A stretch of DNA of 64,000 nt from Halosimplex pelagicum. GTDB taxonomy: Archaea; Halobacteriota; Halobacteria; Halobacteriales; Haloarculaceae. This document shows, in pieces, positions 1 through 64,000 of this stretch. Position 1 is the stretch's first letter, and the number at the start of each line of letters is the position of its first letter. Below the pieces are notes generated by a model. That model saw only the letters and a list, made by a program, of their open reading frames with translations, searched no databases and was not told the DNA's origin. The DNA lies in the NCBI RefSeq assembly GCF_013415905.1, contig NZ_CP058909.1:1550001-1614000 (forward strand), read 5' to 3'. The position numbers and the translations under genes were made by a program.

Positions 1-143
1 CCGTGCCACTCCGCGAGCTCGGTCTGCGTCACGCCGTTCTTGTAGGCGATTGCCGCTAACAGCCGCTGTGTCGGCTTGCTCCCCTCGACGCTGTCGAGCG
101 CGTCCTGGAGCTCCCCCACGGAGATCTCTTCGAGATGATCCAT
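1..143 (-). CDS. Transposase-like N-terminal helix-turn-helix fragment (runs off window)
   Basis: The minus strand reads from an ATG at 141-143 off the left edge, giving about 47 residues. They begin MDHLEEISVGELQDALDSVE and continue with KPTQRLLAAIAYKNGVTQTE and ELAEWHG. This matches the N-terminal helix-turn-helix region I associate with haloarchaeal IS630-type transposases or related DNA-binding proteins. The catalytic domain and stop codon would lie outside the window, so completeness cannot be judged. No inverted repeat marking an IS end was found between the start codon and the tRNA at 350. An inactive or domesticated HTH protein is also possible. Confidence 0.55.
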   Translation of the reverse strand, partial: MDHLEEISVGELQDALDSVEGSKPTQRLLAAIAYKNGVTQTELAEWH

Positions 144-349
144 TACGTCTGCGTCGACTTCTGGGCAGAAATTTCTAACGGTCGTGTCTCTCTCGGGGTG
201 TGGTAGTTCGCCGGCGAGACGTGTGCCGCGTGATATGCCGAGTCCTGGCAGACTTTCGAGCGCCGTGTACTCGGTTCGAAGCACGTCAGGCAGCACTGCG
301 GGAACGGCTCCGTAGCGCGTCCGCTCCGGGAGTGAGAGGGTGGAAAAGT

Positions 350-421
350 GGGCCGGCGCGAATTCGAATCGCGGTTACGGCCACCCGAAGGCCGAAGGAT
401 ACCAAGCTACCCCACCGGCCC
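350..421 (-). tRNA. tRNA-Pro (anticodon CGG), no intron
   Basis: The reverse complement folds as a 72-nt cloverleaf. The acceptor stem is GGGCCGG/CCGGCCC (415-421 with 350-356). The D-arm contains GGGTAGCTTGGTATCC. The anticodon arm is CGGCC-TTCGGGT-GGCCG, which puts CGG at positions 34-36. The T-arm is CGCGA-TTCGAAT-TCGCG. CCA is not encoded. An A/T-rich stretch (GTTAAAAACGG on the minus strand, about 455-465) is placed like a TATA box. The rest of 144-527 holds nothing else I can support. Confidence 0.93.
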
Positions 422-527
422 GTGCTGGTAGCACCTGTAGAGAGACACTGGCCGTTTTTAACAGTTCCGAACCGCGGCCATCGCCCGACGGCGGGCGGCT
501 CGGAACCCGTCGACGCCGACGAACGGT

Positions 528-1124
528 TCAGTACTCGGTGAAGCCGTCGGTGTCGAGGTAGTTGTGCGCCACCGTGATCGCGTGGTCGGCGTGGAGCGCC
601 TGGGGACCGAGCCGCACGCGTCGGTCGGCCGCCTCGGCCAGCAGGTCGGCCTCGCGGTCGGTGAAATCGCGGTGGTCCGAGAGGACGAACACGGGGTCGG
701 ACGGCGGCTCGGCGTCGACGACGGGGTCGCCGTCCTCGTGGAGCTGGACGACGGTACCGTCGCGGGCGGCGGCGTCGAGAGTCGGCTCGAAGCCCCTGCG
801 GGTGAGCGAGACGCCGGGGGAGGTCTCGACGGGCTGGTGGCCGATGGCTTCCTCGCGTTCCTCCAGAGCGCCGCGGACGAGGGCGGCGGTCGAGCGCTCG
901 TCGGGGTTGAGCCGGCGCAGCTCGCGGCCGTCGAAGGTGACGGTGAACTCGTCGGCCAGCACGAGGTGGACCCGGACGGCCTCGCGGATGTCGTGCGAGA
1001 GGAAGAACGCGGAGGTGACGCAGCGACAGAGCACGTCGAGGCGGCCGGCGCCGCCGGCGATGTCGTCGAGCGAGAAGTCGGGGGTCGTCGGCGCGTCGTG
1101 GCCGAGGACGACGAACTGGCGCAT
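528..1124 (-). CDS. trmY: tRNA (pseudouridine(54)-N(1))-methyltransferase TrmY
   Basis: A 198-aa SPOUT-family methyltransferase. The family uses S-adenosylmethionine to methylate N1 of pseudouridine-54 in the tRNA T-loop, giving m1-pseudouridine in place of bacterial-type ribothymidine. The start [20 protein letters not shown] and the late segment [19 protein letters not shown], in the SPOUT cofactor-knot region, are typical of archaeal TrmY, and the length is normal for the family. The ATG at 1124 is the first start in frame and matches family N-termini. It sits just past tRNA-Pro on the same strand and is divergent from the gene at 1247. Confidence 0.92.
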
Positions 1125-1246
1125 GGGGGAGGTGAGACGCGGTCGCGATATACCTCCGTCGAACTGGGGCGAGTGGGGGGTTCGCCGTCGCGGGCGGCCG
1201 GTCCCGCCGCGAAACCGTTTTGGCGTCGGCCTCGCGAGACGGGAGC

Positions 1247-1750
1247 GTGCATCCGCTGGTTCGACTCGTCGGCGTGGTCGCGCTGCTGGGCGTCCTCGGT
1301 GGGCTCTGCGTCCACTACGACGCTACCGCGCCGACCCACAGCCCGTACCCCGAGACCGAGGCCCTCGCCACGGACTACGGGAGCCACGTCGGCGAGGACA
1401 CGCTGCTGTTCGGGACGGTCCGGCGGGTCGACGCGGCCGCCGACCGGGCGACCATACGGGTCGACTCGGACGAGGGGACCTTCGAGATGACCGTCCACGG
1501 CTTCACCGAGCGCGTCCGGCCCGGCGGGGTCGTCCAGGTGTACGGCACCCTCGGTGAGGGGCGAATCGTCGACGCGTCCACCGTCGCGGTCGTCAACCCC
1601 GCGGGCGGGTCGAAGGGGTACAAGTACGCCGCGTCTGCGGTCGGCGCCCTGCTCGTCGTCGGGCTGTTCCTCCGCCGCTGGCGCGTGGACTGGCGATCGC
1701 TGACGTTCGAGGTGCGGGCGGACGACCGCGAGGTGCGCGCCGATGGCTGA
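1247..1750 (+). CDS. Small membrane protein with a predicted OB-fold-like extracellular domain
   Basis: About 167 aa from a GTG at 1247. An upstream in-frame TTG at 1220 would add nine residues but coincides with the expected TATA position (cgttttgg about 27 bases upstream), so GTG is preferred. A transmembrane helix (about residues 5-20) is followed by a beta-rich segment with [20 protein letters not shown] and [10 protein letters not shown], resembling OB-fold nucleotide or ligand-binding domains. A second helix ([15 protein letters not shown]) and a short basic or cytoplasmic tail follow. The end overlaps the next gene's ATG by 8 bases, so the two are probably cotranscribed. Function unknown. 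Confidence 0.7.
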
Positions 1751-2246
1751 CCTGCTGACGCACGTCCTCGCGGCCTACGTCGTCCTGACTGTCGCGAGCT
1801 GGCGGGTCGACCGGATCACGCCGCAGTGGGTCGCCGTGGGGATGTGCGGCGGCGCGATCCCGGACCTCGTGAAGGTCGACCTCGTCGTGGACTCGATGGC
1901 CGTCGAGGGCGCGCTCGGAGCGCCGTTCACTTGGAGCGCGGTGAGTACGCTGGGCGGCGTCGCCCTGGTCGCAGGTGCCATCGCGCTAGCGTTCGGGCCC
2001 CGGTACCGGCGACGGGCGTACGCGTATCTCGTCGCCGGCGGGGCGCTATCGCTGGTCCTGGACGGGCTCCGGGTGTACGCCGACGGCCGCGCGGGCCCGT
2101 GGCTCTACCCGGTCACCTGGTGGCGGCCGCCGACGCCGAGCCTCTACGTCACGTCGGACCCGCGCGTGCTCGTCGTGGCGGTCGTCGCCGCGGCCGCGGT
2201 GTTCGCCGCGAACCGTCGCTTCAGTCGGGAGCGAACGACGGAATAG
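1743..2246 (+). CDS. YdjM/LexA-binding-like membrane metal-dependent hydrolase family protein
   Basis: A 167-aa polytopic membrane protein starting [14 protein letters not shown], with an early histidine (THVLAAY) and a later GGAIPDLVKVD segment. This H...PD pattern is characteristic of the YdjM-type (PF04307) family of membrane-bound, predicted metal-dependent hydrolases. Four or so hydrophobic helices are visible. The start overlaps the preceding OB-fold-like gene by 8 bases, which indicates translational coupling. The gene converges on aglM. The substrate is unknown; the assignment rests on motif layout and topology. Confidence 0.65.
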   Translation: MADLLTHVLAAYVVLTVASWRVDRITPQWVAVGMCGGAIPDLVKVDLVVDSMAVEGALGAPFTWSAVSTLGGVALVAGAIALAFGPRYRRRAYAYLVAGGALSLVLDGLRVYADGRAGPWLYPVTWWRPPTPSLYVTSDPRVLVVAVVAAAAVFAANRRFSRERTTE

Positions 2247-2327
2247 GGTCCGGACCGGCGACCCGGACCGACCGGACGATCGGCGGACTCCCCACGTGGC
2301 CCGCCGCTCACCGCGTCGACCCGCCGT

Positions 2328-3626
2328 TCACCACGTCAGCCCGACGTACTCGATGCCGTCGCGACGCTCGATAATGTGGCGACCGTCGAGGACCAGCGGG
2401 GTCGCCATCGCGTCGAACTCCGAGTCGAGTGCGGCGAACTCGTCCCAGTCGGTGACCGCGACCGCCGCGCGGGCGCCCTCGAGCGCCTCCGCGGCGCTGT
2501 CGGCGTACTCGACCTCGATATCGGGGTAGTGCTCGTCGAAGCTCTCGGTCGCCACCGGGTCGTAGGCGACCACCTCCGCACCGCGCTCCTGGAGCCCCTC
2601 GATGACCGGCACCGCCCGCGTCTTCCGAACGTCGTCCGTCCCGGGCTTGAACGAGAGGCCCAGCACCGCGACCCGCTCGCCGGCCACGTCCGCCCGCTCG
2701 TCGAGCAGCCCGAGCAGGCGCTCGGGCTGCAGATCGTTCACCTCGACCGCGGCTTCGAGGACGGGCGGCTCGTAGCCCGCGTCGCGCGCGGCCGCGATGA
2801 TGGCGTTCGTGTCTTTTGGGAAACATGAACCGCCCCACCCGAGACCGGACCGCAGGAACTTCCCGCCGATACGGTCGTCCAGAGCGATGGCGTCGGCGAC
2901 CTCGTAGGCGTCGACGTCGAACTCCTTGCAGATGTTTCCGATGTCGTTGATGAGGGAAACCTTCGCTGCGAGGAAGCCGTTGTTGGCGTACTTGATCATC
3001 TCGGCCTCGCGGAGACCGGTCTCGACGACGGCGGCGTCGCTCTCGGCGACGAGCGGCGCGAACACGTCGCCGAGCGTGTCGTAGGCCGCGGGCTCGCGGG
3101 CGCCGAAGACGACCTTCTGGGGGTCGAGGAAGTCCTCGACGGCGGTGCCCATGCGGAGGAACTCGGGGTTCATCGCGACGTGGAAGCCCTCGCCGGCGGT
3201 CTTCCCCGACGCCTCCTCGATGGCGGGCGCGACGACCTCCTCGGTCGAACCGGGGACGACGGTGCTCTTGACGACGACGAGGTGGTCGTCGTCTTTCTCC
3301 GCGAGCGCCTCGCCGAGCGAGGCGGCGCCGGCCTCCATGTAGGCCAGGTCGATGGCGCCGTCGGCCTCGGAGGGGGTCGGCAGCGCGAGGAAGGTCACGT
3401 CCGTCTCGCGGACGGCGTCGTAGTCGGTGGTCGCCCGGAGGGTGTCGCCGGCGTGTTCGGCCACGAGGTCGGCGAGGCCGGGCTCGTGGATCGGCGACTC
3501 CCCGTCGTTGATCGCGGCGACGATGTCCTCGTCGACGTCGACGTTCGTCACGTCGTGCCCCAGGTCGGCCAGACAGGCGGCGACCGTCGTCCCGACGTAG
3601 CCGCTGCCCACGATGCTGACGTGCAT
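2328..3626 (-). CDS. aglM: UDP-glucose/GDP-mannose dehydrogenase family protein (AglM-like)
   Basis: 432 aa. The N-terminal Rossmann fold has [20 protein letters not shown] (about residues 7-26). The middle carries the catalytic cysteine in [10 protein letters not shown] (Cys268) and [20 protein letters not shown]. The C-terminal UDP-sugar binding domain includes [14 protein letters not shown]. The family oxidises UDP-glucose (or a related UDP-hexose) to the UDP-uronate with two NAD+ and supplies hexuronic acids for S-layer and archaellin N-glycans in haloarchaea (AglM in Haloferax). Length and motifs are complete. Exact sugar specificity is inferred. Its upstream region is the divergent space that holds the first structured repeat. 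Confidence 0.9.
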
Positions 3627-3675
3627 TGACCGATGGGTTGGCCACCCCAGGTCTTCAGGATTCGGATCGGTACGG

Positions 3676-4284
3676 GACCGCGTTCGATTCGATGTGCTCG
3701 TTTATGGGTTGTCTCTGTTGGACGAGTCGTGGAAGGAAGTCGAACGACAGCGACCGCACTCGACGGGTACTGCAGGCGATGAAAGCCCTCGCCGCGCTCG
3801 CTAGCCGGAGTCGCGACCGCAGGGAACGGTGAACGATGAAAGCCATCGCCGCGCTCGCGGTCGCTGAGCGGGATATCCGCGCTCTCGGCACCGCCCGCGC
3901 GGATAGTGGCCCGCTCAGACGACCACGCAAGCGCGAGCGCGCCTCGCCCTTTCAGTCCGCCAGGACCGCAACCACAAACCGCCCCGCACAGCGACCGCAG
4001 ACGGCCACGAGCCTCCCCAGCCGATTCGCTCCGTCACTCCGTTCCCCTCGCTCATCCCTCGCGCGACTGTTTCGAGCGGCCCGCCAGGAGGCGGGCACGC
4101 TCGACAGCACGCGCCAACCGCTACCGCACCACTACCCGCAACCGCAATAGCCGTCACCTGCAGATAGCATCCGGCGCCGCAGGCGCCGGTTCACCGCTCG
4201 CGCCGACGGCGCGAGCGGCCTTTTTCACCCATGTTTTTGCCGGAGGGGTGGGCCCGGTTGCCCACCCCTCCGGGAAAAAGATGG
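3676..4284 (+). repeat. Mosaic structured intergenic repeat, copy A (complete)
   Basis: This fills most of the 780-bp divergent space between aglM and the MoxR gene. In order: a 5' block (about 3676-3717, shared with copy B); two units starting atgaaagcc at 3779 and 3836 (57-bp spacing); a hairpin at 3864-3918 (CTGAGCGGG...CCCGCTCAG with inner ATCCGCG/CGCGGAT); a C/A-rich stretch; a hairpin at 4073-4103 (CGAGCG-CCCGCC-agga-GGCGGG-CGCTCG); and a tail of three stem-loops at 4171-4189, 4194-4218 (followed by ccTTTTT) and 4241-4272 (13-bp perfect stem). Short frames crossing it are not convincing proteins. No terminal inverted repeats or target duplications were recognised. Confidence 0.85.
4194..4225 (+). 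terminator. Intrinsic-terminator-like stem-loop with T-run in repeat A
   Basis: CCGCTCGCGCC-gac-GGCGCGAGCGG forms an 11-bp perfect stem followed by cc and TTTTT (4221-4225). That is the form of a factor-independent terminator on the plus strand. No plus-strand gene lies just upstream; the only sequence that could be read into it is the repeat itself. It may therefore end a transcript of the repeat or insulate the MoxR promoter. The third stem-loop (4241-4272) has its T-run on the 5' side, so it is not a classic terminator. Confidence 0.5.
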
Positions 4285-4408
4285 GGAACAAACGTTACTT
4301 ATCTCCGGCCGTAAGCCATGATACCGAACGTCCCGTGGGACGCCGTCCCACTCCCCGGTCGCCGCCGTCGCCTCCGCGCTCGGCGGCGCGTCGGAGCCGT
4401 AGCCACCA

Positions 4409-5377
4409 ATGACAGATACAGACACCCCAGTCTCCGGTCGCCAGGAGAGCACGGTCGAAGACGTAGACGACGCCCAGGCGGTGGTCTCGCGGGTCGTCGA
4501 CAACGTCGAACAGGTGATCGTCGGCCACCACGGCGAGATCGAGCACATCCTCACCGCCCTGCTCGGGCGCGGGCACATCCTGCTGGAGGACGTGCCCGGC
4601 GTCGGCAAGACGATGCTCGCCAGGGCCGTCTCCCGGTCGTTCGACGGCTCGTTCAAGCGCGTCCAGTTCACGCCCGACCTGCTCCCTTCGGACGTGACCG
4701 GCGTCAACGTCTACAACCAGCAGACCGAGACCTTCGAGTTCCGCCCCGGCCCCGTCTTCGCCAACGTCGTCCTCGGCGACGAGATCAACCGCGCACCGCC
4801 GAAAACGCAGTCGGCGCTGCTCGAAGCGATGGAGGAAGACCAGGTGACCGTCGACGGGGAGACCCACTCGCTGCCCCATCCGTTCACCGTCATCGCGACC
4901 CAGAACACCGTCGAACGCGACCGCACGTACGAGCTGCCGATGGCCGAACTCGACCGCTTCATGAAGAAGCTCCACCTGGGCTACCCCGGTCGCGACGAGG
5001 AGACGGAGATGCTGGACCGGATGGTCGGCCACCACCCCATCGACGAGCTCAAATCTGTGGCGACGCTGGACGACCTCCGCCGCGCCCGGGAGACGGCGGC
5101 GAACGTCACCGTCGAGGAGAGCGTCCGCGCGTACGTGACGCGCCTGTCGCAGTTCACCCGCCGTCACGCCGAACTCGGCGTGAGTCCGCGGGGCGGCCTC
5201 GCAGTGCTGCGCGCGGCCCAGGGTCGGGCGATCCTGGAGGGTCGGGCCTACGTCATCCCCGACGACGTGCAGACCGAGGCCGAGGTCGTCTTCCCGCATC
5301 GCATCCGGACGAGTACGGACGAGACGACGCCGCGGGCCGTCGTCGAGAACGCGCTCGAATCCGTCCGCGTCGAGTGA
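4409..5377 (+). CDS. MoxR-family AAA+ ATPase
   Basis: 322 aa, normal length for MoxR. Walker A is in EDVPGVGKTML (GVGKT at residues 64-68), Walker B/sensor in LGDEINRAPPKTQSALLEAM (about 123-142), and FTVIATQNTVERDRTYELPM precedes the arginine-finger and lid region. MoxR proteins act as chaperone-like ATPases often paired with von Willebrand or DUF58 proteins. The gene is first in an operon with the DUF58 and transglutaminase genes; its TGA shares one base with the next ATG (TGATG). A TATA-like ttacttat near 4292-4300 implies a leader of roughly 85 nt that holds a small hairpin (GTGGGACgccGTCCCAC). Confidence 0.92.
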   Translation: MTDTDTPVSGRQESTVEDVDDAQAVVSRVVDNVEQVIVGHHGEIEHILTALLGRGHILLEDVPGVGKTMLARAVSRSFDGSFKRVQFTPDLLPSDVTGVNVYNQQTETFEFRPGPVFANVVLGDEINRAPPKTQSALLEAMEEDQVTVDGETHSLPHPFTVIATQNTVERDRTYELPMAELDRFMKKLHLGYPGRDEETEMLDRMVGHHPIDELKSVATLDDLRRARETAANVTVEESVRAYVTRLSQFTRRHAELGVSPRGGLAVLRAAQGRAILEGRAYVIPDDVQTEAEVVFPHRIRTSTDETTPRAVVENALESVRVE

Positions 5378-6396
5378 TGCGGCTGACACGCAGAGGCTAC
5401 GGCGTCCTGGGCGTGGTCGTCCTCGCGGAGGCGCTGGCGATCACCTACGGCGCCCGCGCGCTCAACGCCGTCGCCGCGCCCGCCGTCGTGGTCCTGCTGG
5501 CCTCGGCGGTCCAGCTGTGGCGCACGCCGGCGCCGACGGCCGAGCGCGACCGCGTCCCGGCCGGCTTCCCCGGCGACACCCGCGAGGTGACCGTCGACGT
5601 CGACGGCGGCGGCGTCGCCGAGATCGACGAGACCGTCCCCGAGGGGCTCGACGCCGACGGCGCCAGCGCCGAGGCGTCGCTGCCGACGGCGTTCACGTAC
5701 TCGCTGACCTGCGTCGAGCGGGGCCGTCACAAACTGGGGCCGCTGGAGGTCCGGGTCCGGGACATGCTCGGGCTGGTCGAGCGGACCAGCCGCGCCGGGT
5801 CGACGACGCGCGTGCTCGTCTACCCGCCGGTGTACCAGGTCGCGGGCCGGGACGCGATCCTCCGGCACGTCCTCGAACGCTCGGAGGTCGAGCGCCAGGA
5901 GTTCGACTCCATCCGCGAGTACGCGCCGGGCGACCCGCTGCGGGACGTCCACTGGAAGTCGACGGCGAAATCCCCCGACGATATCTACGTCACCGAGTTC
6001 GCCGACAACCGCGTCGAGGACGACGACGTCACCATCGCGGCGGTCGGCGACGCGGGATCGATCGACGAGATGGCGGCGGCGGCCGCCAGCGTCGCCGTGA
6101 TGGCGCTGGACGCGGGCCTGGCCGTCGAACTCCTGCTCCCCGACGCCCACGTCCGGCTGGGCCGGGGCGACGGCCACCGCCAGCGGCTGCTCGCCACGCT
6201 CGCCGAGACGAACACCGACTTCACCTCGCCGTTCCAGACGTACGCCCTCGACGACGACGTGCTGGCCGACGCCGACGTGGTGGTCCGGAGCACCGCCGAC
6301 GGCGTCACCCTCGCCTTCGGCGCCGACGAGCGCGACTTCGAGGATGTCACGGCCAGCCGTGAGAACCCGCTGTCCGCCCGGGGGGTCGGGTCGTGA
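5377..6396 (+). CDS. DUF58 domain protein, membrane-anchored, MoxR partner
   Basis: 339 aa. Two N-terminal hydrophobic helices (GVLGVVVLAEALAITYG and ALNAVAAPAVVVLLASAVQL) are followed by a domain with EFDSIREYAPGDPLRDVHWK (about residues 181-200), the DUF58 signature, and a von Willebrand-A-like C-terminal half. The family has no assigned enzymatic activity. It recurs with MoxR and TgpA-type transglutaminases in operons thought to assemble or process envelope components. It starts within the MoxR stop codon and ends in a GTGA overlap with the next gene, so the three are translationally coupled. Confidence 0.88.
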   Translation: MRLTRRGYGVLGVVVLAEALAITYGARALNAVAAPAVVVLLASAVQLWRTPAPTAERDRVPAGFPGDTREVTVDVDGGGVAEIDETVPEGLDADGASAEASLPTAFTYSLTCVERGRHKLGPLEVRVRDMLGLVERTSRAGSTTRVLVYPPVYQVAGRDAILRHVLERSEVERQEFDSIREYAPGDPLRDVHWKSTAKSPDDIYVTEFADNRVEDDDVTIAAVGDAGSIDEMAAAAASVAVMALDAGLAVELLLPDAHVRLGRGDGHRQRLLATLAETNTDFTSPFQTYALDDDVLADADVVVRSTADGVTLAFGADERDFEDVTASRENPLSARGVGS

Positions 6397-8642
6397 GCAC
6401 GGAGACGCGCGCGGCCGACGCCGCGCTCGACCTGGAGGGGCTCGACCCGGTCAGGGCCGTCGCGCTCGGCGGGATCGGCCTGCTGATCGCGGCCTACGGC
6501 TCCGTCTTCTATCGGTTCATCGACGTGACGGGCGAGCCGCTGGCGTTCGTGGTCCTCGGGGCGGCGACGCTGGGGGCGGCGACGCTGCTCGCGCGGTCGC
6601 TACGGCTGCGCTGGGCGGCGTTCGTCGCGGTCGGGCTGCTGGCGACCGGACTGACGCTGTACATCTTCAGCCTGCCGCGCCAGCCGCCGCTGGTCCCGCT
6701 CGTGACCGACGCGGTCGCGCTGATGACCGGCCGGTCGCTGCTGCAGGTGACCAACGTCGACCTGTGGGTGCTCGGCGTCGCGCCCGGCCCGCTCTTTCTG
6801 ACGTGGTATCTGGCCGTGCGCCGGCGCTACGTCGGCGGCGTCGTCGCGGGCGGGGCGACGCTGGGCTTCCTCGTGTTGACCGGCGACGCGTCGAACGTGA
6901 CGACGCTCGTCGGCGTCGTCGGCGGCATCGTCGCGGTCGCCGTCGGCGACATGGACCGGCGGGGCGACTCCCTGCGGGCGGCCGAGCCGCTGGCGGTCCT
7001 GCTGGCGGCGCTCATCCTCCTCTCGGCGGTCGCGCCGGTCGTGCCCGCCGGCCCCTCGCGGACCGCCGACACCTGGTCGAGCTTCCAGACCGGCGGCCCG
7101 GGCGGCACGGTCGAGGCGAACCTCGTCGAGGCCGACAGCCAGCTGGGCATCGCGGGCAACCTCTCGCTGTCGCCGGAGGTGCGGTTCCGCGTCGAGAGCG
7201 ACACGGAGTCGTACTGGCAGATCGGCAGCTACGACCGCTACACCGGCGACGGCTGGATCCGCACCGGCAGCAGCTACTCCTACAACGGTCGCATCCAGGG
7301 GCCACCCGGCCAGAGTCGGACGGTCGACCAGACCTACACCGCCATCGACGAGATCGGCGTCCTGCCGGCGGCCTGGAAACCCGTCGAGGTCGGGGGGAGC
7401 GTGTCCGACCGGGCGCGCGTGACCGACCTCGACGGGCTCGAACTCGACGGGTCGCTGGCGAGCGGCGAGCGCTACAGCGTCACCAGCCGCGTCCCCGTCG
7501 CGAGCGCGCGCGACCTGCGGTCGGCCGGCACCGACTACCCCTCGGCCGTCGCCGAGCGGTTCACGCGGCTGCCCTCCAGCACGCCCGACCGCGTCGCCGA
7601 GCGGACCGAGCGGATCACCGCTCGCGCCGACAGCCCCTACGCGACCGCGCGGGTCGTCGAGCGGTGGCTGGAGAACAACAAGAACTACTCGCTCGACGTG
7701 GACCGGCCCCGCGGGAACGTCGCCGACGAGTTCCTCTTTGAGATGGACGCCGGCTACTGCACCTACTTCGCGACGACGATGGCCACGATGCTCCGGTCCC
7801 AGGACATCCCGGCGCGGATGGCCGTCGGCTACACGTCCGGCGAGCGCGTCGCCGAGGACGAGTGGGTCGTCCGCGGCTACGACGCCCACGCCTGGGTCGA
7901 GGTGTTCTTCCCCGAGGTGGGCTGGGTGCGCTTCGACCCGACCCCCGCCGGCCCGCGGGAGGCCACCGAGCAGGGCGAACTCGCCGAGGCCCGCGAGGAC
8001 AACCGCACCGACGTGGACACGAACGACACCGGCTCCGGCGAGTGGACGCCGACCCCGACGGCCACCCCCGCGCCGCTCACCCCGCGAGCCGAGCAACCCG
8101 TGCAGGAGGCCCCCGGCCGGGTCACCGTCCCCGACCGGATCACCCGTCCCGGCGGCGGCCCCACAGGTAACGTGACCGTCTCCGGCCCGACCATCACGCG
8201 CCCGCCGACCGACCCGCCCGGCGGCGGCGACGACGGGAGCGACGACGGCGCCGCCGGACCGTTCGGCGGCCAGCCGCCCACCCGCGCGGAGGCGACGCTG
8301 TCGGTCATCGTCCTGGTCGGCGCCGTCGTCGCGCTCCGGCGGACGGGCGTCACCGGCCGGGTCTACCGGGCGGTGTGGCTGCGCTACCAGCCGACGAAAG
8401 ACCCCGCTACCGACGCCGAGCGGGCGTTCGACCGCCTGGAGTACCTCCTCGCCGAGCGCCATCGCCCGCGCCGCCCCGAGGAGACGCCGCGGCAGTACCT
8501 CGCTTCCGTCGGCGCCGACGAGCGGGCCGCCCAGGTCGCGGCCGTCCGCGAACGCGCGAAGTACGCCGGCCGGGTCACCCGCGAGGAGGCCGACGAGGCG
8601 GTCGACCTGGTCGACGACATGGTCGGCTGGCGCGGCGCCTGA
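6393..8642 (+). CDS. TgpA-type transglutaminase-like membrane protein (DUF3488-transglutaminase-DUF4129)
   Basis: 749 aa from a GTG overlapping the DUF58 stop. About six N-terminal transmembrane helices (DUF3488-like) lead into an extracytoplasmic region. It carries a transglutaminase-like fold with the full catalytic triad: Cys456 in AGYCTYFATT, His499 in YDAHAWVEVF and Asp515 in VRFDPTP. A Pro/Thr-rich linker, one more transmembrane helix (AEATLSVIVLVGAVVAL) and a cytoplasmic DUF4129-like tail follow. It probably acts on surface proteins or peptides in partnership with the MoxR and DUF58 products; substrates are unknown. An intact triad suggests an active enzyme. Confidence 0.88.
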   Translation: MSTETRAADAALDLEGLDPVRAVALGGIGLLIAAYGSVFYRFIDVTGEPLAFVVLGAATLGAATLLARSLRLRWAAFVAVGLLATGLTLYIFSLPRQPPLVPLVTDAVALMTGRSLLQVTNVDLWVLGVAPGPLFLTWYLAVRRRYVGGVVAGGATLGFLVLTGDASNVTTLVGVVGGIVAVAVGDMDRRGDSLRAAEPLAVLLAALILLSAVAPVVPAGPSRTADTWSSFQTGGPGGTVEANLVEADSQLGIAGNLSLSPEVRFRVESDTESYWQIGSYDRYTGDGWIRTGSSYSYNGRIQGPPGQSRTVDQTYTAIDEIGVLPAAWKPVEVGGSVSDRARVTDLDGLELDGSLASGERYSVTSRVPVASARDLRSAGTDYPSAVAERFTRLPSSTPDRVAERTERITARADSPYATARVVERWLENNKNYSLDVDRPRGNVADEFLFEMDAGYCTYFATTMATMLRSQDIPARMAVGYTSGERVAEDEWVVRGYDAHAWVEVFFPEVGWVRFDPTPAGPREATEQGELAEAREDNRTDVDTNDTGSGEWTPTPTATPAPLTPRAEQPVQEAPGRVTVPDRITRPGGGPTGNVTVSGPTITRPPTDPPGGGDDGSDDGAAGPFGGQPPTRAEATLSVIVLVGAVVALRRTGVTGRVYRAVWLRYQPTKDPATDAERAFDRLEYLLAERHRPRRPEETPRQYLASVGADERAAQVAAVRERAKYAGRVTREEADEAVDLVDDMVGWRGA

Positions 8643-8735
8643 GCCGCGGAGTGGGCGCCGGCCGAGTCGTCGGGCGGCGCGGTCCCCGGCGTCGGGATCG
8701 CCGTCGGGCGGCGACCGTGGGAAGTCCCGACAGTG

Positions 8736-8742
8736 TTTAATA
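8736..8742 (+). promoter_or_regulatory. TATA box for the mini-ORF / aSUI1 transcript
   Basis: TTTAATA, centred near 8739, lies about 27 bases before 8766. Transcription would start almost at the ATG of the mini-ORF (8768), not at aSUI1 (8859), which is more than 90 bases farther on. It is the only convincing TATA element between the preceding operon and aSUI1. Confidence 0.55.
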
Positions 8743-8767
8743 GGTCGATTTCGTAGGCGGATGCGTA

Positions 8768-9152
<385 letters not shown>

Positions 9153-9287
9153 CCACCCTCGTGGTCCCGTAAGCGCGGACGGATAGCACGTTTTGGCCCG
9201 TCTCTCGGGTCCGGTCGTTCGTTTCTCGCCAGCGGCTCGCTCGTTTCGAGGTATGAGTCGAGCAGTGGTGTCCGGTCGAGCTAGCTT

Positions 9288-9508
9288 GGAAGGGAGTCGA
9301 CCGACGGCGACCGCGCTCGGCGGCATGCGATGAACGCCCTCGACGCGCTCGCGGTCGCTGTCCCCGAAAATTCCGATTTTCGGGATCGGGCGAGAGCCTC
9401 GCTCTCTCGAACCAAGCGGGAGATCCGCGCTCTCGGCACCGCCCGCTCACGGCACGGCCGTTCGCTTCGAGGCGCTGGCGACGAGGAAACCGCGGCGGGA
9501 AAAAGATG
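9288..9508 (+). repeat. Mosaic structured intergenic repeat, copy D (partial)
   Basis: This lies in the 405-bp gap between aSUI1 and hel308. The opening ggaagggagtcgaccgac aligns with 3731 onward in copy A. One atgaacgccctcgacgcg unit (9330) follows, then two extra hairpins: CCCGAAAAT-tccg-ATTTTCGGG (9363-9384) and GAGAGC-ctc-GCTCTC (9392-9406). A shortened block agcgggagatccgcgctctc and a tail remnant ending gcgggaaaaagatgg complete it. The central C/A-rich block and the GCCCGCC hairpin are missing. The remaining 9153-9287 shows no feature I can support. Confidence 0.75.
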
Positions 9509-9557
9509 GGAGCCGGTCCCGACAGTTTAAATCACGGAGCGCACTACCACGCTCGTA

Positions 9558-11984
9558 ATGGACGTCGCGGACATCCCGGCCGTGCCCGAGTGGTTGCCCG
9601 ACCACCTGCGCGCGGACGGCATCGAGTCGCTGTACCCGCCACAGGCCGAGGCCGTCGACGCCGGCGTCACCGAGGGCGAGAACCTGGTCGCCAGCGTCCC
9701 CACGGCCAGCGGGAAGACGCTGGTCGCCACGCTCGCCATGCTCGCCTCCGTCGAGCGCGGCGGGAAGGCGCTGTACATCGTTCCCCTGCGCGCCCTGGCG
9801 AGCGAGAAGCGAGAGGAGTTCGAGCAGTTCGAACAGTACGGCCTCGAAGTGGGAGTCTCGACCGGCAACTACGAGTCCGAGGGCGGCTGGCTCGCGACGA
9901 AGGACATCGTCGTCGCGACCAGCGAGAAGGTCGACTCGCTCGTCAGGAACGACGCGCCGTGGCTCGACGAGTTGACCTGCGTCGTGAGCGACGAGGTCCA
10001 CCTCGTCGACGACGGCGAGCGCGGTCCCACCCTCGAAGTGACGCTGGCGAAGCTCCGCCAGCTCAACCCGGACCTGCAGACCGTCGCGCTGTCGGCGACC
10101 ATCGGCAACGCCGAGGCGCTCGCCGAGTGGCTCGACGCCGCGCTGGTCGACTCGGACTGGCGCCCCATCGAGCTGAAGAAGGGGGTCCACTACGGGCAGG
10201 CGCTCCACCTCGAAGACGGGAGCCAGAGCGAGCTCCCGGTGCGCAACTCCGAGAAACCCACCGCCGCGATCGTCCGCGACACGCTGGAGGACGAGGGGTC
10301 GACGCTGGTGTTCGTCAACTCCCGCCGCAACGCCGAGGCGGCCGCCGGTCGACTCGCGTCGACGGTCGAGCCGCACCTCACGCCCGACGAGCACGAGCAA
10401 CTCGCGGACATCGCCGACGAGATCCGGGACGTGAGCGACACGGACACGAGCGACGACCTGGCCGAGGCCGTCGAGGGCGGCGCCGCCTTCCACCACGCCG
10501 GCCTCGCGTCGGGGCACCGCTCGCTCGTCGAGGACGCCTTCCGCGACCGGCTCGTGAAGGTCGTCTCCGCGACCCCGACGCTGGCGGCGGGGGTCAACAC
10601 GCCCTCGCGGCGCGTGGTCGTCCGCGACTGGCGCCGCTACGACGGCACCGCCGGCGGGATGCAGCCCCTGTCGGTGCTGGAGGTCCACCAGATGATGGGA
10701 CGGGCCGGCCGACCCGGACTGGACCCATACGGCGAGGCGCTGCTGATCGCCAACAGCCACGACGAACTCGACGAGCTGTTCGAACGGTACGTCTGGGCCG
10801 ACCCCGAGCCCGTCGAGTCGAAACTCGCCGCCGAGCCCGCGCTGCGGACGCACATCCTCGCCACCGTCGCCTCCGGGTTCGCCAACTCCCGCGAGGGACT
10901 CCTCGAATTCCTCGAAGGGACGCTGTACGCCTCCCAGACGACCGAGCGCGGTCGGTTGGAGCGCGTGATGGACGACATGATCGAGTACCTGGAGCTGAAC
11001 GAGTTCATGGAGCGCGACGGCGGGGACCTGGCCGCGACCTCGCTGGGCCACACCGTCTCGCGGCTCTACCTCGATCCGATGAGTGCCGCGGAGATCATCG
11101 ACGGTCTGCGCGCCTGGAAACGCGGCGACGGCCGCGCCCGCGCGGACGACGGGGCGAGCGCGGCCGATCGACCGGCCGCCGACGCGGCCGCCGAGGGCGA
11201 GGAGCCGCCGGGGTTCACGACCGCGAGCGATCTCGCCGACGACGGCGACGGCGACGAGGAGGCCGAACGACCGGACCCCACCGCGATGGGGCTGTACCAC
11301 CTCGTCGCGCGCACGCCGGACATGTACGAGCTCTACCTGCGCTCGGGCGACGAGGAAGAGTATCAGATGCTCGCCTTCGAGCGCGAGGCGGAGTTCCTCG
11401 GGTCGATGCCCAGCGAGTTCGACCCCGCCTTCGAGGACTGGCTCTCGGCGCTGAAGACCGCGCGCATGCTCGAAGACTGGGCCAGCGAGGTCGACGAGGA
11501 GGTAGTCACCGACCGCTACGGCGTCGGCCCCGGCGACGTGCGCGGCAAGGTCGAGACCGCCCAGTGGCTGCTCGGCGCGGCCGAATCGCTGGCCGGCGAA
11601 CTCGGCCTTGGGCTCGCGCCGGCGATCCGCGAGGCGCGGGTCCGGGCCGAACACGGCGTCCGCGAGGAGCTGACCGACCTCGCGGGCGTTCGGAGCGTCG
11701 GCCGCAAGCGCGCCCGCCGGCTGTTCGACGCGGGCATCGAGGATCGGGCCGACCTCCGGGAGGCCGATAAGGCCGTGGTGCTCGGCGCGCTCCGCGGGCG
11801 CGAGCGCACCGCCGAGACGGTGCTGGAGAACGCCGGCCACCGCGACCCCTCGATGGACGGCGTCGACCCCGACGACAGCGCCCGCCCCGACGAGAGCGAG
11901 GGGGGCGCGAGCGCCGACGGGAGCGGAGCCGCGGGCACCGAGCTGGACGACGAGGAGGACCAGTCGAGCCTGGGTGACTTCTGA
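9558..11984 (+). CDS. hel308: ATP-dependent DNA helicase Hel308
   Basis: 808 aa, Ski2-like superfamily 2. The Q-motif region ([10 protein letters not shown]), Walker A VPTASGKT (about residues 47-54), motif II DEVH (145-148), [14 protein letters not shown] (III), [14 protein letters not shown] (V) and [15 protein letters not shown] (VI) are all present. A ratchet/HhH C-terminus contains [20 protein letters not shown]. Hel308 unwinds lagging-strand forks and acts in recombination and restart. It has a low-complexity acidic insert around residues 530-575 and an acidic tail, both common in haloarchaea. TATA-like gtttaaat near 9524-9532 lies about 30 bases upstream. Its TGA shares one base with the cgi121 ATG. 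Confidence 0.95.
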
Positions 11985-12559
11985 TGGAGCTGATCGAGGG
12001 CGTCGCGACCGTCGAGGACCTGGACGCGTTCGTCGCTCGCCTGGGCGAGATCGGCGGCGAACACGGCGTGACGGTCCAGGCGTTCGACGCGCGCTACGTC
12101 GTCGACCGTGCTCATCTCGTCCGGGCGGTCGAGCTGGCCGACCGGGCGCTCGCCCGCGGCGAGAACGTCGCCCGCGATCGCGCGGTCGAGATCCTGCTGT
12201 ACGCCGCCGGCACTCGCCAGATCGACCGCGCGCTCGAACTCGGCGTCAGCGACGGCGAGTGCCCGGCCGTCGTCCTCGTCGACGCCCGGGACGGCACCGA
12301 AGGGGACGGAGAGGACGAAGTGGACAGCGGGGCCGAAGCGGCGGACGGGAGCGCCGCGGAGGCCGAACGACGGGCCGCAGCGGCCGTCCGCGGGATGGAC
12401 GGACCGGGTCGGATCGAATCCGCGGAGACGCTCGGGGCGTTCGACGCCGACCGGGTCCGCGAGTACTTCGAGGTGAGCGACGCCGAGCTGGACGCGGTCG
12501 AGGGGTCGCTGGCCGACGTGGTTCGCGAGCGGGTCGCGCTGCTCGACGTGGCGAAGTGA
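11984..12559 (+). CDS. cgi121: KEOPS complex subunit Cgi121
   Basis: 191 aa. The segments VQAFDARYVVDRAHLVRAVE, ARDRAVEILLYAAGTRQIDR and ALELGV match the Cgi121/TPRKB core. KEOPS installs t6A at position 37 of ANN-decoding tRNAs; Cgi121 binds the tRNA 3' CCA end and contacts Bud32. An acidic insert (about residues 105-127) sits between core strands, and the C-terminal part is longer than in non-halophiles. Translation is coupled to hel308 through a TGATG overlap. Other KEOPS genes are not in this window. Confidence 0.88.
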   Translation: MELIEGVATVEDLDAFVARLGEIGGEHGVTVQAFDARYVVDRAHLVRAVELADRALARGENVARDRAVEILLYAAGTRQIDRALELGVSDGECPAVVLVDARDGTEGDGEDEVDSGAEAADGSAAEAERRAAAAVRGMDGPGRIESAETLGAFDADRVREYFEVSDAELDAVEGSLADVVRERVALLDVAK

Positions 12560-12614
12560 GTTCCCGGCGCGCCCGGCCGTCACCAGTTTAACCCCCCGAG
12601 TCGAACCGTCACAC

Positions 12615-13061
12615 ATGTACGAGGACATCCTCGTTCCGACGGACGGGAGCGCGGGCGCGAGCGCGGCGCTCGAGGAAGCCATCGAGCTGGCCGACCAGTT
12701 CGACGCGACGATCCACTCGCTGTACGTCGTCGACCTGGCGTCGCTCGGCACCGAGGCCGGCGCCGTCGACATGGTCGAGTCCTTCGAGCAGATGGGCGAA
12801 GAGGCGACCGAGGCCGCGGCGACTCGGGCCCGCGACGCCGGCGTCGCGGCCGAGGGGTCGGTCGCGACCGGCAGCCCCCACCGCGAGATCCTCGACTACG
12901 TCGACGACCACGGGGTCGACCTGGTGGTCATGGGCACCCACGGCCGCACCGGGCTGGAGCGGTACCTCCTCGGCAGCGTCACCGAGAAGATCGTCCGCAC
13001 CGCCGACGTGCCGGTGCTGACCGTTCGAGCGGACGAAGACGGGACCGAGGACGACGAGTAG
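12615..13061 (+). CDS. Universal stress protein family (UspA)
   Basis: 148 aa, one Usp domain. It starts MYEDILVPTDGSAGASAALE and ends with the nucleotide-binding motif GTHGRTGLERYLLGSVTEKI followed by VPVLTVRA, the G-2x-G-9x-G(S/T) pattern of ATP-binding Usp proteins. A TATA-like agtttaacc about 25 bases upstream suggests a leaderless transcript. It is first of three Usp-type genes in 2.1 kb. The physiological signal is not deducible. Confidence 0.9.
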   Translation: MYEDILVPTDGSAGASAALEEAIELADQFDATIHSLYVVDLASLGTEAGAVDMVESFEQMGEEATEAAATRARDAGVAAEGSVATGSPHREILDYVDDHGVDLVVMGTHGRTGLERYLLGSVTEKIVRTADVPVLTVRADEDGTEDDE

Positions 13062-13136
13062 CGACCGGGGAGTGTGAGCGGCGAGCGGGCGCGTCCGGGA
13101 GAAAGGCTCAGGGCCGTTCGTGCCCTACGGTAGCAC

Positions 13137-13586
13137 ATGCGATTCGCAGTGGCGATCGACGGTTCGAGCGAGAGCGACCGGGCGCTCGACCACGCCGTCG
13201 AGATGGCGACCGCCGCGGGCGCCGCGCTGACCGCCGTCCACTCCGTCGACCCCGACGTGTACGACACCGGCGGGACCGAGCCGCCGACCGACCGCGCCGA
13301 GTACGACGACCGGCCCGTCGTCGAGAGCGTCGACGACGCCGAGCGGCGGGGCGAGCGCCTGCTGGACGACGCGGTCGAGCGCGCGGCCGACGCGGGACTG
13401 GATATCGACGCCGAGCTGCTGTACGGCGACCCCGTGCGGACGATCCCCGACTTCGCGACGACCGAGGGGTACGACGGCGTCTTCGTCGGCCACCGCGGCC
13501 TCTCGGAGGCTCAGGAGCGTGTCCTCGGTAGCGTCGCGAAGGGGATCGTCGAGCGGTCGTCGCTGCCGGTGACCGTTGTCCGCTGA
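13137..13586 (+). CDS. Universal stress protein family (UspA)
   Basis: 149 aa. It starts MRFAVAIDGSSESDRALDHA and closes with GHRGLSEAQERVLGSVAKGI and VERSSLPVTVVR. The loop is GHRGLSEAQERVLGS rather than GxHGxxG, so nucleotide binding may be altered, although the final Gly-Ser is kept. An acidic loop (about residues 46-66) separates strand 2 from helix 2. It lies 75 bases after the previous Usp gene and converges on the CoaD-like gene with a 2-base gap. Confidence 0.88.
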   Translation: MRFAVAIDGSSESDRALDHAVEMATAAGAALTAVHSVDPDVYDTGGTEPPTDRAEYDDRPVVESVDDAERRGERLLDDAVERAADAGLDIDAELLYGDPVRTIPDFATTEGYDGVFVGHRGLSEAQERVLGSVAKGIVERSSLPVTVVR

Positions 13587-13588
13587 GC

Positions 13589-14113
13589 TCAGGCGTCCGC
13601 CGCGTCGTCCCCGGAGTCGTCGCCGGACGCCCCGTCGGGAGGCGATTCCTCGCCCGCCGACAGCTCGCCGTGTTCGTCGATCTCGCCGCCGACCAGTCGC
13701 GTCGAGGAGATGCGTTCGCCGTCGGCCGCGCGGACGAACGGGACGACGAACCCCTCCATCGGGGCGAGGTTCCGCCGGACCCGCTCGGCGTTGATGTCGG
13801 CGATCTCGTGGGCCGTCTCCGGGGAGACGACCAGCGCGTCGAGGGTCGGTTCCGTCGATGCGATGCCGTGTTCGTCGTGTAACTCCCGGATCTCCACGTC
13901 GCGGCCCCACTCGTCTACCCGGTCGAGTTCGACGCGGAGCCGTTCGCGGCGGTCGGCGAAGTCGGGGACCGGGCGCTCGCGCTTGCCCCGGGCGAACTCG
14001 TCGCTCGTCAGCGCGACGAGGACGCCTTCGTCGCCGCGTTCGAGCGCTTTCCGGAAGAGCGCGCGGTGTCCGTCGTGGATCGGTCCGAACGTGCCGGCGA
14101 CTGCGACGCGCAT
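13589..14113 (-). CDS. coaD: Phosphopantetheine adenylyltransferase, archaeal CoaD/PPAT type
   Basis: 174 aa. The nucleotidylyltransferase motif is GTFGPIHDGHRALF (about residues 7-20, TxGxxHxGH), and the second signature is ERISSTRLVGGEIDEHG (ISSTR). The core is that of archaeal PPAT, which transfers AMP from ATP to 4'-phosphopantetheine in coenzyme A synthesis. The acidic tail after about residue 150 looks like a disordered haloarchaeal extension. The gene is divergent from nothing nearby and converges on the Usp gene at 13137-13586. Confidence 0.87.
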   Translation of the reverse strand: MRVAVAGTFGPIHDGHRALFRKALERGDEGVLVALTSDEFARGKRERPVPDFADRRERLRVELDRVDEWGRDVEIRELHDEHGIASTEPTLDALVVSPETAHEIADINAERVRRNLAPMEGFVVPFVRAADGERISSTRLVGGEIDEHGELSAGEESPPDGASGDDSGDDAADA

Positions 14114-14215
14114 ACCCGCACCTGGGGCGGACGGGAGAAGTGTCTCACGGGTGGATACGCAACCCGACTGCCGCGACCCGAGGTCGGGCGGCGCCGCGGG
14201 CCGCCGGGCGGACGG

Positions 14216-14668
14216 CTACCCCCCGACGAGCGCACCGGGCGCGACGACGGTGTCGGCGACCCGTTCGAGTTCGCGCCGGACCCGGCCCGGGCGGCGTCGA
14301 CCGGCGAGCACGACCGCGTCGGCGTCGATCTCGGCGGCGTAGGCGGGCAGCTCCTCGTTGGGACGGCCGTGACAGCACCGGGTCCGGACGACGATATCGC
14401 GCTCGCGGCCCCGCCGGTCGACGGCGGCGAGCAGCTCGTGGCCCGCGTCCTCGGCGTCGTCGACGAAGATCTCGGCGCTCGACAGCGCCGGCTCGCCGTA
14501 GCGCCCCGTGTCGACGACGTACAGCGCGTGAACCGTGGCGCCCGTCCGCTCGGCCGACGCCAGCGCGTGGTTGATCGCCCGGTCGGTCGCCTCGGCCCGG
14601 TCGGTCGTCTCCGCCCCGTCCCCCTCGGTCGCGCTCCCGTCGAGCGAGAGCAGGATGCGCTCGGTCAT
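14216..14668 (-). CDS. Universal stress protein family (UspA), divergent
   Basis: 150 aa. It starts MTERILLSLDGSATEGDGAE, with a Usp fold: HALYVVDTGRYGEPALSSAE in strand and helix 2, and ADAVVLAGRRRPGRVRREL in place of the usual GxHGxxG ATP loop. The glycine-rich nucleotide motif is therefore degraded, and this copy probably does not bind ATP in the classic way. An acidic insert (EGDGAETTDRAEATDRAI) lies near residues 15-32. It is on the opposite strand to the two other Usp genes and the same strand as coaD. Confidence 0.8.
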   Translation of the reverse strand: MTERILLSLDGSATEGDGAETTDRAEATDRAINHALASAERTGATVHALYVVDTGRYGEPALSSAEIFVDDAEDAGHELLAAVDRRGRERDIVVRTRCCHGRPNEELPAYAAEIDADAVVLAGRRRPGRVRRELERVADTVVAPGALVGG

Positions 14669-14787
14669 CGATCGGAGGGAGTCGGATCGGCGGTAAATAA
14701 CTGCGAGACGGTTCGTACGCCGATGGATCGGTAGTCGTCACCATACGACAGGGGTAGGCTTTACTTGTCCGCTCGGCTAGCCGCGGT

Positions 14788-16140
14788 ATGGCGACGCTCG
14801 ACGACCCCGTCTCTATCGGCGGGGTCGACCTGCCGAACCGCCTCTACCGCGCGCCGCTGCTGGAGTGCGCCGGTAACGGCCCCGGCGCCGTCGACACCCT
14901 CGTCGACGAGCTCGAACCCACGGCCGCGTCGGGCGTGGGCCTGATATTCCAGGGCGCCAGCGTCGTCACCGCCGAGAGCGGCTGTGCCGCGCCGAACATG
15001 ACCCGCTTTCACGACCCCGCGTTCGTCGACCGCTGTGCCCGACTCACCGAGGCCGTCCACGACCGCGGCGGCCGGATCTTCGTCCAGCTGGGCCACGGCG
15101 GCCTGCGCAGCCTCGCCGTCTGGCACGCCGAACACCGCGCCCGGAACCCCGACCACGAGGAACTGGCCGTCTCGCGGCCGCCACCGCAGTTGCGCGCGCT
15201 CGACCGGCTTGGACTCGTGGACTTCCATCCCCGGGTCATGTCGACCGCGGAGGTGTACGACCTGGCCGAGCGGTTCGGGGAGGCAGCGGGCTACGCCGCC
15301 GACGCGGGCTACGACGGGATCCACATCTCCGGGGCGAACATGGGGGTCGTCCAGCAGTTCCTGTCGCCGTTCTACAACCGCCGCGACGACGAGTTCGGGA
15401 CGCGCTCGGGAGAACCGCCGGGCAGCGGCGGCGTGGCCTTCCTCGAAGCGGTCCACGACGCCGTCCGCGAGCACGCCGGCGATATCCCGCTGGTGACGAA
15501 GGTGCCCGCCGAGACCGCCGCGCCCCGGTTCGTCCGCCGCCGGCTCTCGCGGACGGACGCGATCGGTATTTGCGAACGGGTAGCCGAGACAGGCTACGAC
15601 GCCGTCGTTCCCGTGGAGGTCTCGACGTTCTGGGACATGAGCGTCGTGCGCGGTGCTTACCCCGAGCGGGCCTGGGAGCACGCCGACCTCCAGTCGGGTT
15701 ACGCCGCGGCGCTGGGGAGCCCGCTGAAGGCGAGGGTGGTCGCCGCGCTGAATCGCCTGCAGAGCCGACGCTTCCCCCAGGAGCCCGGCTGGAACGCCGC
15801 CCTTTGTCGGCGCGTGCGCCGCCGGGTGGACGTGCCCGTCCTCTGCGAGGGCGGGATCCGCGAGCGCGAGACGTGCGAGGGCTTGCTCGGCGGCGGGGCC
15901 GACGGCGAACCCGCCTGCGATCTGGTGGGGATGGGCCGGCCGTTCTACGCCGAGCCGCGGCTGGGGGCGCGGCTGCTCGGCGAGTCGGTGTCGGGCGACG
16001 GCGCGCGTGCGCTCTGCGAGAGCTGCAACAACTGCACCGTCCCGCAGGTGACCGGCGCGCCCGGTCTCTGTCGGACTCCGTCGGTGGTGCGCGAGCGCGC
16101 TCGACTCGAAACGGAGGGCGTCTACGAGCGCGGGGAGTGA
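14788..16140 (+). CDS. Old Yellow Enzyme-family NADH:flavin oxidoreductase with Fe-S cysteines
   Basis: 450 aa, FMN-dependent TIM-barrel reductase. Family segments include VDLPNRLYRAPLLECAGN, GGRIFVQLGHGG, AAGYAADAGYDGIHISGAN and a late VPVLCEGGIRER phosphate-binding part. The C-terminal CESCNNCTVPQVTGAPGLC resembles the 4Fe-4S site of 2,4-dienoyl-CoA reductase-type members. The large FAD/NAD domain of those enzymes is absent, so an external electron donor is likely. TATA-like gctttact about 28 bases upstream suggests a leaderless mRNA. The substrate (an enoate or enoyl-CoA) is not known. Its position next to the PHA genes may be incidental. Confidence 0.82.
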   Translation: MATLDDPVSIGGVDLPNRLYRAPLLECAGNGPGAVDTLVDELEPTAASGVGLIFQGASVVTAESGCAAPNMTRFHDPAFVDRCARLTEAVHDRGGRIFVQLGHGGLRSLAVWHAEHRARNPDHEELAVSRPPPQLRALDRLGLVDFHPRVMSTAEVYDLAERFGEAAGYAADAGYDGIHISGANMGVVQQFLSPFYNRRDDEFGTRSGEPPGSGGVAFLEAVHDAVREHAGDIPLVTKVPAETAAPRFVRRRLSRTDAIGICERVAETGYDAVVPVEVSTFWDMSVVRGAYPERAWEHADLQSGYAAALGSPLKARVVAALNRLQSRRFPQEPGWNAALCRRVRRRVDVPVLCEGGIRERETCEGLLGGGADGEPACDLVGMGRPFYAEPRLGARLLGESVSGDGARALCESCNNCTVPQVTGAPGLCRTPSVVRERARLETEGVYERGE

Positions 16141-16200
16141 GCGTCGGCTGGCGGTGTCGGGCGGCGGGAGAACGGGAAAGCGGGAGAACGCGGCTACGAC

Positions 16201-16815
16201 TTATTCGTCGTCGGGGAGTTCGTCGACGAGGACGACGGCCTCGCCGTCGATGATGGTCTCGCCGTCGTCGACGACGCGGGTGGTCAGGCGGTACTGGTCG
16301 TCGCCCAGGTCCTCGACGATCTCGCAGACCGCGGTGAGCCGATCCCCGAGGCGGACGGGGTTGTGGAACTCGAGATCCTGGGAGAGGTAGATCGTGAGGC
16401 CGGGCAGGCGCGCGAGCCCGGCGGAGATGAGGCCGCCGACGAGCGTCCCGTGGGCGATGCGGCCCCGGAAGCGAGTCTTGCTCGCGAACTCGTCGTCGAG
16501 GTGCAGCGGGTTGGTGTCACCGCTCGCGGCCGCAAAGGACTGCACGTCGCGGTCGGAGATGGTCTTGGTGAACTCGACGCGGTCGCCGACGCCCAGCTGC
16601 CCGCGGTCGTGTTCTGTCAGCTCGACGTGCCACTCGGGGAGGTCCTCGTCGGCCTCGATGCGGTCGACGGCCGCCGGCCCCTCGTCGTCGTCCGACGGCG
16701 TGACGCCGAAGGCCGCGAACGCCGCCCGGTTGGCCGCGACCACGCTGTTGAACATGTGCGACGACGTCTCCGCCCACGTGTCCAGCAGCGCGTTTCGGTG
16801 CGGTTGAGAACTCAT
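16201..16815 (-). CDS. phaJ: MaoC-family (R)-enoyl-CoA hydratase, probable PhaJ
   Basis: 204 aa. A short N-terminal helical region (SQPHRNALLDTWAETSSHMF) precedes a hot-dog MaoC domain with SFAAASGDTNPLHLDDEFAS and GRIAHGTLVGGLISAGLARL, which carry the Asp/His dyad of R-specific hydratases. Such enzymes hydrate crotonyl-CoA to (R)-3-hydroxybutyryl-CoA, feeding PHA synthase. It diverges from the phaRPEC cluster and probably shares its control region. The TATA on the minus strand (gttttaatag, 16839-16848) is about 28 bases before the ATG. The N-terminal extension resembles the granule-associated segments of haloarchaeal PhaP/PhaE. Confidence 0.85.
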   Translation of the reverse strand: MSSQPHRNALLDTWAETSSHMFNSVVAANRAAFAAFGVTPSDDDEGPAAVDRIEADEDLPEWHVELTEHDRGQLGVGDRVEFTKTISDRDVQSFAAASGDTNPLHLDDEFASKTRFRGRIAHGTLVGGLISAGLARLPGLTIYLSQDLEFHNPVRLGDRLTAVCEIVEDLGDDQYRLTTRVVDDGETIIDGEAVVLVDELPDDE

Positions 16816-17123
16816 CGATACCCGCGTTTGGGTTTGATGCTATTAAAACGTAGTGGTACGGTACGGGCGATATCGCGACAGAAACGGCTTCTCGGCCCGC
16901 TACGCGGGATACGCGGCGCTTACTCGCGGCGGATTTCGCGGTGACCGAAACCGGGGCCTGCCGGCCCGACTACCCCGGTGCCACCCGGCCGGTAGCTCCG
17001 GGCTACCGCTCCCACACGCCGCCGTCGTCCACCCCACCCGGTCCGGTCGCGGCTCGGCCGACGCCCGCTCCGGCCGCTCCGACGCCTCCGGACCCGTCCG
17101 GTTCGAGGGATTGATCCATCGTG

Positions 17124-17150
17124 TGGTATCGAATGGTATCAAATGGTATT
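17124..17150 (+). promoter_or_regulatory. Three phased direct repeats (tggtatc) upstream of phaR
   Basis: tggtatc at 17124-17130, tggtatc at 17134-17140 and tggtatt at 17144-17150, spaced exactly 10 bases. They end about 11 bases before a TATA-like cttatgtaa (17161-17169). One repeat per helical turn places all copies on one DNA face, as in a protein-binding site. Because the next gene encodes an AbrB-like PhaR regulator, an autoregulatory operator is a plausible reading, not a demonstrated one. The rest of the divergent gap (16816-17123) holds the phaJ promoter and no gene. Confidence 0.5.
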
Positions 17151-17195
17151 GAGCGCAATCCTTATGTAACTGAGGGGTGTACGTATCGTTGACCG

Positions 17196-17489
17196 ATGAC
17201 CGACGAGAGCGACGGTCCGACGTGGCCGCCGATGTTCAGCGGGATGCAGGAGATGAGCGAGCAGGCGATGGAGACCCAGCAGGAGATGCTGAGTCAGATG
17301 ATGCAGGCCGGCGCGGGCGGGCTGGACATGAACCAGCTCGGCGCGATGAGTCAGACGGCGACGTTCAAGACGCGCGTCCAGTCGGGCGGACGGATCTCTA
17401 TTCCCGACGCCGAGCGCGAGGCGCTGGACATCGAAGAGGGCGACATCGTTCAGACCGTCGTCATCCCGGTCAAGCGGAACAGAGAGTGA
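17196..17489 (+). CDS. phaR: AbrB/SpoVT-like regulator, PhaR of the PHA cluster
   Basis: 97 aa. A Met/Gln-rich N-terminal half (MFSGMQEMSEQAMETQQEML) is followed by a C-terminal swapped-hairpin AbrB domain (RVQSGGRISIPDAEREALDI). In Haloferax mediterranei the equivalent PhaR represses its operon and influences granule formation. The N-terminal amphipathic region could bind granules, the C-terminal domain DNA. First gene of phaR-phaP-phaE-phaC; phaP follows after 5 bases. Three 10-bp-phased repeats upstream are candidate binding sites. Confidence 0.85.
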   Translation: MTDESDGPTWPPMFSGMQEMSEQAMETQQEMLSQMMQAGAGGLDMNQLGAMSQTATFKTRVQSGGRISIPDAEREALDIEEGDIVQTVVIPVKRNRE

Positions 17490-17494
17490 TACAC

Positions 17495-18043
17495 ATGGCA
17501 TACACGACCCCCATCACCACGGCGTTCGAGATGCAGCGCGCGACGATCGAGCAGAGCCAGAAGGCCTTCGAGCAGACGCTACAGTTCCAGCAGACGATGA
17601 ACGAGGCCGTCGTCGACAGTTTCGACAGTCAGGAGTCGGCCCAGCGTCGCGGCGTCGAGCTGACCCAGACGCTGGTCCACAGCTACCTCGACGTGATCGA
17701 GTCCTCGCTGCCCGGCGCCGCCGGCACCGTCGACGAGATGCGCGCGGCCGTCGACGAGCAGTACGACTTCCTGCTGGAGAACCACGCCGAGGTCTTCGAG
17801 ACCGTCGCCGGCGAGTACGAGGAGGGCATCGACGCCTACGACGAGCTGACGGGCGACTACGTCGAGGCCGTCGACGAGCAGGTCGAGATGCTGGTCGAGG
17901 CCCACGAGGAGCTCGAAGCGCAGTCGGTCGACGTGGCCGAGGAGTGGGGCGACCAGCTGGAGACGCTCCAGGACCAGGTCGAGGACCTGCAGGACCAGGT
18001 CAGCGACGTGCAGGAGCGGGCCGCCGCCGCCGTCGACGCGTAG
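17495..18043 (+). CDS. phaP: Phasin PhaP, PHA granule-associated protein
   Basis: 182 aa from ATG 17495, the start that gives MAYTTPITTAFEMQRATIEQ. Almost entirely helical and acidic, with heptad-like Glu/Gln/Val patterns ending ETLQDQVEDLQDQVSDVQER (about residues 154-173), consistent with the coiled-coil phasins that coat haloarchaeal PHA granules. It has no enzymatic motif. Identity rests on sequence character plus its place between phaR and phaE-phaC. A short T-rich stretch (ttttttctttcag) follows its stop. Confidence 0.87.
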   Translation: MAYTTPITTAFEMQRATIEQSQKAFEQTLQFQQTMNEAVVDSFDSQESAQRRGVELTQTLVHSYLDVIESSLPGAAGTVDEMRAAVDEQYDFLLENHAEVFETVAGEYEEGIDAYDELTGDYVEAVDEQVEMLVEAHEELEAQSVDVAEEWGDQLETLQDQVEDLQDQVSDVQERAAAAVDA

Positions 18044-18082
18044 GAACACGGTTTTTTCTTTCAGTACACAGGACATACACCC

Positions 18083-18628
18083 ATGAGCAACACAAACGAG
18101 ATGCAGGAGCAGTGGACCGAGATGGTCGAGGAGATGAACGACGCGGTCGCCGACTCCCTCGAACAGAACATGAAGGCCCAGGCCGCCTTCGTCGAGTCGT
18201 GGGCCGAGGCCGTCGAGGACTCCGTGCCCGAGGAGGACGCGATGGCCGAGGGGATCCAGGGGTACAACCGCGCCTACGAGGTGTGGATGGACGCCGCCGA
18301 GCAGATGTTCGAGCGGACCACCGACGCCGCCCAGGGCGAGGACGTGGCCCCCTCCGAGTACCGGGACATCTGGCTGCAGTCGGCCAACGAGGCGTTCAAG
18401 GAGGTCATGTCGACCAGCGCCTTCGCCGCCGCCAACGGCCAGCTCGTCGAGCGCATGATGGAGATGCGCCGCGAGGCCGACGACGTGAGCCAGGAGACCA
18501 TCTCACAGCTCGGCTTCCCGACCCGCGACGACATGGACGAGGTCGGCGAGCGACTCGTCGAACTGGAGCGGCGCCAGCACGAGGTCGAGGAGAAGCTCGA
18601 CCGCATCCTCGACCACCTGGAGGAGTAA
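18083..18628 (+). CDS. phaE: PHA synthase subunit PhaE
   Basis: 181 aa, starting [20 protein letters not shown]. The sequence is helical and acidic with a C-terminal coiled coil ([20 protein letters not shown]). Haloarchaeal PhaE is a small non-catalytic subunit needed for class III PhaC activity. The middle segment [20 protein letters not shown] and the [20 protein letters not shown] region match the PhaE pattern. Only one base separates its stop from the phaC start, so the two subunits are made together. Confidence 0.9.
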
Positions 18629-18629
18629 C

Positions 18630-20075
18630 ATGGCCAGCGAACGCGCCGACCCCTTCAACCCCATCTCGCTCGCGCTCGACGCCCAGCGCACCGCGCTGGA
18701 GACGATGACCGACGCGACCGAGCAGAACGCCGAACTCCCCGAGGCGCTGGCGACCGTCGAGACCGTCGACGTGGGCCAGACCCCCAGCGAGGTCGTCTAC
18801 CGGGAGAACAAGCTCGAACTGCTCCACTACAAACCGGAGGAGGCCGGCATCGAACCCGACGAGACCCACGACGTGCCGATCCTCATCGTCTACGCGCTGA
18901 TCAACAAGCCGTACATCCTCGACCTCCAGGAGGAACGCTCCGTCGTGCGTCGCCTCCTGGAGGCGGGTCACGACGTGTACCTCATCGACTGGAACGAGCC
19001 CTCGCGGATGGACCAGCACCTCACGCTGGACGACTACGTCAACCGCTACATCGAGAACTGCGTCGACGAAGTGCGCGAGCGGTCCGGTCAGGACAAGATC
19101 AACATCCTCGGCTACTGCATGGGCGGCACGATGTCGGCCATGTACGCGGCGCTGCACCCCGAGAAGGTCAACGCCCTGGGCCTGATGGCCGCGGGCCTCT
19201 GTTTCCAGGGGACCGGCGGCGTCCTCGAACAGTGGGGCTCCGACGAGTACTACGACCCCGAGGACGTGACGGAGACGTTCGGGAACGTCCCGGCGGAGTT
19301 CCTCGACGTGGGCTTCGCGCTGATGGACCCGGTCGACAACTACGTCTCGAAGTACGTCCGCTTCTACGAGAACCTCGACAACGAGGACTTCGTCGAGAAC
19401 TTCGGCCGCATGGAGCGGTGGCTCTCCGAGGGCATCGACGTGGCCGGCGAGGCCTACGACCAGTTCCTCACCGACCTCTACCAGGAGAACAAGCTCTACC
19501 ACAACGAGATGGAGCTCGACGGGGTCCACGTCGACGTCGAGGAGATCGACATGCCCGTCCTGCAGATCATGGGCGAGTACGACCACCTCATCCCCGCCGA
19601 CGCCTCCAAGCCGTTCAACGAGGTCGTCGGATCGGACGACGTGACCACCATCGAGTACGCCACCGGCCACATCGGCCTCTCCGTATCGTCGTCCTCGCAC
19701 GAGGAGGTCTGGCCCGAGGTCTGCGAGTGGTACGCCGACCGCGCCCCGGCGACCGACGAGGAGGAAGCCGAGGCCGCCGACGACGCGGCCGAACCCGACG
19801 ACGTGACCGCCGCCGAGGAGGCCGCGGAGGAGGACGCCGCCGAGGACGGCCCCGCAGCCGAGGAGGAGGCCATCGCCGATACGACCGCCGAGGACGAGCC
19901 GGACAGTCCCGACGTGGACACCGTCGACGGCGTCGGCCCGACCTACGCCGACCGCCTGCGCGACGCCGGCATCGCAACCGTCGCCGACATGCTCGCCAGC
20001 GAGCCCGAGGAAGTCGCCGACATCACCGGTGCGTCGGTCTCGCGCGTCGAAGACTGGTTCGAGCAGGTCGAGTAG
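18630..20075 (+). CDS. phaC: Class III PHA synthase PhaC with acidic linker and helix-hairpin-helix tail
   Basis: 481 aa alpha/beta-hydrolase synthase polymerising (R)-3-hydroxyacyl-CoA. The lipase-like box is LGYCMGGT with nucleophile Cys163; Asp318 ([10 protein letters not shown]) and His347 ([10 protein letters not shown]) complete the triad. The catalytic domain ends near residue 370. Residues 371-428 are a very acidic Ala/Glu/Asp linker, and 429-481 form a helix-hairpin-helix-like domain ([20 protein letters not shown], then [20 protein letters not shown]). Haloarchaeal PhaC proteins are known for a longer C-terminus; here it looks like a discrete nucleic-acid- or protein-binding module. 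Last gene of the cluster. Confidence 0.94.
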
Positions 20076-20123
20076 GTCGTCGCTCTCGGTTCCGTTTTCC
20101 GTGTCCAGTTCGGGCAGTCCCGT

Positions 20124-20516
20124 TCAGACGAAGTCGATGTCGAGTAGCTCGTCGATCCCGTCGACGTCGAAGTCGGAGTCGGCGACTGCGAGGGGCTCTC
20201 CGAGGCGTCTCGCCGTTCCGGCGACGAACGCGTCGCGAGCGGCGAGCAGGTCGCCGCTTTCGTGGAGTTGGTTCTGTAGTTCCGCGGCCGCACGTGCGAT
20301 CCCGGACGGGTCCTCGACGACGGCGAGCCAGTCGAGCGCGTCATCGATGGCGTCGAAGTCCGGCGGACCGGACTTGAACAGTTCGCCCTGATACACCTCG
20401 AACAGCACCAGTTGCGGTGCGACCGCACGCCGGTTCTGCTGGTGCTCGACGTAGTCGACCGCCGCGGACTCACCGTCGAGGTAGTCGATGACGACGCTGC
20501 TGTCGTAGACGGTCAT
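20124..20516 (-). CDS. vapC: PIN-domain ribonuclease toxin, VapC type
   Basis: 130 aa. It starts MTVYDSSVVIDYLDGESAAV, where Asp5 and the following helix are the first PIN acidic site. LVLFEVYQGE supplies the conserved Glu, AARDAFVAGTARRLGEPLAV the central Asp, and VADSDFDVDGID the final acidic cluster. PIN toxins are Mg-dependent RNases that cut tRNA or mRNA. Its ATG overlaps the antitoxin stop by 4 bases (ATGA), the usual VapBC arrangement. It converges on phaC. All expected acidic residues are present, so it is likely active when free. Confidence 0.88.
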   Translation of the reverse strand: MTVYDSSVVIDYLDGESAAVDYVEHQQNRRAVAPQLVLFEVYQGELFKSGPPDFDAIDDALDWLAVVEDPSGIARAAAELQNQLHESGDLLAARDAFVAGTARRLGEPLAVADSDFDVDGIDELLDIDFV

Positions 20517-20725
20517 CGCTCGCCGACGCCGCGTTTCATCTCTCGTCTCGCCTCGCGCGCCTTCTCGGCGGCGTCGGTACCCTCCCAGAGCCCGGCGCCC
20601 TCCCGGACCCGCTCCCGTCGGTCCGCGATGAGTCGCGAGAGCACGTCGTCGAACGTCTCGTCGTCGCCTTTCAGCGCGGCGAGCGCCGCGTGCGTCTCCT
20701 CGTCGACGCGGATGCTCTTGCTCAT
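20513..20725 (-). CDS. vapB: VapB-type antitoxin (haloarchaeal DUF7557-like)
   Basis: 70 aa. It starts MSKSIRVDEETHAALAALKG, which reads as a ribbon-helix-helix or AbrB-like short DNA-binding N-terminus with DETFDDVLSRLIADRRERVR as helix. A charged C-terminal tail (EKAREARREMKRGVGER) would contact the toxin. Encoded directly before the PIN toxin with ATGA overlap. Two GTATAC sequences lie just upstream and one overlaps the predicted TATA region, as expected of autoregulation. Confidence 0.85.
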   Translation of the reverse strand: MSKSIRVDEETHAALAALKGDDETFDDVLSRLIADRRERVREGAGLWEGTDAAEKAREARREMKRGVGER

Positions 20726-20733
20726 GTCCGTTC

Positions 20734-20751
20734 GTATACAGTCCCGTATAC
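20734..20751 (-). promoter_or_regulatory. Double GTATAC operator-like site at the vapBC promoter
   Basis: GTATAC at 20734-20739 and again at 20746-20751, separated by agtccc, together forming a near-symmetric site. The second copy sits about 25 bases upstream of the antitoxin ATG at 20725, where the TATA box should be. Binding by the antitoxin there would block the transcription machinery. Repeats and position are seen directly; regulation is inferred. Confidence 0.5.
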
Positions 20752-20823
20752 AAGGTAGTTACGCCGGACGCGTCCGCTCGCAGACGGGAGCAGTTTTGAC
20801 GGTTCCACGCGCCAGCATCGTCT

Positions 20824-21273
20824 ATGCGAGTCAGCGTCATCGGCGGCGGACGGGTCACCGACGAGGAAGCAGCCACCGCCGAAACGCTCGGCCGGGAACT
20901 CGCCGAGCGGGGTCACGAGGTGGTCTGCGGCGGCCTCGGCGGCGTGATGGAGGCGGTCTGTCGCGGCGCGAGCGAGGCCGGCGGGTCGACGATCGGTATC
21001 CTCCCCACGGAGCGCCGCGCGGACGCCAACGAATACGTCGACACGGCTATCGCGACCGGGATGGGCAACGCCCGGAACGTCCTCGTCGCGATGAACGGCG
21101 ACGCCGTGGTCGCCGTCGACGGCGGCACCGGGACGCTCTCGGAACTCGGTCACGCGCTCGATTTCGGCAAGCCGGTCGCCGGTATCGGCACCCATCGGAT
21201 CGAGGGGGTCGGCGGGATCGACCACGTCGAGACCCCGGCGGAAGCGGTCGAGTCGGTCGAGCGGCGGGTCTAG
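20824..21273 (+). CDS. TIGR00725/LOG-like family protein
   Basis: 149 aa Rossmann-like protein starting MRVSVIGGGRVTDEEAATAE. The core has VVCGGLGGVMEAVCRGASEA and GGTGTLSELGHALDFGKPVA, which correspond to the PGGxGT-type nucleotide loop of LOG / lysine-decarboxylase-like proteins. LOG enzymes release bases from nucleoside 5'-monophosphates, but the TIGR00725 branch has no proven substrate. Full length for that branch. It stands alone between vapBC and the lipoprotein cluster. Confidence 0.82.
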   Translation: MRVSVIGGGRVTDEEAATAETLGRELAERGHEVVCGGLGGVMEAVCRGASEAGGSTIGILPTERRADANEYVDTAIATGMGNARNVLVAMNGDAVVAVDGGTGTLSELGHALDFGKPVAGIGTHRIEGVGGIDHVETPAEAVESVERRV

Positions 21274-21314
21274 GGGACGATAGTGAGATGGCGGTGGACG
21301 GCCGCGACCGCCGG

Positions 21315-22676
21315 TCAGAAGGCGCCGAGTTCGACCAGCGTCTCGTCGACGGCCTCGGGCGTCGCGCGAGCGAGCGCGGCGAACTCGATGTAGTACCTGG
21401 CCCGGTCGCCCACGGCGGCCTGCTGGAGGGTCACCTGGTCCCACTCGCGCAGGGACGCGTCGGTGGTGGCCATCCGCGCGACCGGATAGGCGAGCAGGTC
21501 CCGCGCCAGCCGGCGCTCCTCGCTCTCGGCCAGCGCCGTCTCGACGGCGTCGACGGCCTCGTCGCGGCGCTCGCGCAGGTCCGCGGCGCTGTCGACGCCG
21601 AGTTCGTCGCCTTGACTTACCCGGTCGCGCAGCGTCTCGAAGGCGTCGGCCGTCGCGAGCCCGTGGTAGCGCGCGAGCACGTCCGAGGCCGGGTCCGCCG
21701 TCGCCTCGCGGTCGGCGAAGTAGTGGGCGTCGGCGTGGAGCTGTCGGAGCGCGGACTCGACCGCCCGGCCGGCGCCCTCGGTGTCGGTCCCGACCAGTTC
21801 GGCCGCGTCGGCGTCCGGTCCCGGGAACTCCGCGACCCCCGACCGGAGTGTCTCCGTCAGACCGTCGCGAGCGTCGACGAACGTCGCCTCCAGCGACGAG
21901 GGGTCGGTCAGCGACCCGGTGAACCGCTCGTCGACCTGCCGGGCGTCGGCCAGCCGCGCCCGTCCCTCCGCTATCGCCCCGGCGCGCTTGCCGACGGCCC
22001 GCGCGTCTGGCAACTGCTCCGCCTCGGCGTCGGCGGCGGTCGGCGCGTCCGACGACGCCGGCTCGTAGTCGTCCCACTCGGGCGTGGCGTCGTCGCCCGC
22101 CCGCTCGGCCAGCGATCCGACGATCGAGTGGACGAGCAGCGCCCGAACGGGGTCGGCGGGGTCGCCGACGAGCGGGCGGTCCTCGCGGAACGCGTCGACC
22201 CGGCGTTCGAGCGTCAGCGCCCGCGAGCGCACCGCCCCGCGCGTCAGCTCGTCGGTCGCAAAGGCCCACGTGCTCGCGGCGCGCTCGGCCGACGAGCGCG
22301 CGTCGCCGAGTTCGCCGAGTCGCTCCCGGGCCGTCTCGGCGTCGTCCGCAGCCGACAGGTTCTCGCGGGCGCGCTCGACGCTCCGCCGGACCGTCGCCCG
22401 CGTCGTCTCGTCGGGCGGCCCCGTCGACGGAACCGGGTCGGGCAGTTCGCCGAGCGTCGACCGGACCGCCCGCTGGGAGTCGGCGAAGTGCGACGCGGCA
22501 ACGAGGACGGGGAACGGCTCGGTCACCGTCGGGAGCGACCCCGAGACGGCCGTCGCGACCGCCGTCGCGTCCAGCGGCGTCGGCTCCGCCTCCCCGCCGG
22601 CGCCGAAGCCGCCACAGCACCCCAGCGCCGTCACTCCCGCGACCGCTAGCAGTCGCCGCCGCGTTAGTCCGTCCAT
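21315..22676 (-). CDS. Predicted secreted lipoprotein, paralogue of its upstream neighbour
   Basis: About 453 aa from ATG 22676 (a GTG six bases earlier is possible). The N-terminus MDGLTRRRLLAVAGVTALGC has a twin-arginine and hydrophobic stretch with lipobox ALGC/C. The mature part is long, helical and acidic without a known domain. It shares several segments in the same order with the 447-aa protein encoded upstream, for example ERFTGSLTDPSSLEATFVDA against ERFTASLSDARSLEATFSDA, and both end PEAVDETL. Third in a row of lipoprotein genes transcribed together. Function unknown; a surface helical-bundle role is only a guess. Confidence 0.72.
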   Translation of the reverse strand: MDGLTRRRLLAVAGVTALGCCGGFGAGGEAEPTPLDATAVATAVSGSLPTVTEPFPVLVAASHFADSQRAVRSTLGELPDPVPSTGPPDETTRATVRRSVERARENLSAADDAETARERLGELGDARSSAERAASTWAFATDELTRGAVRSRALTLERRVDAFREDRPLVGDPADPVRALLVHSIVGSLAERAGDDATPEWDDYEPASSDAPTAADAEAEQLPDARAVGKRAGAIAEGRARLADARQVDERFTGSLTDPSSLEATFVDARDGLTETLRSGVAEFPGPDADAAELVGTDTEGAGRAVESALRQLHADAHYFADREATADPASDVLARYHGLATADAFETLRDRVSQGDELGVDSAADLRERRDEAVDAVETALAESEERRLARDLLAYPVARMATTDASLREWDQVTLQQAAVGDRARYYIEFAALARATPEAVDETLVELGAF

Positions 22677-22764
22677 TGACACGAATGCCGAGGTCGTGGC
22701 GCGGTAAATGTCTCGTGGTCGCGGACGGAGCGACGGCGGTGGCGACCGCGCCGGCGACGGCGGA

Positions 22765-24108
22765 TCACTCGGCGTCGAGCGCGGCCAGCGTCTCGTCGAC
22801 GGCCTCGGGCACGGCGCCGGCGATCACCTCGATCTGGAGGTAGAGACCGATGTCCTCGACGACCCACTCGAGTTCGACCGGATCGTCGTCGGTCTGTCGG
22901 TCGAGATTGCGGGCCGCGTAGTCGAACAAGCCCGCGAGCGTGGCCAGCTCCGTCCGCGCCAGCCACTCGTCGGCGCTCTCGGCCAGCGCGTCCTCGACGG
23001 CCGTCACGGCCGCCCGCCGCAACTCCTCGACGGCCTCGGCGCTCTCGACCGTCCGGTGCTCGTCGGCGGCGATCCGGTCCCGGAGCGTCTCGAAGGCGCC
23101 GATCTGGGCCAGCGTCTCGACCTGCCACAGGACCGTCCCGGGGAGTTCGGTCTCGGGGACGAACTCCCCCTCGTAAGGCAGTTCGCCGTGCAGTTCGCGC
23201 AGCGCCGTGCCCGCGACCGTCCCCTCCAGATCGCCGCCGCCATCGACGAGATCCGGGAGCTCCGCGTGTTCGGTGGGCTTGCCCTCCATCCGCGAGTCGA
23301 TCGTCCCGGCCAGCGAGTCGCCGGCGTCGCTGAACGTCGCCTCCAGCGACCGGGCGTCGGACAGCGACGCGGTGAACCGCTCGCCGACGTGGCGGGCGTC
23401 GGCGAGCGCGGCGCGAGCCTGCTCGACTTCGCTCGCGCGCTCGCCGACGGTGATCGGGGTGACGGGCGAGGAGTCCTCGCCGGGTCGACTCCGGTTCAGC
23501 AGGCGGTCGGCCTCCCGGACCCACTGCTCGACGAGCGCGTGGACGACGACCGCGCGAACGGGATCCTCGCCCACGTACTCCCAGCCGTCGCGGAACCGGC
23601 GGATGTCTTCCCGGACCGACCCCCGCTCCGAGCGCACGTCGGCGGCGGTCAGTTCGTCCCCGATGGCCGCCCAGGCGGCCTCGACCGCGCGGGCGGGCCC
23701 GCGAGCGTGGGCGAGCAGGCTCAGCCGCTCGCGGGTGCTACTCGCCCGGACCGCTTCGGCGAGGTGTTCGCGGGCGTGCTCGGCGTGGTCGGTTATCTCC
23801 CGTCGCATCGCGCCGTTGGGGAGGTCCTCGGCGGTCAGCGGCAGCGGCGCCGCCGCGAGCATCGCGTGGGCGCGCTCCCGGGAGTCGGCGACGTGCGCGT
23901 CGGCCACGTCGACGGGCAGCGGGTGAGCGACCGCCGGGGCGTCCCCCTCGGCGATCCGGGCGACCGCCGCCCCGTCGAGTTTCACGGGCCCCGGCTTCAG
24001 CGGGTTAGACAGGGCGCCACAGCCGGCCAGCAGCGTCGCGCCGCCGAGCGCGAGCGCGCCGCGACGGGTGAGGCGCCCGTCGTCGGACCCCGACCGGTCG
24101 TCAGTCAT
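22765..24108 (-). CDS. Predicted secreted lipoprotein, tandem paralogue
   Basis: 447 aa. The signal region RLTRRGALALGGATLLAGCG has a twin-arginine and lipobox LAGC. The mature protein is helical and rich in Ala/Glu/Arg, opening with VKLDGAAVARIAEGDAPAVA, similar in design to LDATAVATAVSGSLPTV of the downstream paralogue. Conserved ARHVGERFTASLSDARSLEA and a PEAVDETLAAL ending are shared. Its ATG overlaps the end of the upstream lipoprotein gene by 8 bases. The tandem pair indicates a local duplication followed by considerable divergence. No enzymatic motif. Confidence 0.74.
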   Translation of the reverse strand: MTDDRSGSDDGRLTRRGALALGGATLLAGCGALSNPLKPGPVKLDGAAVARIAEGDAPAVAHPLPVDVADAHVADSRERAHAMLAAAPLPLTAEDLPNGAMRREITDHAEHAREHLAEAVRASSTRERLSLLAHARGPARAVEAAWAAIGDELTAADVRSERGSVREDIRRFRDGWEYVGEDPVRAVVVHALVEQWVREADRLLNRSRPGEDSSPVTPITVGERASEVEQARAALADARHVGERFTASLSDARSLEATFSDAGDSLAGTIDSRMEGKPTEHAELPDLVDGGGDLEGTVAGTALRELHGELPYEGEFVPETELPGTVLWQVETLAQIGAFETLRDRIAADEHRTVESAEAVEELRRAAVTAVEDALAESADEWLARTELATLAGLFDYAARNLDRQTDDDPVELEWVVEDIGLYLQIEVIAGAVPEAVDETLAALDAE

Positions 24109-24871
24109 CGAGACCCTCCGTCGGTGTCGACCGGCGCGTCCGTGTTGGTCGGGGACCGGTTCCCGATGCGGTCGCCGATCGGGGCCGAGGCGTCGGCCGA
24201 GCGCCCTCTCGCATCGGGAAGCAGGCCCCGTTGGCGACGCCGGTCGACCCCATCTCGAACTCGGCCGGGTCGAACGCGACCGGGAGGCGGGCGAGCGTGA
24301 CGTGGGCGTCGCGCTCGCCGCTCTCGCAGGCCACGTCGGCGTCGCGGAGAAATCGGCCGTATCGGGGCTCGACCTCGCCGTCCGCCCAGGTGACGTGACA
24401 GAGGACCAGCCGGTAACACTCCTCGACCGGACGGGACTGGACCAGCAGCGTCTCGCTGTCGAAGTCGGTCTCGGCGACGAACCGCCGGGCAGTCTCGGCG
24501 CCGACCGAGATCTCGGTCTCGGTCGCGCGGTCGGCGACGACGAACGTCTCCGCGGTCGCCTCGTCGGCGATCAGGCCTTCCCGCGTGCGGTCCGACGGGT
24601 CGACGGTGCCGCCGTCGGTCGGTCTGTCGTCTGGCTCGGGGACGAACCAGGCGAGCGGGTCGTCGTAGTCGATGTCGGCCGCGCGGAGGGTGACGGACTC
24701 GGGGTCGACGACGCGGTCGTCGCCGGCGGTGGGGACCGGCGGCGTCGGCGAGCCGACGGGCGTGCCGGCGTCGCCGCGGCCGGCGTCGGTGTCGCCGTCG
24801 GGACAGCCGGCCAGCCCGGCGGCCAGTCCGACCGCTGCCTGGAGGGCGCGGCGGCGGGTGAGTCGGGGCAT
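24101..24871 (-). CDS. Predicted Tat-exported lipoprotein, first gene of the cluster
   Basis: 256 aa starting MPRLTRRRALQAAVGLAAGL AGC (signal with RRR and lipobox LAGC). A Pro/Thr/Gly-rich spacer is followed by a globular part with EECYRLVLCHVTWADGEVEP and LVQSRPVEECYRLVLCH; two cysteines suggest a disulfide. No family was recognised. The end overlaps the next lipoprotein gene by 8 bases, so the trio at 21315-24871 is probably one transcript. It diverges from the GCS2-like gene across about 95 bases. The last 30 residues are Arg/Thr/Pro-rich. Confidence 0.68.
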   Translation of the reverse strand: MPRLTRRRALQAAVGLAAGLAGCPDGDTDAGRGDAGTPVGSPTPPVPTAGDDRVVDPESVTLRAADIDYDDPLAWFVPEPDDRPTDGGTVDPSDRTREGLIADEATAETFVVADRATETEISVGAETARRFVAETDFDSETLLVQSRPVEECYRLVLCHVTWADGEVEPRYGRFLRDADVACESGERDAHVTLARLPVAFDPAEFEMGSTGVANGACFPMREGARPTPRPRSATASGTGPRPTRTRRSTPTEGLDD

Positions 24872-24965
24872 CGGTCCCAGTATCGGCGCTCGGCGGTAAG
24901 TATCTCGTGGCTCGCATTTCCCGAGTGCCGCACGTTCAAGTACCGGGGCGGCCGAACGAGGTGGT

Positions 24966-26480
24966 ATGTCCGGCTCCGAACTCGCGGCTCGCGTCCGGGA
25001 GGCACAGGCGGTCGACCGCGAGGCGTTCGACCGGCGGGCCGCCGAGGAGGCCGAGCGGCTCAAAGCCGAGGTGCGCGACGGCACCTTCGACAACACGGAG
25101 GCCATCGTCGGCCTCGAACTCGAACTGTACGCCGTCGACGCCCGCTCGGGGTCGCTCCGGCGGGTCCCTCGCGGCCTGCTCGACCTGATCGGCTTCGAGA
25201 AGGAACTCGGGCTGCACAACGCCGAGATGCAGACCAGCCCGCAGCCGCTCAACGAACACGGCCTCGTCGCCCAGGAACAGGAGCTCAAGGCCAACCTCGC
25301 GCCCGCCCTGAATCGGACCGGTCGCGACGACATCCGCCTGGTCAGCGACGGCATGTGGACCGTCCCGCCCACCGGCGAGACCGCCACCGACTACCTCTGT
25401 GACTCGGTCGAGCAGGACGGCGTCCGCATCGCGACTAACATGTCCGACGCCGCTCGCTACCACACGATGGCCAACACGGACTATCCGACGGGGATGCGCG
25501 TCGAGGCGCCCCACGTCTCGCTGTCGGCCGACACCGTCATGCCCGAGAGCCTCATCACCTCCATCCAGCCGCACTACCAGATCCCCCACGCGCCCGACCT
25601 GCCCGAGTACTTCCGCTACGCCCTGCGGGTGGCGGGGCCGCTGCTTGCCCTGGGCGTCAACGCCCCCTTCTTCCCGCCCGATCTGTACGACGACGCCGAC
25701 GGCGAGGAGATCGTCGCCGACGCCTGGCTGGAGAACCGCATCACCGTCTTCGAGGACGTGCTCAACCCCGACGAGGCGGACGCGCCCGACAAAGTCCGGT
25801 TCCCACCGGACTTCGACAGCGTCGAGGAAGCCATCGACGACGTCGTCGCCGACGAGACGATCGTCCCGATGGACGTGGAGGCGGGCCAGCGATTCGACGA
25901 CGCGTTCGTCCACTTCCGGCACAAACACGGCAGCTACTGGCGGTGGATCCGCCCCGTCTTCGACGGCCCCACCGAGCCCCAGGCCAACGCCCGCATCGAG
26001 TTTCGCCCGCTGCCCGCCCAGCCGACCGTCCGCGACGCCGTCAGTTTCCAGGCCGTCTTCGCCGGCCTGCTCACCACGCTCACCAGCATCGAACACCCCG
26101 TCCGCGCGATGGAGTGGGAGACCGCTCGCGAGAACTTCTACGCCGCCAGCCGCGAGGGGCTCGAGGCCGACCTCACCTGGATCACCGCCGACGGCGAGGA
26201 GACGACCGCCCTCGACCGCATCTACGGCGAACTGTTCGAGGCCGCCCGGCAGGGCCTGGAGACCCAGGGGCTCCCGACCGACGCCGCCCGCCGCTACGTC
26301 CGGCCGCTGCGCGAGCGGGCCGACCGACGCGTGACTCCCGCCCGCTGGAAACACGACCACGTCGCCGCCGCCGTCGACCAGAACGTGCCCCTCGCCGAGG
26401 CCATCTGGGGGATGCAGTCGGCCTACGTCGACCACCAGGAGGAGACGCTGCTGGAGGGCACCTTCGTCGACTGGCTGTGA
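24966..26480 (+). CDS. Glutamate-cysteine ligase (GCS2) family protein
   Basis: 504 aa. The ATP-grasp-like GCS2 fold is suggested by AIVGLELELYAVDARSG (catalytic Glu region), EKELGLHNAEMQTSPQPLNE and VEAPHVSLSADTVMP, plus a later FRPLPAQPTVRDAV. Haloarchaea make gamma-glutamylcysteine as their main thiol, using a separate GshA. This longer protein is a relative whose substrate is uncertain, so no symbol is assigned. The ATG at 24966 fits the upstream TATA-like sequence poorly but gives the family N-terminus. Confidence 0.72.
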   Translation: MSGSELAARVREAQAVDREAFDRRAAEEAERLKAEVRDGTFDNTEAIVGLELELYAVDARSGSLRRVPRGLLDLIGFEKELGLHNAEMQTSPQPLNEHGLVAQEQELKANLAPALNRTGRDDIRLVSDGMWTVPPTGETATDYLCDSVEQDGVRIATNMSDAARYHTMANTDYPTGMRVEAPHVSLSADTVMPESLITSIQPHYQIPHAPDLPEYFRYALRVAGPLLALGVNAPFFPPDLYDDADGEEIVADAWLENRITVFEDVLNPDEADAPDKVRFPPDFDSVEEAIDDVVADETIVPMDVEAGQRFDDAFVHFRHKHGSYWRWIRPVFDGPTEPQANARIEFRPLPAQPTVRDAVSFQAVFAGLLTTLTSIEHPVRAMEWETARENFYAASREGLEADLTWITADGEETTALDRIYGELFEAARQGLETQGLPTDAARRYVRPLRERADRRVTPARWKHDHVAAAVDQNVPLAEAIWGMQSAYVDHQEETLLEGTFVDWL

Positions 26481-26584
26481 GCGGTGGCGGCCCGCCGGGC
26501 ACCGGAACGACGACCGCCGTCGGCGACGAGAGCGGCTACACCGACCGCGCTAGTCGCGTCGTTACGGAGCGAAAATATCGGCAG

Positions 26585-27442
26585 TCACCGGTCGAGAAAC
26601 TGTGCGACTTCGTCGTCCGGACCGTTCACGACGCGGACGAACTCACCGGTGTCGATGTCGACCTCGACGGTCCCGTACGTGTTGCGGCGTAGCGGCGTAG
26701 TGACGGAAAATCCCCCGTCTTCTTCGGGATGAAATCCCCAACTTCTGTTCGCTCGTTTTCTCCACGTCTGCTCGCCGGTCTCGTCGAACCCGAACAGCAT
26801 CGTGCTCGAGAGAGTGCTTCGGCTATCCGCTTGCACTACGAGAAGTGTCCGTCCGTCACTCGTCCGGTAGGACTTCGGAAAGAGACCACTCCACCGTTCG
26901 GGCTCGTCGAGGTCGTCGATCGACCACTCTGCCGACTGCGAGCCGTTCTCGTCGAACCAGTAGAGACGCCGGGCGGTCTGAACGACCCAGCGCCCATCCG
27001 ACCGTTCGAACGACTCGACGGGGCGGTCGAACTCGACGACTCGGCCGTCGAAGACGAACTCGTCTCGTCGCCAGGACCGACGACGGTCCCCCGTTTCGGG
27101 GTCCAGCTCCACGAACCGATCGCTGTCGGTTTCGACGATGAGTCGGCCGCCACGGTGCGAAATGTCCGCAACGCTCGCATCGTCGGGGAACGATTCGATC
27201 TCCCAGCCCGGCGTACAGTCGTCCGTCACTTCGAGCAAAAGCGGGGAGCGGTCGTCCAGGCACGGGCTCGGCTCGGATGCGCCCGTGCCGGTGGACTTCA
27301 GCGCGAGGACCAGACCGTCCGGTAGTCGGGCGGTCTCGGTAATCACGCCCGGAACGACCAGTGTGGACTGTCCCGTTCCGACGGTAGCGGAGCCGAGGAC
27401 ATCTATGCAGTGGTCGCTATCGGTTCCCATTATCGGCACCAT
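26585..27442 (-). CDS. Hypothetical protein, beta-propeller-like
   Basis: 285 aa. ATG 27442 is preferred because ccaaaaactg on the minus strand (about 27460-27470) is a TATA box 24 bases upstream; an ATG at 27430 is the alternative. The sequence contains repeated Trp/Asp-rich strands (VETDSDRFVELDPETGDRRR, VVQTARRLYWFDENGSQSAE, LLVVQADSRSTLSSTMLFGF), which resemble WD/PQQ-type propeller blades. There is no signal peptide. Codon use and GC are somewhat lower than in the flanks. It lies between the GCS2 gene and the giant surface protein. Function unknown. Confidence 0.6.
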   Translation of the reverse strand: MVPIMGTDSDHCIDVLGSATVGTGQSTLVVPGVITETARLPDGLVLALKSTGTGASEPSPCLDDRSPLLLEVTDDCTPGWEIESFPDDASVADISHRGGRLIVETDSDRFVELDPETGDRRRSWRRDEFVFDGRVVEFDRPVESFERSDGRWVVQTARRLYWFDENGSQSAEWSIDDLDEPERWSGLFPKSYRTSDGRTLLVVQADSRSTLSSTMLFGFDETGEQTWRKRANRSWGFHPEEDGGFSVTTPLRRNTYGTVEVDIDTGEFVRVVNGPDDEVAQFLDR

Positions 27443-27549
27443 CGACGTGTGCCCGTAACAGTTTTTGGTTCGGGTTGACAGGCGTCCGATTCGGAGCGGA
27501 GACCGGACGTTCTACTTCGGGCGAGTGCGCTGTCGACGACGCCTGCCGG

Positions 27550-30500
27550 TCAACGAGCGCATTCACCCGTTGCCGGAGAGGCGGTCGAGTCGGGGTCTGC
27601 CGCGTCCCACCGATCGTCGAGCGTATCTCCGGTGTCGTCGTTCAGTTCGTCGACCTTCCCGAGCGGGACCCATTCGGCGTCGTTATCGAACGGCCAGTCG
27701 GACGAGGAGGGGCGCTCCAGAATCTCGTACTGGGTAACGCCGCCGTCGAGCCTGCCATCGTACTGAGCGGTAACCGCATCGTCGTCGAGGCCGGGGTAGT
27801 CGTCGGCCTGGAATCCGCCCGCATAGCTCACTCTGATCGGGAGGTCGTAACTTCCCCGGACGTACACCTTCGCGACGCAATCGTAATCACCCCAACCGCT
27901 CGCGACATCCTCGTTTACCAGGCTGTTGTTCCAGAGCGCGAATCGATCGATGATCGATTCCATGTCGTACCCGCGGACTGCGTCCCTGCGTGCGACCCAG
28001 CGGCCCGTGACGTACTCGTCGGGATCGTACACACTCACGAATTGGTCGGCGTGATCCGTCGTGAGTTCGGTGACGATCCCCGGCTCTCTGTGCGAGTCGA
28101 CCCCACCGTAGGTCGTGTGCTCCGCGTCGTTCGTGTACTGCGCGGTCATGAACCGCTGGATGTCGTGCTCCTCGGCGAGACTCATGCCGTTGCCGTTCTC
28201 GTCGCGCAGGAGGTAATCGAGCGCGTTCTCGATGTTCTCGTGGTCGTAGCGGGTCAGGACGATCGTGTCCCGCCAGGTGTCGGCGACGTCGTCGTCCTCC
28301 CCGTGGCCCGGTTCGTCGCCCTTGATGAAGTCGGCGTAGCGATCCTTGTACCGGTCGTTGGGCAACTGACAGAACTGCTCTTCCCAGAGGCGGTTCTGAA
28401 GCGAGTCCGACAGCCCGTCGTACCAATTCTCTGCATCGCTGTCCTCCTCCAGTTTCTCGACCAGGTCCTCCTCCTCGCAGTTGTCCGGCCCGGGCGCGTC
28501 GAACTCGAACTCGCCGTCGTCGTCGTCCCACTCCAGGGGCACGTCGCTGACCGTGTCACTCCCCGGCACGTAGTCCGCTAGCGACGCCTTGACCGTTCCG
28601 CCGCCGTCGATATTGCTACACTCGCCCGCGTTGATCGCACCGGGGTTGAACCCCGGCCCGACGTGGCTCCACGTCGCCGAGCACATGTCCTGCCACGGTT
28701 TGCTGGTGGAACTGCCCTTGATCGTCCAGTCGTCACCCACACCGTACCGGGGTTTCGGATACACCGTCCCGCCGGGGACCGGAATGACGACCGCCGTCGA
28801 CGCCGAGAAGTTGATCGGGTCGACCTGCCCGACACGCCGCTCCTGCCCGGCGATCTCCAGATCGACCGGCATCGCCTGGCGAACGTAGGTCGTCGTCTTG
28901 GGCGAGGCCGGCGCGCTGTTGTCTGCCGTCACCTCGAAGCGCCCGTACTCGCCTTTCACCTGGACGTTCCAGTGATCCACGGAGAGGTACCAGTAGGTCG
29001 GCCAGGGCACGATCGGTACGCCGGGGTAGCCGAACGTGTTGTGCTTCCTGACGGCCATCGGGACGTGCTGGGTGTCGCCCGCCTCGGTCACGGTCGCGTA
29101 ACTCGGCCGCACCGCCGGCACGGTCGCCCGCGAGACGGGGCCGGTCGTCAGGTACGTCGGCGAGGCGTCGACCGTGTAGCGGATGTCGCCCAGCAGGTCC
29201 GTGTCGGACATCGTCCCCGGACTGTACAGCGGTCCCGACCCGTCGATCTGGTTCGACGCGAACTCGAGCCCCTCGTTCATCACGTTCGTCACGCCGTCGA
29301 CCTTGCTCGAAATCTCCTCGTTCACGTCGCCGGAGGACTCCGAGCGGGCGCTCTCGACGCGGTCGACCCACCGATGGACCGCGTCGACGTACTCCATGCG
29401 CGCCTCCGCGATGGCCTTCTCGCGGGCGCTGTCGTAGGTCCCCGACGTGTCGTAGTAGACGTGGTGGGACGTGTTGGTGCGCTCGCGCAGCGGGCCGAAC
29501 ACGTCCTTCCCGGTCGCCATCTCCGTCGGCGAGACGTTCAGGTCCGAGACGGGCTGGGGCGGCGCCGACTCGTCGCCGACCACGTGGTCGTGGAGGCTGA
29601 CCACCTCGTCTTCGAGCGTGGTCTGGAGGTCCGAGCGCTCGCTCACCGAGAGGAACGTGTCGGAGTTCAGCGTCGTAATACCGGACATCTGGTCGGAGAC
29701 GGCCGATTCGAGGTCGCCGGCGCTCTCGATCGACCCCGTCGAGATGGCGTCCCCGAAGTTGCCGTCCGGATCGCTCGGGTCGACGTTCAGTCCCCCGCGG
29801 ATCGACTCGGCGATGGCCTCCTCGAAGTTCGGGCTCGACCCGGTGTAGGCGCCGTCGGTCCCGTTGTGCGAGACGTTGATATCGGGGTCGTCGCTGTAGG
29901 TCCCGCTGACGGTCACGTCCACCTCCCAGGTGACGCGCTCGTAGTCGGTCTGGTCCTCGAACTCGTAACACGGACCGGTCGGCGTGGCGGTGCTCGACCC
30001 CGACCCCGACGAACACGGCTCCTCGCGCTTGTACTCGTCCGTCTCTTTCAGGACGTTCGTCACCTCGACGTTGAACTCGTGGAGGTCGCGGGTCCGCGCC
30101 GTCGACTCGTCCCAGACCTCGGTGTGGTCGACGGTGACGTCGGCGGTGCGGTCGACTTTGACGCTCCCGTCGTCGGAGAGCGACCAGCCGCTCCCGGACG
30201 GTGCGGACGCCTCGGGCATCTCCCCGGAGACCTTCGCGGCGCCGCTAGTGGTCGTGGAGACGGAGTAGGAGTAGATCCGGTCGATCAGCCGCTCGAAGGT
30301 GTTGCGCCCGGAGAAGTCCGACGGGAGGTCCTCGTCGAGTTCGGGCGCCTGGTCCGTTCCGTTGGGGTCCTCTTTCTCGGTGTCGTCGCTGTACTCGGGG
30401 TCGTAGTCGACCGGCTGGGCGAGGACCTCGTCGAGCGCCGGCTCGGCGAACTTGTCGATCTCGACGCTGCTCTTCTTGTTGAACGCGCGCTGGGCCTGCC

Positions 30501-31695
30501 CGCCGATGAACTGGTTGACGACCTCCTGGACGGAGCTGGGCGGGCTGTCCGTCTGCCCGACGAGCATCGACGCCGCCGCACAGAAGTCCTTCGCGTTCAG
30601 GCCCGAGACGGCGTTCTTGAGGCCGTACTTGTCCTTCCAACCGTCGGTCGACTTCTCGTCGCCGAGACTGCTCCCCCCGGCGCCCTCGGTGTAGTCGTCG
30701 CTGGAGCTACTACTGCCGGGTCCCGAGCGACTGAACGCGCCCGCGTCGTACAGTTTCTCGACGTTTCGGAGGGCCATACAGGCGTACGCCGACCCCATCA
30801 CGCGCGTGTAGCCCGGGTCCCTCGTCCCGAAGACCTCGCCCTGAACGGCGAAGTTGGCGCTGTTGGCCAGCACCTCGATGTCCTTTTTCATCACCAGTTT
30901 GTCGAACGCGTCGGCCTTCCCGGGCGGCGCCATCCGCTCGTAGTAGGCCTTGGCGTACATCAGCGGATAGAGGCGCGCGGCGAACTGCTTGCCGAAGCCG
31001 CTGGTCCCGGAGTCGAAAAAGCCCTTCGCGAGCTGGTCCTGATACTTCTGGGTCTTGTGCTGGAGCAACAGGCTCGTCGACGCGACGGAGACGGTGATCG
31101 ACTCGGTCTCGCTGGCGCGGATCTCCCCCTCCTCGACGACTTCGGTCGTGAGTCCGTCTATCGTCGCGGTGATCGTCCCGTTGCTCAGGTCGTCGGAGAC
31201 GTCGTCCATCCCCGCCTCGAGGTCGACGCGACCGATCGCCGACTGGATCGACGACTCCGTGTAACTGACCGGCGGGAGCGACGTGCGGGTGACCGACCCG
31301 TCGCTCAGTCGCTGGCGGGAGCTGTCCAGTTGCTCCTGAACCTCGAGGTAGGCCCGCAGTTTCAGGTACCGCCGGTAGACTGCGTCGGGGTCGGGGTCGC
31401 TGGCGCCGGCCGCCAGCGCTCGGCCGGCCGGCGTGTCCGCGGGGACGGTGACCGGCTTCTGTGCGGCGGCGCTCGCGGCGTCCGAGACCGCCTCCCGGAC
31501 GACCGACTGGGCGGACGCCTGGGACTGGTCCATCGCGAGTGCGATATCCGTCTGGGTGTCGGCGCCGTCGCGCGACTGTATCACCCCGACGACGGTGGCG
31601 CTCGTGATCAACAGCAACACGCCGACGACGGCGAAGGGGATTCGTGCTCTGTCGCTCGTTGCGATCGACAGTGTCTGTGGTCGTCTCGGACTCAT
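27550..31695 (-). CDS. Giant secreted or cell-surface protein (DUF7286-like)
   Basis: 1381 aa. One N-terminal transmembrane segment (IPFAVVGVLLLITSATVVGV, about residues 19-38) follows a basic start, then a very long acidic exterior part. That part is rich in Ser/Asp, with Gln/Ala helices early, beta-rich stretches in the middle and a Cys-containing C-terminal region. The layout recalls haloarchaeal DUF7286 proteins found beside pilus-like type II/IV secretion genes. Start and preceding stop overlap (ATGA) with the 324-aa pilin-like gene. No ATPase or TadC-like gene is present nearby in this window. The fold and role are unproven. Confidence 0.7.
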   Translation of the reverse strand: MSPRRPQTLSIATSDRARIPFAVVGVLLLITSATVVGVIQSRDGADTQTDIALAMDQSQASAQSVVREAVSDAASAAAQKPVTVPADTPAGRALAAGASDPDPDAVYRRYLKLRAYLEVQEQLDSSRQRLSDGSVTRTSLPPVSYTESSIQSAIGRVDLEAGMDDVSDDLSNGTITATIDGLTTEVVEEGEIRASETESITVSVASTSLLLQHKTQKYQDQLAKGFFDSGTSGFGKQFAARLYPLMYAKAYYERMAPPGKADAFDKLVMKKDIEVLANSANFAVQGEVFGTRDPGYTRVMGSAYACMALRNVEKLYDAGAFSRSGPGSSSSSDDYTEGAGGSSLGDEKSTDGWKDKYGLKNAVSGLNAKDFCAAASMLVGQTDSPPSSVQEVVNQFIGGQAQRAFNKKSSVEIDKFAEPALDEVLAQPVDYDPEYSDDTEKEDPNGTDQAPELDEDLPSDFSGRNTFERLIDRIYSYSVSTTTSGAAKVSGEMPEASAPSGSGWSLSDDGSVKVDRTADVTVDHTEVWDESTARTRDLHEFNVEVTNVLKETDEYKREEPCSSGSGSSTATPTGPCYEFEDQTDYERVTWEVDVTVSGTYSDDPDINVSHNGTDGAYTGSSPNFEEAIAESIRGGLNVDPSDPDGNFGDAISTGSIESAGDLESAVSDQMSGITTLNSDTFLSVSERSDLQTTLEDEVVSLHDHVVGDESAPPQPVSDLNVSPTEMATGKDVFGPLRERTNTSHHVYYDTSGTYDSAREKAIAEARMEYVDAVHRWVDRVESARSESSGDVNEEISSKVDGVTNVMNEGLEFASNQIDGSGPLYSPGTMSDTDLLGDIRYTVDASPTYLTTGPVSRATVPAVRPSYATVTEAGDTQHVPMAVRKHNTFGYPGVPIVPWPTYWYLSVDHWNVQVKGEYGRFEVTADNSAPASPKTTTYVRQAMPVDLEIAGQERRVGQVDPINFSASTAVVIPVPGGTVYPKPRYGVGDDWTIKGSSTSKPWQDMCSATWSHVGPGFNPGAINAGECSNIDGGGTVKASLADYVPGSDTVSDVPLEWDDDDGEFEFDAPGPDNCEEEDLVEKLEEDSDAENWYDGLSDSLQNRLWEEQFCQLPNDRYKDRYADFIKGDEPGHGEDDDVADTWRDTIVLTRYDHENIENALDYLLRDENGNGMSLAEEHDIQRFMTAQYTNDAEHTTYGGVDSHREPGIVTELTTDHADQFVSVYDPDEYVTGRWVARRDAVRGYDMESIIDRFALWNNSLVNEDVASGWGDYDCVAKVYVRGSYDLPIRVSYAGGFQADDYPGLDDDAVTAQYDGRLDGGVTQYEILERPSSSDWPFDNDAEWVPLGKVDELNDDTGDTLDDRWDAADPDSTASPATGECAR

Positions 31696-32666
31696 TCGTT
31701 CCAGGTAGTCACGGTAACGGTCACTTCACCGACCGAGACGGCCGACGCGATGCGTTCGGCGTCCGCGCTCGGGTACTCGTTCGAAAGTTCCACCTCGATC
31801 ATCGTCGCCAGGTCGGCCTGCAGCTCCGCGTTGGCCGTCGCGGCGTCGGCCTGCGTCCGACTGACCGGGTGGGACCCGACCGCGCCGAACGCGGGGTCGG
31901 TCTCGAACTCCGGGTGGTCGACGACCTCGGCCATCCGCTGGTAGCGGTAGACCGCCAGCGCCCGACCGAGCCCGTCGCGCTCGAGCGCGAGCTGGGTCTC
32001 CCCGGTGGGGAAGTACCCCTCGACGATGGCCCCGGCGATCAGCTCCGAGACGCCGCTGTACCCGTCGACGCGGAACGCCCGTTCGACGTCCGCCTCGTCC
32101 GGCGCGGGCATCTTGCTCGGGACCGTCAGCGTCGCCGTGCTCGTGTCGCCACCGGGGGGCAGGTCGGCGCCCGCCTCCATCCGCCCCCGGATGGCCGAAT
32201 CGTCGTACGGCGTCCAGACCGCGACGACGTGCGCGTCGCCGCCGGCGCTCGTCAGCGCCTCCCTGACCGCGCCGTCGACGGCCGTCGCGAAGTCCTCACC
32301 CGCTCTCGTCAGGTGCGCCAGACCGTCGGGGTCGTACGGGTCGCTGTCGCTCCCGTCGGGGAACTGCGCGTTCGTGACCGCCGCGTCGGCCAGCAACCCC
32401 GTCAGCGTCCCGTGGGTCGACCGCTCGTAGTCGTACCCGTCGTCGCTGAAGTGCGACTCGCCGCGGACGGGGTCGAGGGTGTACTCGACCGTCCGGGTCG
32501 CCGCCGCGAGCGTCTCGGCCGTCCGGTCGGCCTGGATCGGGTCGTGGGCGGGCTCGTCGTCGGTCAGCTCGACCGCCAGGATCGCGATCGACGCGCTGAC
32601 CAGCAACAGCGCGAACGTCACGTCGACGACCGTACTGATCGCTCTGCCCTGCCGTCGTCCCGTCAC
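31692..32666 (-). CDS. Pilin-like membrane protein (DUF7284-like), partner of the giant protein
   Basis: 324 aa from a GTG at 32664-32666. It begins MTGRRQGRAISTVVDVTFAL with a hydrophobic run LLVSASIAILAVEL, the form of archaeal type III (pilin-like) signal sequences. The exterior domain is acidic with no recognised motif. It starts within the stop of a 25-codon leader ORF (GTGA overlap) and ends in an ATGA overlap with the giant 1381-aa gene, so all three are translationally linked. The closest description known to me is the haloarchaeal DUF7284 family. Confidence 0.7.
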   Translation of the reverse strand: MTGRRQGRAISTVVDVTFALLLVSASIAILAVELTDDEPAHDPIQADRTAETLAAATRTVEYTLDPVRGESHFSDDGYDYERSTHGTLTGLLADAAVTNAQFPDGSDSDPYDPDGLAHLTRAGEDFATAVDGAVREALTSAGGDAHVVAVWTPYDDSAIRGRMEAGADLPPGGDTSTATLTVPSKMPAPDEADVERAFRVDGYSGVSELIAGAIVEGYFPTGETQLALERDGLGRALAVYRYQRMAEVVDHPEFETDPAFGAVGSHPVSRTQADAATANAELQADLATMIEVELSNEYPSADAERIASAVSVGEVTVTVTTWNE

Positions 32667-32740
32667 GGGCGACGCCCCCTGACGAACCCGGAGCCCCGAA
32701 CTCGGCTGCTTCCCCCGAGCGCAGACAACCGAGACAGCAT
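32663..32740 (-). CDS. 25-codon leader mini-ORF before the pilin-like operon
   Basis: ATG 32738-32740 opens MLSRLSALGGSSRVRGSGFV RGRRP, then TGA, which overlaps the next gene's GTG (GTGA). A TATA-like gtttaagtaa on the minus strand (about 32762-32772) is centred some 27 bases upstream, so the ORF would be leaderless and the first translated frame of the operon. It is highly basic, unlike haloarchaeal proteins in general. It could be a coupling or leader peptide, or spurious. Confidence 0.35.
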   Translation of the reverse strand: MLSRLSALGGSSRVRGSGFVRGRRP

Positions 32741-32821
32741 ACCCCCATTGGCCTCGTCATGTTACTTAAACGTAACACGGGCTCGGCGGTGGCGAGAGGG
32801 ACACGCGCAGCCGACGGCCGC

Positions 32822-33103
32822 TCACTCGTCGTCGATCTGGGCCTCGACGCGGTCTCTGAGGGCGTCGGCGTGTTCCTTGGCCGCCGCGGCGTGGGTCGAG
32901 TCCTCCGTCTCGACGAGGCGGTCGATCGACTCGCGCAGCGCGACGAAGTGGTCGGGTTCGCTCTCGAAAAACTCCCCGAGTTGGTCGACGTGCTCCTGGG
33001 CCGCCGAGGCGTTGGTCTCGTTGTATCCGACCTCCAGGCCGGCGAGACGGGCGTCTAAGTCCGCTAGTGTCTCCAGCACCCGTTCGTACGGCCCCGGCGC
33101 CAT
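32822..33103 (-). CDS. Small conserved helical protein of unknown function
   Basis: 93 aa from the ATG at 33101-33103 (MAPGPYERVLETLADLDARL); an upstream in-frame start would add 26 basic residues unlike the rest. The sequence is two similar helical halves: HVDQLGEFFESEPDHFVALR and ESIDRLVETEDSTHAAAAKE. This suggests a short helical hairpin or coiled coil. Strongly acidic. No membrane segment and no catalytic motif. Adjacent genes offer no functional hint. Confidence 0.6.
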   Translation of the reverse strand: MAPGPYERVLETLADLDARLAGLEVGYNETNASAAQEHVDQLGEFFESEPDHFVALRESIDRLVETEDSTHAAAAKEHADALRDRVEAQIDDE

Positions 33104-33203
33104 GTACGGACTGTTCCTCCCCACGGGATAAAAACTACTGTGGTGGCGGCGACCGACAATCGCCCCACGCCAGCGGGACAAGTCAGTCTCCCAACTCGAT
33201 CGG

Positions 33204-34235
33204 TCACTCGACGCGCGCGTCGACGACGACGTGGGCCACGCCCTCGCTGTAGCCCTTGACGCGGCGCGTCTCGAGGATTTCGACCGACCGGTCGCGGTCG
33301 GCGGCCGCGTCCCGGAGTCGCTCGACGGGGCGGTCGGGCACCAGCGCCTCCGGCGTCGCCTCGTGCATGTGGACGACGCCGCCGGGCTCTAACGCCCCGA
33401 GCGCGCTGTCGAGGTACTCGTGGGCCTCGTAGTAGCCCATCACGATCCGGTCGGCACGCACGTCGGTCGCGGGATCCGTCTGTTCGAGAACGTCGCGACA
33501 GTCCGCCCGATACGGCTGGACGCGGTCGGCGACGCCGTTGCGGCGGACGTTCTCCAGCAGGAACTCGAAGGAGGCGGGGTTGCGCTCGACGGCGGTCACC
33601 GCCGCGCCCGCGCGGGCCATCGGGACCGCGAAGTAACCGATACCGGCGAACATGTCGACGACGCGCTCGCCTTCGCTCACTTGCTCCCCCATCCGCGCCC
33701 GCTCGGCCTTGTTCCCCGGCGAGAACATCACCTCGGCCAGGTCCATCGCGTAGGTGGTGCCGTGCTCGCGGTGGACGGTCTCGGTGTCGCCCTCGCCGGC
33801 CAGCACCGTCACGTCGGGCTCGCGGTGGGCGCCGGTGATCGGGCCGCGGGCCAGCACCGTGTCGGCGGCGCCGTGCAGGTCCAGCAGCGCCTCGCCGAGT
33901 TCCGCGGGCCGTGGCGCGTCGCCGGCGTCGACGAGGACGACCGTCCCCAGCACGGCCCAGGAGGCGGGCGCCCGGTCGATCTCGTCGTCGGTCCAGCCGC
34001 GCTCGCGGAGGTGGTCGGCCAGGTCCCGGAGCCGCGGCTCGCCCACCTGCCGGACGACCTCGCGGTAGTCGACGGCGTCGGGCACCGCCGTCACCGGGAG
34101 CGAGACGCTCCCCTCGTCGTACTCGCGGACCGACCGGTCGGCGTCGTAGACCCCCGCCCGCTCCAGGTCGTCGATGACCGCCTCGGCGCGGGGCTTGTCG
34201 ACGACCACGGCCAGTCGCTCGTCGCGCTCGTCCAT
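33204..34235 (-). CDS. taw2: tRNA wybutosine-pathway aminocarboxypropyltransferase Taw2 (Trm5/TYW2 family)
   Basis: 343 aa. A Rossmann methyltransferase-like domain has VVDMFAGIGYFAVPMARAGA (SAM motif I, about residues 192-211) and AVERNPASFEFLLENVRRNG. RIVMGYYEAHEYLDSALGAL and GGVVHMHEA favour TYW2/Taw2, which transfers the 3-amino-3-carboxypropyl group of SAM to 4-demethylwyosine at G37 of tRNA-Phe, over the related Trm5, which has an NLPxxA-type motif at that place. A Trm5b methyltransferase remains an alternative. Confidence 0.75.
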   Translation of the reverse strand: MDERDERLAVVVDKPRAEAVIDDLERAGVYDADRSVREYDEGSVSLPVTAVPDAVDYREVVRQVGEPRLRDLADHLRERGWTDDEIDRAPASWAVLGTVVLVDAGDAPRPAELGEALLDLHGAADTVLARGPITGAHREPDVTVLAGEGDTETVHREHGTTYAMDLAEVMFSPGNKAERARMGEQVSEGERVVDMFAGIGYFAVPMARAGAAVTAVERNPASFEFLLENVRRNGVADRVQPYRADCRDVLEQTDPATDVRADRIVMGYYEAHEYLDSALGALEPGGVVHMHEATPEALVPDRPVERLRDAAADRDRSVEILETRRVKGYSEGVAHVVVDARVE

Positions 34236-34334
34236 CTACTCGCCACCAGACGGTCGACGGCCGAAACGGTTTCGAGTCCGAGCGCCGCCGGACGGGCGAC
34301 CCGTCGCCGCGATGGGGCGCGGGCGCGGCGCCGC

Positions 34335-34859
34335 TCAGGTCGATTCGGTCTCGCGGTCGCGACCGGGCACCGAGCGGTCGTCAGCCCGCGACTCCCGCCG
34401 CGGGGCCGCCGAGCCGGCGGGGGAGCCGCCCCGATCCTCGACCGGTCGGCCGTCGCCCGCGCCCTCGGCCGCCAGCAGCGCGTCCAGACGGCGCTCGAAC
34501 TCGGTCTGGTCGATCTCGCCGCGGGCGAACCGCTCGCGGAGCGTCTCGACGGGGTCGTCGCCGTCCGACCGGTCGCCGCTCGCCCCCGAGCCGTCGAGCA
34601 TCGACGGCAGGTCCACGGTGCGCTCGCCGAGCGAGCCCGGCAGATCCACGGGTGAGAGGTTCAGGACGACCCACACGAGCAGCGCCGTCACCGGCGTCGC
34701 CAGCAGCCAGCCCGCCACCGCGACTTCGATCGCGGTCACGATGCCGGCGTTGAACAGTACCAGGAGGACGATCGGCAGCGTCGCGACGGCGATCAGCACC
34801 GGCAGGAGCGCGACGAACCGGCGAGTCACGGTCCGCAGCGAACGGAGGGCTTCGAGCAT
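34335..34859 (-). CDS. Membrane protein with SHOCT domain
   Basis: 174 aa from ATG 34857-34859. Two transmembrane helices (LLPVLIAVATLPIVLLVLF and AIEVAVAGWLLATPVTALLVWVV) are followed by a disordered acidic linker and a SHOCT-like short helix pair (VETLRERFARGEIDQTEFER RLDALL, about residues 112-137). The tail is rich in Arg/Ser/Asp. SHOCT modules are small oligomerisation motifs. The function is not known. It precedes nmd3 on the same strand with a 100-base gap. Confidence 0.72.
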   Translation of the reverse strand: MLEALRSLRTVTRRFVALLPVLIAVATLPIVLLVLFNAGIVTAIEVAVAGWLLATPVTALLVWVVLNLSPVDLPGSLGERTVDLPSMLDGSGASGDRSDGDDPVETLRERFARGEIDQTEFERRLDALLAAEGAGDGRPVEDRGGSPAGSAAPRRESRADDRSVPGRDRETEST

Positions 34860-34965
34860 ATGTCGGCCAACCGGCCGAACCACGAAAAAAGTTGCCGCTG
34901 TCGGGTCAGGAGTTCGGTTCCGGCGGGCGCGATGCCCGGTCAGTCCCCGGTGGCCGCGCCGTCTC

Positions 34966-36108
34966 TCAGTCCCCGCCGGCGTCGACGGCGTCCTCGGGGA
35001 GGACGTGTAGCCCCTCGCGGTGCTTGATCACGGGCACCTCGTCGGCGTCGGTGTCGAAGTAGTCCGGACGGGGGATCGTTTCGGCCGCGTAGGTCTCGGG
35101 GTCGAGCACCTGCACGGCGTTCTCGTCCTCGACGGCGACGACGGTGGTCTCGGCGGCGTCCTCGCGAGTGCCCAGGCGGCGCGCGTCGGGGGCGTCGCCC
35201 TCCTCGAAGCTCGCCTCGTAGTCCTCGCCGGTGGCGAGTCGGGTGCCCTTGAGGTTGCCCCGGACGCTGCGGACGAGGACGGGGCCGTCGCCGTCCTCGG
35301 GGTCGATGACCTCCCCGGCCCTGTAGCGGGGGAGGCGGACGGCGAAGGTCACTCGATACACCTCGTTGCCGTCGCCGTCCTCGGTGACCAGCGTCTCGTA
35401 GTCCTCGAAGCTCCCGCCCTGCTGCTCGACGATCCGCTTCGCGATCCCCTGGCCGAGCTGGTTCGTCGAGATCTTCATGTTCAGCCCCTCGTCGACCTCC
35501 GAGACCTCCGTCACGAAGGCGTTGCGGTCGCCCGTGGCCTCGCGGGCCTCGACGAACGACTCCGCGGTCTCCTGTGCCCGCTCCATCTCCTCGGCGGTCG
35601 GCGTGCGCTCGTCGGCGCGGACCTGCACGATCGCGGCGTAGGAGCCGCCGGCGATCCGACCGCAGCGCTCGCAGGTCTGGCGGGCGATCTTGACGGGGAC
35701 GACGACCTCCTCGGAGACGAGCGTCCCACGCACTACGCCGGAGAACTGGCAGTGCATCCTGATGTTGTTCTCGTCGACCTGTTCGGGGGCGACCTCCCAG
35801 CTCACGTCCGCGGCGTCCAGGTGGACGCCGAGCGCCTCCGAGACTTCCTCGACGGCGATATCGGTGTAGTCCTGGGCGCCCACGTCGACCCAGCGGTTGC
35901 CCCGGTGGACGGCGCCGCACTGCGAGCAGACCCGCACGTCGATGCGGTCGGGCGCGTCCACGAGGTCGAACTCCTCGAAGTAACAGTCGTCGCAGAGCAC
36001 GCTGTCGCCGTCGCGCGACCCCGCCCCGCCCGGCGCCGCCGGCCGGGCGTCGAGGTTCGCCTCGATCTCGTCCCCGCAGCGGGGGCAGAACTCGCCGGAG
36101 CGACTCAT
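34966..36108 (-). CDS. NMD3 family protein (ribosomal large-subunit adaptor homologue)
   Basis: 380 aa. Zinc-ribbon cysteines FCPRCGDEIEANLD and CDDCYFEEFDLV at the N-terminus, then VRVCSQCGAVH and QTCERCGRIAGGSY, match the NMD3 Cys pairs. The C-terminal half continues with family segments such as GLNMKISTNQLGQGIAKRIV. Eukaryotic NMD3 exports 60S subunits. The archaeal protein is thought to act in 50S maturation, lacking a nuclear role. ATG 36108 is the natural start. Confidence 0.88.
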   Translation of the reverse strand: MSRSGEFCPRCGDEIEANLDARPAAPGGAGSRDGDSVLCDDCYFEEFDLVDAPDRIDVRVCSQCGAVHRGNRWVDVGAQDYTDIAVEEVSEALGVHLDAADVSWEVAPEQVDENNIRMHCQFSGVVRGTLVSEEVVVPVKIARQTCERCGRIAGGSYAAIVQVRADERTPTAEEMERAQETAESFVEAREATGDRNAFVTEVSEVDEGLNMKISTNQLGQGIAKRIVEQQGGSFEDYETLVTEDGDGNEVYRVTFAVRLPRYRAGEVIDPEDGDGPVLVRSVRGNLKGTRLATGEDYEASFEEGDAPDARRLGTREDAAETTVVAVEDENAVQVLDPETYAAETIPRPDYFDTDADEVPVIKHREGLHVLPEDAVDAGGD

Positions 36109-36196
36109 TGCCCCGTGGTACTGGCCTCGGCCGGTTAAGCGTCGCGTTCCGGGCCGAGCGACGCCGGGCGAGCGACTCGCGCGAGTTCGGCCGCTC

Positions 36197-36742
36197 TCAC
36201 CAGGGCTCGTCCTTCGCGCCGATGAGGTAGGCGATGCCGTTCGTGACGACGTGGAGCAGCGGGGTGACGACCAGGACCGTCGCCAGCACCGGAGCCGTGA
36301 ACGTCGCGGTCACCCACTCGAAGTCGAGGACGGCCGCCAGCGCGAGCGCGCCGACGACGAAGTCCAGCTGGTCGAGCCCGGGGAAGGGTGCGCCGCGCTC
36401 GCGGCCGCTGCGCCGCTTGACGAACGAGGCGCCGATGTCGCCGACCATCGCACCCAGCGCCAGCCCGACGGCGGCCGCGAGCGGGAACTCCACCGCGGGG
36501 ACGCCCAGCAGGTCCGCGATCGGTCCCGACGCGGCGTTCAGGACGAGCGCGAGCGCGACGCCGGCGGCGGTGCCGGCGGCGGTCCCGCGCCAGGTCTTCC
36601 CGTCGCCGAGGACGCGCCGACCGCCCCAGGTGCGACCGCCGTCGATGGGGCGGCCGCCGCCGGCCAGCACCGCCGCGTTGTTCGGCACGTACGCGGGCAA
36701 CATCGCCCACAGCGCCGTCGCGACCACCGTGACCAGGTCCAT
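36197..36742 (-). CDS. carS: CDP-2,3-bis-(O-geranylgeranyl)-sn-glycerol synthase CarS
   Basis: 181 aa, about five transmembrane helices. The signature [20 protein letters not shown] (about residues 15-34) is followed by [20 protein letters not shown] and [20 protein letters not shown]. CarS transfers CMP from CTP to digeranylgeranylglycerol phosphate, giving the CDP-archaeol precursor of archaeal polar lipids. Start ATG 36740-36742. It diverges from the proline dehydrogenase gene with about 140 bases between. Confidence 0.92.
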
Positions 36743-36880
36743 ACCGACGCCGACACCCCCGCGCTTCTTAAGTCGTCGTGGTTCGCGTCGGTGGTCCTCG
36801 CCCGCGTCCGGGCACGTCTCGCCCTCGTCGCCGGACGCGACGCCGGTATCCCTTTCACACTGGCGGCAATACTTACCAGC

Positions 36881-37717
36881 ATGCTCCCGCCGATAGCGAG
36901 TCGCTTCGTCGCCGGTGAGACGGCCCCGGTCGCGCTGGAACACGCCCGGGAGACCAACGACAGCGGGGTCGGGGTAATCTTGAATCTGCTCGGCGAGCAC
37001 TACGACGAGCGCGAGCCCGCCGACGCGGACGCCGAGACCTACTGCCGACTGATCGACGACATCGCGCGGACGGACCTGCGGGCGTGCGTCTCGGTCAAAC
37101 CCTCGCAGCTCGGCCTCGACGTGGGCGAGACGGTGTTCCGGGAGAACCTCGCCCGGGTGGTCGAGCGGGCGGACGAACGCGGGGCGTTCGTCTGGATCGA
37201 CATGGAGGACCACACGACGACCGATGCGACGCTCGACGCCTTCGAGCGCCACGCGCGGGAGACCGGCGGACGGGTCGGCGTCTGCGTCCAGGCGAACCTC
37301 AGGCGCACGCGCGAGGACCTCGAACGGCTGGCCGGCCTCCCGGGGAAGGTCCGGCTGGTGAAAGGCGCCTACGACCCGCCCGCCGAGGTTGCCTACCGCG
37401 AGCGGTCGCGGGTGAACGAGTCGTATCGGGACTGTCTCGAATACATGTTCGCGGCGTTCGACGACGGGGTGGCGGTCGGGAGTCACGACCCGGCGATGGT
37501 CGCGCTGGCCGAGCGGTTGCACGACGAGCACGGGACCCCCTACGAGGTGCAGATGCTGATGGGCGTCCGCGAGGACGCCCAGCGGGAACTGGCCGCCGAC
37601 CGCGAGGTGTGGCAGTACGCGCCCTACGGGTCGAAGTGGCTGTCGTACTTCTACCGGCGGGTGCTCGAACGAAAGGAGAACCTCTCCTTCGCGCTGCGGG
37701 CGGTCGCGGGCGGGTGA
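36881..37717 (+). CDS. Proline dehydrogenase
   Basis: 278 aa, from ATG 36881 ([20 protein letters not shown]). FAD-binding TIM-barrel family with [60 protein letters not shown] and [10 protein letters not shown]-terminal [20 protein letters not shown] carries the Y..RR..ER substrate-binding residues. It oxidises proline to pyrroline-5-carboxylate, passing electrons to the respiratory chain. Length fits the short monofunctional type. TATA-like ggcaatactt lies upstream. Confidence 0.92.
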
Positions 37718-37854
37718 CCGCCGGCGCTGGCGAGCGCTTCTCCCGCCGGGTGCCGTTTGCGGGGCGCCGGTCGCCGGGCACCGTTCGCGTCGGTGTTCGT
37801 GTCCGCGTCCTGAAGGAACACGCTTACTACGTTCCGGCGGGCAGATACCCGCAG

Positions 37855-38505
37855 ATGAGTTCGGCATCCTGGAAGCGCGACTTCGCCAGCGGCCTGGTGA
37901 TCCTCGTGCCGTTGCTGGTGACGGCATACATCATCGTCTGGATCTACACGGCGCTGGCGGGCCTTCCGTTGCCGGTTCAGAGCTACAACGTCACGGTCGC
38001 CAACGGCGACGTGCCCGTCGGCAGTCCGCTCCGGGTCTTCCTGACGCTGGTCATCTTCGTCCTCGTCGTCTTCTCGCTGGGCTATCTGATGCGGACCACG
38101 TTCGGCGACGTCATCGAGGACGGCATCGACCGCGTCATGAACCAGCTCCCCGGGCTCCGTGTCGTCTACAACGCCTCGAAGATGGCCGTCGAGACGGTCG
38201 TCTCCGGCGCCGACGAACTGCAGGAGCCGGTCAAGATCGAGACCTGGCAGGGGATGCGGATGACCGCGTTCAAGACCGGACAGACGACCGAGGACGGCCG
38301 CGACGTGCTCTTTCTCCCGACCGCGCCGAACATCACCACCGGCTTCGTCGTCGAAGTCGACCCCGACACCTACGAGGAGACCGACGAACGCGTCGAGGAG
38401 GCGCTGACGCGCGTGCTCAGCGCCGGGTTCGGCGAGGCCGAACAGACCTCCATCCCCGTCGATGTCGCCGCGGACGGCGACGACGGCGACGACGACGAGA
38501 CGTAG
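37855..38505 (+). CDS. DUF502 family membrane protein
   Basis: 216 aa from ATG 37855. Two N-terminal transmembrane helices ([20 protein letters not shown] and [19 protein letters not shown]), then [20 protein letters not shown] and [16 protein letters not shown], the DUF502 pattern. The tail is acidic ([12 protein letters not shown]). Domain of unknown function. Some family members are annotated COV-like (continuous vascular ring) in plants, but no role is known in archaea. It lies 137 bases after proline dehydrogenase, likely a separate transcript. Confidence 0.85.
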
Positions 38506-38604
38506 GAACCCCCACCGGAGACGGGGCGAAGGGGACGACGGACCGGCACGCAGAACGCGAGGACGGGCGACTGTGGCGAGGGCGGCCCGCGGGGCAGTGC
38601 GGGC

Positions 38605-39159
38605 TCAGCTGATGTGTGCGGCGATGTCGGCTTCGGTGATGATCCCGACGGTCTCGCCGTCCTCGACGACGAGGACGGCGTCGTTGTGGTTGAGATAGTC
38701 GTTGATCTCGTCGATTGTCGCCTCGGGTTCGACCGTCGCGATGGACTCGCGTTTGAGCTCGTCGACCGGGTAGTCGCCGAGGTTGTCGGTCTCGGACTCC
38801 CCGGACCGCTGGCGGATGTCGGAGTGGCCGATCAGCCCGAGCGGCGTCCCGTCGCGGATGACGGGCACCTGCGAGAAGCCGCCCTGGTCCATCAACTTCT
38901 CCGTCTCGTGGACGGAGTCGTCGGGCTGGACGCTCACGATCGGCGAGTTCATCAGGTCCTCCGCCCGCAGGATGGCCCCCTCCGCCTCCTGCAGCGCGTT
39001 GACGATCCGCCGCAGCGTCGACAGCCGCGGGTCCACGTCGCCGCCCTCGATGCGCGCGATCAGCGGCTGCGATACGTCCGCCCGGTCCGCCAGATCGCTC
39101 TGGGTCAACCCCAGCTCGTTCCGCCGCTCCCGCAGGTCCGCCGGCGTCGGTAAATCCAT
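38605..39159 (-). CDS. HTH-XRE plus tandem CBS-domain regulator
   Basis: 184 aa. A helix-turn-helix (MDLPTPADLRERRNELGLTQ with SDLADRADVSQPLIARIEGG, residues 1-40) is joined to two CBS domains with VQPDDSVHETEKLMDQGGFS and VEPEATIDEINDYLNHNDAV. CBS pairs sense adenine nucleotides or S-adenosyl compounds, so this is a ligand-responsive transcription factor. Start 39159 is chosen over an ATG at 39174 because the TATA box at 39178-39187 is 24 bases before 39159, giving a leaderless mRNA. Confidence 0.9.
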   Translation of the reverse strand: MDLPTPADLRERRNELGLTQSDLADRADVSQPLIARIEGGDVDPRLSTLRRIVNALQEAEGAILRAEDLMNSPIVSVQPDDSVHETEKLMDQGGFSQVPVIRDGTPLGLIGHSDIRQRSGESETDNLGDYPVDELKRESIATVEPEATIDEINDYLNHNDAVLVVEDGETVGIITEADIAAHIS

Positions 39160-39177
39160 ATCCGTGATAACCATGGG

Positions 39178-39187
39178 TTATATAAAA
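39178..39187 (-). promoter_or_regulatory. TATA box of the CBS-HTH gene
   Basis: The minus strand reads TTTTATATAA with T-rich flank, centred near 39183 and about 24 bases from ATG 39159. Its position decides between two possible start codons (39174 and 39159) in favour of the shorter. Confidence 0.7.
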
Positions 39188-39422
39188 ACCCACCGCCGAC
39201 GTACGCGGCGGAATTCCGGCTACTCCACGCGTCGACCGGCCGGTTCCGGTCGAGCCGGGTCGGGCGAACATCGGGAGACGGCGGCCGGGTTCGTCGACGG
39301 CGTGCGGTGAGCGCGCTCGGGTACTCCCGCGGTACCGCGTTCGGTCGGGCAGTCGCTCGCCCGGGCAGCGACGGGGTGTCGGTTCCGGAGTCTGTAAGTG
39401 CGCACGGGTCCCAGCGGAGGGT

Positions 39423-40154
39423 ATGACAGACGACGCGGACGGGGGCGGCTGGGCGTCGCTCTTCTCGGGCGGGAAGGACTCATCGTGGGCGCTGTATCGG
39501 GCGCTCGAACGCGGGCTCCCGGTCGAGCGGCTCGTGACCGTCCACCCCGAGGGCGACTCCTACATGTACCACGTGCCGGCGACGCGCCTGGCGGGGCTGG
39601 CCGCCGAGAGCATCGGTATCCCGCTGGTCGAGGTCGAACCCGACGACTTCGCCGCGGGCGAGACCACCGACTCCGGGGCGCAGGGCGACGCCGAACTCGA
39701 ACCCCTGGAGGCCGCGCTCGACGACCTCGCCGACGACCTCCCGGGCGGGCTGGCGGGCGTCACCGCCGGGGCCGTCGAGAGCGAGTATCAGACCTTCCGG
39801 ATCGAGGCGATGGCCGAGCGGCTCGACGCCGAGGTGTTCGCGCCGCTGTGGCAACGGGACCCCCGGGAACTCGCCGACGCGATGCTGGCGGCGGGCTTCG
39901 AGATCCGGATCATCCGCGTCGCCGCCGGCGGCCTCGACGAGTCCTGGCTCGGACGGACCCTCGACGCCGCCGCGCTCGACGAACTGGAAGCCCTCAACGA
40001 GAAGTACGGCGTCCACATCCTCGGCGAGGGCGGCGAATTCGAAACCCTGGTCACCGACGGCCCGCACATGGAGCGAGCGATCGAACTGGAGTACGAGACC
40101 GAGTGGGACGGGACGAGAGGGACGCTCAAGATCGAAGACGCGCGGCTGGCGTGA
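39423..40154 (+). CDS. dph6: Diphthine-ammonia ligase family (Dph6-like) PP-loop ATPase
   Basis: 243 aa. PP-loop SGGKDSSWALYRALERGLPV (about residues 15-34), central ESEYQTFRIEAMAERLDAEV and C-terminal GVHILGEGGEFETLVTDGPH, the EGGEFET signature of the Dph6/MJ0570 family. It uses ATP and ammonia for the last step in making diphthamide on aEF2, the target of ADP-ribosylating toxins in eukaryotes. Length is normal for archaeal members. Its stop is followed at once by the hairpin series at 40160. Confidence 0.85.
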   Translation: MTDDADGGGWASLFSGGKDSSWALYRALERGLPVERLVTVHPEGDSYMYHVPATRLAGLAAESIGIPLVEVEPDDFAAGETTDSGAQGDAELEPLEAALDDLADDLPGGLAGVTAGAVESEYQTFRIEAMAERLDAEVFAPLWQRDPRELADAMLAAGFEIRIIRVAAGGLDESWLGRTLDAAALDELEALNEKYGVHILGEGGEFETLVTDGPHMERAIELEYETEWDGTRGTLKIEDARLA

Positions 40155-40159
40155 GTGTT

Positions 40160-40292
40160 CGGCGCCGCAGGCGCCGATTCGCCGGACGCGAGCGAACGGA
40201 GTGAGCGAGTCGTCCGGTTTTTTCGCCCACGTTTTTGCCGCCCGGGTTCCCCGCAGCGCGCCAGCGGCGCGCGAGGAAACCCGGGCGGGAAA
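40160..40292 (+). repeat. Tail module of the structured repeat, copy E, likely serving as dph6 terminator
   Basis: Three stem-loops in the order seen in copies A and B: GGCGCC-gca-GGCGCC (40160-40176); CCGGAC...GTCCGG (40182-40217) followed by TTTTTT (40218-40223); and CCCGGGTT...AACCCGGG (40241-40285) flanked by gttttt and gaaaaagg. The stem sequences of the second and third hairpins differ from A and B but stay paired. None of the upstream modules is present. Its position 6 bases after dph6 fits termination. Confidence 0.75.
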
Positions 40293-40358
40293 AAGGTGGT
40301 GGAGGGAGAACTGCCGCGATGGCGGTCATTCAAGGGTCTTGCCGCCGATCGGGCCCGT

Positions 40359-40625
40359 GTGAACCGGGAGCGACTGGAGTCGGAACTCGAACGCTTCGAG
40401 GGCGACGCGGACGCGCGGCGGGTGGTCGCCCGGCAGGCGCGGGACCTGGCGGACTCGGGGCGGGTCGCCGAGGATCTGGAGTTCGAACTCACCGTCGAGA
40501 CGGTGCTGGAGAACCTCGCCGACGCGCCGGCGGACCACTCGCTCGTCGAGCGGTGGAACTGGTGGATCGGGTCGCTAGAACTCTCTCACGGCGGCTACGA
40601 ACGGTTTCAGGTACGGGTGTACTGA
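40359..40625 (+). CDS. Small conserved haloarchaeal protein of unknown function
   Basis: 88 aa from a GTG at 40359: MNRERLESELERFEGDADAR, then RVVARQARDLADSGRVAEDL and WNWWIGSLELSHGGYERFQV. An open frame extends farther upstream into the hairpin repeat, but the protein-like composition begins at the GTG. Acidic, mixed alpha/beta, with a Trp-rich C-terminal motif. No known domain. The start is tentative. Confidence 0.6.
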   Translation: MNRERLESELERFEGDADARRVVARQARDLADSGRVAEDLEFELTVETVLENLADAPADHSLVERWNWWIGSLELSHGGYERFQVRVY

Positions 40626-40662
40626 CCCGCGGCGCCGGTCCAGCCCGAAGCCGGCGCGGGGT

Positions 40663-40791
40663 CTAGAATACGCTCAGTCCGTGCGACTCTCGTGCGTGCT
40701 CGAGAAGCTCGTCTGTGGTTTCGAACTGTTTCCCACAGCTGCACGTGTGATATGTCGGAGTGGCGTCCGACGTGGACTGGCGTGTTGCCAT
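40663..40791 (-). CDS. 42-aa C2H2-type zinc-finger-like protein
   Basis: The minus strand reads ATG at 40789-40791 to TAG at 40663. The product is MATRQSTSDATPTYHTCSCG then KQFETTDELLEHARESHGLS VF. C-x-C followed by H-x4-H is a compact C2H2-like zinc knuckle typical of tiny haloarchaeal zinc-finger proteins. A TATA-like aattattaagg on the minus strand (about 40811-40821) is 25 bases upstream, giving a leaderless transcript. Probably a DNA-, RNA- or protein-binding regulator; target unknown. Confidence 0.72.
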   Translation of the reverse strand: MATRQSTSDATPTYHTCSCGKQFETTDELLEHARESHGLSVF

Positions 40792-40970
40792 ACCAGACTG
40801 TTGGCGCCCTACCTTAATAATTGTTTACCCGGTATGTGTTGGCAGGGCATACGACGGGTGCGAACGAACCCCAAACGGGCGGGACGCGTCGACCGGGCGG
40901 CGGGCGACGGATACCGAACGGGGCTTCCGGGATCGGTGGAGCTAACCCGGCGAGTGCCGACGGCCCGGAC

Positions 40971-41612
40971 ATGACACGCGTCCTGGTGCTCGGGGAGAAC
41001 ACCTTCCCGTTCCACGCCATCGACGAGAAGCGCGACGCCTTCGCGGCCGCGCTGGAGGGGTACGACGTGACGATCACGACCGACCGCGACGCCCTGACCG
41101 GCGAGTACGACGTGCTCGTCGACTACCTCACCGACTCGACGCTGTCCGACGAGCAGCTCGACGCGCTGCTGGACCACGTCGAATCGGGCGGCGGCTACGT
41201 CGGCGTCCACTGCGCCTCGGACCTCACGTCCGTCGCGGCCGACGACCCCGACGAGGTGCTCGATCACATGGACGAGCCGTTCCCGGAACTGCGCGAGCTG
41301 ATCGGCGGGCACTTCCTCACCCACCCCGAGGACTCGGAGTTCGGCGTCGACATCGTCGAATCCCATCCCATCACCGAGGGCGTCGACGACTTCACCGTCT
41401 TCGACGAGCCCTACCAGGTGGCGGTCGACGACGACCTGCAGGTGCTCGCGACGATGGACCACCCCGACCTCGACGAGTACCCCGTCGTCTGGACCAACGA
41501 CGAGGAGGGCCGGGTCGCCTACATCTCGCTCGGTCACACCGACGAGGCGCTCGCGCACGACTCGTTCGTGACGCTGCTGCGCAACGCCGTCGACTGGGCC
41601 GACGCGAACTGA
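40971..41612 (+). CDS. ThuA-domain protein
   Basis: 213 aa from ATG 40971 (MTRVLVLGENTFPFHAIDEK). Glutamine-amidotransferase-like fold: DVLVDYLTDSTLSDEQLDAL, GGGYVGVHCASDLTSVAADD, ELIGGHFLTHPEDSEFGVDI and GRVAYISLGHTDEALAHDSF. The family is linked to trehalose or other sugar utilisation (ThuA of rhizobia), with a Cys/His site; here Cys occurs in GVHCAS. Substrate unknown. The region 40792-40970 has only the zinc-finger promoter and no gene. Confidence 0.85.
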   Translation: MTRVLVLGENTFPFHAIDEKRDAFAAALEGYDVTITTDRDALTGEYDVLVDYLTDSTLSDEQLDALLDHVESGGGYVGVHCASDLTSVAADDPDEVLDHMDEPFPELRELIGGHFLTHPEDSEFGVDIVESHPITEGVDDFTVFDEPYQVAVDDDLQVLATMDHPDLDEYPVVWTNDEEGRVAYISLGHTDEALAHDSFVTLLRNAVDWADAN

Positions 41613-41646
41613 GCGGCGGCGCGGCCGTCCGGGCCCGCTCCGGCAC

Positions 41647-42609
41647 TCAGTCCGCCGTGTTGACGTAGAGCCCGTAGCGGTAGTACTCCTCGCCGAGGGC
41701 GAGGTGCAGTCCGTTCTCGGCACGGGAACCGGTCCCGGAGCCGATGTTCAGCAGGTCGGTCAGCCCCAGGTCCGCGAGCAACTCGCGATACCCCGCCGAG
41801 AGCGGCGTCGTCTCCTCGTAGCCGTCGCGGTACAGCATCAGGCGCTGGTCCTCCGTGAGGGCCTCGGGGTCGAGGCGGGCGTCGACCATGTCGCCGTCGA
41901 GCGCGCGCTCGAACGCCGCCTCGGAGTCGGCGACCGGGATCGCGACGCCGGTCCGGGCCGGTTCGGCGAACTCGCGGCGCTCGACGGAGACTTCGAGGAC
42001 GGTCCCGTTGTACTCGACGTGGTCGTGCAGCGGGTCGGGGGCCAGCGCGCTCGACGGCCCCTCGTACCCCCTGCGGTAGACGTAGCCGCCCGCCTCGATC
42101 ACGTCGCCGGGGGCGGTCCCGCCCATCTCGCGGTGGCGGGCGGCGACGTACGCGATCTTGACCGCGTGCTGGTCCAGCCGGGTCAGGGCCGGAAAGCGGA
42201 CCCGACCGGGCGGGTCCGACAGCTCGTCGAGTCGACCGACCCACCCCAGCCGCAGGACCGGTCGCTCGATCCGTTCGAGGCCCGTGGTGACGACCCCGAG
42301 GCGGTAGTAGGTGCCGTCGCGCTCGACGTACTCGCCGTCGGGGACCGGCCGGTAGCCGTGGGTGGTCGGGCGCTCGCCCGCGACCGCGGCGTCGACGTTT
42401 GCCGCGTAGTCGGCGGTCCAGGGACGGGGCTCCTCGGGCGGGTCCCACAGCGCCAGCGGCGCGAGCGACGTGCCGATCCGGTCGGCGTCGAGCGTGTAGG
42501 TCAGCTGCTGTTCGCCGGAGAGCCCCTCGACGGCGGCACAGCCCGACAGGGCGGTCCCGGCGGCCAGGCCCGCGGCTGCGAGGAACTCGCGACGCGAAGG
42601 GGAGGGCAT
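41647..42609 (-). CDS. Tat-exported lipoprotein of unknown function
   Basis: 320 aa from ATG 42607-42609: MPSPSRREFLAAAGLAAGTA LSGC, a twin-arginine signal (SRREFL) with lipobox LSGC. The mature part is beta/alpha mixed with repeated Tyr-rich strands (DGEYVERDGTYYRLGVVTTG). It ends NGLHLALGEEYYRYGLYVN. No domain recognised. It converges on the ThuA gene with a gap of about 35 bases. Anchored to the outer face of the membrane. Confidence 0.72.
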   Translation of the reverse strand: MPSPSRREFLAAAGLAAGTALSGCAAVEGLSGEQQLTYTLDADRIGTSLAPLALWDPPEEPRPWTADYAANVDAAVAGERPTTHGYRPVPDGEYVERDGTYYRLGVVTTGLERIERPVLRLGWVGRLDELSDPPGRVRFPALTRLDQHAVKIAYVAARHREMGGTAPGDVIEAGGYVYRRGYEGPSSALAPDPLHDHVEYNGTVLEVSVERREFAEPARTGVAIPVADSEAAFERALDGDMVDARLDPEALTEDQRLMLYRDGYEETTPLSAGYRELLADLGLTDLLNIGSGTGSRAENGLHLALGEEYYRYGLYVNTAD

Positions 42610-42722
42610 CGTCGGATATCGACGAGTCCGGGACAAGTGTCTTCGGGTCCGATCCCGGCCGGATCGGGGTCGTCGCGACGGGAGACGATGGTTACAAGCC
42701 GCCGCCCGCCGACGCGTCCGAC

Positions 42723-43337
42723 ATGGATCCACAGGAGTTCGTCGAGACGGTCCGCGAGGAGTCGGCGACGCCGCTGTCGCGGCTCGGCTCGTCGAAGGCG
42801 CTGTACGCCGACACGGAGGGCGAGATGGACGACGACGCGGTGCTGGGGGCCGCGGCCGACCGCGCGCACTTCGCCGCCGAGCGCTTCGACGCCTGGGGCG
42901 AGGAGGAGTCCGGTGACGTGAGCGAGCTGTTCGCCGACGCCGCGGCGACCGAGCGCGACCACGCCGAGGCGGCCGCCGACGAGCGCGGCGAGTACGAACC
43001 CGGCGACGCCCCGGCGGTCGTCGCCCACCTCGACGGCGTCTCCGGGACCGCCGAGCGACTCGGCGCGTTCGTCGGCTGGGCGCTCGCGGCGGGCAACAAC
43101 GCCGACCAGGTCGTCGGCTACTTCGTCGGCCAGGCCAGCCCCCGCACCGCGAGCACGTTCCGCGCGTTCGGCGGCGACTACGACGAGTACGTCGAGCGCG
43201 CGAGCGAACTGCTCGCCGCCGAAGCCGACGACCCCGACGACGCGGTCGCCGCCGCCGCCGGCGCTATCGAGGCCGACTACGAGGACTACTTCGAGACGCT
43301 GGAGGAGCTGGGCGTCAACCCGAAGCCCGTCTGCTAG
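42723..43337 (+). CDS. Helical rubrerythrin/ferritin-like protein, conserved in haloarchaea
   Basis: 204 aa (MDPQEFVETVREESATPLSR). An all-helical acidic protein with repeated His/Glu placements (DRAHFAAERFDAWGEEESGD, ATERDHAEAAADERGEYEPG). This suggests a four-helix, ferritin-like bundle; similar haloarchaeal proteins are sometimes annotated as transcription anti-termination or rubrerythrin-like proteins. The full set of diiron ligands is not obvious, so redox function is unproven. Start ATG 42723 is the first plausible one. Confidence 0.65.
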   Translation: MDPQEFVETVREESATPLSRLGSSKALYADTEGEMDDDAVLGAAADRAHFAAERFDAWGEEESGDVSELFADAAATERDHAEAAADERGEYEPGDAPAVVAHLDGVSGTAERLGAFVGWALAAGNNADQVVGYFVGQASPRTASTFRAFGGDYDEYVERASELLAAEADDPDDAVAAAAGAIEADYEDYFETLEELGVNPKPVC

Positions 43338-43419
43338 TTCCCGGTACCCCAGACCACCGTTCGCTCGCCGGTGAACGACCGGACCGCGCGTTCACGTCGT
43401 ATGAACAACTATTTTCACG

Positions 43420-44709
43420 ATGGGGGTTCACAGGGGTCGTGTGCGACGGGTCCTGGCGATGGCGTTGCTGGGCATGATACTCGTCGCGGGCGTCGGGGCG
43501 CTGGGGGCCAAGACCGTGGACGCTCGCGACGGACCTGCGGCGACGCCGGCGGACGAACCGAACGAGCCGTCCCCCCTGGGGAACGGGGACGCGAGCGACG
43601 TGCTCGTCGAGAAGCTCGAACAGCTCGGGGTCCCGTCGACCGGCGATACCGCCAACGGGAGCGACGGGACGAGCGGGTCGAACGCGACCGAGGATAGCGA
43701 TGCCGACCCCGAGACGGGCCCGCCCGCCGTCAGAAACGACACCGCCCGCGTGCTGGACTCCGACGGCGACGGTCTCACCGACGAGCGCGAACGCGAGCTC
43801 GGGACCGAGGTGTTCGACCCCGACACCGACGGCGACGGCCTCGTCGACGGCCGCGAGATCGAGCTCAACACCGACCCGCTGAACCCCGACACCGACGGCG
43901 ACGGCGTCTCGGACGCCAGGGAGCTCCAGCGGGGGACGAGCCCGCGTTCGGTCGACGCCGACGCCGACGGCCTCACCGACGAGCGCGAGCTCGAACTCGG
44001 CACCGACCCGTTCGACCCCGACACCGACGACGACGGCCTCGACGACCGGCGCGAACTCGAACTCGGCACCGACCCCACGGTCGCCGATACGGACGGCGAC
44101 AGGCTCCTCGACGGCTGGGAGTACCGCGGAGAGACGCCGTCGGGCGCCGTCCTCCCCGACAGCGATCCGCTGTCGATGGACCTGTACGTCCAGGTCGACT
44201 ACGCCCGCGGGGTCGAGCCCGACTCGCCCGCGTTCTACGACTACGTCGAATCCGAGTTCGCGGAGATGCCGGTCCGGGGGCGAACGGACGCCGGCATCGA
44301 CGTACACGTCCGTGGGGGCGGCCGCGTCAACGAGACCGCCGTCTTCACCGGCGAGAACTTCGCCGAACTCAGGACCGACCTCTACCGCGACCGACTCGGG
44401 CCGCGCGCCGGCACCTACCACCAGGTCGTCGTGACCGAGTTCGCCTCCGACGAGGTCGGCTACGGCTCGGTCGGCGGTCAGTTCGCACTGGTCGATGCCG
44501 GGGCCGCCGACCGGACCCAGCGCCACGTCGTCGTCCACGAACTGCTCCACAACGTCGTCGGCCGCATCGACTCGCCGGGCGCCTGCCGGAACGACGCCCA
44601 CCACTACTGCGAGGGCGGCTGGCTCACCCCCACGATCACCCCCGGAGAGGGCGAGTACCTCCCCGGCCCGCTCGCCGACGAGATCGAACACCAGGGCTTC
44701 CAGCCCTGA
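43420..44709 (+). CDS. Secreted TSP3-repeat protein with HExxH zinc-metalloprotease motif
   Basis: 429 aa. Signal-like helix (RVLAMALLGMILVAGVGALG, about residues 10-29), a Ser/Thr/Asp linker, then five or so thrombospondin type 3-like calcium repeats at about residues 113-235 (DSDGDGLTDERERELGTEVF, DPDTDGDGLVDGREIELNTD). The C-terminal domain holds HVVVHELLHNVVG (His-Glu-x-x-His at 373-377), a zinc-metalloprotease signature, and a distal Cys/His-rich segment. TSP3 repeats bind Ca2+ and would be stable in brine. It looks like a calcium-dependent extracellular protease. The third zinc ligand is not firmly placed. Confidence 0.78.
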   Translation: MGVHRGRVRRVLAMALLGMILVAGVGALGAKTVDARDGPAATPADEPNEPSPLGNGDASDVLVEKLEQLGVPSTGDTANGSDGTSGSNATEDSDADPETGPPAVRNDTARVLDSDGDGLTDERERELGTEVFDPDTDGDGLVDGREIELNTDPLNPDTDGDGVSDARELQRGTSPRSVDADADGLTDERELELGTDPFDPDTDDDGLDDRRELELGTDPTVADTDGDRLLDGWEYRGETPSGAVLPDSDPLSMDLYVQVDYARGVEPDSPAFYDYVESEFAEMPVRGRTDAGIDVHVRGGGRVNETAVFTGENFAELRTDLYRDRLGPRAGTYHQVVVTEFASDEVGYGSVGGQFALVDAGAADRTQRHVVVHELLHNVVGRIDSPGACRNDAHHYCEGGWLTPTITPGEGEYLPGPLADEIEHQGFQP

Positions 44710-44737
44710 CCTCGGCGACAGTTCCGTCGACCGATCG

Positions 44738-45001
44738 CTACTGCCGCGGCTGCGGTTGCGGCCGCGTCCCCGCGCCCTGTTGGCCCTGCCCCGGCGCCGA
44801 CAGCCCCGCTTGCGGCGTCACCCCCTCCGGCAGCACGTACCAGAGCCGGTCGTGCGGGACGAACCCCACCTGCTGCGGGTCGTTCGTGTCGTAGCGCTCG
44901 CGCTCCTGCTGGTTTTTCGTCCCGTAGAGGACCAGTCCGTACTCGTTGACCTCGTATCTGGCACAGTCGACGACCGTCCCGTCGGTACAGTACACTTGCA
45001 T
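44738..45001 (-). CDS. Small conserved haloarchaeal protein of unknown function
   Basis: 87 aa (MQVYCTDGTVVDCARYEVNE). A beta-rich first 60 residues with two cysteines and PQQVGFVPHDRLWYVLPEGV is followed by a Gln/Pro/Gly-rich tail. The core pattern, a short YC...VVDCARYE and VPHDRLWYVLPEG, recurs in haloarchaea without assigned function. Its 5' end faces the large structured repeat B (45054 onward). Confidence 0.65.
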   Translation of the reverse strand: MQVYCTDGTVVDCARYEVNEYGLVLYGTKNQQERERYDTNDPQQVGFVPHDRLWYVLPEGVTPQAGLSAPGQGQQGAGTRPQPQPRQ

Positions 45002-45053
45002 TGTCTCCCCGTCGCCGATTGGGCCGCGAGCCGGTTGAACCTGCTGTCGGTCC

Positions 45054-45893
45054 CGAGACCGCGTTCGATTCGAGTTGCTCGTTTAGGGGTTGTTTCTGGT
45101 TATCGTATCGTGAAACGAAGTCGTGCGAGAGTGACCGCACTCGACGGCAAGCATTGAAAGCCCTCGCCGCGCTCGCTAGCTTGCTCGACCGCAGTCGACA
45201 GCAGGTGATGAAAGCCCTCGCCGCGCTCGCTAGCTGGTGACTCGACCGCAGTCGACAGCAGGTGATGAAAGCCCTCGCCGCGCTCGCTAGCTTGCTCGAC
45301 CGCAGTCGACAGCAGGTGATGAAAGCCCTCGCCGCGCTCGCTAGCTGGTGACTCGACCGCAGTCGACAGCAGGTGATGAAAGCCCTCGCCGCGCTCGCGG
45401 TCGCTGAGCGGGATATCCGCGCTCTCGGCACCGCCCACGCGGATAGTGCCCGCTCAGGCGACTATCGGCGCGAGCGCGCCTCGCCCTTTCAGTCCACCAG
45501 GCACCGCAACCGCCCCGCACAGCAACCGCAGACGGCCACGAGCCTCCCCAGCCGATTCGCTCGTTCGTTTCACTCACTCCGTCATCCCTCGCGCGACTAT
45601 TTCGAGCGGCCCGCCACGAGGCGGGCACGCTCGACAGCACGCGCCACTGCAACCGCCGACCGCACTGCCACCCGCAACTGCAACAGCCGTCACCTGCAGA
45701 TAGCATCCGGCGCCGGAGGCGCCGGTTCGCCGTCAGAGCGAGCGCTGACGAGCCTGCGGTCGGTCGCGGTGCTCACTCCCGCAGACACCGGCTGCGCGGG
45801 AGCGGAGCGACCAACGCAGCCGGCCTTTTTTCACCCATGTTTTTGGCGGAGGGGTGGGCGCGGTTTGCCCACCCCTCCGAGAAAAAGATGGTT
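45054..45893 (+). repeat. Mosaic structured intergenic repeat, copy B (longest)
   Basis: This occupies nearly all of the 893-bp gap between the 87-aa gene and engB. It contains the 5' block (about 45054-45097, near-identical to 3676-3717); five units starting (a/t)tgaaagccctcgccgcgct; the gagcggg/cccgctc hairpin; the block cgcgcctcgccctttcagtc; the CGAGCG-CCCGCC hairpin (about 45603-45635); and the tail of three stem-loops, the middle one CCGGCTGCG...CGCAGCCGG followed by TTTTTT. Compared with copy A, the tandem part is expanded and the middle tail stem has a different sequence but the same form. No gene is supported in it. Confidence 0.88.
45154..45402 (+). repeat. Alternating 54/57-bp tandem array within repeat B
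   Basis: Units begin at 45154, 45208, 45265, 45319 and 45376, giving intervals 54, 57, 54 and 57. The long units carry gctagctggtgactcgacc, the short ones gctagcttgctcgacc, so the higher-order period is 111 bp repeated twice. All intervals are multiples of three. On the minus strand this gives an unbroken peptide repeat ASERGEGFHHLLSTAVE(SP/Q). There are no spacers, so this is not a CRISPR. Confidence 0.9.
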
Positions 45894-45894
45894 T

Positions 45895-46512
45895 CTAGAA
45901 GAACTGGAACAGATCGTCGCGCTCGGCCTCGTGGAGGTGGTGGCGGACGGCGTCGGTCATGGGTTCGATGGAGCCCCGTTTCGCGGAGATGGGGGCGATG
46001 GTGTTCTGCCACTGCTTCCAGGGGGGGTAGAGGCCGAGGCGGTCGCAGAGTTCGTCCAGCCGCTCGTCGCGGTCGTCGACCTTGTCCATCTTGTTGACGG
46101 CGACGACGACGGGCACGTCCACGTCGCGGAGGAAGTGGAACATCTCCACGTCGTAGGGGACCTCGTCGGGGCCCGAGTGGCGGTCGATGATGTCGACGGC
46201 GGCCTTGCCGTCGACGACGAGGACGGCGGCCAGGATCTTCTCGGCGTTGCCCTCGATGTAGCGGACGATGTCGGTCTTGGTCTGCTCGCGCACGTCCTCG
46301 GGGACGCCTTCCATGAAGCCGAAGCCGGGGAGGTCGGTGAGTACGAAGTCCGGGCCGGCCCAGTCGAAGTGGTTGGGCGAGCGGGTGACGCCCGGGCGCT
46401 GGCCGGTGTCGAAGGTGTGGCCGGTGAGCTCGCGCATGAGCGTCGACTTGCCGACGTTGGACCGGCCGACGAGGACGACCTCGGCGTCGCGGTCCGGGCG
46501 TGACTCGAACAT
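45895..46512 (-). CDS. engB: EngB-type GTP-binding protein
   Basis: 205 aa. G1 [21 protein letters not shown]3 [10 protein letters not shown]4 [10 protein letters not shown] and G5 PISAKRGS are all present. Related bacterial YihA/EngB proteins act in large-ribosomal-subunit assembly. Full-length. The stop lies only about 15 bases from the third stem-loop of repeat B, so the repeat tail is effectively its 3' flank. Confidence 0.9.
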
Positions 46513-46633
46513 GGGGGCCCTACACCGGGCGGGTGGAAAAGGAGCGCGCTTGCGGCCGGGCGCCGTCGCGGCGGCCCGAGAGCGCCGTACCGATCAGCAA
46601 AACTAAACGACAGCCGTCCGGAGGGTGTGGTGT

Positions 46634-48376
46634 ATGCGCCGCCGTGAATACCTCCGTTCCGCAGTCGGCGCTGCCGGTCTCGCAGGGATCGCAGGGAGCG
46701 CCCTGACCGCTGCCGGTAGCGACGACGACGCATCGCCCTCCTCTCAGACGACCGCGACGCCGACCGCCACCGCCGGGACCCCGACGGCGAGCGGCACCGA
46801 CGCCGGCGACGGCTACGGGCCGCTGGCCAGTTTCGACGTGTCCAACGACCAGGCCGGGTTCCAGACCACCGAGGCGGTGATGGAACCGTCCGGACGGTAC
46901 GCCTTCGCCTCGCGGATCGACGGCTTCTACGTCGTCGACTGCGCCGACCCCGAGAATCCGGAAGTCATCGGGACGTACACCGGGATCACCGCGTCGGGCG
47001 GCCGCGCCATCACGGGCTTTTACGACATCAAGTACAACCAGGGCCGGCTGATGCTGGCGACTTCGCGGGCGGCCGGCTCGTTCCGCGGCATCGCCATCTA
47101 CGACGTGAGCGACCCGACGGACCCGCGGCCGATGAAGACCTACGAGACGACCTACACGATCCACAACTCCGACCTCCACGGGGAGTACGCCTACCTGACC
47201 ACCGGGCGGGAGCTCGACGTCGTCCACGTGGCTCCCGACGAGCCCGAGTCGGTCGCGCGGTGGTCCCCCGCCGAGTACGACGCGGGCTACGGGGACCTGT
47301 CCGGCAATCTGGTGAACCTCCACGACCTGTACGTTCAGGACGGGCGCGCGTACCTGGCGTACTGGGACGCGGGGGCGTGGATCCTCGACGTGAGCGACCC
47401 CGCGAACCCGTCGTACGTCGGTCACGGCGCCGAGTACACCCTGTCGGAGCTACAGGAGGTGAGCGGGGAAGAGATGATCGAGTACGCGCTCGAACCGGAG
47501 GGCAACGCCCACTACGTCCAGCCCGACGACGACGGCGACCTGCTCGCGGTCGGCGGCGAGAGCTGGAACCTCGAAGGGGGCGTCGACGACGACGAGTCCG
47601 ACGAGGAGGACCTGGGCGGCCCGAGCGGGATCATCCTCTACGACATCTCCGACGCCGCCAGCCCCGAGCGGCTGACGGAGATCGAGCCGCCCCAGCCGCC
47701 CGAGGGCGAGACCGCCCGCCGCAACGGCGGCTACTACACCACCTCGCACAACTTCGAGATCGTCGGCGACTACCTCTACTCGTCGTGGTACCGCGGCGGC
47801 GTGAAGGTCCACGACATCTCCGACCCGGCCAGTCCCGAACAGCTGGCCCACTACGAGGACGGCGACCGGGCGAGCTTCTGGACCGCGCAGGTCGGCGTGC
47901 CCGGCGACTTTTTCATCGCGACGAGCTACGTCCACCCGACCGAGCAGGGCGGCCCGGGCGCGTTCTACACGTTCCCGGACCCCTCCGACAACGCGGCGAC
48001 GGTGACGCCCTCCGGCGCCGAAGTCGACCTGCCGACGGCGACGGCCGAACCCCCCGAGACGACGGCCTCGACCGGGACCGCGACGCCGACCGATACGCCC
48101 GCGGGCTCGCCGACGGCGACCGCGACGCCGACGGACTCACCGACGCCGACCGACACAGCCACCGACTCGACGACCGCGACGAGCGGGATGGCCGGCGAGA
48201 CGGCCACGGCGACGGCTGGCGGGGCCGCGGACGCCACCGACACGGCGACGGACGGGCCGACCGGCGGGGCCACCGACACCACCAGCGGCGACGGCCCGGG
48301 CCTGGGCGTGTTGTCCGGGCTGGCGGCCCTGGGCATCGGCGCCTGGCGGCTCGGCGACCGCGACGACGACGCGTGA
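46634..48376 (+). CDS. LVIVD-repeat cell-surface protein with PGF-CTERM-like tail
   Basis: 580 aa from ATG 46634. The Tat-like signal MRRREYLRSAVGAAGLAGIA is followed by a Thr-rich spacer and a propeller-like body with repeated GIAIYDVSDPTDPRPMKTYE, WILDVSDPANPSYVGHGAEY and VKVHDISDPASPEQLAHYED units, the LVIVD type. A long Thr/Ala/Pro stretch (likely O-glycosylated) ends in GDGPGLGVLSGLAALGIGAW and acidic DRDDDA, the layout of PGF-CTERM anchors cut by archaeosortase A, but with PGL instead of PGF. Similar to the next gene. Ligand unknown. Confidence 0.82.
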   Translation: MRRREYLRSAVGAAGLAGIAGSALTAAGSDDDASPSSQTTATPTATAGTPTASGTDAGDGYGPLASFDVSNDQAGFQTTEAVMEPSGRYAFASRIDGFYVVDCADPENPEVIGTYTGITASGGRAITGFYDIKYNQGRLMLATSRAAGSFRGIAIYDVSDPTDPRPMKTYETTYTIHNSDLHGEYAYLTTGRELDVVHVAPDEPESVARWSPAEYDAGYGDLSGNLVNLHDLYVQDGRAYLAYWDAGAWILDVSDPANPSYVGHGAEYTLSELQEVSGEEMIEYALEPEGNAHYVQPDDDGDLLAVGGESWNLEGGVDDDESDEEDLGGPSGIILYDISDAASPERLTEIEPPQPPEGETARRNGGYYTTSHNFEIVGDYLYSSWYRGGVKVHDISDPASPEQLAHYEDGDRASFWTAQVGVPGDFFIATSYVHPTEQGGPGAFYTFPDPSDNAATVTPSGAEVDLPTATAEPPETTASTGTATPTDTPAGSPTATATPTDSPTPTDTATDSTTATSGMAGETATATAGGAADATDTATDGPTGGATDTTSGDGPGLGVLSGLAALGIGAWRLGDRDDDA

Positions 48377-48435
48377 GCGCGTCGGTCCCGCTACCCACCG
48401 GGAAACTGATACCCGTCGACCGCTAGACCGGGGAC

Positions 48436-50091
48436 GTGCATCGACGCCAGTTCCTCCGGGCGGTCGCGGGGACCGCCGGCCTCTCGACCGTCGCCGCCCT
48501 GACGGCCCGCGAAGGCGACGCTCGCCCTTCGGCGTCGCGAGCGAGCGCCGCCGGGGACGCGACCACCGCGAGCGCCGACCCGACCGCGACGCCGTCCGGG
48601 ACGCCGACGCCCACTCCCACGGAAGCGGTCGCGACGCCTACCTCCGGTTACGAACCGCTCGGCAGCGTCGCGGTCGAGGGCGCGAGCGAGACGGTGCTGA
48701 CCCCCGACGGCGAGACGGCGTTCGTCGCGGTGGGCGACGGCTTCGCCGTCCTCGACCTGCGCGACCCTTCGAACCCGTCCGTCGTCGCGAGCGAGCGGCG
48801 GATCTCGCCGCCGGGGACGACCCAGACCGTGGGCGGCGTCCGGGACGTGAAGTACGACGACGGCCGCCTGCTCGTCGCCGGTCCCGCGGGCTACGACCCC
48901 GATAGTTTCTACGGTATCGCGCTGTTCGACGTGAGCGACCCGGCCGACCCCGCATTCTTGCGGGCCTACGAGACGGCCTACCCGGTCCACAACTGCGACC
49001 TCGCCGGCGAGCACGCCTACCTCACCCGGAGCGACCGCGAGGCCAACCCGCTGCTCGTCGTGGACGTGGGCCGCGCGGAGCCCCGCGAGGTCGCCCGCTG
49101 GTCGGTGCTGGACCGCGATCCGGTCTGGGGATCGGTCCCCGTGCAGTTGCGGACGCTCCACGACGTGTTCGTCCGCGACGGCTTCGCCTACCTCGCCTAC
49201 TGGGACGCCGGGACGTGGGTCCTCGACGTGTCCGACCCCGCCGACCCAGAGTATGTCACGGACGTGCGCGAGCGCGACCCCGAGACGCTGGCCGAACTCG
49301 ACGGGCTGGCGGTCGCCCGCGAGCGCTCCGAACCGCCGGGCAACGACCACTACGCCGCGACCGACCCGGACAGTTCGCTGCTCGCGGTCGGCAAGGAGAG
49401 CTGGAACTCCAACTTCGGGAAGGAGGGCACCACGCCGGGCCCCGACGACCCCGGCGGTCCGAGCGGGATCGCCATCTACGACATCCCCGACCCTCGATCG
49501 CCGGAGCACCTGTCGACCATCGACCCGCCGCCGACGGCCGACTCCAACATCAACGGCGTCCGGACGACCGCGCACAACTTCGAACTGGCCGCCGGCCACT
49601 GCTACTCGTCGTGGTACCGCGGTGGCGTCGCCGTCCACGACCTGTCGGACCCGGCCGACCCCGAACGGGTGCGGTACTTCCGGCGGTCGTCGACGACGAG
49701 TTTCTGGACGGCCCAGCTCGCGGCGCCCGGCGGGGCGGTCGTCGCCACCAGCTACGCGGATCCCTCGGACCGGGACGCGCCCGCGAGGGTCTACACGTTC
49801 CCCGACGTGGATCGGGCGACGCCGACCCCGACTCCCGGGCCGACCGACGCGACCACCGTCCCGACCGGGTCGGGCGGGCAGTCACCGACGGCGGACGGCG
49901 ACGGTGGCGGGAGCGGCAACACTGGCGGGACCGACGGCGGTGACGGGTCCGGCAGCGACACCGACGCGACCGAACCGGCGGGCGCGACCGCGGGGGACGG
50001 CCCGGGGTTCGGTCCCGCCGCGGCACTGGCGGGGCTGGGCATCGGCGCGTGGCGACTGCTAGACGGGAGCGCGGAGGAGAGCGAGGAGTAG
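48436..50091 (+). CDS. LVIVD-repeat cell-surface protein with PGF-CTERM anchor, paralogue
   Basis: 551 aa. Tat-like signal MHRRQFLRAVAGTAGLSTVA, Thr/Pro spacer, and LVIVD-type units with GIALFDVSDPADPAFLRAYE, WVLDVSDPADPEYVTDVRER and VAVHDLSDPADPERVRYFRR. The Ser/Thr/Gly-rich neck ends in GDGPGFGPAAALAGLGIGAW, a true PGF-CTERM sorting signal. It lies 59 bases after its paralogue in the same direction, so they are probably a tandem duplication. It converges on fau-1 with a 4-base gap. The first ATG-equivalent is a GTG. Confidence 0.85.
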   Translation: MHRRQFLRAVAGTAGLSTVAALTAREGDARPSASRASAAGDATTASADPTATPSGTPTPTPTEAVATPTSGYEPLGSVAVEGASETVLTPDGETAFVAVGDGFAVLDLRDPSNPSVVASERRISPPGTTQTVGGVRDVKYDDGRLLVAGPAGYDPDSFYGIALFDVSDPADPAFLRAYETAYPVHNCDLAGEHAYLTRSDREANPLLVVDVGRAEPREVARWSVLDRDPVWGSVPVQLRTLHDVFVRDGFAYLAYWDAGTWVLDVSDPADPEYVTDVRERDPETLAELDGLAVARERSEPPGNDHYAATDPDSSLLAVGKESWNSNFGKEGTTPGPDDPGGPSGIAIYDIPDPRSPEHLSTIDPPPTADSNINGVRTTAHNFELAAGHCYSSWYRGGVAVHDLSDPADPERVRYFRRSSTTSFWTAQLAAPGGAVVATSYADPSDRDAPARVYTFPDVDRATPTPTPGPTDATTVPTGSGGQSPTADGDGGGSGNTGGTDGGDGSGSDTDATEPAGATAGDGPGFGPAAALAGLGIGAWRLLDGSAEESEE

Positions 50092-50095
50092 CCGG

Positions 50096-51625
50096 TCAGA
50101 GCGCGTTCTCGACCGCACCGGCGACGCTCCGGGCCTTCTCCGCGAGGGCTTCGGGGACGTGGCCGGCCGCGACGGCGGCGTCGAGTTCGTCGTCGTCGAC
50201 CCGTTCGACGCGACCGTCGGCGTGTTTGACCACGTCGACGTGGAGGTCGACGTAGCGGACGGCCGACGGGAACACCTCGACCGGCGTGCAGATATTGACG
50301 TACGTCCCGCGCTTCTCGCCGTCGTCGCCGCGGTAGACGGTGGGGTACCACCACTTGCCCTCGGTGAGTTTCGTGACGGCCACGTCGCCGGCCTGCTGGT
50401 CGACGCCCAGCGCGTCGTAGGTGCCGCGGCCGGACATCTCCCGCTCGACGACGACGGTGCCGTCCGCGTCCCGGCGGGTCACCTCGCCGCTGCCCAGCGA
50501 GAACATGCGGCCGTCGGGCTTGCCGTGGTCGATGCGGACGCTATCGCCCTCCATCGGGCCGAACTGCCGCGTCACGGCGTCGAACGGGAAGTCCGTCTCG
50601 CCGCCGGTCCCGGCGTCGGGGCAGACCGCCTCGACGAAGTCGACGGCGGCGCTCGCGCCGTTGGTCGCCGCCTTCGTGCGGTGGTGACCGGGCATCGTCG
50701 CCGTCACGTCGCGGCGGCGGTCGTCGAGGCCGAACCGCGACTCGCGGCCGAACCAGAGCCAGACCGTCGCCTCGCCGGCCCAGTAGCAGCCCGGCGCGGC
50801 CTCGTCGGGGGCGGCCGCGTCGTCGAACGCCGAATCGAGCGCCGCCGCCCGCTCGGTGACCGCTTCGAGCGCGTCGCCGAGCGCGTCGAGGTCGGCGTCG
50901 TCGGCCGCGCGGTCCCAGTCGATCCCCCAGCCTTCGGGCGGGTCGACGGGGAGCAGGTCGGCGAGTTCCGGCCCGTTGCCGCCCGGCGACGAGCCGCGGA
51001 CGAGCGTCGCCAGCCCGGCCTGGACGCGGACGGTCGCGTCGAGGACCGGTCGGCCCGACCCCCACGGCGCGGCCGGTTCTTTCACCTGGACGCGCAAGCG
51101 ATCCCCCTCCTCGACGTGGGCCGCCGTCTTCGAATAGGGGAGAAAGCCCTCCGGGTCGGTCCCGGCGACCGGCGGGAGCGTCTCGTCGGTGTCGTCACCC
51201 TCGCCGTTCCCGGGACCGGGGGCCTCGGCGGCCCCGTCGCCGAGTTTCACGACCGCGCCGCTGCCGAGCGTCTCGGTCACCTCGCCGGCGTAGACGGCGC
51301 CCCGCGGCGTCGGGTCGCGCCAGGCCAGCGCGTCCGTTCCGACCCCGCGAGCCGCGTCGAGCGCCGCCGCGACGGCATCCCTCTCGCCGACGATCCCGAC
51401 CCCTTGCCGGTCGTCGGTCGTCGAGACCGCGGCGCCGGCGGGGGCGACCGCGAACTCGTCGTCGAAGCGGTCGCGGATCGGCGGCGACGCCTGGACGACC
51501 GACAGCCCGCGGTCCTCGAACAGCCGCGTCAGCGCCGTCGTGTAGATGCCGCGGACCCGGACGGTCGGCGCGGTGCCGGCGTCTCCGTCACCGTCGGCGT
51601 CCGGCCCCTCGTCCTCGCCGCTCAT
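50096..51625 (-). CDS. FAU-1 family RNA-binding protein / ribonuclease
   Basis: 509 aa from ATG 51623-51625. An N-terminal RNA-binding region (VRVRGIYTTALTRLFEDRGL) includes an S1-like segment (GAVYAGEVTETLGSGAVVKL). A DUF402-like C-terminal domain includes KWWYPTVYRGDDGEKRGTYV and VRYVDLHVDVVKHADG. Archaeal FAU-1 binds AU-rich RNA and has been linked to pre-5S rRNA processing. Its ATG overlaps the stop of the 124-aa gene upstream (ATGA). Acidic inserts are haloarchaeal additions. Confidence 0.85.
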   Translation of the reverse strand: MSGEDEGPDADGDGDAGTAPTVRVRGIYTTALTRLFEDRGLSVVQASPPIRDRFDDEFAVAPAGAAVSTTDDRQGVGIVGERDAVAAALDAARGVGTDALAWRDPTPRGAVYAGEVTETLGSGAVVKLGDGAAEAPGPGNGEGDDTDETLPPVAGTDPEGFLPYSKTAAHVEEGDRLRVQVKEPAAPWGSGRPVLDATVRVQAGLATLVRGSSPGGNGPELADLLPVDPPEGWGIDWDRAADDADLDALGDALEAVTERAAALDSAFDDAAAPDEAAPGCYWAGEATVWLWFGRESRFGLDDRRRDVTATMPGHHRTKAATNGASAAVDFVEAVCPDAGTGGETDFPFDAVTRQFGPMEGDSVRIDHGKPDGRMFSLGSGEVTRRDADGTVVVEREMSGRGTYDALGVDQQAGDVAVTKLTEGKWWYPTVYRGDDGEKRGTYVNICTPVEVFPSAVRYVDLHVDVVKHADGRVERVDDDELDAAVAAGHVPEALAEKARSVAGAVENAL

Positions 51626-51996
51626 AGCGCGTCGCGGTCGGCGGCGAAGCGGACCCGGTCGTTCACCGTCGGCCCGAGCGACAACTCGACTACGTCGTCG
51701 GAGAGGACCCGACCGCCTTCGACGGGCACGCCCCACGAGTCGAACCGCAGGTACCCGCGGATGTCGTCGGCGTGAGTGAAGAGATCGAGGTAGTCGACGG
51801 CGTGTTCGGGGAACTGTTCGGCGGAGTGGGCCTGGTCCATGTCGGAGTACACCGTCTCGATATCGGCGAAGAACGATTCGAGGTCGGCGGCGGCCTCGGT
51901 GGTCGCCGCGACGACGCGCTCGGAGGCGGCCCGGATCTCCTCGGTCGAGAGACCGGCCTCGCGGAGCGCCGCCTGCGTCCGCTGGTCGAAGTGCAT
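51622..51996 (-). CDS. Conserved haloarchaeal protein coupled to FAU-1
   Basis: 124 aa (MHFDQRTQAALREAGLSTEE). A short helical front with ASERVVAATTEAAADLESFF leads to a DIETVYSDMDQAHSAEQFPE segment and a beta-rich end FDSWGVPVEGGRVLSDDVVE. No known domain. The stop overlaps the FAU-1 ATG by 4 bases (ATGA), so the pair is translated together. It may serve in RNA processing, an inference from position only. Confidence 0.68.
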   Translation of the reverse strand: MHFDQRTQAALREAGLSTEEIRAASERVVAATTEAAADLESFFADIETVYSDMDQAHSAEQFPEHAVDYLDLFTHADDIRGYLRFDSWGVPVEGGRVLSDDVVELSLGPTVNDRVRFAADRDAL

Positions 51997-52103
51997 ACCC
52001 GCGGGTTCGCGGGCGGGACTTGAAAACGTCGCGGTCACGGCTCGCGACGGCGGTTCGCAGCCGTCGTCGGTGTCGGCCGTGGGTCTGTTCGGCGCGTCGC
52101 CGC

Positions 52104-52262
52104 TCAGATCGTCGCGCGGAGGACGAGCACGAGGAAGCCGAACATGGCCCCGAAGGCGATGACCGTCTTCGGGTCGATGCGGATGGCGTTGCGGTCCTCG
52201 GCGTCGAAGTACCGGACCAGGCCCGCGCTGGACATCAGTCCGCCGCCGTCGTTGCTGCTCAT
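52104..52262 (-). CDS. secG: Preprotein translocase subunit Sec61-beta (SecG)
   Basis: 52 aa: [20 protein letters not shown] then [20 protein letters not shown] and a single hydrophobic tail [12 protein letters not shown]. This is the archaeal Sec61-beta pattern, GLMSSAGL(V/I)RYF(D/E)AE...I, with a C-terminal transmembrane anchor. It joins SecY and SecE in the protein-conducting channel. Minus-strand TATA-like ggcttacg near 52290 is about 28 bases upstream. Confidence 0.93.
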
Positions 52263-52448
52263 ATCTCACTCTCCCGCTCCCGTCCGCGTAAGCCTTTCGT
52301 CCTGACCCCGACGCCCCGGCCGCCCGCACCGAAAGTGCGCGGGCCGGCGGCGGGGCCACCGAAGCTGTCACTCGCGCGACCGTCGAGGCCGCCGATCGGC
52401 GGTAGTGGAAACCCTTATCTCTCCGGATTCGCAACTTTCGATGAATCC

Positions 52449-52715
52449 ATGACAGTCACGCTCAAGGACTTTTACGCCGACTGGTGTGGCCCCTGCAAGA
52501 CCCAGGACCCGATCCTGGACGACCTCGAAGACGAGTACGGCGAGGTGCAGTTCGAGAAGATCAACGTCGACGAGCAGCAGGACGTGGCCAACGAGTACCA
52601 CGTCCGCTCGCTGCCGACCCTCATCGTCGAGAACGACGACGGTATCGTCGAGCGGTTCGTCGGCGTCACCCAGGCCGACGACATCGAAGACGCGCTCAAC
52701 CAGGCCTCCGCGTAA
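52449..52715 (+). CDS. Thioredoxin family protein
   Basis: 88 aa (MTVTLKDFYADWCGPCKTQD). Active-site WCGPC at residues 12-16, cis-Pro in VRSLPTLIVENDDG. It lacks the first beta-alpha unit of full thioredoxins, a short form common in haloarchaea. A TATA-like ttatct near 52412 fits a short leader. Electron donor (thioredoxin reductase or gamma-glutamylcysteine system) not encoded here. Divergent from secG. Confidence 0.9.
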   Translation: MTVTLKDFYADWCGPCKTQDPILDDLEDEYGEVQFEKINVDEQQDVANEYHVRSLPTLIVENDDGIVERFVGVTQADDIEDALNQASA

Positions 52716-52842
52716 ACTCGCCGTTCCCGATCTCCGCTTCTCGAACGCTCCGAGCGACAGCGATAGCGACGCGGCCGTCGTCGGTCGCCGTCTCGATTTT
52801 GGAAACGATAACGGATTTCTGACTCTATGACGGACGGTGGTC

Positions 52843-53259
52843 ATGGTCACGCTCGGACTCGTCGTCGCGGAGTTCTACGAGGAACTCGCGGCGGAGATGG
52901 CGGAACAGGCACGGACGAACGCCGATCGTCGCGACGCCACGGTCGCCGAACGGGTGGCCGTTCCCGGCGTCTACGACGCGCCGCTGGCGGCCGACCGCCT
53001 CGCCCGCCGAGACGATATCGACGCCGTCGTCGCCCTGGGCGTCGTGATAACCGGCGACACCGACCACGACCGAGTGGTCACGCACGCGGCCGCCCGGCAG
53101 TTGAGCGCCGTGAGCGTCGACCGCGACACGCCGGTCACGTTCGGCGTGCAGGGGCCGAACATGAGCGCGGCGGAGGCACGGGAACGCATCGAGAAGGGCG
53201 CCCGAGCGGTCGACGCGGCCGTCGATCTGGTCGAATCGCTTCCGGCGACGACCGGCTGA
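52843..53259 (+). CDS. ribH: 6,7-dimethyl-8-ribityllumazine synthase
   Basis: 138 aa from ATG 52843 (MVTLGLVVAEFYEELAAEMA). Family segments VPGVYDAPLAADRLARRDDI, VVALGVVITGDTDHDRVVTH and VTFGVQGPNMSAAEARERI are present. RibH joins 3,4-dihydroxy-2-butanone-4-phosphate with the pyrimidine intermediate in riboflavin and then FAD/F420-type coenzyme supply. A GTG two codons earlier is possible. It converges on the F420 reductase gene. Confidence 0.88.
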   Translation: MVTLGLVVAEFYEELAAEMAEQARTNADRRDATVAERVAVPGVYDAPLAADRLARRDDIDAVVALGVVITGDTDHDRVVTHAAARQLSAVSVDRDTPVTFGVQGPNMSAAEARERIEKGARAVDAAVDLVESLPATTG

Positions 53260-53274
53260 GAAACCGCTCCGCCG

Positions 53275-53943
53275 TCAGTGAAACTTCACGCCCACGTCGT
53301 GCATCCCCTCGTTGTTCATCGCGATGTTGATGAGCAGGGGAGTCAGGCCCTCGACTTCGGCGGCGTTGGCGATGCCGCCCGCGGAGACCGCGCGCAGCCC
53401 CTCGACACCCTCGGCCAGCGCCGAGACGGTGTCGACGGCGTCCTCGTCGTCGCCGACGACGAGCGTGTCCACGTCCAGGTCGGCGTCGAGGTTCGCGAGG
53501 CGGTCGGCGGCGAGGTTGTGGAACGCGCCGACGACGGCCACCTCGTCCGGTGCCGCGCCCGCGGCCAGCGCGGTGACGCTGCCCGCACCGGGCTTGTTGT
53601 AGTGCATGCCGTCCTCGTCGCGTTTCATGCCCACGGCGGGGGAGACGAGTACGTCGCCGTCGTCGAGTTCGTCGGCGACGGCTTCGACCGTGTCGGTGAG
53701 GTGGTAGGCGGGGACCGCGGCGACGACCACGTCTGCGCGGGCGGCGGCCTCGGCGTTCTCGGCGCCCGCGATGTCGCTCTCGACGCCGCGGCTGTCGAGT
53801 TCGGTCGCGTACTCCTCGGCCTTGTTCTCGGCGCGCTCGGCGTCGCGGGAGCCGACGATCACGGTGTGGGTGGTGTGGTACGCCCACCGCAGCGCCAGTC
53901 CCTCGCCGATGTCGCCGGTCCCGCCCAGCAGTGCGATGTCCAT
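53275..53943 (-). CDS. npdG: NADPH-dependent F420 reductase
   Basis: 222 aa (MDIALLGGTGDIGEGLALRW). NADP Rossmann motif GGTGDIGEGLALRWA, then TVIVGSRDAERAENKAEEYA and NKPGAGSVTALAAGAAPDEV. NpdG/Fno moves hydride between reduced F420 and NADP+. Full length. It sits opposite ribH, whose product leads to the deazaflavin-related flavin pool; the pairing suggests a cofactor theme. Confidence 0.88.
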   Translation of the reverse strand: MDIALLGGTGDIGEGLALRWAYHTTHTVIVGSRDAERAENKAEEYATELDSRGVESDIAGAENAEAAARADVVVAAVPAYHLTDTVEAVADELDDGDVLVSPAVGMKRDEDGMHYNKPGAGSVTALAAGAAPDEVAVVGAFHNLAADRLANLDADLDVDTLVVGDDEDAVDTVSALAEGVEGLRAVSAGGIANAAEVEGLTPLLINIAMNNEGMHDVGVKFH

Positions 53944-54046
53944 ACCGGGGCGTAGGCCGAGATCAGGATAAGGGTTAGCGATTCGGCGAACGGGTTGACT
54001 GCGGGTCGCCGGACCGGCGGACTACCTGTCGGCGGACCGGCGACCC

Positions 54047-54925
54047 TCAGTCCTCGCCGCCGTCGAGCAGTTCGGGCAGGTCGTTGACGGAGTCGATCAC
54101 CGCGGTCGCGCCGGCCCGTTCGTACTTCCGGCGGCCCTCCTCGCCGGTCAGCCCGCCGGTGAGGACGCCGACGCCCCGATACGTCCGGTCGGGGTCGTCG
54201 CCGGCGGCGTTGACCGCCGTCCTGATGTCGTCGAGTGTGTCGCCGACGAAGACCACGGAGTCGGCGTCGAAACGCTCGGCGAGCGTGACGAGGGCGCGGG
54301 GGTGCGGTTTGCCCTCCTCCCAGTCGTCCATCGTGAAGCGGCGGTCGTCGGGCACGTCCAGCCCGACCCGGTCCAGCGCGATATCCGCCTCGGGCGCGGG
54401 TCGACCCGTCAGGACGCCCACGTCGTAGCGAGCGTCGAGGGCCTCGGTCGTCTCGCCGTCGAGGATGACGGGTTCGTCGTGGATGTACCCCCGCGTGTCC
54501 GCGTCGGGCTCGGCGCCTTCGAGCTCGCGATAGAGGTCGCTCCCGAGGTAGAGCTGTTGGAACACCTGCCGGAGGCGGTCGGGGTTCCACTCGTTCATGA
54601 CGCGCTCGCGTTCGGCGGGGCCGAGCGCGTCGAGGACGACCGTCTCGGCCGCGGAGACGCCGCCGCCCGTGGCGGCTACCCGGTCGGTGAACGAGGAGAG
54701 CGAGAGCGCGAGCCCCTCGTCGCGCGCGAGCACGTACAGCGCGGCGGCGTACGTGAGCTCCCAGTCGTTGTTGAAGCCGCCAGCGTCCTTGAACTGCTGG
54801 ATATCGGCTTTCTCGATGGTGTCGCCGTAGACCCGGGACACCGACTCGACGATCGCCCGGCGGTAGGAGTCGGCCACGTCGACGAGCACGCCGTCGACGT
54901 CGAGCACGACCGCGTCCGCGTTCAT
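54047..54925 (-). CDS. HAD-superfamily hydrolase (TIGR01548-like)
   Basis: 292 aa. HAD motif I DVDGVLVD (about residues 9-16), motif [12 protein letters not shown], and motif [22 protein letters not shown]. An extended cap region ([20 protein letters not shown] onward) is typical of TIGR01548, a haloarchaeal/plant-type subfamily with no proven substrate. TATA-like gacttttgcc (minus strand, about 54950) gives it its own leaderless promoter, separate from the hairpin RNA at 55054. Confidence 0.82.
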
Positions 54926-55053
54926 CGGTGTCTCCGGGGATGCGCTCCTGGCAAAAGTCCGTTCCGACTCGGGGAAACACGCTCGCCCGCGTCGAAGCCC
55001 ACAGAACCGAACACGGCGTCGTCACTGCGGACGATAGGGATAGGATGGGGGAA

Positions 55054-55100
55054 CGTAGGGGCTGGAGCGTGTGACAGTCGGGGTCTCCAGGGCCCCTACG
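55054..55100 (-). ncRNA. Candidate small hairpin RNA with its own TATA box
   Basis: The stem is CGTAGGGG-CTGGAG (55054-55067) with CTCCAG-gg-CCCCTACG (55085-55100): 14 pairs and a 2-nt bulge around a 17-nt loop. On the minus strand, TTTTTATG (55127-55120) is a TATA box centred about 25 bases before 55099, so transcription would begin at the stem's 5' foot. The downstream HAD gene has its own promoter, so this may be a free-standing RNA. The 3' end is unknown (followed by TTCCCCC). Nothing else is seen in 54926-55268. Confidence 0.4.
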
Positions 55101-55268
55101 ATGGCGTTGATCGTAGACGCATAAAAACCCACGGCAACCGGAGTGAAAGTGTAACCGCGGGATTGCGGCCGACCGATCCGTGTCAACGGCAGACACACGG
55201 GCGCGATCAGAGGGGAGCGTTTCGGGTCGAGCGGGCTCCGAACCGACGGATCGGGGACGGGTCGACGG

Positions 55269-56360
55269 CTATCGAGCCAGCGGGAGGGAGTAGCTGCGTT
55301 CGCGTTCGACGACGGCGTCCCAGGTGCGCCGGCAGTCGCAGGAGACCTGGTCGAAGACGGACGGATCCTGCCGTTCGTCGAAGTCCTTGATCGCGCGCTG
55401 GAGGCGGTCGTCGCAGTCGCCGCAGTTGTGCGGGCCCCGCTCGGAGCCGTGGCCGACGGGGTCCGAGACGACGATGCCGTCCACGTCGGCGGTCGCTTCC
55501 AGCACCTCGGCGACCGACCAGAGCCACGGCGGGCGGTAGCCGCCCTCGTGGTACAGGTCCTCGACCATCGTGTAGTTCTGGACGTTACAGGGGTTCATCG
55601 AGACGGTGTGACACCCCGCCACGTCGAGACAGCGCCGCACCGACCGCTTCATGTCTTCGACGGCCTCGCCCTCCGAGAGGAAGGGCGGCTTCATCAGGAG
55701 GTAGGCCTTGACGCCGCCGCCGTCGACGGCGCCCGCTTCCGCGCAGGCGTCCTCGAAGTCGGAGAAGTCGAAGTACTTGTTGACGCAGTCCCGGCGGACG
55801 CGGTCGGTGGCGGTCTCCAGGCCGATAGCCACGTCGCACTCCATGCCCTGCTCGGTGAACTCCCGCACCTTCTCCCGGTCGACGAAGTCCGGCAGCGACT
55901 CGACGACGATGCGGTCGCGGTCGCCGAAGGTGTCGGCGATGGCCTGCCGCGTCTCGGCGGACACCTCCCGCTCGTCGAGGAAGGATCCGGAGGTGTAGAT
56001 CTTGATCAGGTCCGCCTGCTCGCCGCGCATGTCCTCCGCGTGCTCGTCCTCGTGGTCCAGGCAGTGGTCGATCTGGGCCATCAGGTCCTCGTGGGCGACG
56101 CTCCCGCCGTCGACGGACTCGGCGACGTAGCCGCACATGGTGCAGCCGCCGGCGCGGGCCCAGCGGCAGCCGCCGGTGTTGAGGATGATCGTCAGGGAGT
56201 CGACGAAGCCGTCGGGGGTGTTGTCCTCGTCGAGCCAGACCCGCGTGGGCTCGCGCGGGTCGTAGCTGGCGTCGTTGCGCGAGCGCACCTCGCGCATCAC
56301 CTTGTTGTGGGCGTCCATCCCCTTGCCCTGCTCGTAGACGTCGGGGCTCGGCTGACTCAT
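55269..56360 (-). CDS. Archaeosine biosynthesis radical SAM protein RaSEA
   Basis: 363 aa. The Fe-S motif CRWARAGGCTMCGY has Cys65-x7-Cys73-x2-Cys76, the unusual radical-SAM spacing of this family. Later segments RIVVESLPDFVDREKVREFT, VAIGLETATDRVRRDCVNKY and VSMNPCNVQNYTMVEDLYHE fit. RaSEA works with ArcS to finish archaeosine (G+) at tRNA position 15. TATA on the minus strand (ggttttatcg, about 56386) is 26 bases from ATG 56360. ArcS is encoded 2.8 kb upstream on the same strand. Confidence 0.92.
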   Translation of the reverse strand: MSQPSPDVYEQGKGMDAHNKVMREVRSRNDASYDPREPTRVWLDEDNTPDGFVDSLTIILNTGGCRWARAGGCTMCGYVAESVDGGSVAHEDLMAQIDHCLDHEDEHAEDMRGEQADLIKIYTSGSFLDEREVSAETRQAIADTFGDRDRIVVESLPDFVDREKVREFTEQGMECDVAIGLETATDRVRRDCVNKYFDFSDFEDACAEAGAVDGGGVKAYLLMKPPFLSEGEAVEDMKRSVRRCLDVAGCHTVSMNPCNVQNYTMVEDLYHEGGYRPPWLWSVAEVLEATADVDGIVVSDPVGHGSERGPHNCGDCDDRLQRAIKDFDERQDPSVFDQVSCDCRRTWDAVVERERSYSLPLAR

Positions 56361-56433
56361 TGGGTCCGTCTATCCGGTCGGGCGATAAAACCTCCGCGGT
56401 CCGAGGGACGGGAACGACTCGCCGCTGCGTCGG

Positions 56434-58446
56434 TCAGCCGTTCGTCAGCGCGAGCCAGCGGAACTCGCCGCTGAGCGCGTCGACGGCCGGCAGCGCCGAG
56501 GGGCCGTAGTGGAAGAGGACGAACGACGTGAGCAGGAGGTAGACGGTCGCCATCGCGGCCGCGACGCCGAAGGCGCCCGCGGCGACCCCCCTGGCGCGGT
56601 CGTCGTAGCGCCCGGCCACCAGTGCGACCGCCAGGACCCCGGCCGCGGCCAGCGACGCCAGCCCGAACGGCTGGACGACCCCGCCCTTCGACGCGTCGAA
56701 GAACAGGAGCGCGCCGAAGGCGACGGGCCCCCCCAGCAGGACGCCCGCCTCGTAGCCGAGGGCGGCCGCCCGGGTTCGTTCGGTGAGCAGCGACCGGACC
56801 TCCGGGATCCGGAAGATCCCGTAGACCGCGAGCGGATAGATCGGGTGGAGATAGCGGACGGTCCCCTGGACCTGTACCGGGAGGTTGCCGAGGTACAGCG
56901 AGAGGAACAGCGCCGCGAACACGAGGACGAGGCAGTCCACCGGGTCGACGGCCTCGCGGAGGCGCCGCTCGCCGGCGCGGACGCGGCCGCCCCATCGACC
57001 GAGGACCGGCGCCAGCGCGACCAGCGCCGCGAGGACGGGCGCCGATTCGAGTACCGAGAGGTTCGTCTCCCCGTCGAAGAAGAGGTTCGAGACGTTCTTG
57101 TCGGCCTCGCCCCAGCGGACGAACGTCCGGAAGACCCCCTCCGGCTCGGTGAACAGCGCGACGAACCCGCCGACGTACATGTCCAGCGCTCGCCGCGCCA
57201 GCGGGCGGACCGCCTCGAACCCGGCGACGACCGCCCCCGCGACCGCGGCGACGGTCCCGACGACCGCGGCGAGGGCGCCGCCGGACGCCGACCCCGCGCT
57301 CCCGCCGGTCGCGTCTCCGGCGGCGCCGCTCCCGCCGGCCGACGCGGTTCCGCCGCTCCCACCGTTCCCGCCGCCTGCCGCCCCGCCGTCGGTGAGTTCG
57401 GCCAGCGACCCGCCGTGGTAGGAGTCGAGGAAGTGCGGCGGGAGCAGCGGGTTGCCCGAGACGACGGCGTTCGTCGCGAGGTACGGGACGAGCGAGAGGC
57501 CCGCCAGCCCGGCGACGACGGCCAGCGTCCGCCGGTCGTTTCTCGGGGCGGTCGGCAGGTCGACGACGGCGAGCGCGCCCAGCAGCGTGATCCCCTCGGG
57601 GGCGTGGACCCACGCGAGCAGGCCGCCGCAGGCGTAGGCGCCGCCCCGGAGCGCCGCGCTCTCCAGCGGCGCGCGGTCGCGCTCGCGACTCGCCGCGAAC
57701 GCGTAGACCGCCAGCAGGACGAACATCGCCGAGAACGTGTGGCGCTTGGGCGTGCTCGCCCAGAAGGCGACGGGCGTCCCCAGCAGGACGGTCGCGCCCG
57801 CGAGCAGCCCGACGGTCGTCCCGTGGCGCGACGCCAGCAGCCGGTAGACGGCCACGACGAGGACCGCGCCCGCGATCATCGTCGTGATCTGAAGCGCGAA
57901 CGTCGACAGGTCCCCGATGTAGGGCTTGTAGAACCATGCGTTGCCGGCCAGCGCGACCGTCCCCAGCCCGACGCCGGCCGCGAGGCCGCGCCGACGGTGG
58001 CCGACCAGGTCGCCGACGAGCAGCGACGTCGCGAGCGTCAACCCGCTGAACCCGACTACGACCAGCCAGCGCAGGTCGACCAGCGGGTCGAGGACCTCGA
58101 CCGCCCAGTAGACCGGCAGAGCGAGCCCGACGAGCCCGTAGCCGCGACCCCACACCCGGCCGTCCCGATAGTGCATCCCGGGGTACCCCTGGCCGAGTTC
58201 GCCCGGCACGCCCAGCGACAGGTGGCCGTCGGCCAGCCGTTCGAGCATCCACGGGTACAGCCCGATGTCGTTGAAGAAGACGCCGATCCGCCAGGTCAAC
58301 ACGTACAGGGCGAGCGCCCCGCAGAACAGCGCCAGCCCGGGACGGCCGCCGAACACCACGCGCGTCAGCGTCGCGGCGACGCGGGCGACTCGCTCGCTCC
58401 GGACCGCTTCCGGGAGCCACGCGTACCGCACCGAGTCGCCGCTCAT
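56434..58446 (-). CDS. Large polytopic membrane protein, possible GT-C-type glycosyltransferase
   Basis: 670 aa, about 12 to 14 hydrophobic helices. An early loop with IGLYPWMLERLADGHLSLGV, then HYRDGRVWGRGYGLVGLALP, resembles the outer-loop layout of GT-C lipid-linked sugar transferases, but no catalytic motif is certain. A Gly/Ser/Ala low-complexity stretch (about residues 355-395) links two membrane halves. It stands between RaSEA and the repeat C that follows arcS. Function unknown. TATA-like aaatagttat near 58531-58543 suggests a leader of about 60 nt. Confidence 0.68.
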   Translation of the reverse strand: MSGDSVRYAWLPEAVRSERVARVAATLTRVVFGGRPGLALFCGALALYVLTWRIGVFFNDIGLYPWMLERLADGHLSLGVPGELGQGYPGMHYRDGRVWGRGYGLVGLALPVYWAVEVLDPLVDLRWLVVVGFSGLTLATSLLVGDLVGHRRRGLAAGVGLGTVALAGNAWFYKPYIGDLSTFALQITTMIAGAVLVVAVYRLLASRHGTTVGLLAGATVLLGTPVAFWASTPKRHTFSAMFVLLAVYAFAASRERDRAPLESAALRGGAYACGGLLAWVHAPEGITLLGALAVVDLPTAPRNDRRTLAVVAGLAGLSLVPYLATNAVVSGNPLLPPHFLDSYHGGSLAELTDGGAAGGGNGGSGGTASAGGSGAAGDATGGSAGSASGGALAAVVGTVAAVAGAVVAGFEAVRPLARRALDMYVGGFVALFTEPEGVFRTFVRWGEADKNVSNLFFDGETNLSVLESAPVLAALVALAPVLGRWGGRVRAGERRLREAVDPVDCLVLVFAALFLSLYLGNLPVQVQGTVRYLHPIYPLAVYGIFRIPEVRSLLTERTRAAALGYEAGVLLGGPVAFGALLFFDASKGGVVQPFGLASLAAAGVLAVALVAGRYDDRARGVAAGAFGVAAAMATVYLLLTSFVLFHYGPSALPAVDALSGEFRWLALTNG

Positions 58447-58551
58447 CGGTGCCCTCCACTCGCGCGCTCGCGGCCCGCGCCCCGTCGGTCGGTCCGTCCC
58501 GTCACGTTGGCTCCACGTTCCCCGCTCCCCGAGATAACTATTTGGGGGCGA

Positions 58552-58567
58552 TTATCGCACGCGATAA
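58552..58567. promoter_or_regulatory. Palindrome TTATCGC-ac-GCGATAA next to a promoter
   Basis: Perfect 7-bp arms with a 2-base centre, 9 bases upstream (on the minus strand) of the TATA-like aaatagttat of the 670-aa membrane protein gene. Position and symmetry fit a dimeric regulator site. It also lies just before repeat C. No regulator is identified. Confidence 0.4.
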
Positions 58568-58639
58568 GCGTCCTCGGGCGGCTGGCGCGTTCGGTTCGCG
58601 TCTCGACTGTTTCCGTTCGAGTGTGTGCGGGACGAAACC

Positions 58640-59120
58640 GAGCGACAGCTACCGCACTCGACGGCAGGGGATGAAAGCCCTCGACCCGCTCGCTAGGAGT
58701 TGGATCGACCGCACTCGACGGGGACAGCAAGCGATGAAAGCCCTCGACCCGCTCGCTAGCAACTGCATCAACCACAGGGGACAGTAAGCGATGAAAGCCC
58801 TCGCCGCGCTCGCGGTCGCTGTCACCGGAAATCGAAGATTTCCGAGATGACGAGAGAGCTTCGCTCTCTCGAACCAAGCGGGATATCCGCGCTCTCCGCA
58901 CAGCCCGCGCGGATAGCGCCCGCTCAGGCGACCACGCAAGCGCGAGCGCGCCTCGCCCTTTCAGTCCACCAGGACCGCAACCACGACCGCCCCGCACAGC
59001 ACCACAGACGGCCTCACACCTCCCCAACCGATTGTGATGCTCGCAGGCTGCGCTTCTCATCCCTCGCGCGACTGTTTCGAGCGGCCCGCCAGGAGGCGGG
59101 CACGCTCGACAGCACGCGCC
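58640..59120 (+). repeat. Mosaic structured intergenic repeat, copy C
   Basis: This fills most of the 688-bp gap between the membrane protein gene and arcS. It opens with acagctaccgcactcgacgg; three units start atgaaagccctcg at 58671, 58734 and 58791 (intervals 63 and 57). Two extra hairpins, CGGAAATC-gaa-GATTTCCG (58826-58844) and CGAGAGAGC-ttc-GCTCTCTCG (58851-58871), are placed as in copy D. The agcgggatatccgcg hairpin, the C/A-rich block and the CGAGCG-CCCGCC hairpin (about 59079-59109) follow. It stops without the tail, 15 bases before the arcS stop codon. Confidence 0.85.
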
Positions 59121-59134
59121 GACCGCACCGCCGA

Positions 59135-60928
59135 CTACAGTTCCTCGACGTGGCGGACCTGCGCGGCGATCCCGCGTGTCGAGCGGGCCATCTCCGGCCC
59201 GGACATCTCCGCGCGACCGACGGCGAAGGCGCTGGGCCCCTCGAAGACGACCTCGTCGCCGACGCGAATGGACTCGTCGGCGTCGACGATGCCCGGCGCG
59301 AGGACGCTCCCGTGGGGGACGAAGTCGTCGATCTCGACGCGCTTGGTGGGGGCGTCGCTCTCGACCCAGTGGCGGGCGCCGGCGAGCGTGAACGCCAGCG
59401 TGCCGTAGGGTCGGACGACCACCGCGAGTTGCTCGCCGTCGCCGTCGTGGGCCTGCAGCCCGGGGTGGCTCCCCCGGATCTGCAGGTCGTCGAACAGCTC
59501 GTCGCCCGCGCCCGCCCCGAACTGGTAGTCGGCGATAGCCCGGATCGTGTTGTGCTGGCGCTCGCGCTTGCCGTATTTCAGCTCACCGGAGAGCTCGCTG
59601 GCGAGGTTGCCGAGCGAGTCGGTCGTGGTCGGGTGGTCCTCGACGGTGTAGGTGAACTCCGTGCCGAGCGAGGCCTCGACGCGCTCGCAGATGGGGCGGT
59701 AGTCATCGGGGACGTGGGCGATGACCCGCGGGTAGTCCGTGTTCTCCAGGTAGCGTTCCAGCACGCTCGCGACGAACTCGATCTCGTTGGCGCTCCAGCG
59801 GCCCGTGACGACGGAGTCGTAGTGCTGGGCGGGGTAGGTGAGTTCGAGCTCCTGCGGGACGACGCCGATGGGGGAGGTCATCGACACCTTGTGGGCGCGC
59901 CACTGGACGGCGTCGTGGTACTGACCGTGGCTCTGGGAGTCGCTGTAGGGTTTCCGCGCCGAGCAGGGTACCAGCACGAGCGGGTTGTCGAAGCGGTTGC
60001 GATAGCGCGAGGTGACCCGCTCGGCGAAGCGCTGGATCTCGACCCGCCGGACGGTGTCCTCCGTCGAGGCGGTGATCTCGGCCTGCCGGAGGATGGGCGT
60101 GCGCTCCTCGACGTAGCCGTACTGCTGGTCGAGCCGGCGGAAGACGGCGGTGAGCCACTGCTCGTGGCGGGCCTGGCCCTCGATGTAGTCCCTGAGTCGA
60201 CCGTCGCGGATCCGCCGGCGGACGGTCTTGAGCGCGGCTTCCAGGGCGTTGACGTTGTGCCGCGCACAGTCCTCGGGACCGAACTCCTCGCGGGGCTGCT
60301 GGCAGGCGGGGCAGACGCAGGGGAGTTCGTCGAGGTCTTCGAGGAACTGGTGGCCGTCGACGGTGAGATAGCGGCCCTGGGTGCCGCGGACGACGGCGCG
60401 GTCGGCGTCGACCAGGTCGACGCCCGCGTAGACCAGCGTCGCGACGTTGGCGGGCGTCGCCACGCCCGGCAGGTACAGCGCGGCGTCGTAGGGGATCGCC
60501 TCGCGGACCCGAACCATCGAGTCGACGAACTTCTCGGCGTGGCCGGCGATGCCGGGCGCCCCCGAGAGGACGTAGGCGTCGGTGCCGAGATCCGCGGCCG
60601 TGTCGGCGGAGATCACGGCGGCGCTCGGGTAGTCGGTCTCGGGGACCTCGGGCGCGAACGCCTCCTGCACCTCGTCGGGCGTTCCCGAGGGGAACCCGCG
60701 GGCGGGGAGGACGGTGAGCCGCGAGTCGTCGCCCTCGGGGGCGTCGGGTTCGGTCGCCCAGCCGGTCCCGGCGTCGGACAGCACCGGCGCCGCGACCCCC
60801 GCTTCGGGCGCGTCGTCGGCGCGGTCGGCGTCGGTGACTAAGGCGGGCGTCGTCACCGGCGAGTCGAGGCGCACCTCGGCGAGACGGGCCGCCCCGTCGC
60901 GCTCGTGGACCTCGAAGTGGTCGGTCAT
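59135..60928 (-). CDS. arcS: Archaeosine synthase ArcS (TgtA2)
   Basis: 597 aa. The N-terminal TGT-like barrel remnant includes FVDSMVRVREAIPYDAALYL and PGVATPANVATLVYAGVDLV. The central core has LVLVPCSARKPYSDSQSHGQ with Cys322, the ArcS signature. A C-terminal PUA domain contains GSVLAPGIVDADESIRVGDE. ArcS attaches lysine to preQ0-tRNA, and with RaSEA releases archaeosine at position 15. The catalytic Asp of true TgtA is not in this protein. Start ATG 60926-60928. Confidence 0.9.
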   Translation of the reverse strand: MTDHFEVHERDGAARLAEVRLDSPVTTPALVTDADRADDAPEAGVAAPVLSDAGTGWATEPDAPEGDDSRLTVLPARGFPSGTPDEVQEAFAPEVPETDYPSAAVISADTAADLGTDAYVLSGAPGIAGHAEKFVDSMVRVREAIPYDAALYLPGVATPANVATLVYAGVDLVDADRAVVRGTQGRYLTVDGHQFLEDLDELPCVCPACQQPREEFGPEDCARHNVNALEAALKTVRRRIRDGRLRDYIEGQARHEQWLTAVFRRLDQQYGYVEERTPILRQAEITASTEDTVRRVEIQRFAERVTSRYRNRFDNPLVLVPCSARKPYSDSQSHGQYHDAVQWRAHKVSMTSPIGVVPQELELTYPAQHYDSVVTGRWSANEIEFVASVLERYLENTDYPRVIAHVPDDYRPICERVEASLGTEFTYTVEDHPTTTDSLGNLASELSGELKYGKRERQHNTIRAIADYQFGAGAGDELFDDLQIRGSHPGLQAHDGDGEQLAVVVRPYGTLAFTLAGARHWVESDAPTKRVEIDDFVPHGSVLAPGIVDADESIRVGDEVVFEGPSAFAVGRAEMSGPEMARSTRGIAAQVRHVEEL

Positions 60929-61060
60929 ATCCGTTCCGTCGGTGTCGGCCGGGATGAGGCTATCGTCTCGGGTCGTCCGGCCCCGCGTGGGGGGTCGGTC
61001 CGGTCGCCCGCCACAGGTCGCCACCGAGTCGTTTAGGTGGGCCGACCGAGACGGGCAGGT

Positions 61061-61666
61061 ATGCTCGTGACGCTGGAGGGGCTCGACGGCAGCGGCAAGT
61101 CCTCGGCGGCCGCCCACCTCGCCGAGAGCGACGCCCTGCCCGACGACGCGGCGTTCACCCGCGAGCCCACCGAGTCGTGGTACGGCGAGGCCGTCGCCCG
61201 CTCGATCGGCGACGCCGACGCCGACTCGCTGGCCGAGTTGTTCCTCTACACCGCCGACCACGCCGACCACCTCGACCGGGTGGTCCGCCCGGCGCTCGCG
61301 GAGGGGCGGCTCGTCGTCTCCGACCGCTATTCGGACTCCCGGTACGCCTACCAAGGCGCGACGCTCGACGCCCACCCCCACCTCGACGTCGACGACCCTC
61401 TCGACTACGTCCGCGACGTACACCGCCCGTTCACCCGCCGCCCGGACGCGACGGTCTACCTCGATGTCGACCCCGAGACCGGCGCCCGCCGCGCGGGGTC
61501 GACCAACAAGATGGAACAGGTCGAGTTCCTCGAATCGGTCCGGGCGAACTACGAGCGGCTGATCGACGGCGACCCCGAACGGTTCGTCCGGATCGACGCG
61601 ACCCGTCCCCAGGAAGCGGTACTTTCCGACGTGGAGTCGGCCGTGCTCGACCTGCTGGACGGGTGA
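61061..61666 (+). CDS. tmk: Thymidylate kinase
   Basis: 201 aa ([20 protein letters not shown]). P-loop [20 protein letters not shown] (the DRY motif) and the lid segment [20 protein letters not shown]. It makes dTDP from dTMP and ATP. The short form is typical for archaea. Divergent from arcS with about 130 bases between. Confidence 0.92.
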
Positions 61667-61714
61667 GGTCGCGGTGCGGTCCGCACCAGTGGACCGGGTC
61701 GTAGCGCCGGCGGG

Positions 61715-62068
61715 TCAGCGGTCCTCGTAGCGGCTGGGCCGTTCGTTGCGGTCCCAGCGCTCGGGCAGGTCCACCTCGTCCGGCGAGGGCATCCAGAAGT
61801 AGTCGAAGGTGATGCCCGCCACCGTCGGCAGGAGGATGATCAGCGTCACGACGGCGCCGGCCGACCCCAGGTTCGGCCCCAGCGGCAGGATGCCGCTGAA
61901 AAACAGCGTCGACAGCAGCAACGCGAGGGGCACGAGGATACCGGCGTAGAGGAACCCGCCCCACCGGGTCGACAGGCGGACGCGGAAAAACCGCGTCATC
62001 AGGGCGGCGACCGCGCTGTGGACGACGATCAGGAAGACCAGCTCGACCGCGTCGACGGCGGTGACCAT
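61715..62068 (-). CDS. Small membrane protein, conserved in haloarchaea
   Basis: 117 aa from ATG 62066-62068. Four or so hydrophobic segments (VELVFLIVVHSAVAALMTRF, GFLYAGILVPLALLLSTLFF, GAVVTLIILLPTVAGITFDY) precede a short Trp-Asp/Glu cytoplasmic end (WMPSPDEVDLPERWDRNERP). No known domain. It converges on tmk with a gap of about 48 bases. Function unknown. Confidence 0.72.
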   Translation of the reverse strand: MVTAVDAVELVFLIVVHSAVAALMTRFFRVRLSTRWGGFLYAGILVPLALLLSTLFFSGILPLGPNLGSAGAVVTLIILLPTVAGITFDYFWMPSPDEVDLPERWDRNERPSRYEDR

Positions 62069-62185
62069 ACCGGCCGTTGGCGCCGCGCGCTCTTTGAGGT
62101 GTCGACTGCGAGCGGGCGTCGCTCGTCGGTGTCGTCGCCGGCCCCGACGCAATCGCTTTCCGCCCGCCGCTCCAAGGGAGACGCC

Positions 62186-63268
62186 ATGCACCGCGTCATC
62201 GGCGAGCGGTCGCTGGGCGAGACGAGCGTCGACCCGGAGCTGGCGCGGCGACTCCTCCGCGATATCGTCCGCGCTCGCGTCTTCGACGAGCGGGCGGTCG
62301 CGCTCCAGCGCAGAGGGTGGATGAGCGGCTACCCGCCCTTCGTGGGGCAGGAGGGGTCGCAGGTCGGCGCCGCCCACGCGCTCGCGGACGAGGACTGGCT
62401 CTTCCCGACCTACCGCTCGAACGCCATGCAGCTCGCCCGCGGCCGCTCGCCCGCCGACATTCTCCGCTTTCGCCGCGGGTTCTCCGAGTACGAACCCGTC
62501 GACGAGGCGGACGCGGAGACCGGGAGAGAGCCGGTCACGTTCACGCAGGCGACGCCGATCGCGACCCAGCTCCCCCACGCGGTCGGCGCGGCGATGGCCG
62601 CGGCCCACCGCGACGACGAGCGCGTCGCGTGCGCCTGTCTCGGCGACGGCGCCACGAGCGAGGGGGACTTCCACGAGGCGATGAACTTTGCGGGCGTGTT
62701 CTCGGCGCCGACCGTCTTCTTCTGCGAGAACAACGGCTGGGCGATCAGCGTGCCGCGCGAGCGCCAGACTGCGAGCGAGACCATCGCCGGGAAGGCCAGC
62801 GCCTACGGCTTCGACGGGGTGCGGGTCGACGGCAACGACCCGATCGCGGTCTACGAGACCGTCGCCGAGGCCCGGGAGTCGGCGCTGTCGGGCGAGCCGG
62901 TGCTCGTCGAGAGCCTGACCTACCGGCAGGGAGCGCACACGACCGCGGATGAACCGGACCGCTACCGCGACGCCGCGAGCGAGGACCTGCCCGAGTGGCG
63001 GACCGCGGACCCGCTGGAGCGGTACGCCGACTACCTGCGCGGGGAAGGCGTCGTCGACGAGGGGTTCGTCGAGGCGGCTCGTGAAGCGGCCGAAACCGAG
63101 TTCGACGAGGCCGTGGCGGCCGCCGAGGGGAGCGAGCCCGACCCCGGTGACGTGTTCGACCACGCATACGCGGCGCTCCCGCCTCGGGTCCGCGATCAGC
63201 GCCGGGCGGTCGCCGAGCGGACCGGCTCGGGAGACGCCGCTCGCGAGCGAGACGGATCGCCGGAGTGA
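62186..63268 (+). CDS. Thiamine pyrophosphate-dependent dehydrogenase E1 component, alpha subunit
   Basis: 360 aa from ATG 62186 (MHRVIGERSLGETSVDPELA). TPP motif GDGATSEGDFHEAMNFAGVF ending CENNGWAIS (GDG...NN). Substrate-side segments PPFVGQEGSQVGAAHALADE, TYRSNAMQLARGRSP and ESLTYRQGAHTTADEPDRYR are present. It resembles branched-chain or pyruvate-type E1-alpha. The beta subunit, E2 and E3 are not nearby in this window, unlike most haloarchaeal operons. Substrate undetermined. Confidence 0.87.
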   Translation: MHRVIGERSLGETSVDPELARRLLRDIVRARVFDERAVALQRRGWMSGYPPFVGQEGSQVGAAHALADEDWLFPTYRSNAMQLARGRSPADILRFRRGFSEYEPVDEADAETGREPVTFTQATPIATQLPHAVGAAMAAAHRDDERVACACLGDGATSEGDFHEAMNFAGVFSAPTVFFCENNGWAISVPRERQTASETIAGKASAYGFDGVRVDGNDPIAVYETVAEARESALSGEPVLVESLTYRQGAHTTADEPDRYRDAASEDLPEWRTADPLERYADYLRGEGVVDEGFVEAAREAAETEFDEAVAAAEGSEPDPGDVFDHAYAALPPRVRDQRRAVAERTGSGDAARERDGSPE

Positions 63269-63328
63269 TCGGGCGCGCCGACGGTCTACGGCGCGGCGGG
63301 CCGCGGTCGACGACGGCCAGGAGGGCGG

Positions 63329-63559
63329 TCAGTCCAGACAGATGTAGGTCTTCGTGTCGGCGATGCCGTCCAGATCGCGGAGCCTGGTCGCGACGCCGTG
63401 CATGAGGTCGTACACCTCGTCGCCGGTCGCCTCGACGATGATATCGTACTGGCCGGCGACGATGTGCGCCTCCTCGACCCCGTCGATCCCGCGGATCGAG
63501 TCGAGCAGCTGTTCGGACTTCCCGGCCGCCGTCTTCACCATGATAAAGGCCCGCACCAT
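63329..63559 (-). CDS. Stand-alone Lrp/AsnC ligand-binding (RAM) domain protein
   Basis: 76 aa (MVRAFIMVKTAAGKSEQLLD). Alpha-beta RAM fold with GIDGVEEAHIVAGQYDIIVE and LMHGVATRLRDLDGIADTKT. It lacks the HTH of complete Lrp proteins. Such short forms regulate by mixing with full-length partners or gating transporters; in haloarchaea they often sit next to trkA, as here. TATA-like ggttttt lies about 29 bases upstream. Confidence 0.9.
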   Translation of the reverse strand: MVRAFIMVKTAAGKSEQLLDSIRGIDGVEEAHIVAGQYDIIVEATGDEVYDLMHGVATRLRDLDGIADTKTYICLD

Positions 63560-63741
63560 CGTAGGACGAACTTCTCCCGGTGACTCCAAAAACCTTCCCC
63601 CGTCCCTCGAAGCCGGCAGTAATCCGGTAGCGTGAGACTGACACGCATACGAGTGGCTGGGGGCTCGATCGGGGGTTCGGAGCGACCGATCGGGGGGTGA
63701 TCGGAGGTAGCTTTATTCCCTGCCTGGTCGTACGCGTTACC

Positions 63742-64000
63742 ATGCGATTCGTTATCGTGGGTGCCGGCCGCGTCGGGCTGCGAACGGCACGCGCACTCGA
63801 AGACAGCGGACACGAGGTGGTCCTCATCGAGCGCGACTCGACGAAGGTCGACCGCGCGAAGGCGGAGGGCTACGAGGTCATCGAGGGGGACGCCAGCGAC
63901 GAGCAGGTGTTGCTCGCCGCCGACCTGGCCGAAGCGGACGCCGTCGGCGCGCTGACGGGCGACCTCTCGACCAACTTCGTCGTCTGCATGGTCGCGAAAC
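63742..64000 (+). CDS. trkA: TrkA-type potassium uptake regulator, NAD-binding domain (runs off window)
   Basis: 86 residues visible: MRFVIVGAGRVGLRTARALE opens an RCK Rossmann fold (GAGRVG), followed by HEVVLIERDSTKVDRAKAEG and EGDASDEQVLLAADLAEADA. TrkA controls K+ uptake, vital for haloarchaeal osmotic balance. TATA-like gctttatt is about 28 bases upstream of ATG 63742, so the mRNA is leaderless. Divergent from the RAM-domain gene, which may be co-regulated. Confidence 0.92.
   Translation, partial: MRFVIVGAGRVGLRTARALEDSGHEVVLIERDSTKVDRAKAEGYEVIEGDASDEQVLLAADLAEADAVGALTGDLSTNFVVCMVAK

Follow-up and report, generated by a model that had tools for sequence, protein, structure and literature searches.

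In the genome of Halosimplex pelagicum (5.2 Mb, one contig), a short tandem array has units that are spaced by multiples of three nucleotides (3n) and a minus-strand reading frame that stays open throughout. Is such an array translated into a repeat peptide, or is it a piece of something non-coding? The array was studied in a window of 64,000 nucleotides (the whole stretch analysed, genome positions 1550001-1614000), to which positions below refer unless the genome is named. What the initial annotation overlooked is a large conserved hairpin element, one arm of which is formed by the array.

The array and its surroundings

The window holds four copies of the repeat, A to D, and the array under study lies in copy B. 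Unit-to-unit spacings are 57 bp in A, 54, 57, 54 and 57 bp in B, and 63 and 57 bp in C, so that the 54/57-bp alternation and the 3n spacings originally claimed for A, B and C proved exact when unit starts were rechecked. The window contains the motif ATGAAAGCC nine times, where 0.02 occurrences would be expected; the first unit of copy B is TTGAAAGCC instead. On the plus strand, the five-unit array spans 45154-45402, with units at 45156, 45210, 45267, 45321 and 45378, and is an expansion of a 111-bp dimer (TRF period 111, 96% matches) present as direct copies at 45133-45243 and 45244-45354. Because the alternation stems from one duplication of this dimer, the four spacings do not represent four independent events. 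The minus-strand frame that reads SERGEGFH is open over B as a 112-aa ORF (45100-45438), but another minus-strand frame is likewise open across the array (275 aa, 44604-45431), and parts of the array are also covered by plus-strand ORFs.

The array is preceded by a leader (GTTCGATTCGAGTTG...GTTGTTTCTGGT..., 45063-45155), defined by the extent of homology and common to around 40 other copies; in 33 of 41 copies its motif precedes the first unit by 67 or 73 bp. The last unit opens a closing hairpin (45377-45491), recognised from fold z-scores and covariation, in which TGAAAGCCCTCGCCGCGCTCGC pairs with GCGAGCGCGCCTCGCCCTTTCA; its fold z is -3.4 as minus-strand RNA and -4.6 as plus-strand DNA. There follow a conserved core, GCCCTTTCAGTCCRCCAGG (45483-45501), and a 3′ domain (45502-45645) made up of a variable linker, CCTCCCCAGCC..., CCCTCGCGCG, a second hairpin, the stem of which is exchanged from copy to copy, and the end CACGCGCC. 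All of these features are on the plus strand, as are the other copies in the window. Copy A (3670-4117, leader to 3′ hairpin) has two units (3781, 3838), a hairpin at approximately 3837-3954, the core at 3946-3964 and the 3′ hairpin at 4079-4115. Copy C (58640-59122) has three units (58673, 58736, 58793), a hairpin with an inserted segment, the core at 58955-58973 and the 3′ hairpin at 59084-59120. Copy D (approximately 9270-9500) is truncated to one unit (9332) and a partial hairpin, with the core and 3′ domain lost.

Two further repeats were seen nearby. A second dispersed module, often found 3′ of the element, lies at 45800-45892 and 4218-4285, with the layout CCTTTTTTCACCCATGTTTTTG ... hairpin GGAGGGGTGGGC/GCCCACCCCTCC ... 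AAAAAGATGG; in some copies it is flanked on both sides by CTGTACTGA-like sequence, possibly a target duplication. Around 1.1 kb upstream of the B array, at 43756-44113, there is a 66-bp tandem repeat that apparently codes for an acidic repeat of DTDGDGLTDEREL type.

Copies across the genome

Searching the genome for the core with up to 2 mismatches gave 96 copies, 49 on the plus and 47 on the minus strand, where a reversed-pattern control gave none; the copy at genome position 5110693 was left out of the detailed comparison. Homology among copies runs from about -110 to +430 around the array and core and then ends, with a few nested or paired copies as exceptions. These boundaries are statistical; the element measures some 300-450 bp including the leader. 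Most copies carry one unit (38 copies) or two (42), and 13 carry three to six. Copies are mostly intergenic, and the four arrangements of flanking genes, as predicted with a simple ORF score, are represented 27/24/24/20 times, i.e. with no preference. On these even counts, we rejected the idea that the element serves as a terminator or promoter depending on the orientation of genes. Inverted pairs of elements were seen core to core within one intergenic region (L163, L169 and L224), and inverted core pairs 118-122 bp apart were seen in genomes G301 and G386, both resembling higher-order REP clusters.

The hairpin and a possible RNA

The last unit of each array, TGAAAGCCCTCG-n-CGCTCGC, pairs with GCGAGCG-n-CTCGCCCTTTCA in a single downstream arm that contains the core motif CTCGCCCTTTCAGTCCRCCAGG, around a stem of the form GGTCGCTGAGCGGG-ATATCCGCGC / GCGCGGATAGnGCCCGCTCAGGCGAC. 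The outer motifs are nearly invariant, with GAAAG/CTTTC enclosing a CCCTCG/CTCGCC loop that is non-complementary and stays fixed, whereas the inner stems differ in sequence between copies yet remain paired. Across 76 copies, 97.1% of cells are paired, compared with 29-50% in slid-structure controls, and changes on both sides of a pair are found at 8 pairs in 38 cells, a level reached in 0 of 500 shuffles. Among 121 copies from outside Halosimplex, 85% of the loop-adjacent stem is paired, a figure that drops to 54% (58% at most) once arms are swapped between copies. The variable paired apical part ranges from 66 to more than 230 nt, and one-base indels that shift the reading frame occur within the hairpin.

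Such covarying stems on either side of an invariant loop would suit a structured non-coding RNA made from the minus strand of each copy, in which the array units would be duplicates of the 3′ arm. The predicted form is 5'-CCUGGYGGACUGAAAGGGCGAGG-[stems]-CCGAGGGCUUUC-3', with GGGCGAG and CGAGGGC forming a continuous helix through tandem G.A pairs. The minus-strand loop, which reads CGAG/CGAG, a classical tandem G.A context, could stack in this way by G.G and tandem G.A pairing. Wobble asymmetry in the H. pelagicum genome also leans towards the minus strand, with 75 A/C against 37 G/T pairs on the plus strand, but the leaning is reversed over the other genomes (G/T 150, A/C 126); as the data sets contradict each other, strand assignment by this route was rejected. 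The arrangement of genes around copies is not consistent, approximately 100 copies per genome would be unusual for an RNA gene, and no Rfam family matched at its gathering score. We consider an RNA of this kind possible but unlikely. That it would define a new class of archaeal structured RNA, with the invariant GGGCGAG/CGAGGGC loop and covarying stems on the minus strand, as many as about 144 copies in one genome, and a 3′ arm duplicated mostly in 3n steps without coding, is a doubtful proposal that we put forward tentatively.

Multiples of three and coding potential

The original claim that every spacing is a multiple of three holds in the window but fails genome-wide, where 72 of 78 spacings are 3n and the other six measure 53, 55 or 56 bp. 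At other loci the figure is 60 of 67, and among distinct arrays, drawn from eight genera, it is 70 of 80. Spacings range from 39 to 75 bp, and the spacers are largely unrelated between genera. In Halosimplex, part of the pattern seems to come down to a single alternative of 6 bp that unit spacings (57 or 63 bp) and leader distances (67 or 73 bp) have in common. When spacings are grouped by genus and length, there are around 22 3n classes against 11 non-3n, above the expected third, although these classes are not independent. The over-representation of 3n across many genera is real. It is a concrete, testable anomaly.

The prevalence of 3n spacings across eight genera is what a translated peptide of SERGEGFH... 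type would predict, and several further observations point the same way. Of 80 arrays in the H. pelagicum genome, 79 leave the minus-strand frame (f0) open, and 37 of 41 copies have a leader-to-first-unit distance of 1 mod 3. Third codon positions, with 106 changes, are somewhat more changed than the other two (79 each), and this frame has 91 synonymous changes where 70 are expected. Against this, a plus-strand frame has a matching synonymous excess (98 vs 77) although it is laden with stops, present in plus f0 in 35 of 80 arrays of the same genome. The dN/dS-type check put forward for the minus frame gave no clear codon-phase signal, at most a borderline one common to two frames; phase entropy was flat and not significant, and phase tests were null in other genera. 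The frame that is open across B is not open everywhere. Outside the H. pelagicum genome, stops interrupt minus f0 in 16 of 67 arrays, and in genus g68, where it is plus f0 that stays open, they interrupt it in 9 of the 11 distinct spacers. No single frame is open in all arrays, and taken together, frames, stops, phase entropy and synonymous excess did not support coding on either strand. The one-base indels of the hairpin also shift the frame, the distance from last unit to core is mostly 104-110 bp and occurs in all phases, and no conserved start codon was found for an array peptide. Finally, a 50-bp spacing class is established in genome G282, where coordinates give nine 50-bp and two 55-bp spacings among 44. 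Non-3n spacings and frequent stops, both named beforehand as outcomes that refute translation, were therefore found. From the stops, the non-3n classes, the flat phase and the lack of a conserved start, we conclude that the arrays are not translated: the array is most likely no repeat peptide, and minus-strand translation into one is very improbable. The initial annotation had offered duplication at the DNA level, with chance phase, as the other option; the duplication is borne out by unit numbers that differ between syntenic copies, but chance phase alone is insufficient given the 3n excess across genera.

Two side observations concern these frames. The 50-bp spacers of G282 mostly end in AACAAAG before the next GAAAGCCC and form a non-3n subfamily at approximately eight loci. 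In arrays of G162, G282, G138, G243 and G391, a mostly open plus-strand frame reads as KALGAL/KALGPL repeats with T-A-N-rich spacers, and this differs from the frame open in Halosimplex.

The conserved outer boxes and highly variable paired apical part (66 to >230 nt) recall a folded recombination site such as an integron attC, or another tyrosine-recombinase substrate with variable terminal structure. We see little prospect for this reading, as the copies are single and dispersed among ordinary genes, with no cassette-like spacing, and the core motif is presumably unlike R boxes. A CRISPR-like array of repeat and spacer, suggested by about 27 repeated bp next to 30 less conserved bp, can be dismissed with near certainty, since most copies have only one or two units, the unit belongs as one arm to a hairpin element with 96 copies, and spacers within an array are near-copies of one another, those of B falling into two types.

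Distribution and evolution

The core, with no more than 2 mismatches, was found in 132 of 392 haloarchaeal genomes scanned, at 0 to 144 copies each; some of the low counts are due to chance, as a reversed control also gives a few. Core-bearing genera include Halorussus, Halonotius, Haloparvum and Halovenus, and tandem-duplicated 5′ arms are seen again in several of the core-bearing genera. The element is also present on plasmids of Haloarcula, Halorussus, Halovenus and Halobaculum. Collections of viral contigs and phages gave no matches to the element, and a viral origin was rejected accordingly. On two related Haloarcula plasmids (L325 and L328), a copy precedes a gene about 1.15 kb long, which in H. 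marismortui carries the annotation SOSS complex subunit B family (RPA-like).

For six loci, the neighbouring genes were located in other Halosimplex genomes, and most of these sites were read in detail. At the L114 site, three species have the element, four have none, and one has an insertion sequence (IS) with its transposase. At the L091 site, three species have the element, a fourth has a decayed copy, and a fifth has an internal-deletion remnant fused at a shared CCCTCG. Orientation is the same in nearly all syntenic copies, and the fold is kept in most even though apical stems have been replaced. Unit numbers at syntenic copies vary, as 1/3/2, 1/4/3/1 and 2/1/1/3. Copies therefore persist in place, keep their fold and gain or lose units, and some are lost by deletion. 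No target-site duplication was found on comparing empty and filled syntenic sites, where the intergenic DNA is too diverged to place the junction, and neither a transposition event nor a mobilising protein was found for the element. At L287 (G161:C1:3614950-3616040), an IS with its own transposase and ends of TTCAGATAAG type occupies the intergenic site of the repeat, which in other Halosimplex species holds the repeat or nothing.

Overall, we judge at a probability of roughly 0.7 that a non-coding hairpin element, dispersed through intergenic regions of haloarchaea, has the array as its 5′ arm. The hairpin would be the recognised part, either as single-stranded nucleic acid or as a cruciform, and a putative protein recognising it may have spread the element and may maintain it, as for repeats of REPIN or MITE type. 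Array size would change through unequal recombination or slippage. Several points weigh against this reading: neither transposition events nor a target-site duplication or mobilising protein turned up, the boundaries are statistical, the 3n excess in array spacing is not predicted, and the long conservation in situ with compensatory change exceeds the needs of a dead mobile element. Haloarchaeal genomes appear to hold a widespread, structure-conserved repeat. With the frames that they leave open in several directions, its arrays can yield spurious 'hypothetical proteins'. Should the hairpin prove to be an RNA or a protein-bound DNA site at approximately 100 places, it would point to an archaeal RNA-binding, chromosome-organising or mobilising factor.

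Comparison with known repeats

In Rfam and the papers searched, which cover few subscription journals, we found no description of the element, only papers on REPINs and MITEs. Like Rfam-type RNAs, it shows covariation in its secondary structure while the internal loop stays invariant; unlike them, it matches no family and shows opposite wobble leanings in the two data sets. Like a MITE, it is short, non-coding and dispersed, has inverted terminal arms, is patchy between relatives and occurs on plasmids. It differs in that no parent IS or target-site duplication was found (the flanks being diverged), and in that its inner stems compensate at syntenic sites, which is not expected of dead IS derivatives. 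As to terminal inverted repeats, the GAAAG/CTTTC arms pair, but the six positions after them stay fixed and do not complement each other, and homology runs on beyond the arms.

REPINs, or REP doublets, of Pseudomonas and E. coli have conserved outer arms, a variable paired middle and around 100 extragenic copies (PMC3116915). The element resembles them in its approximately 100 extragenic copies per genome, its conserved inverted outer arms, its variable paired middle with compensatory changes, its clusters, and a copy number that varies between genomes; it is, as they are, a high-copy extragenic repeat with inverted conserved ends and a covarying hairpin. It differs in being larger (hairpin 66 to >230 nt, whole element 300+ bp), in having non-identical arms (CCCTCG vs GGCGAG), and in its leader, tandem-duplicated 5′ arms and second 3′ hairpin domain. 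No match to PF01797, the Y1 (RAYT-type) transposase, was found in G162 (59 copies), G232 (53), G165 (29), G310 (65; 88% complete) or G392, and the two PF01797 genes of the H. pelagicum genome have no GAAAGCCCTCG unit within their locus of about 3.3 kb. Dependence on a RAYT as a general rule is refuted by such copy-rich genomes without Y1_Tnp, and we therefore do not file the element as a REPIN. It is REPIN/MITE-type in anatomy, though we do not place it among them, and this is the closest known kind of extragenic hairpin repeat.
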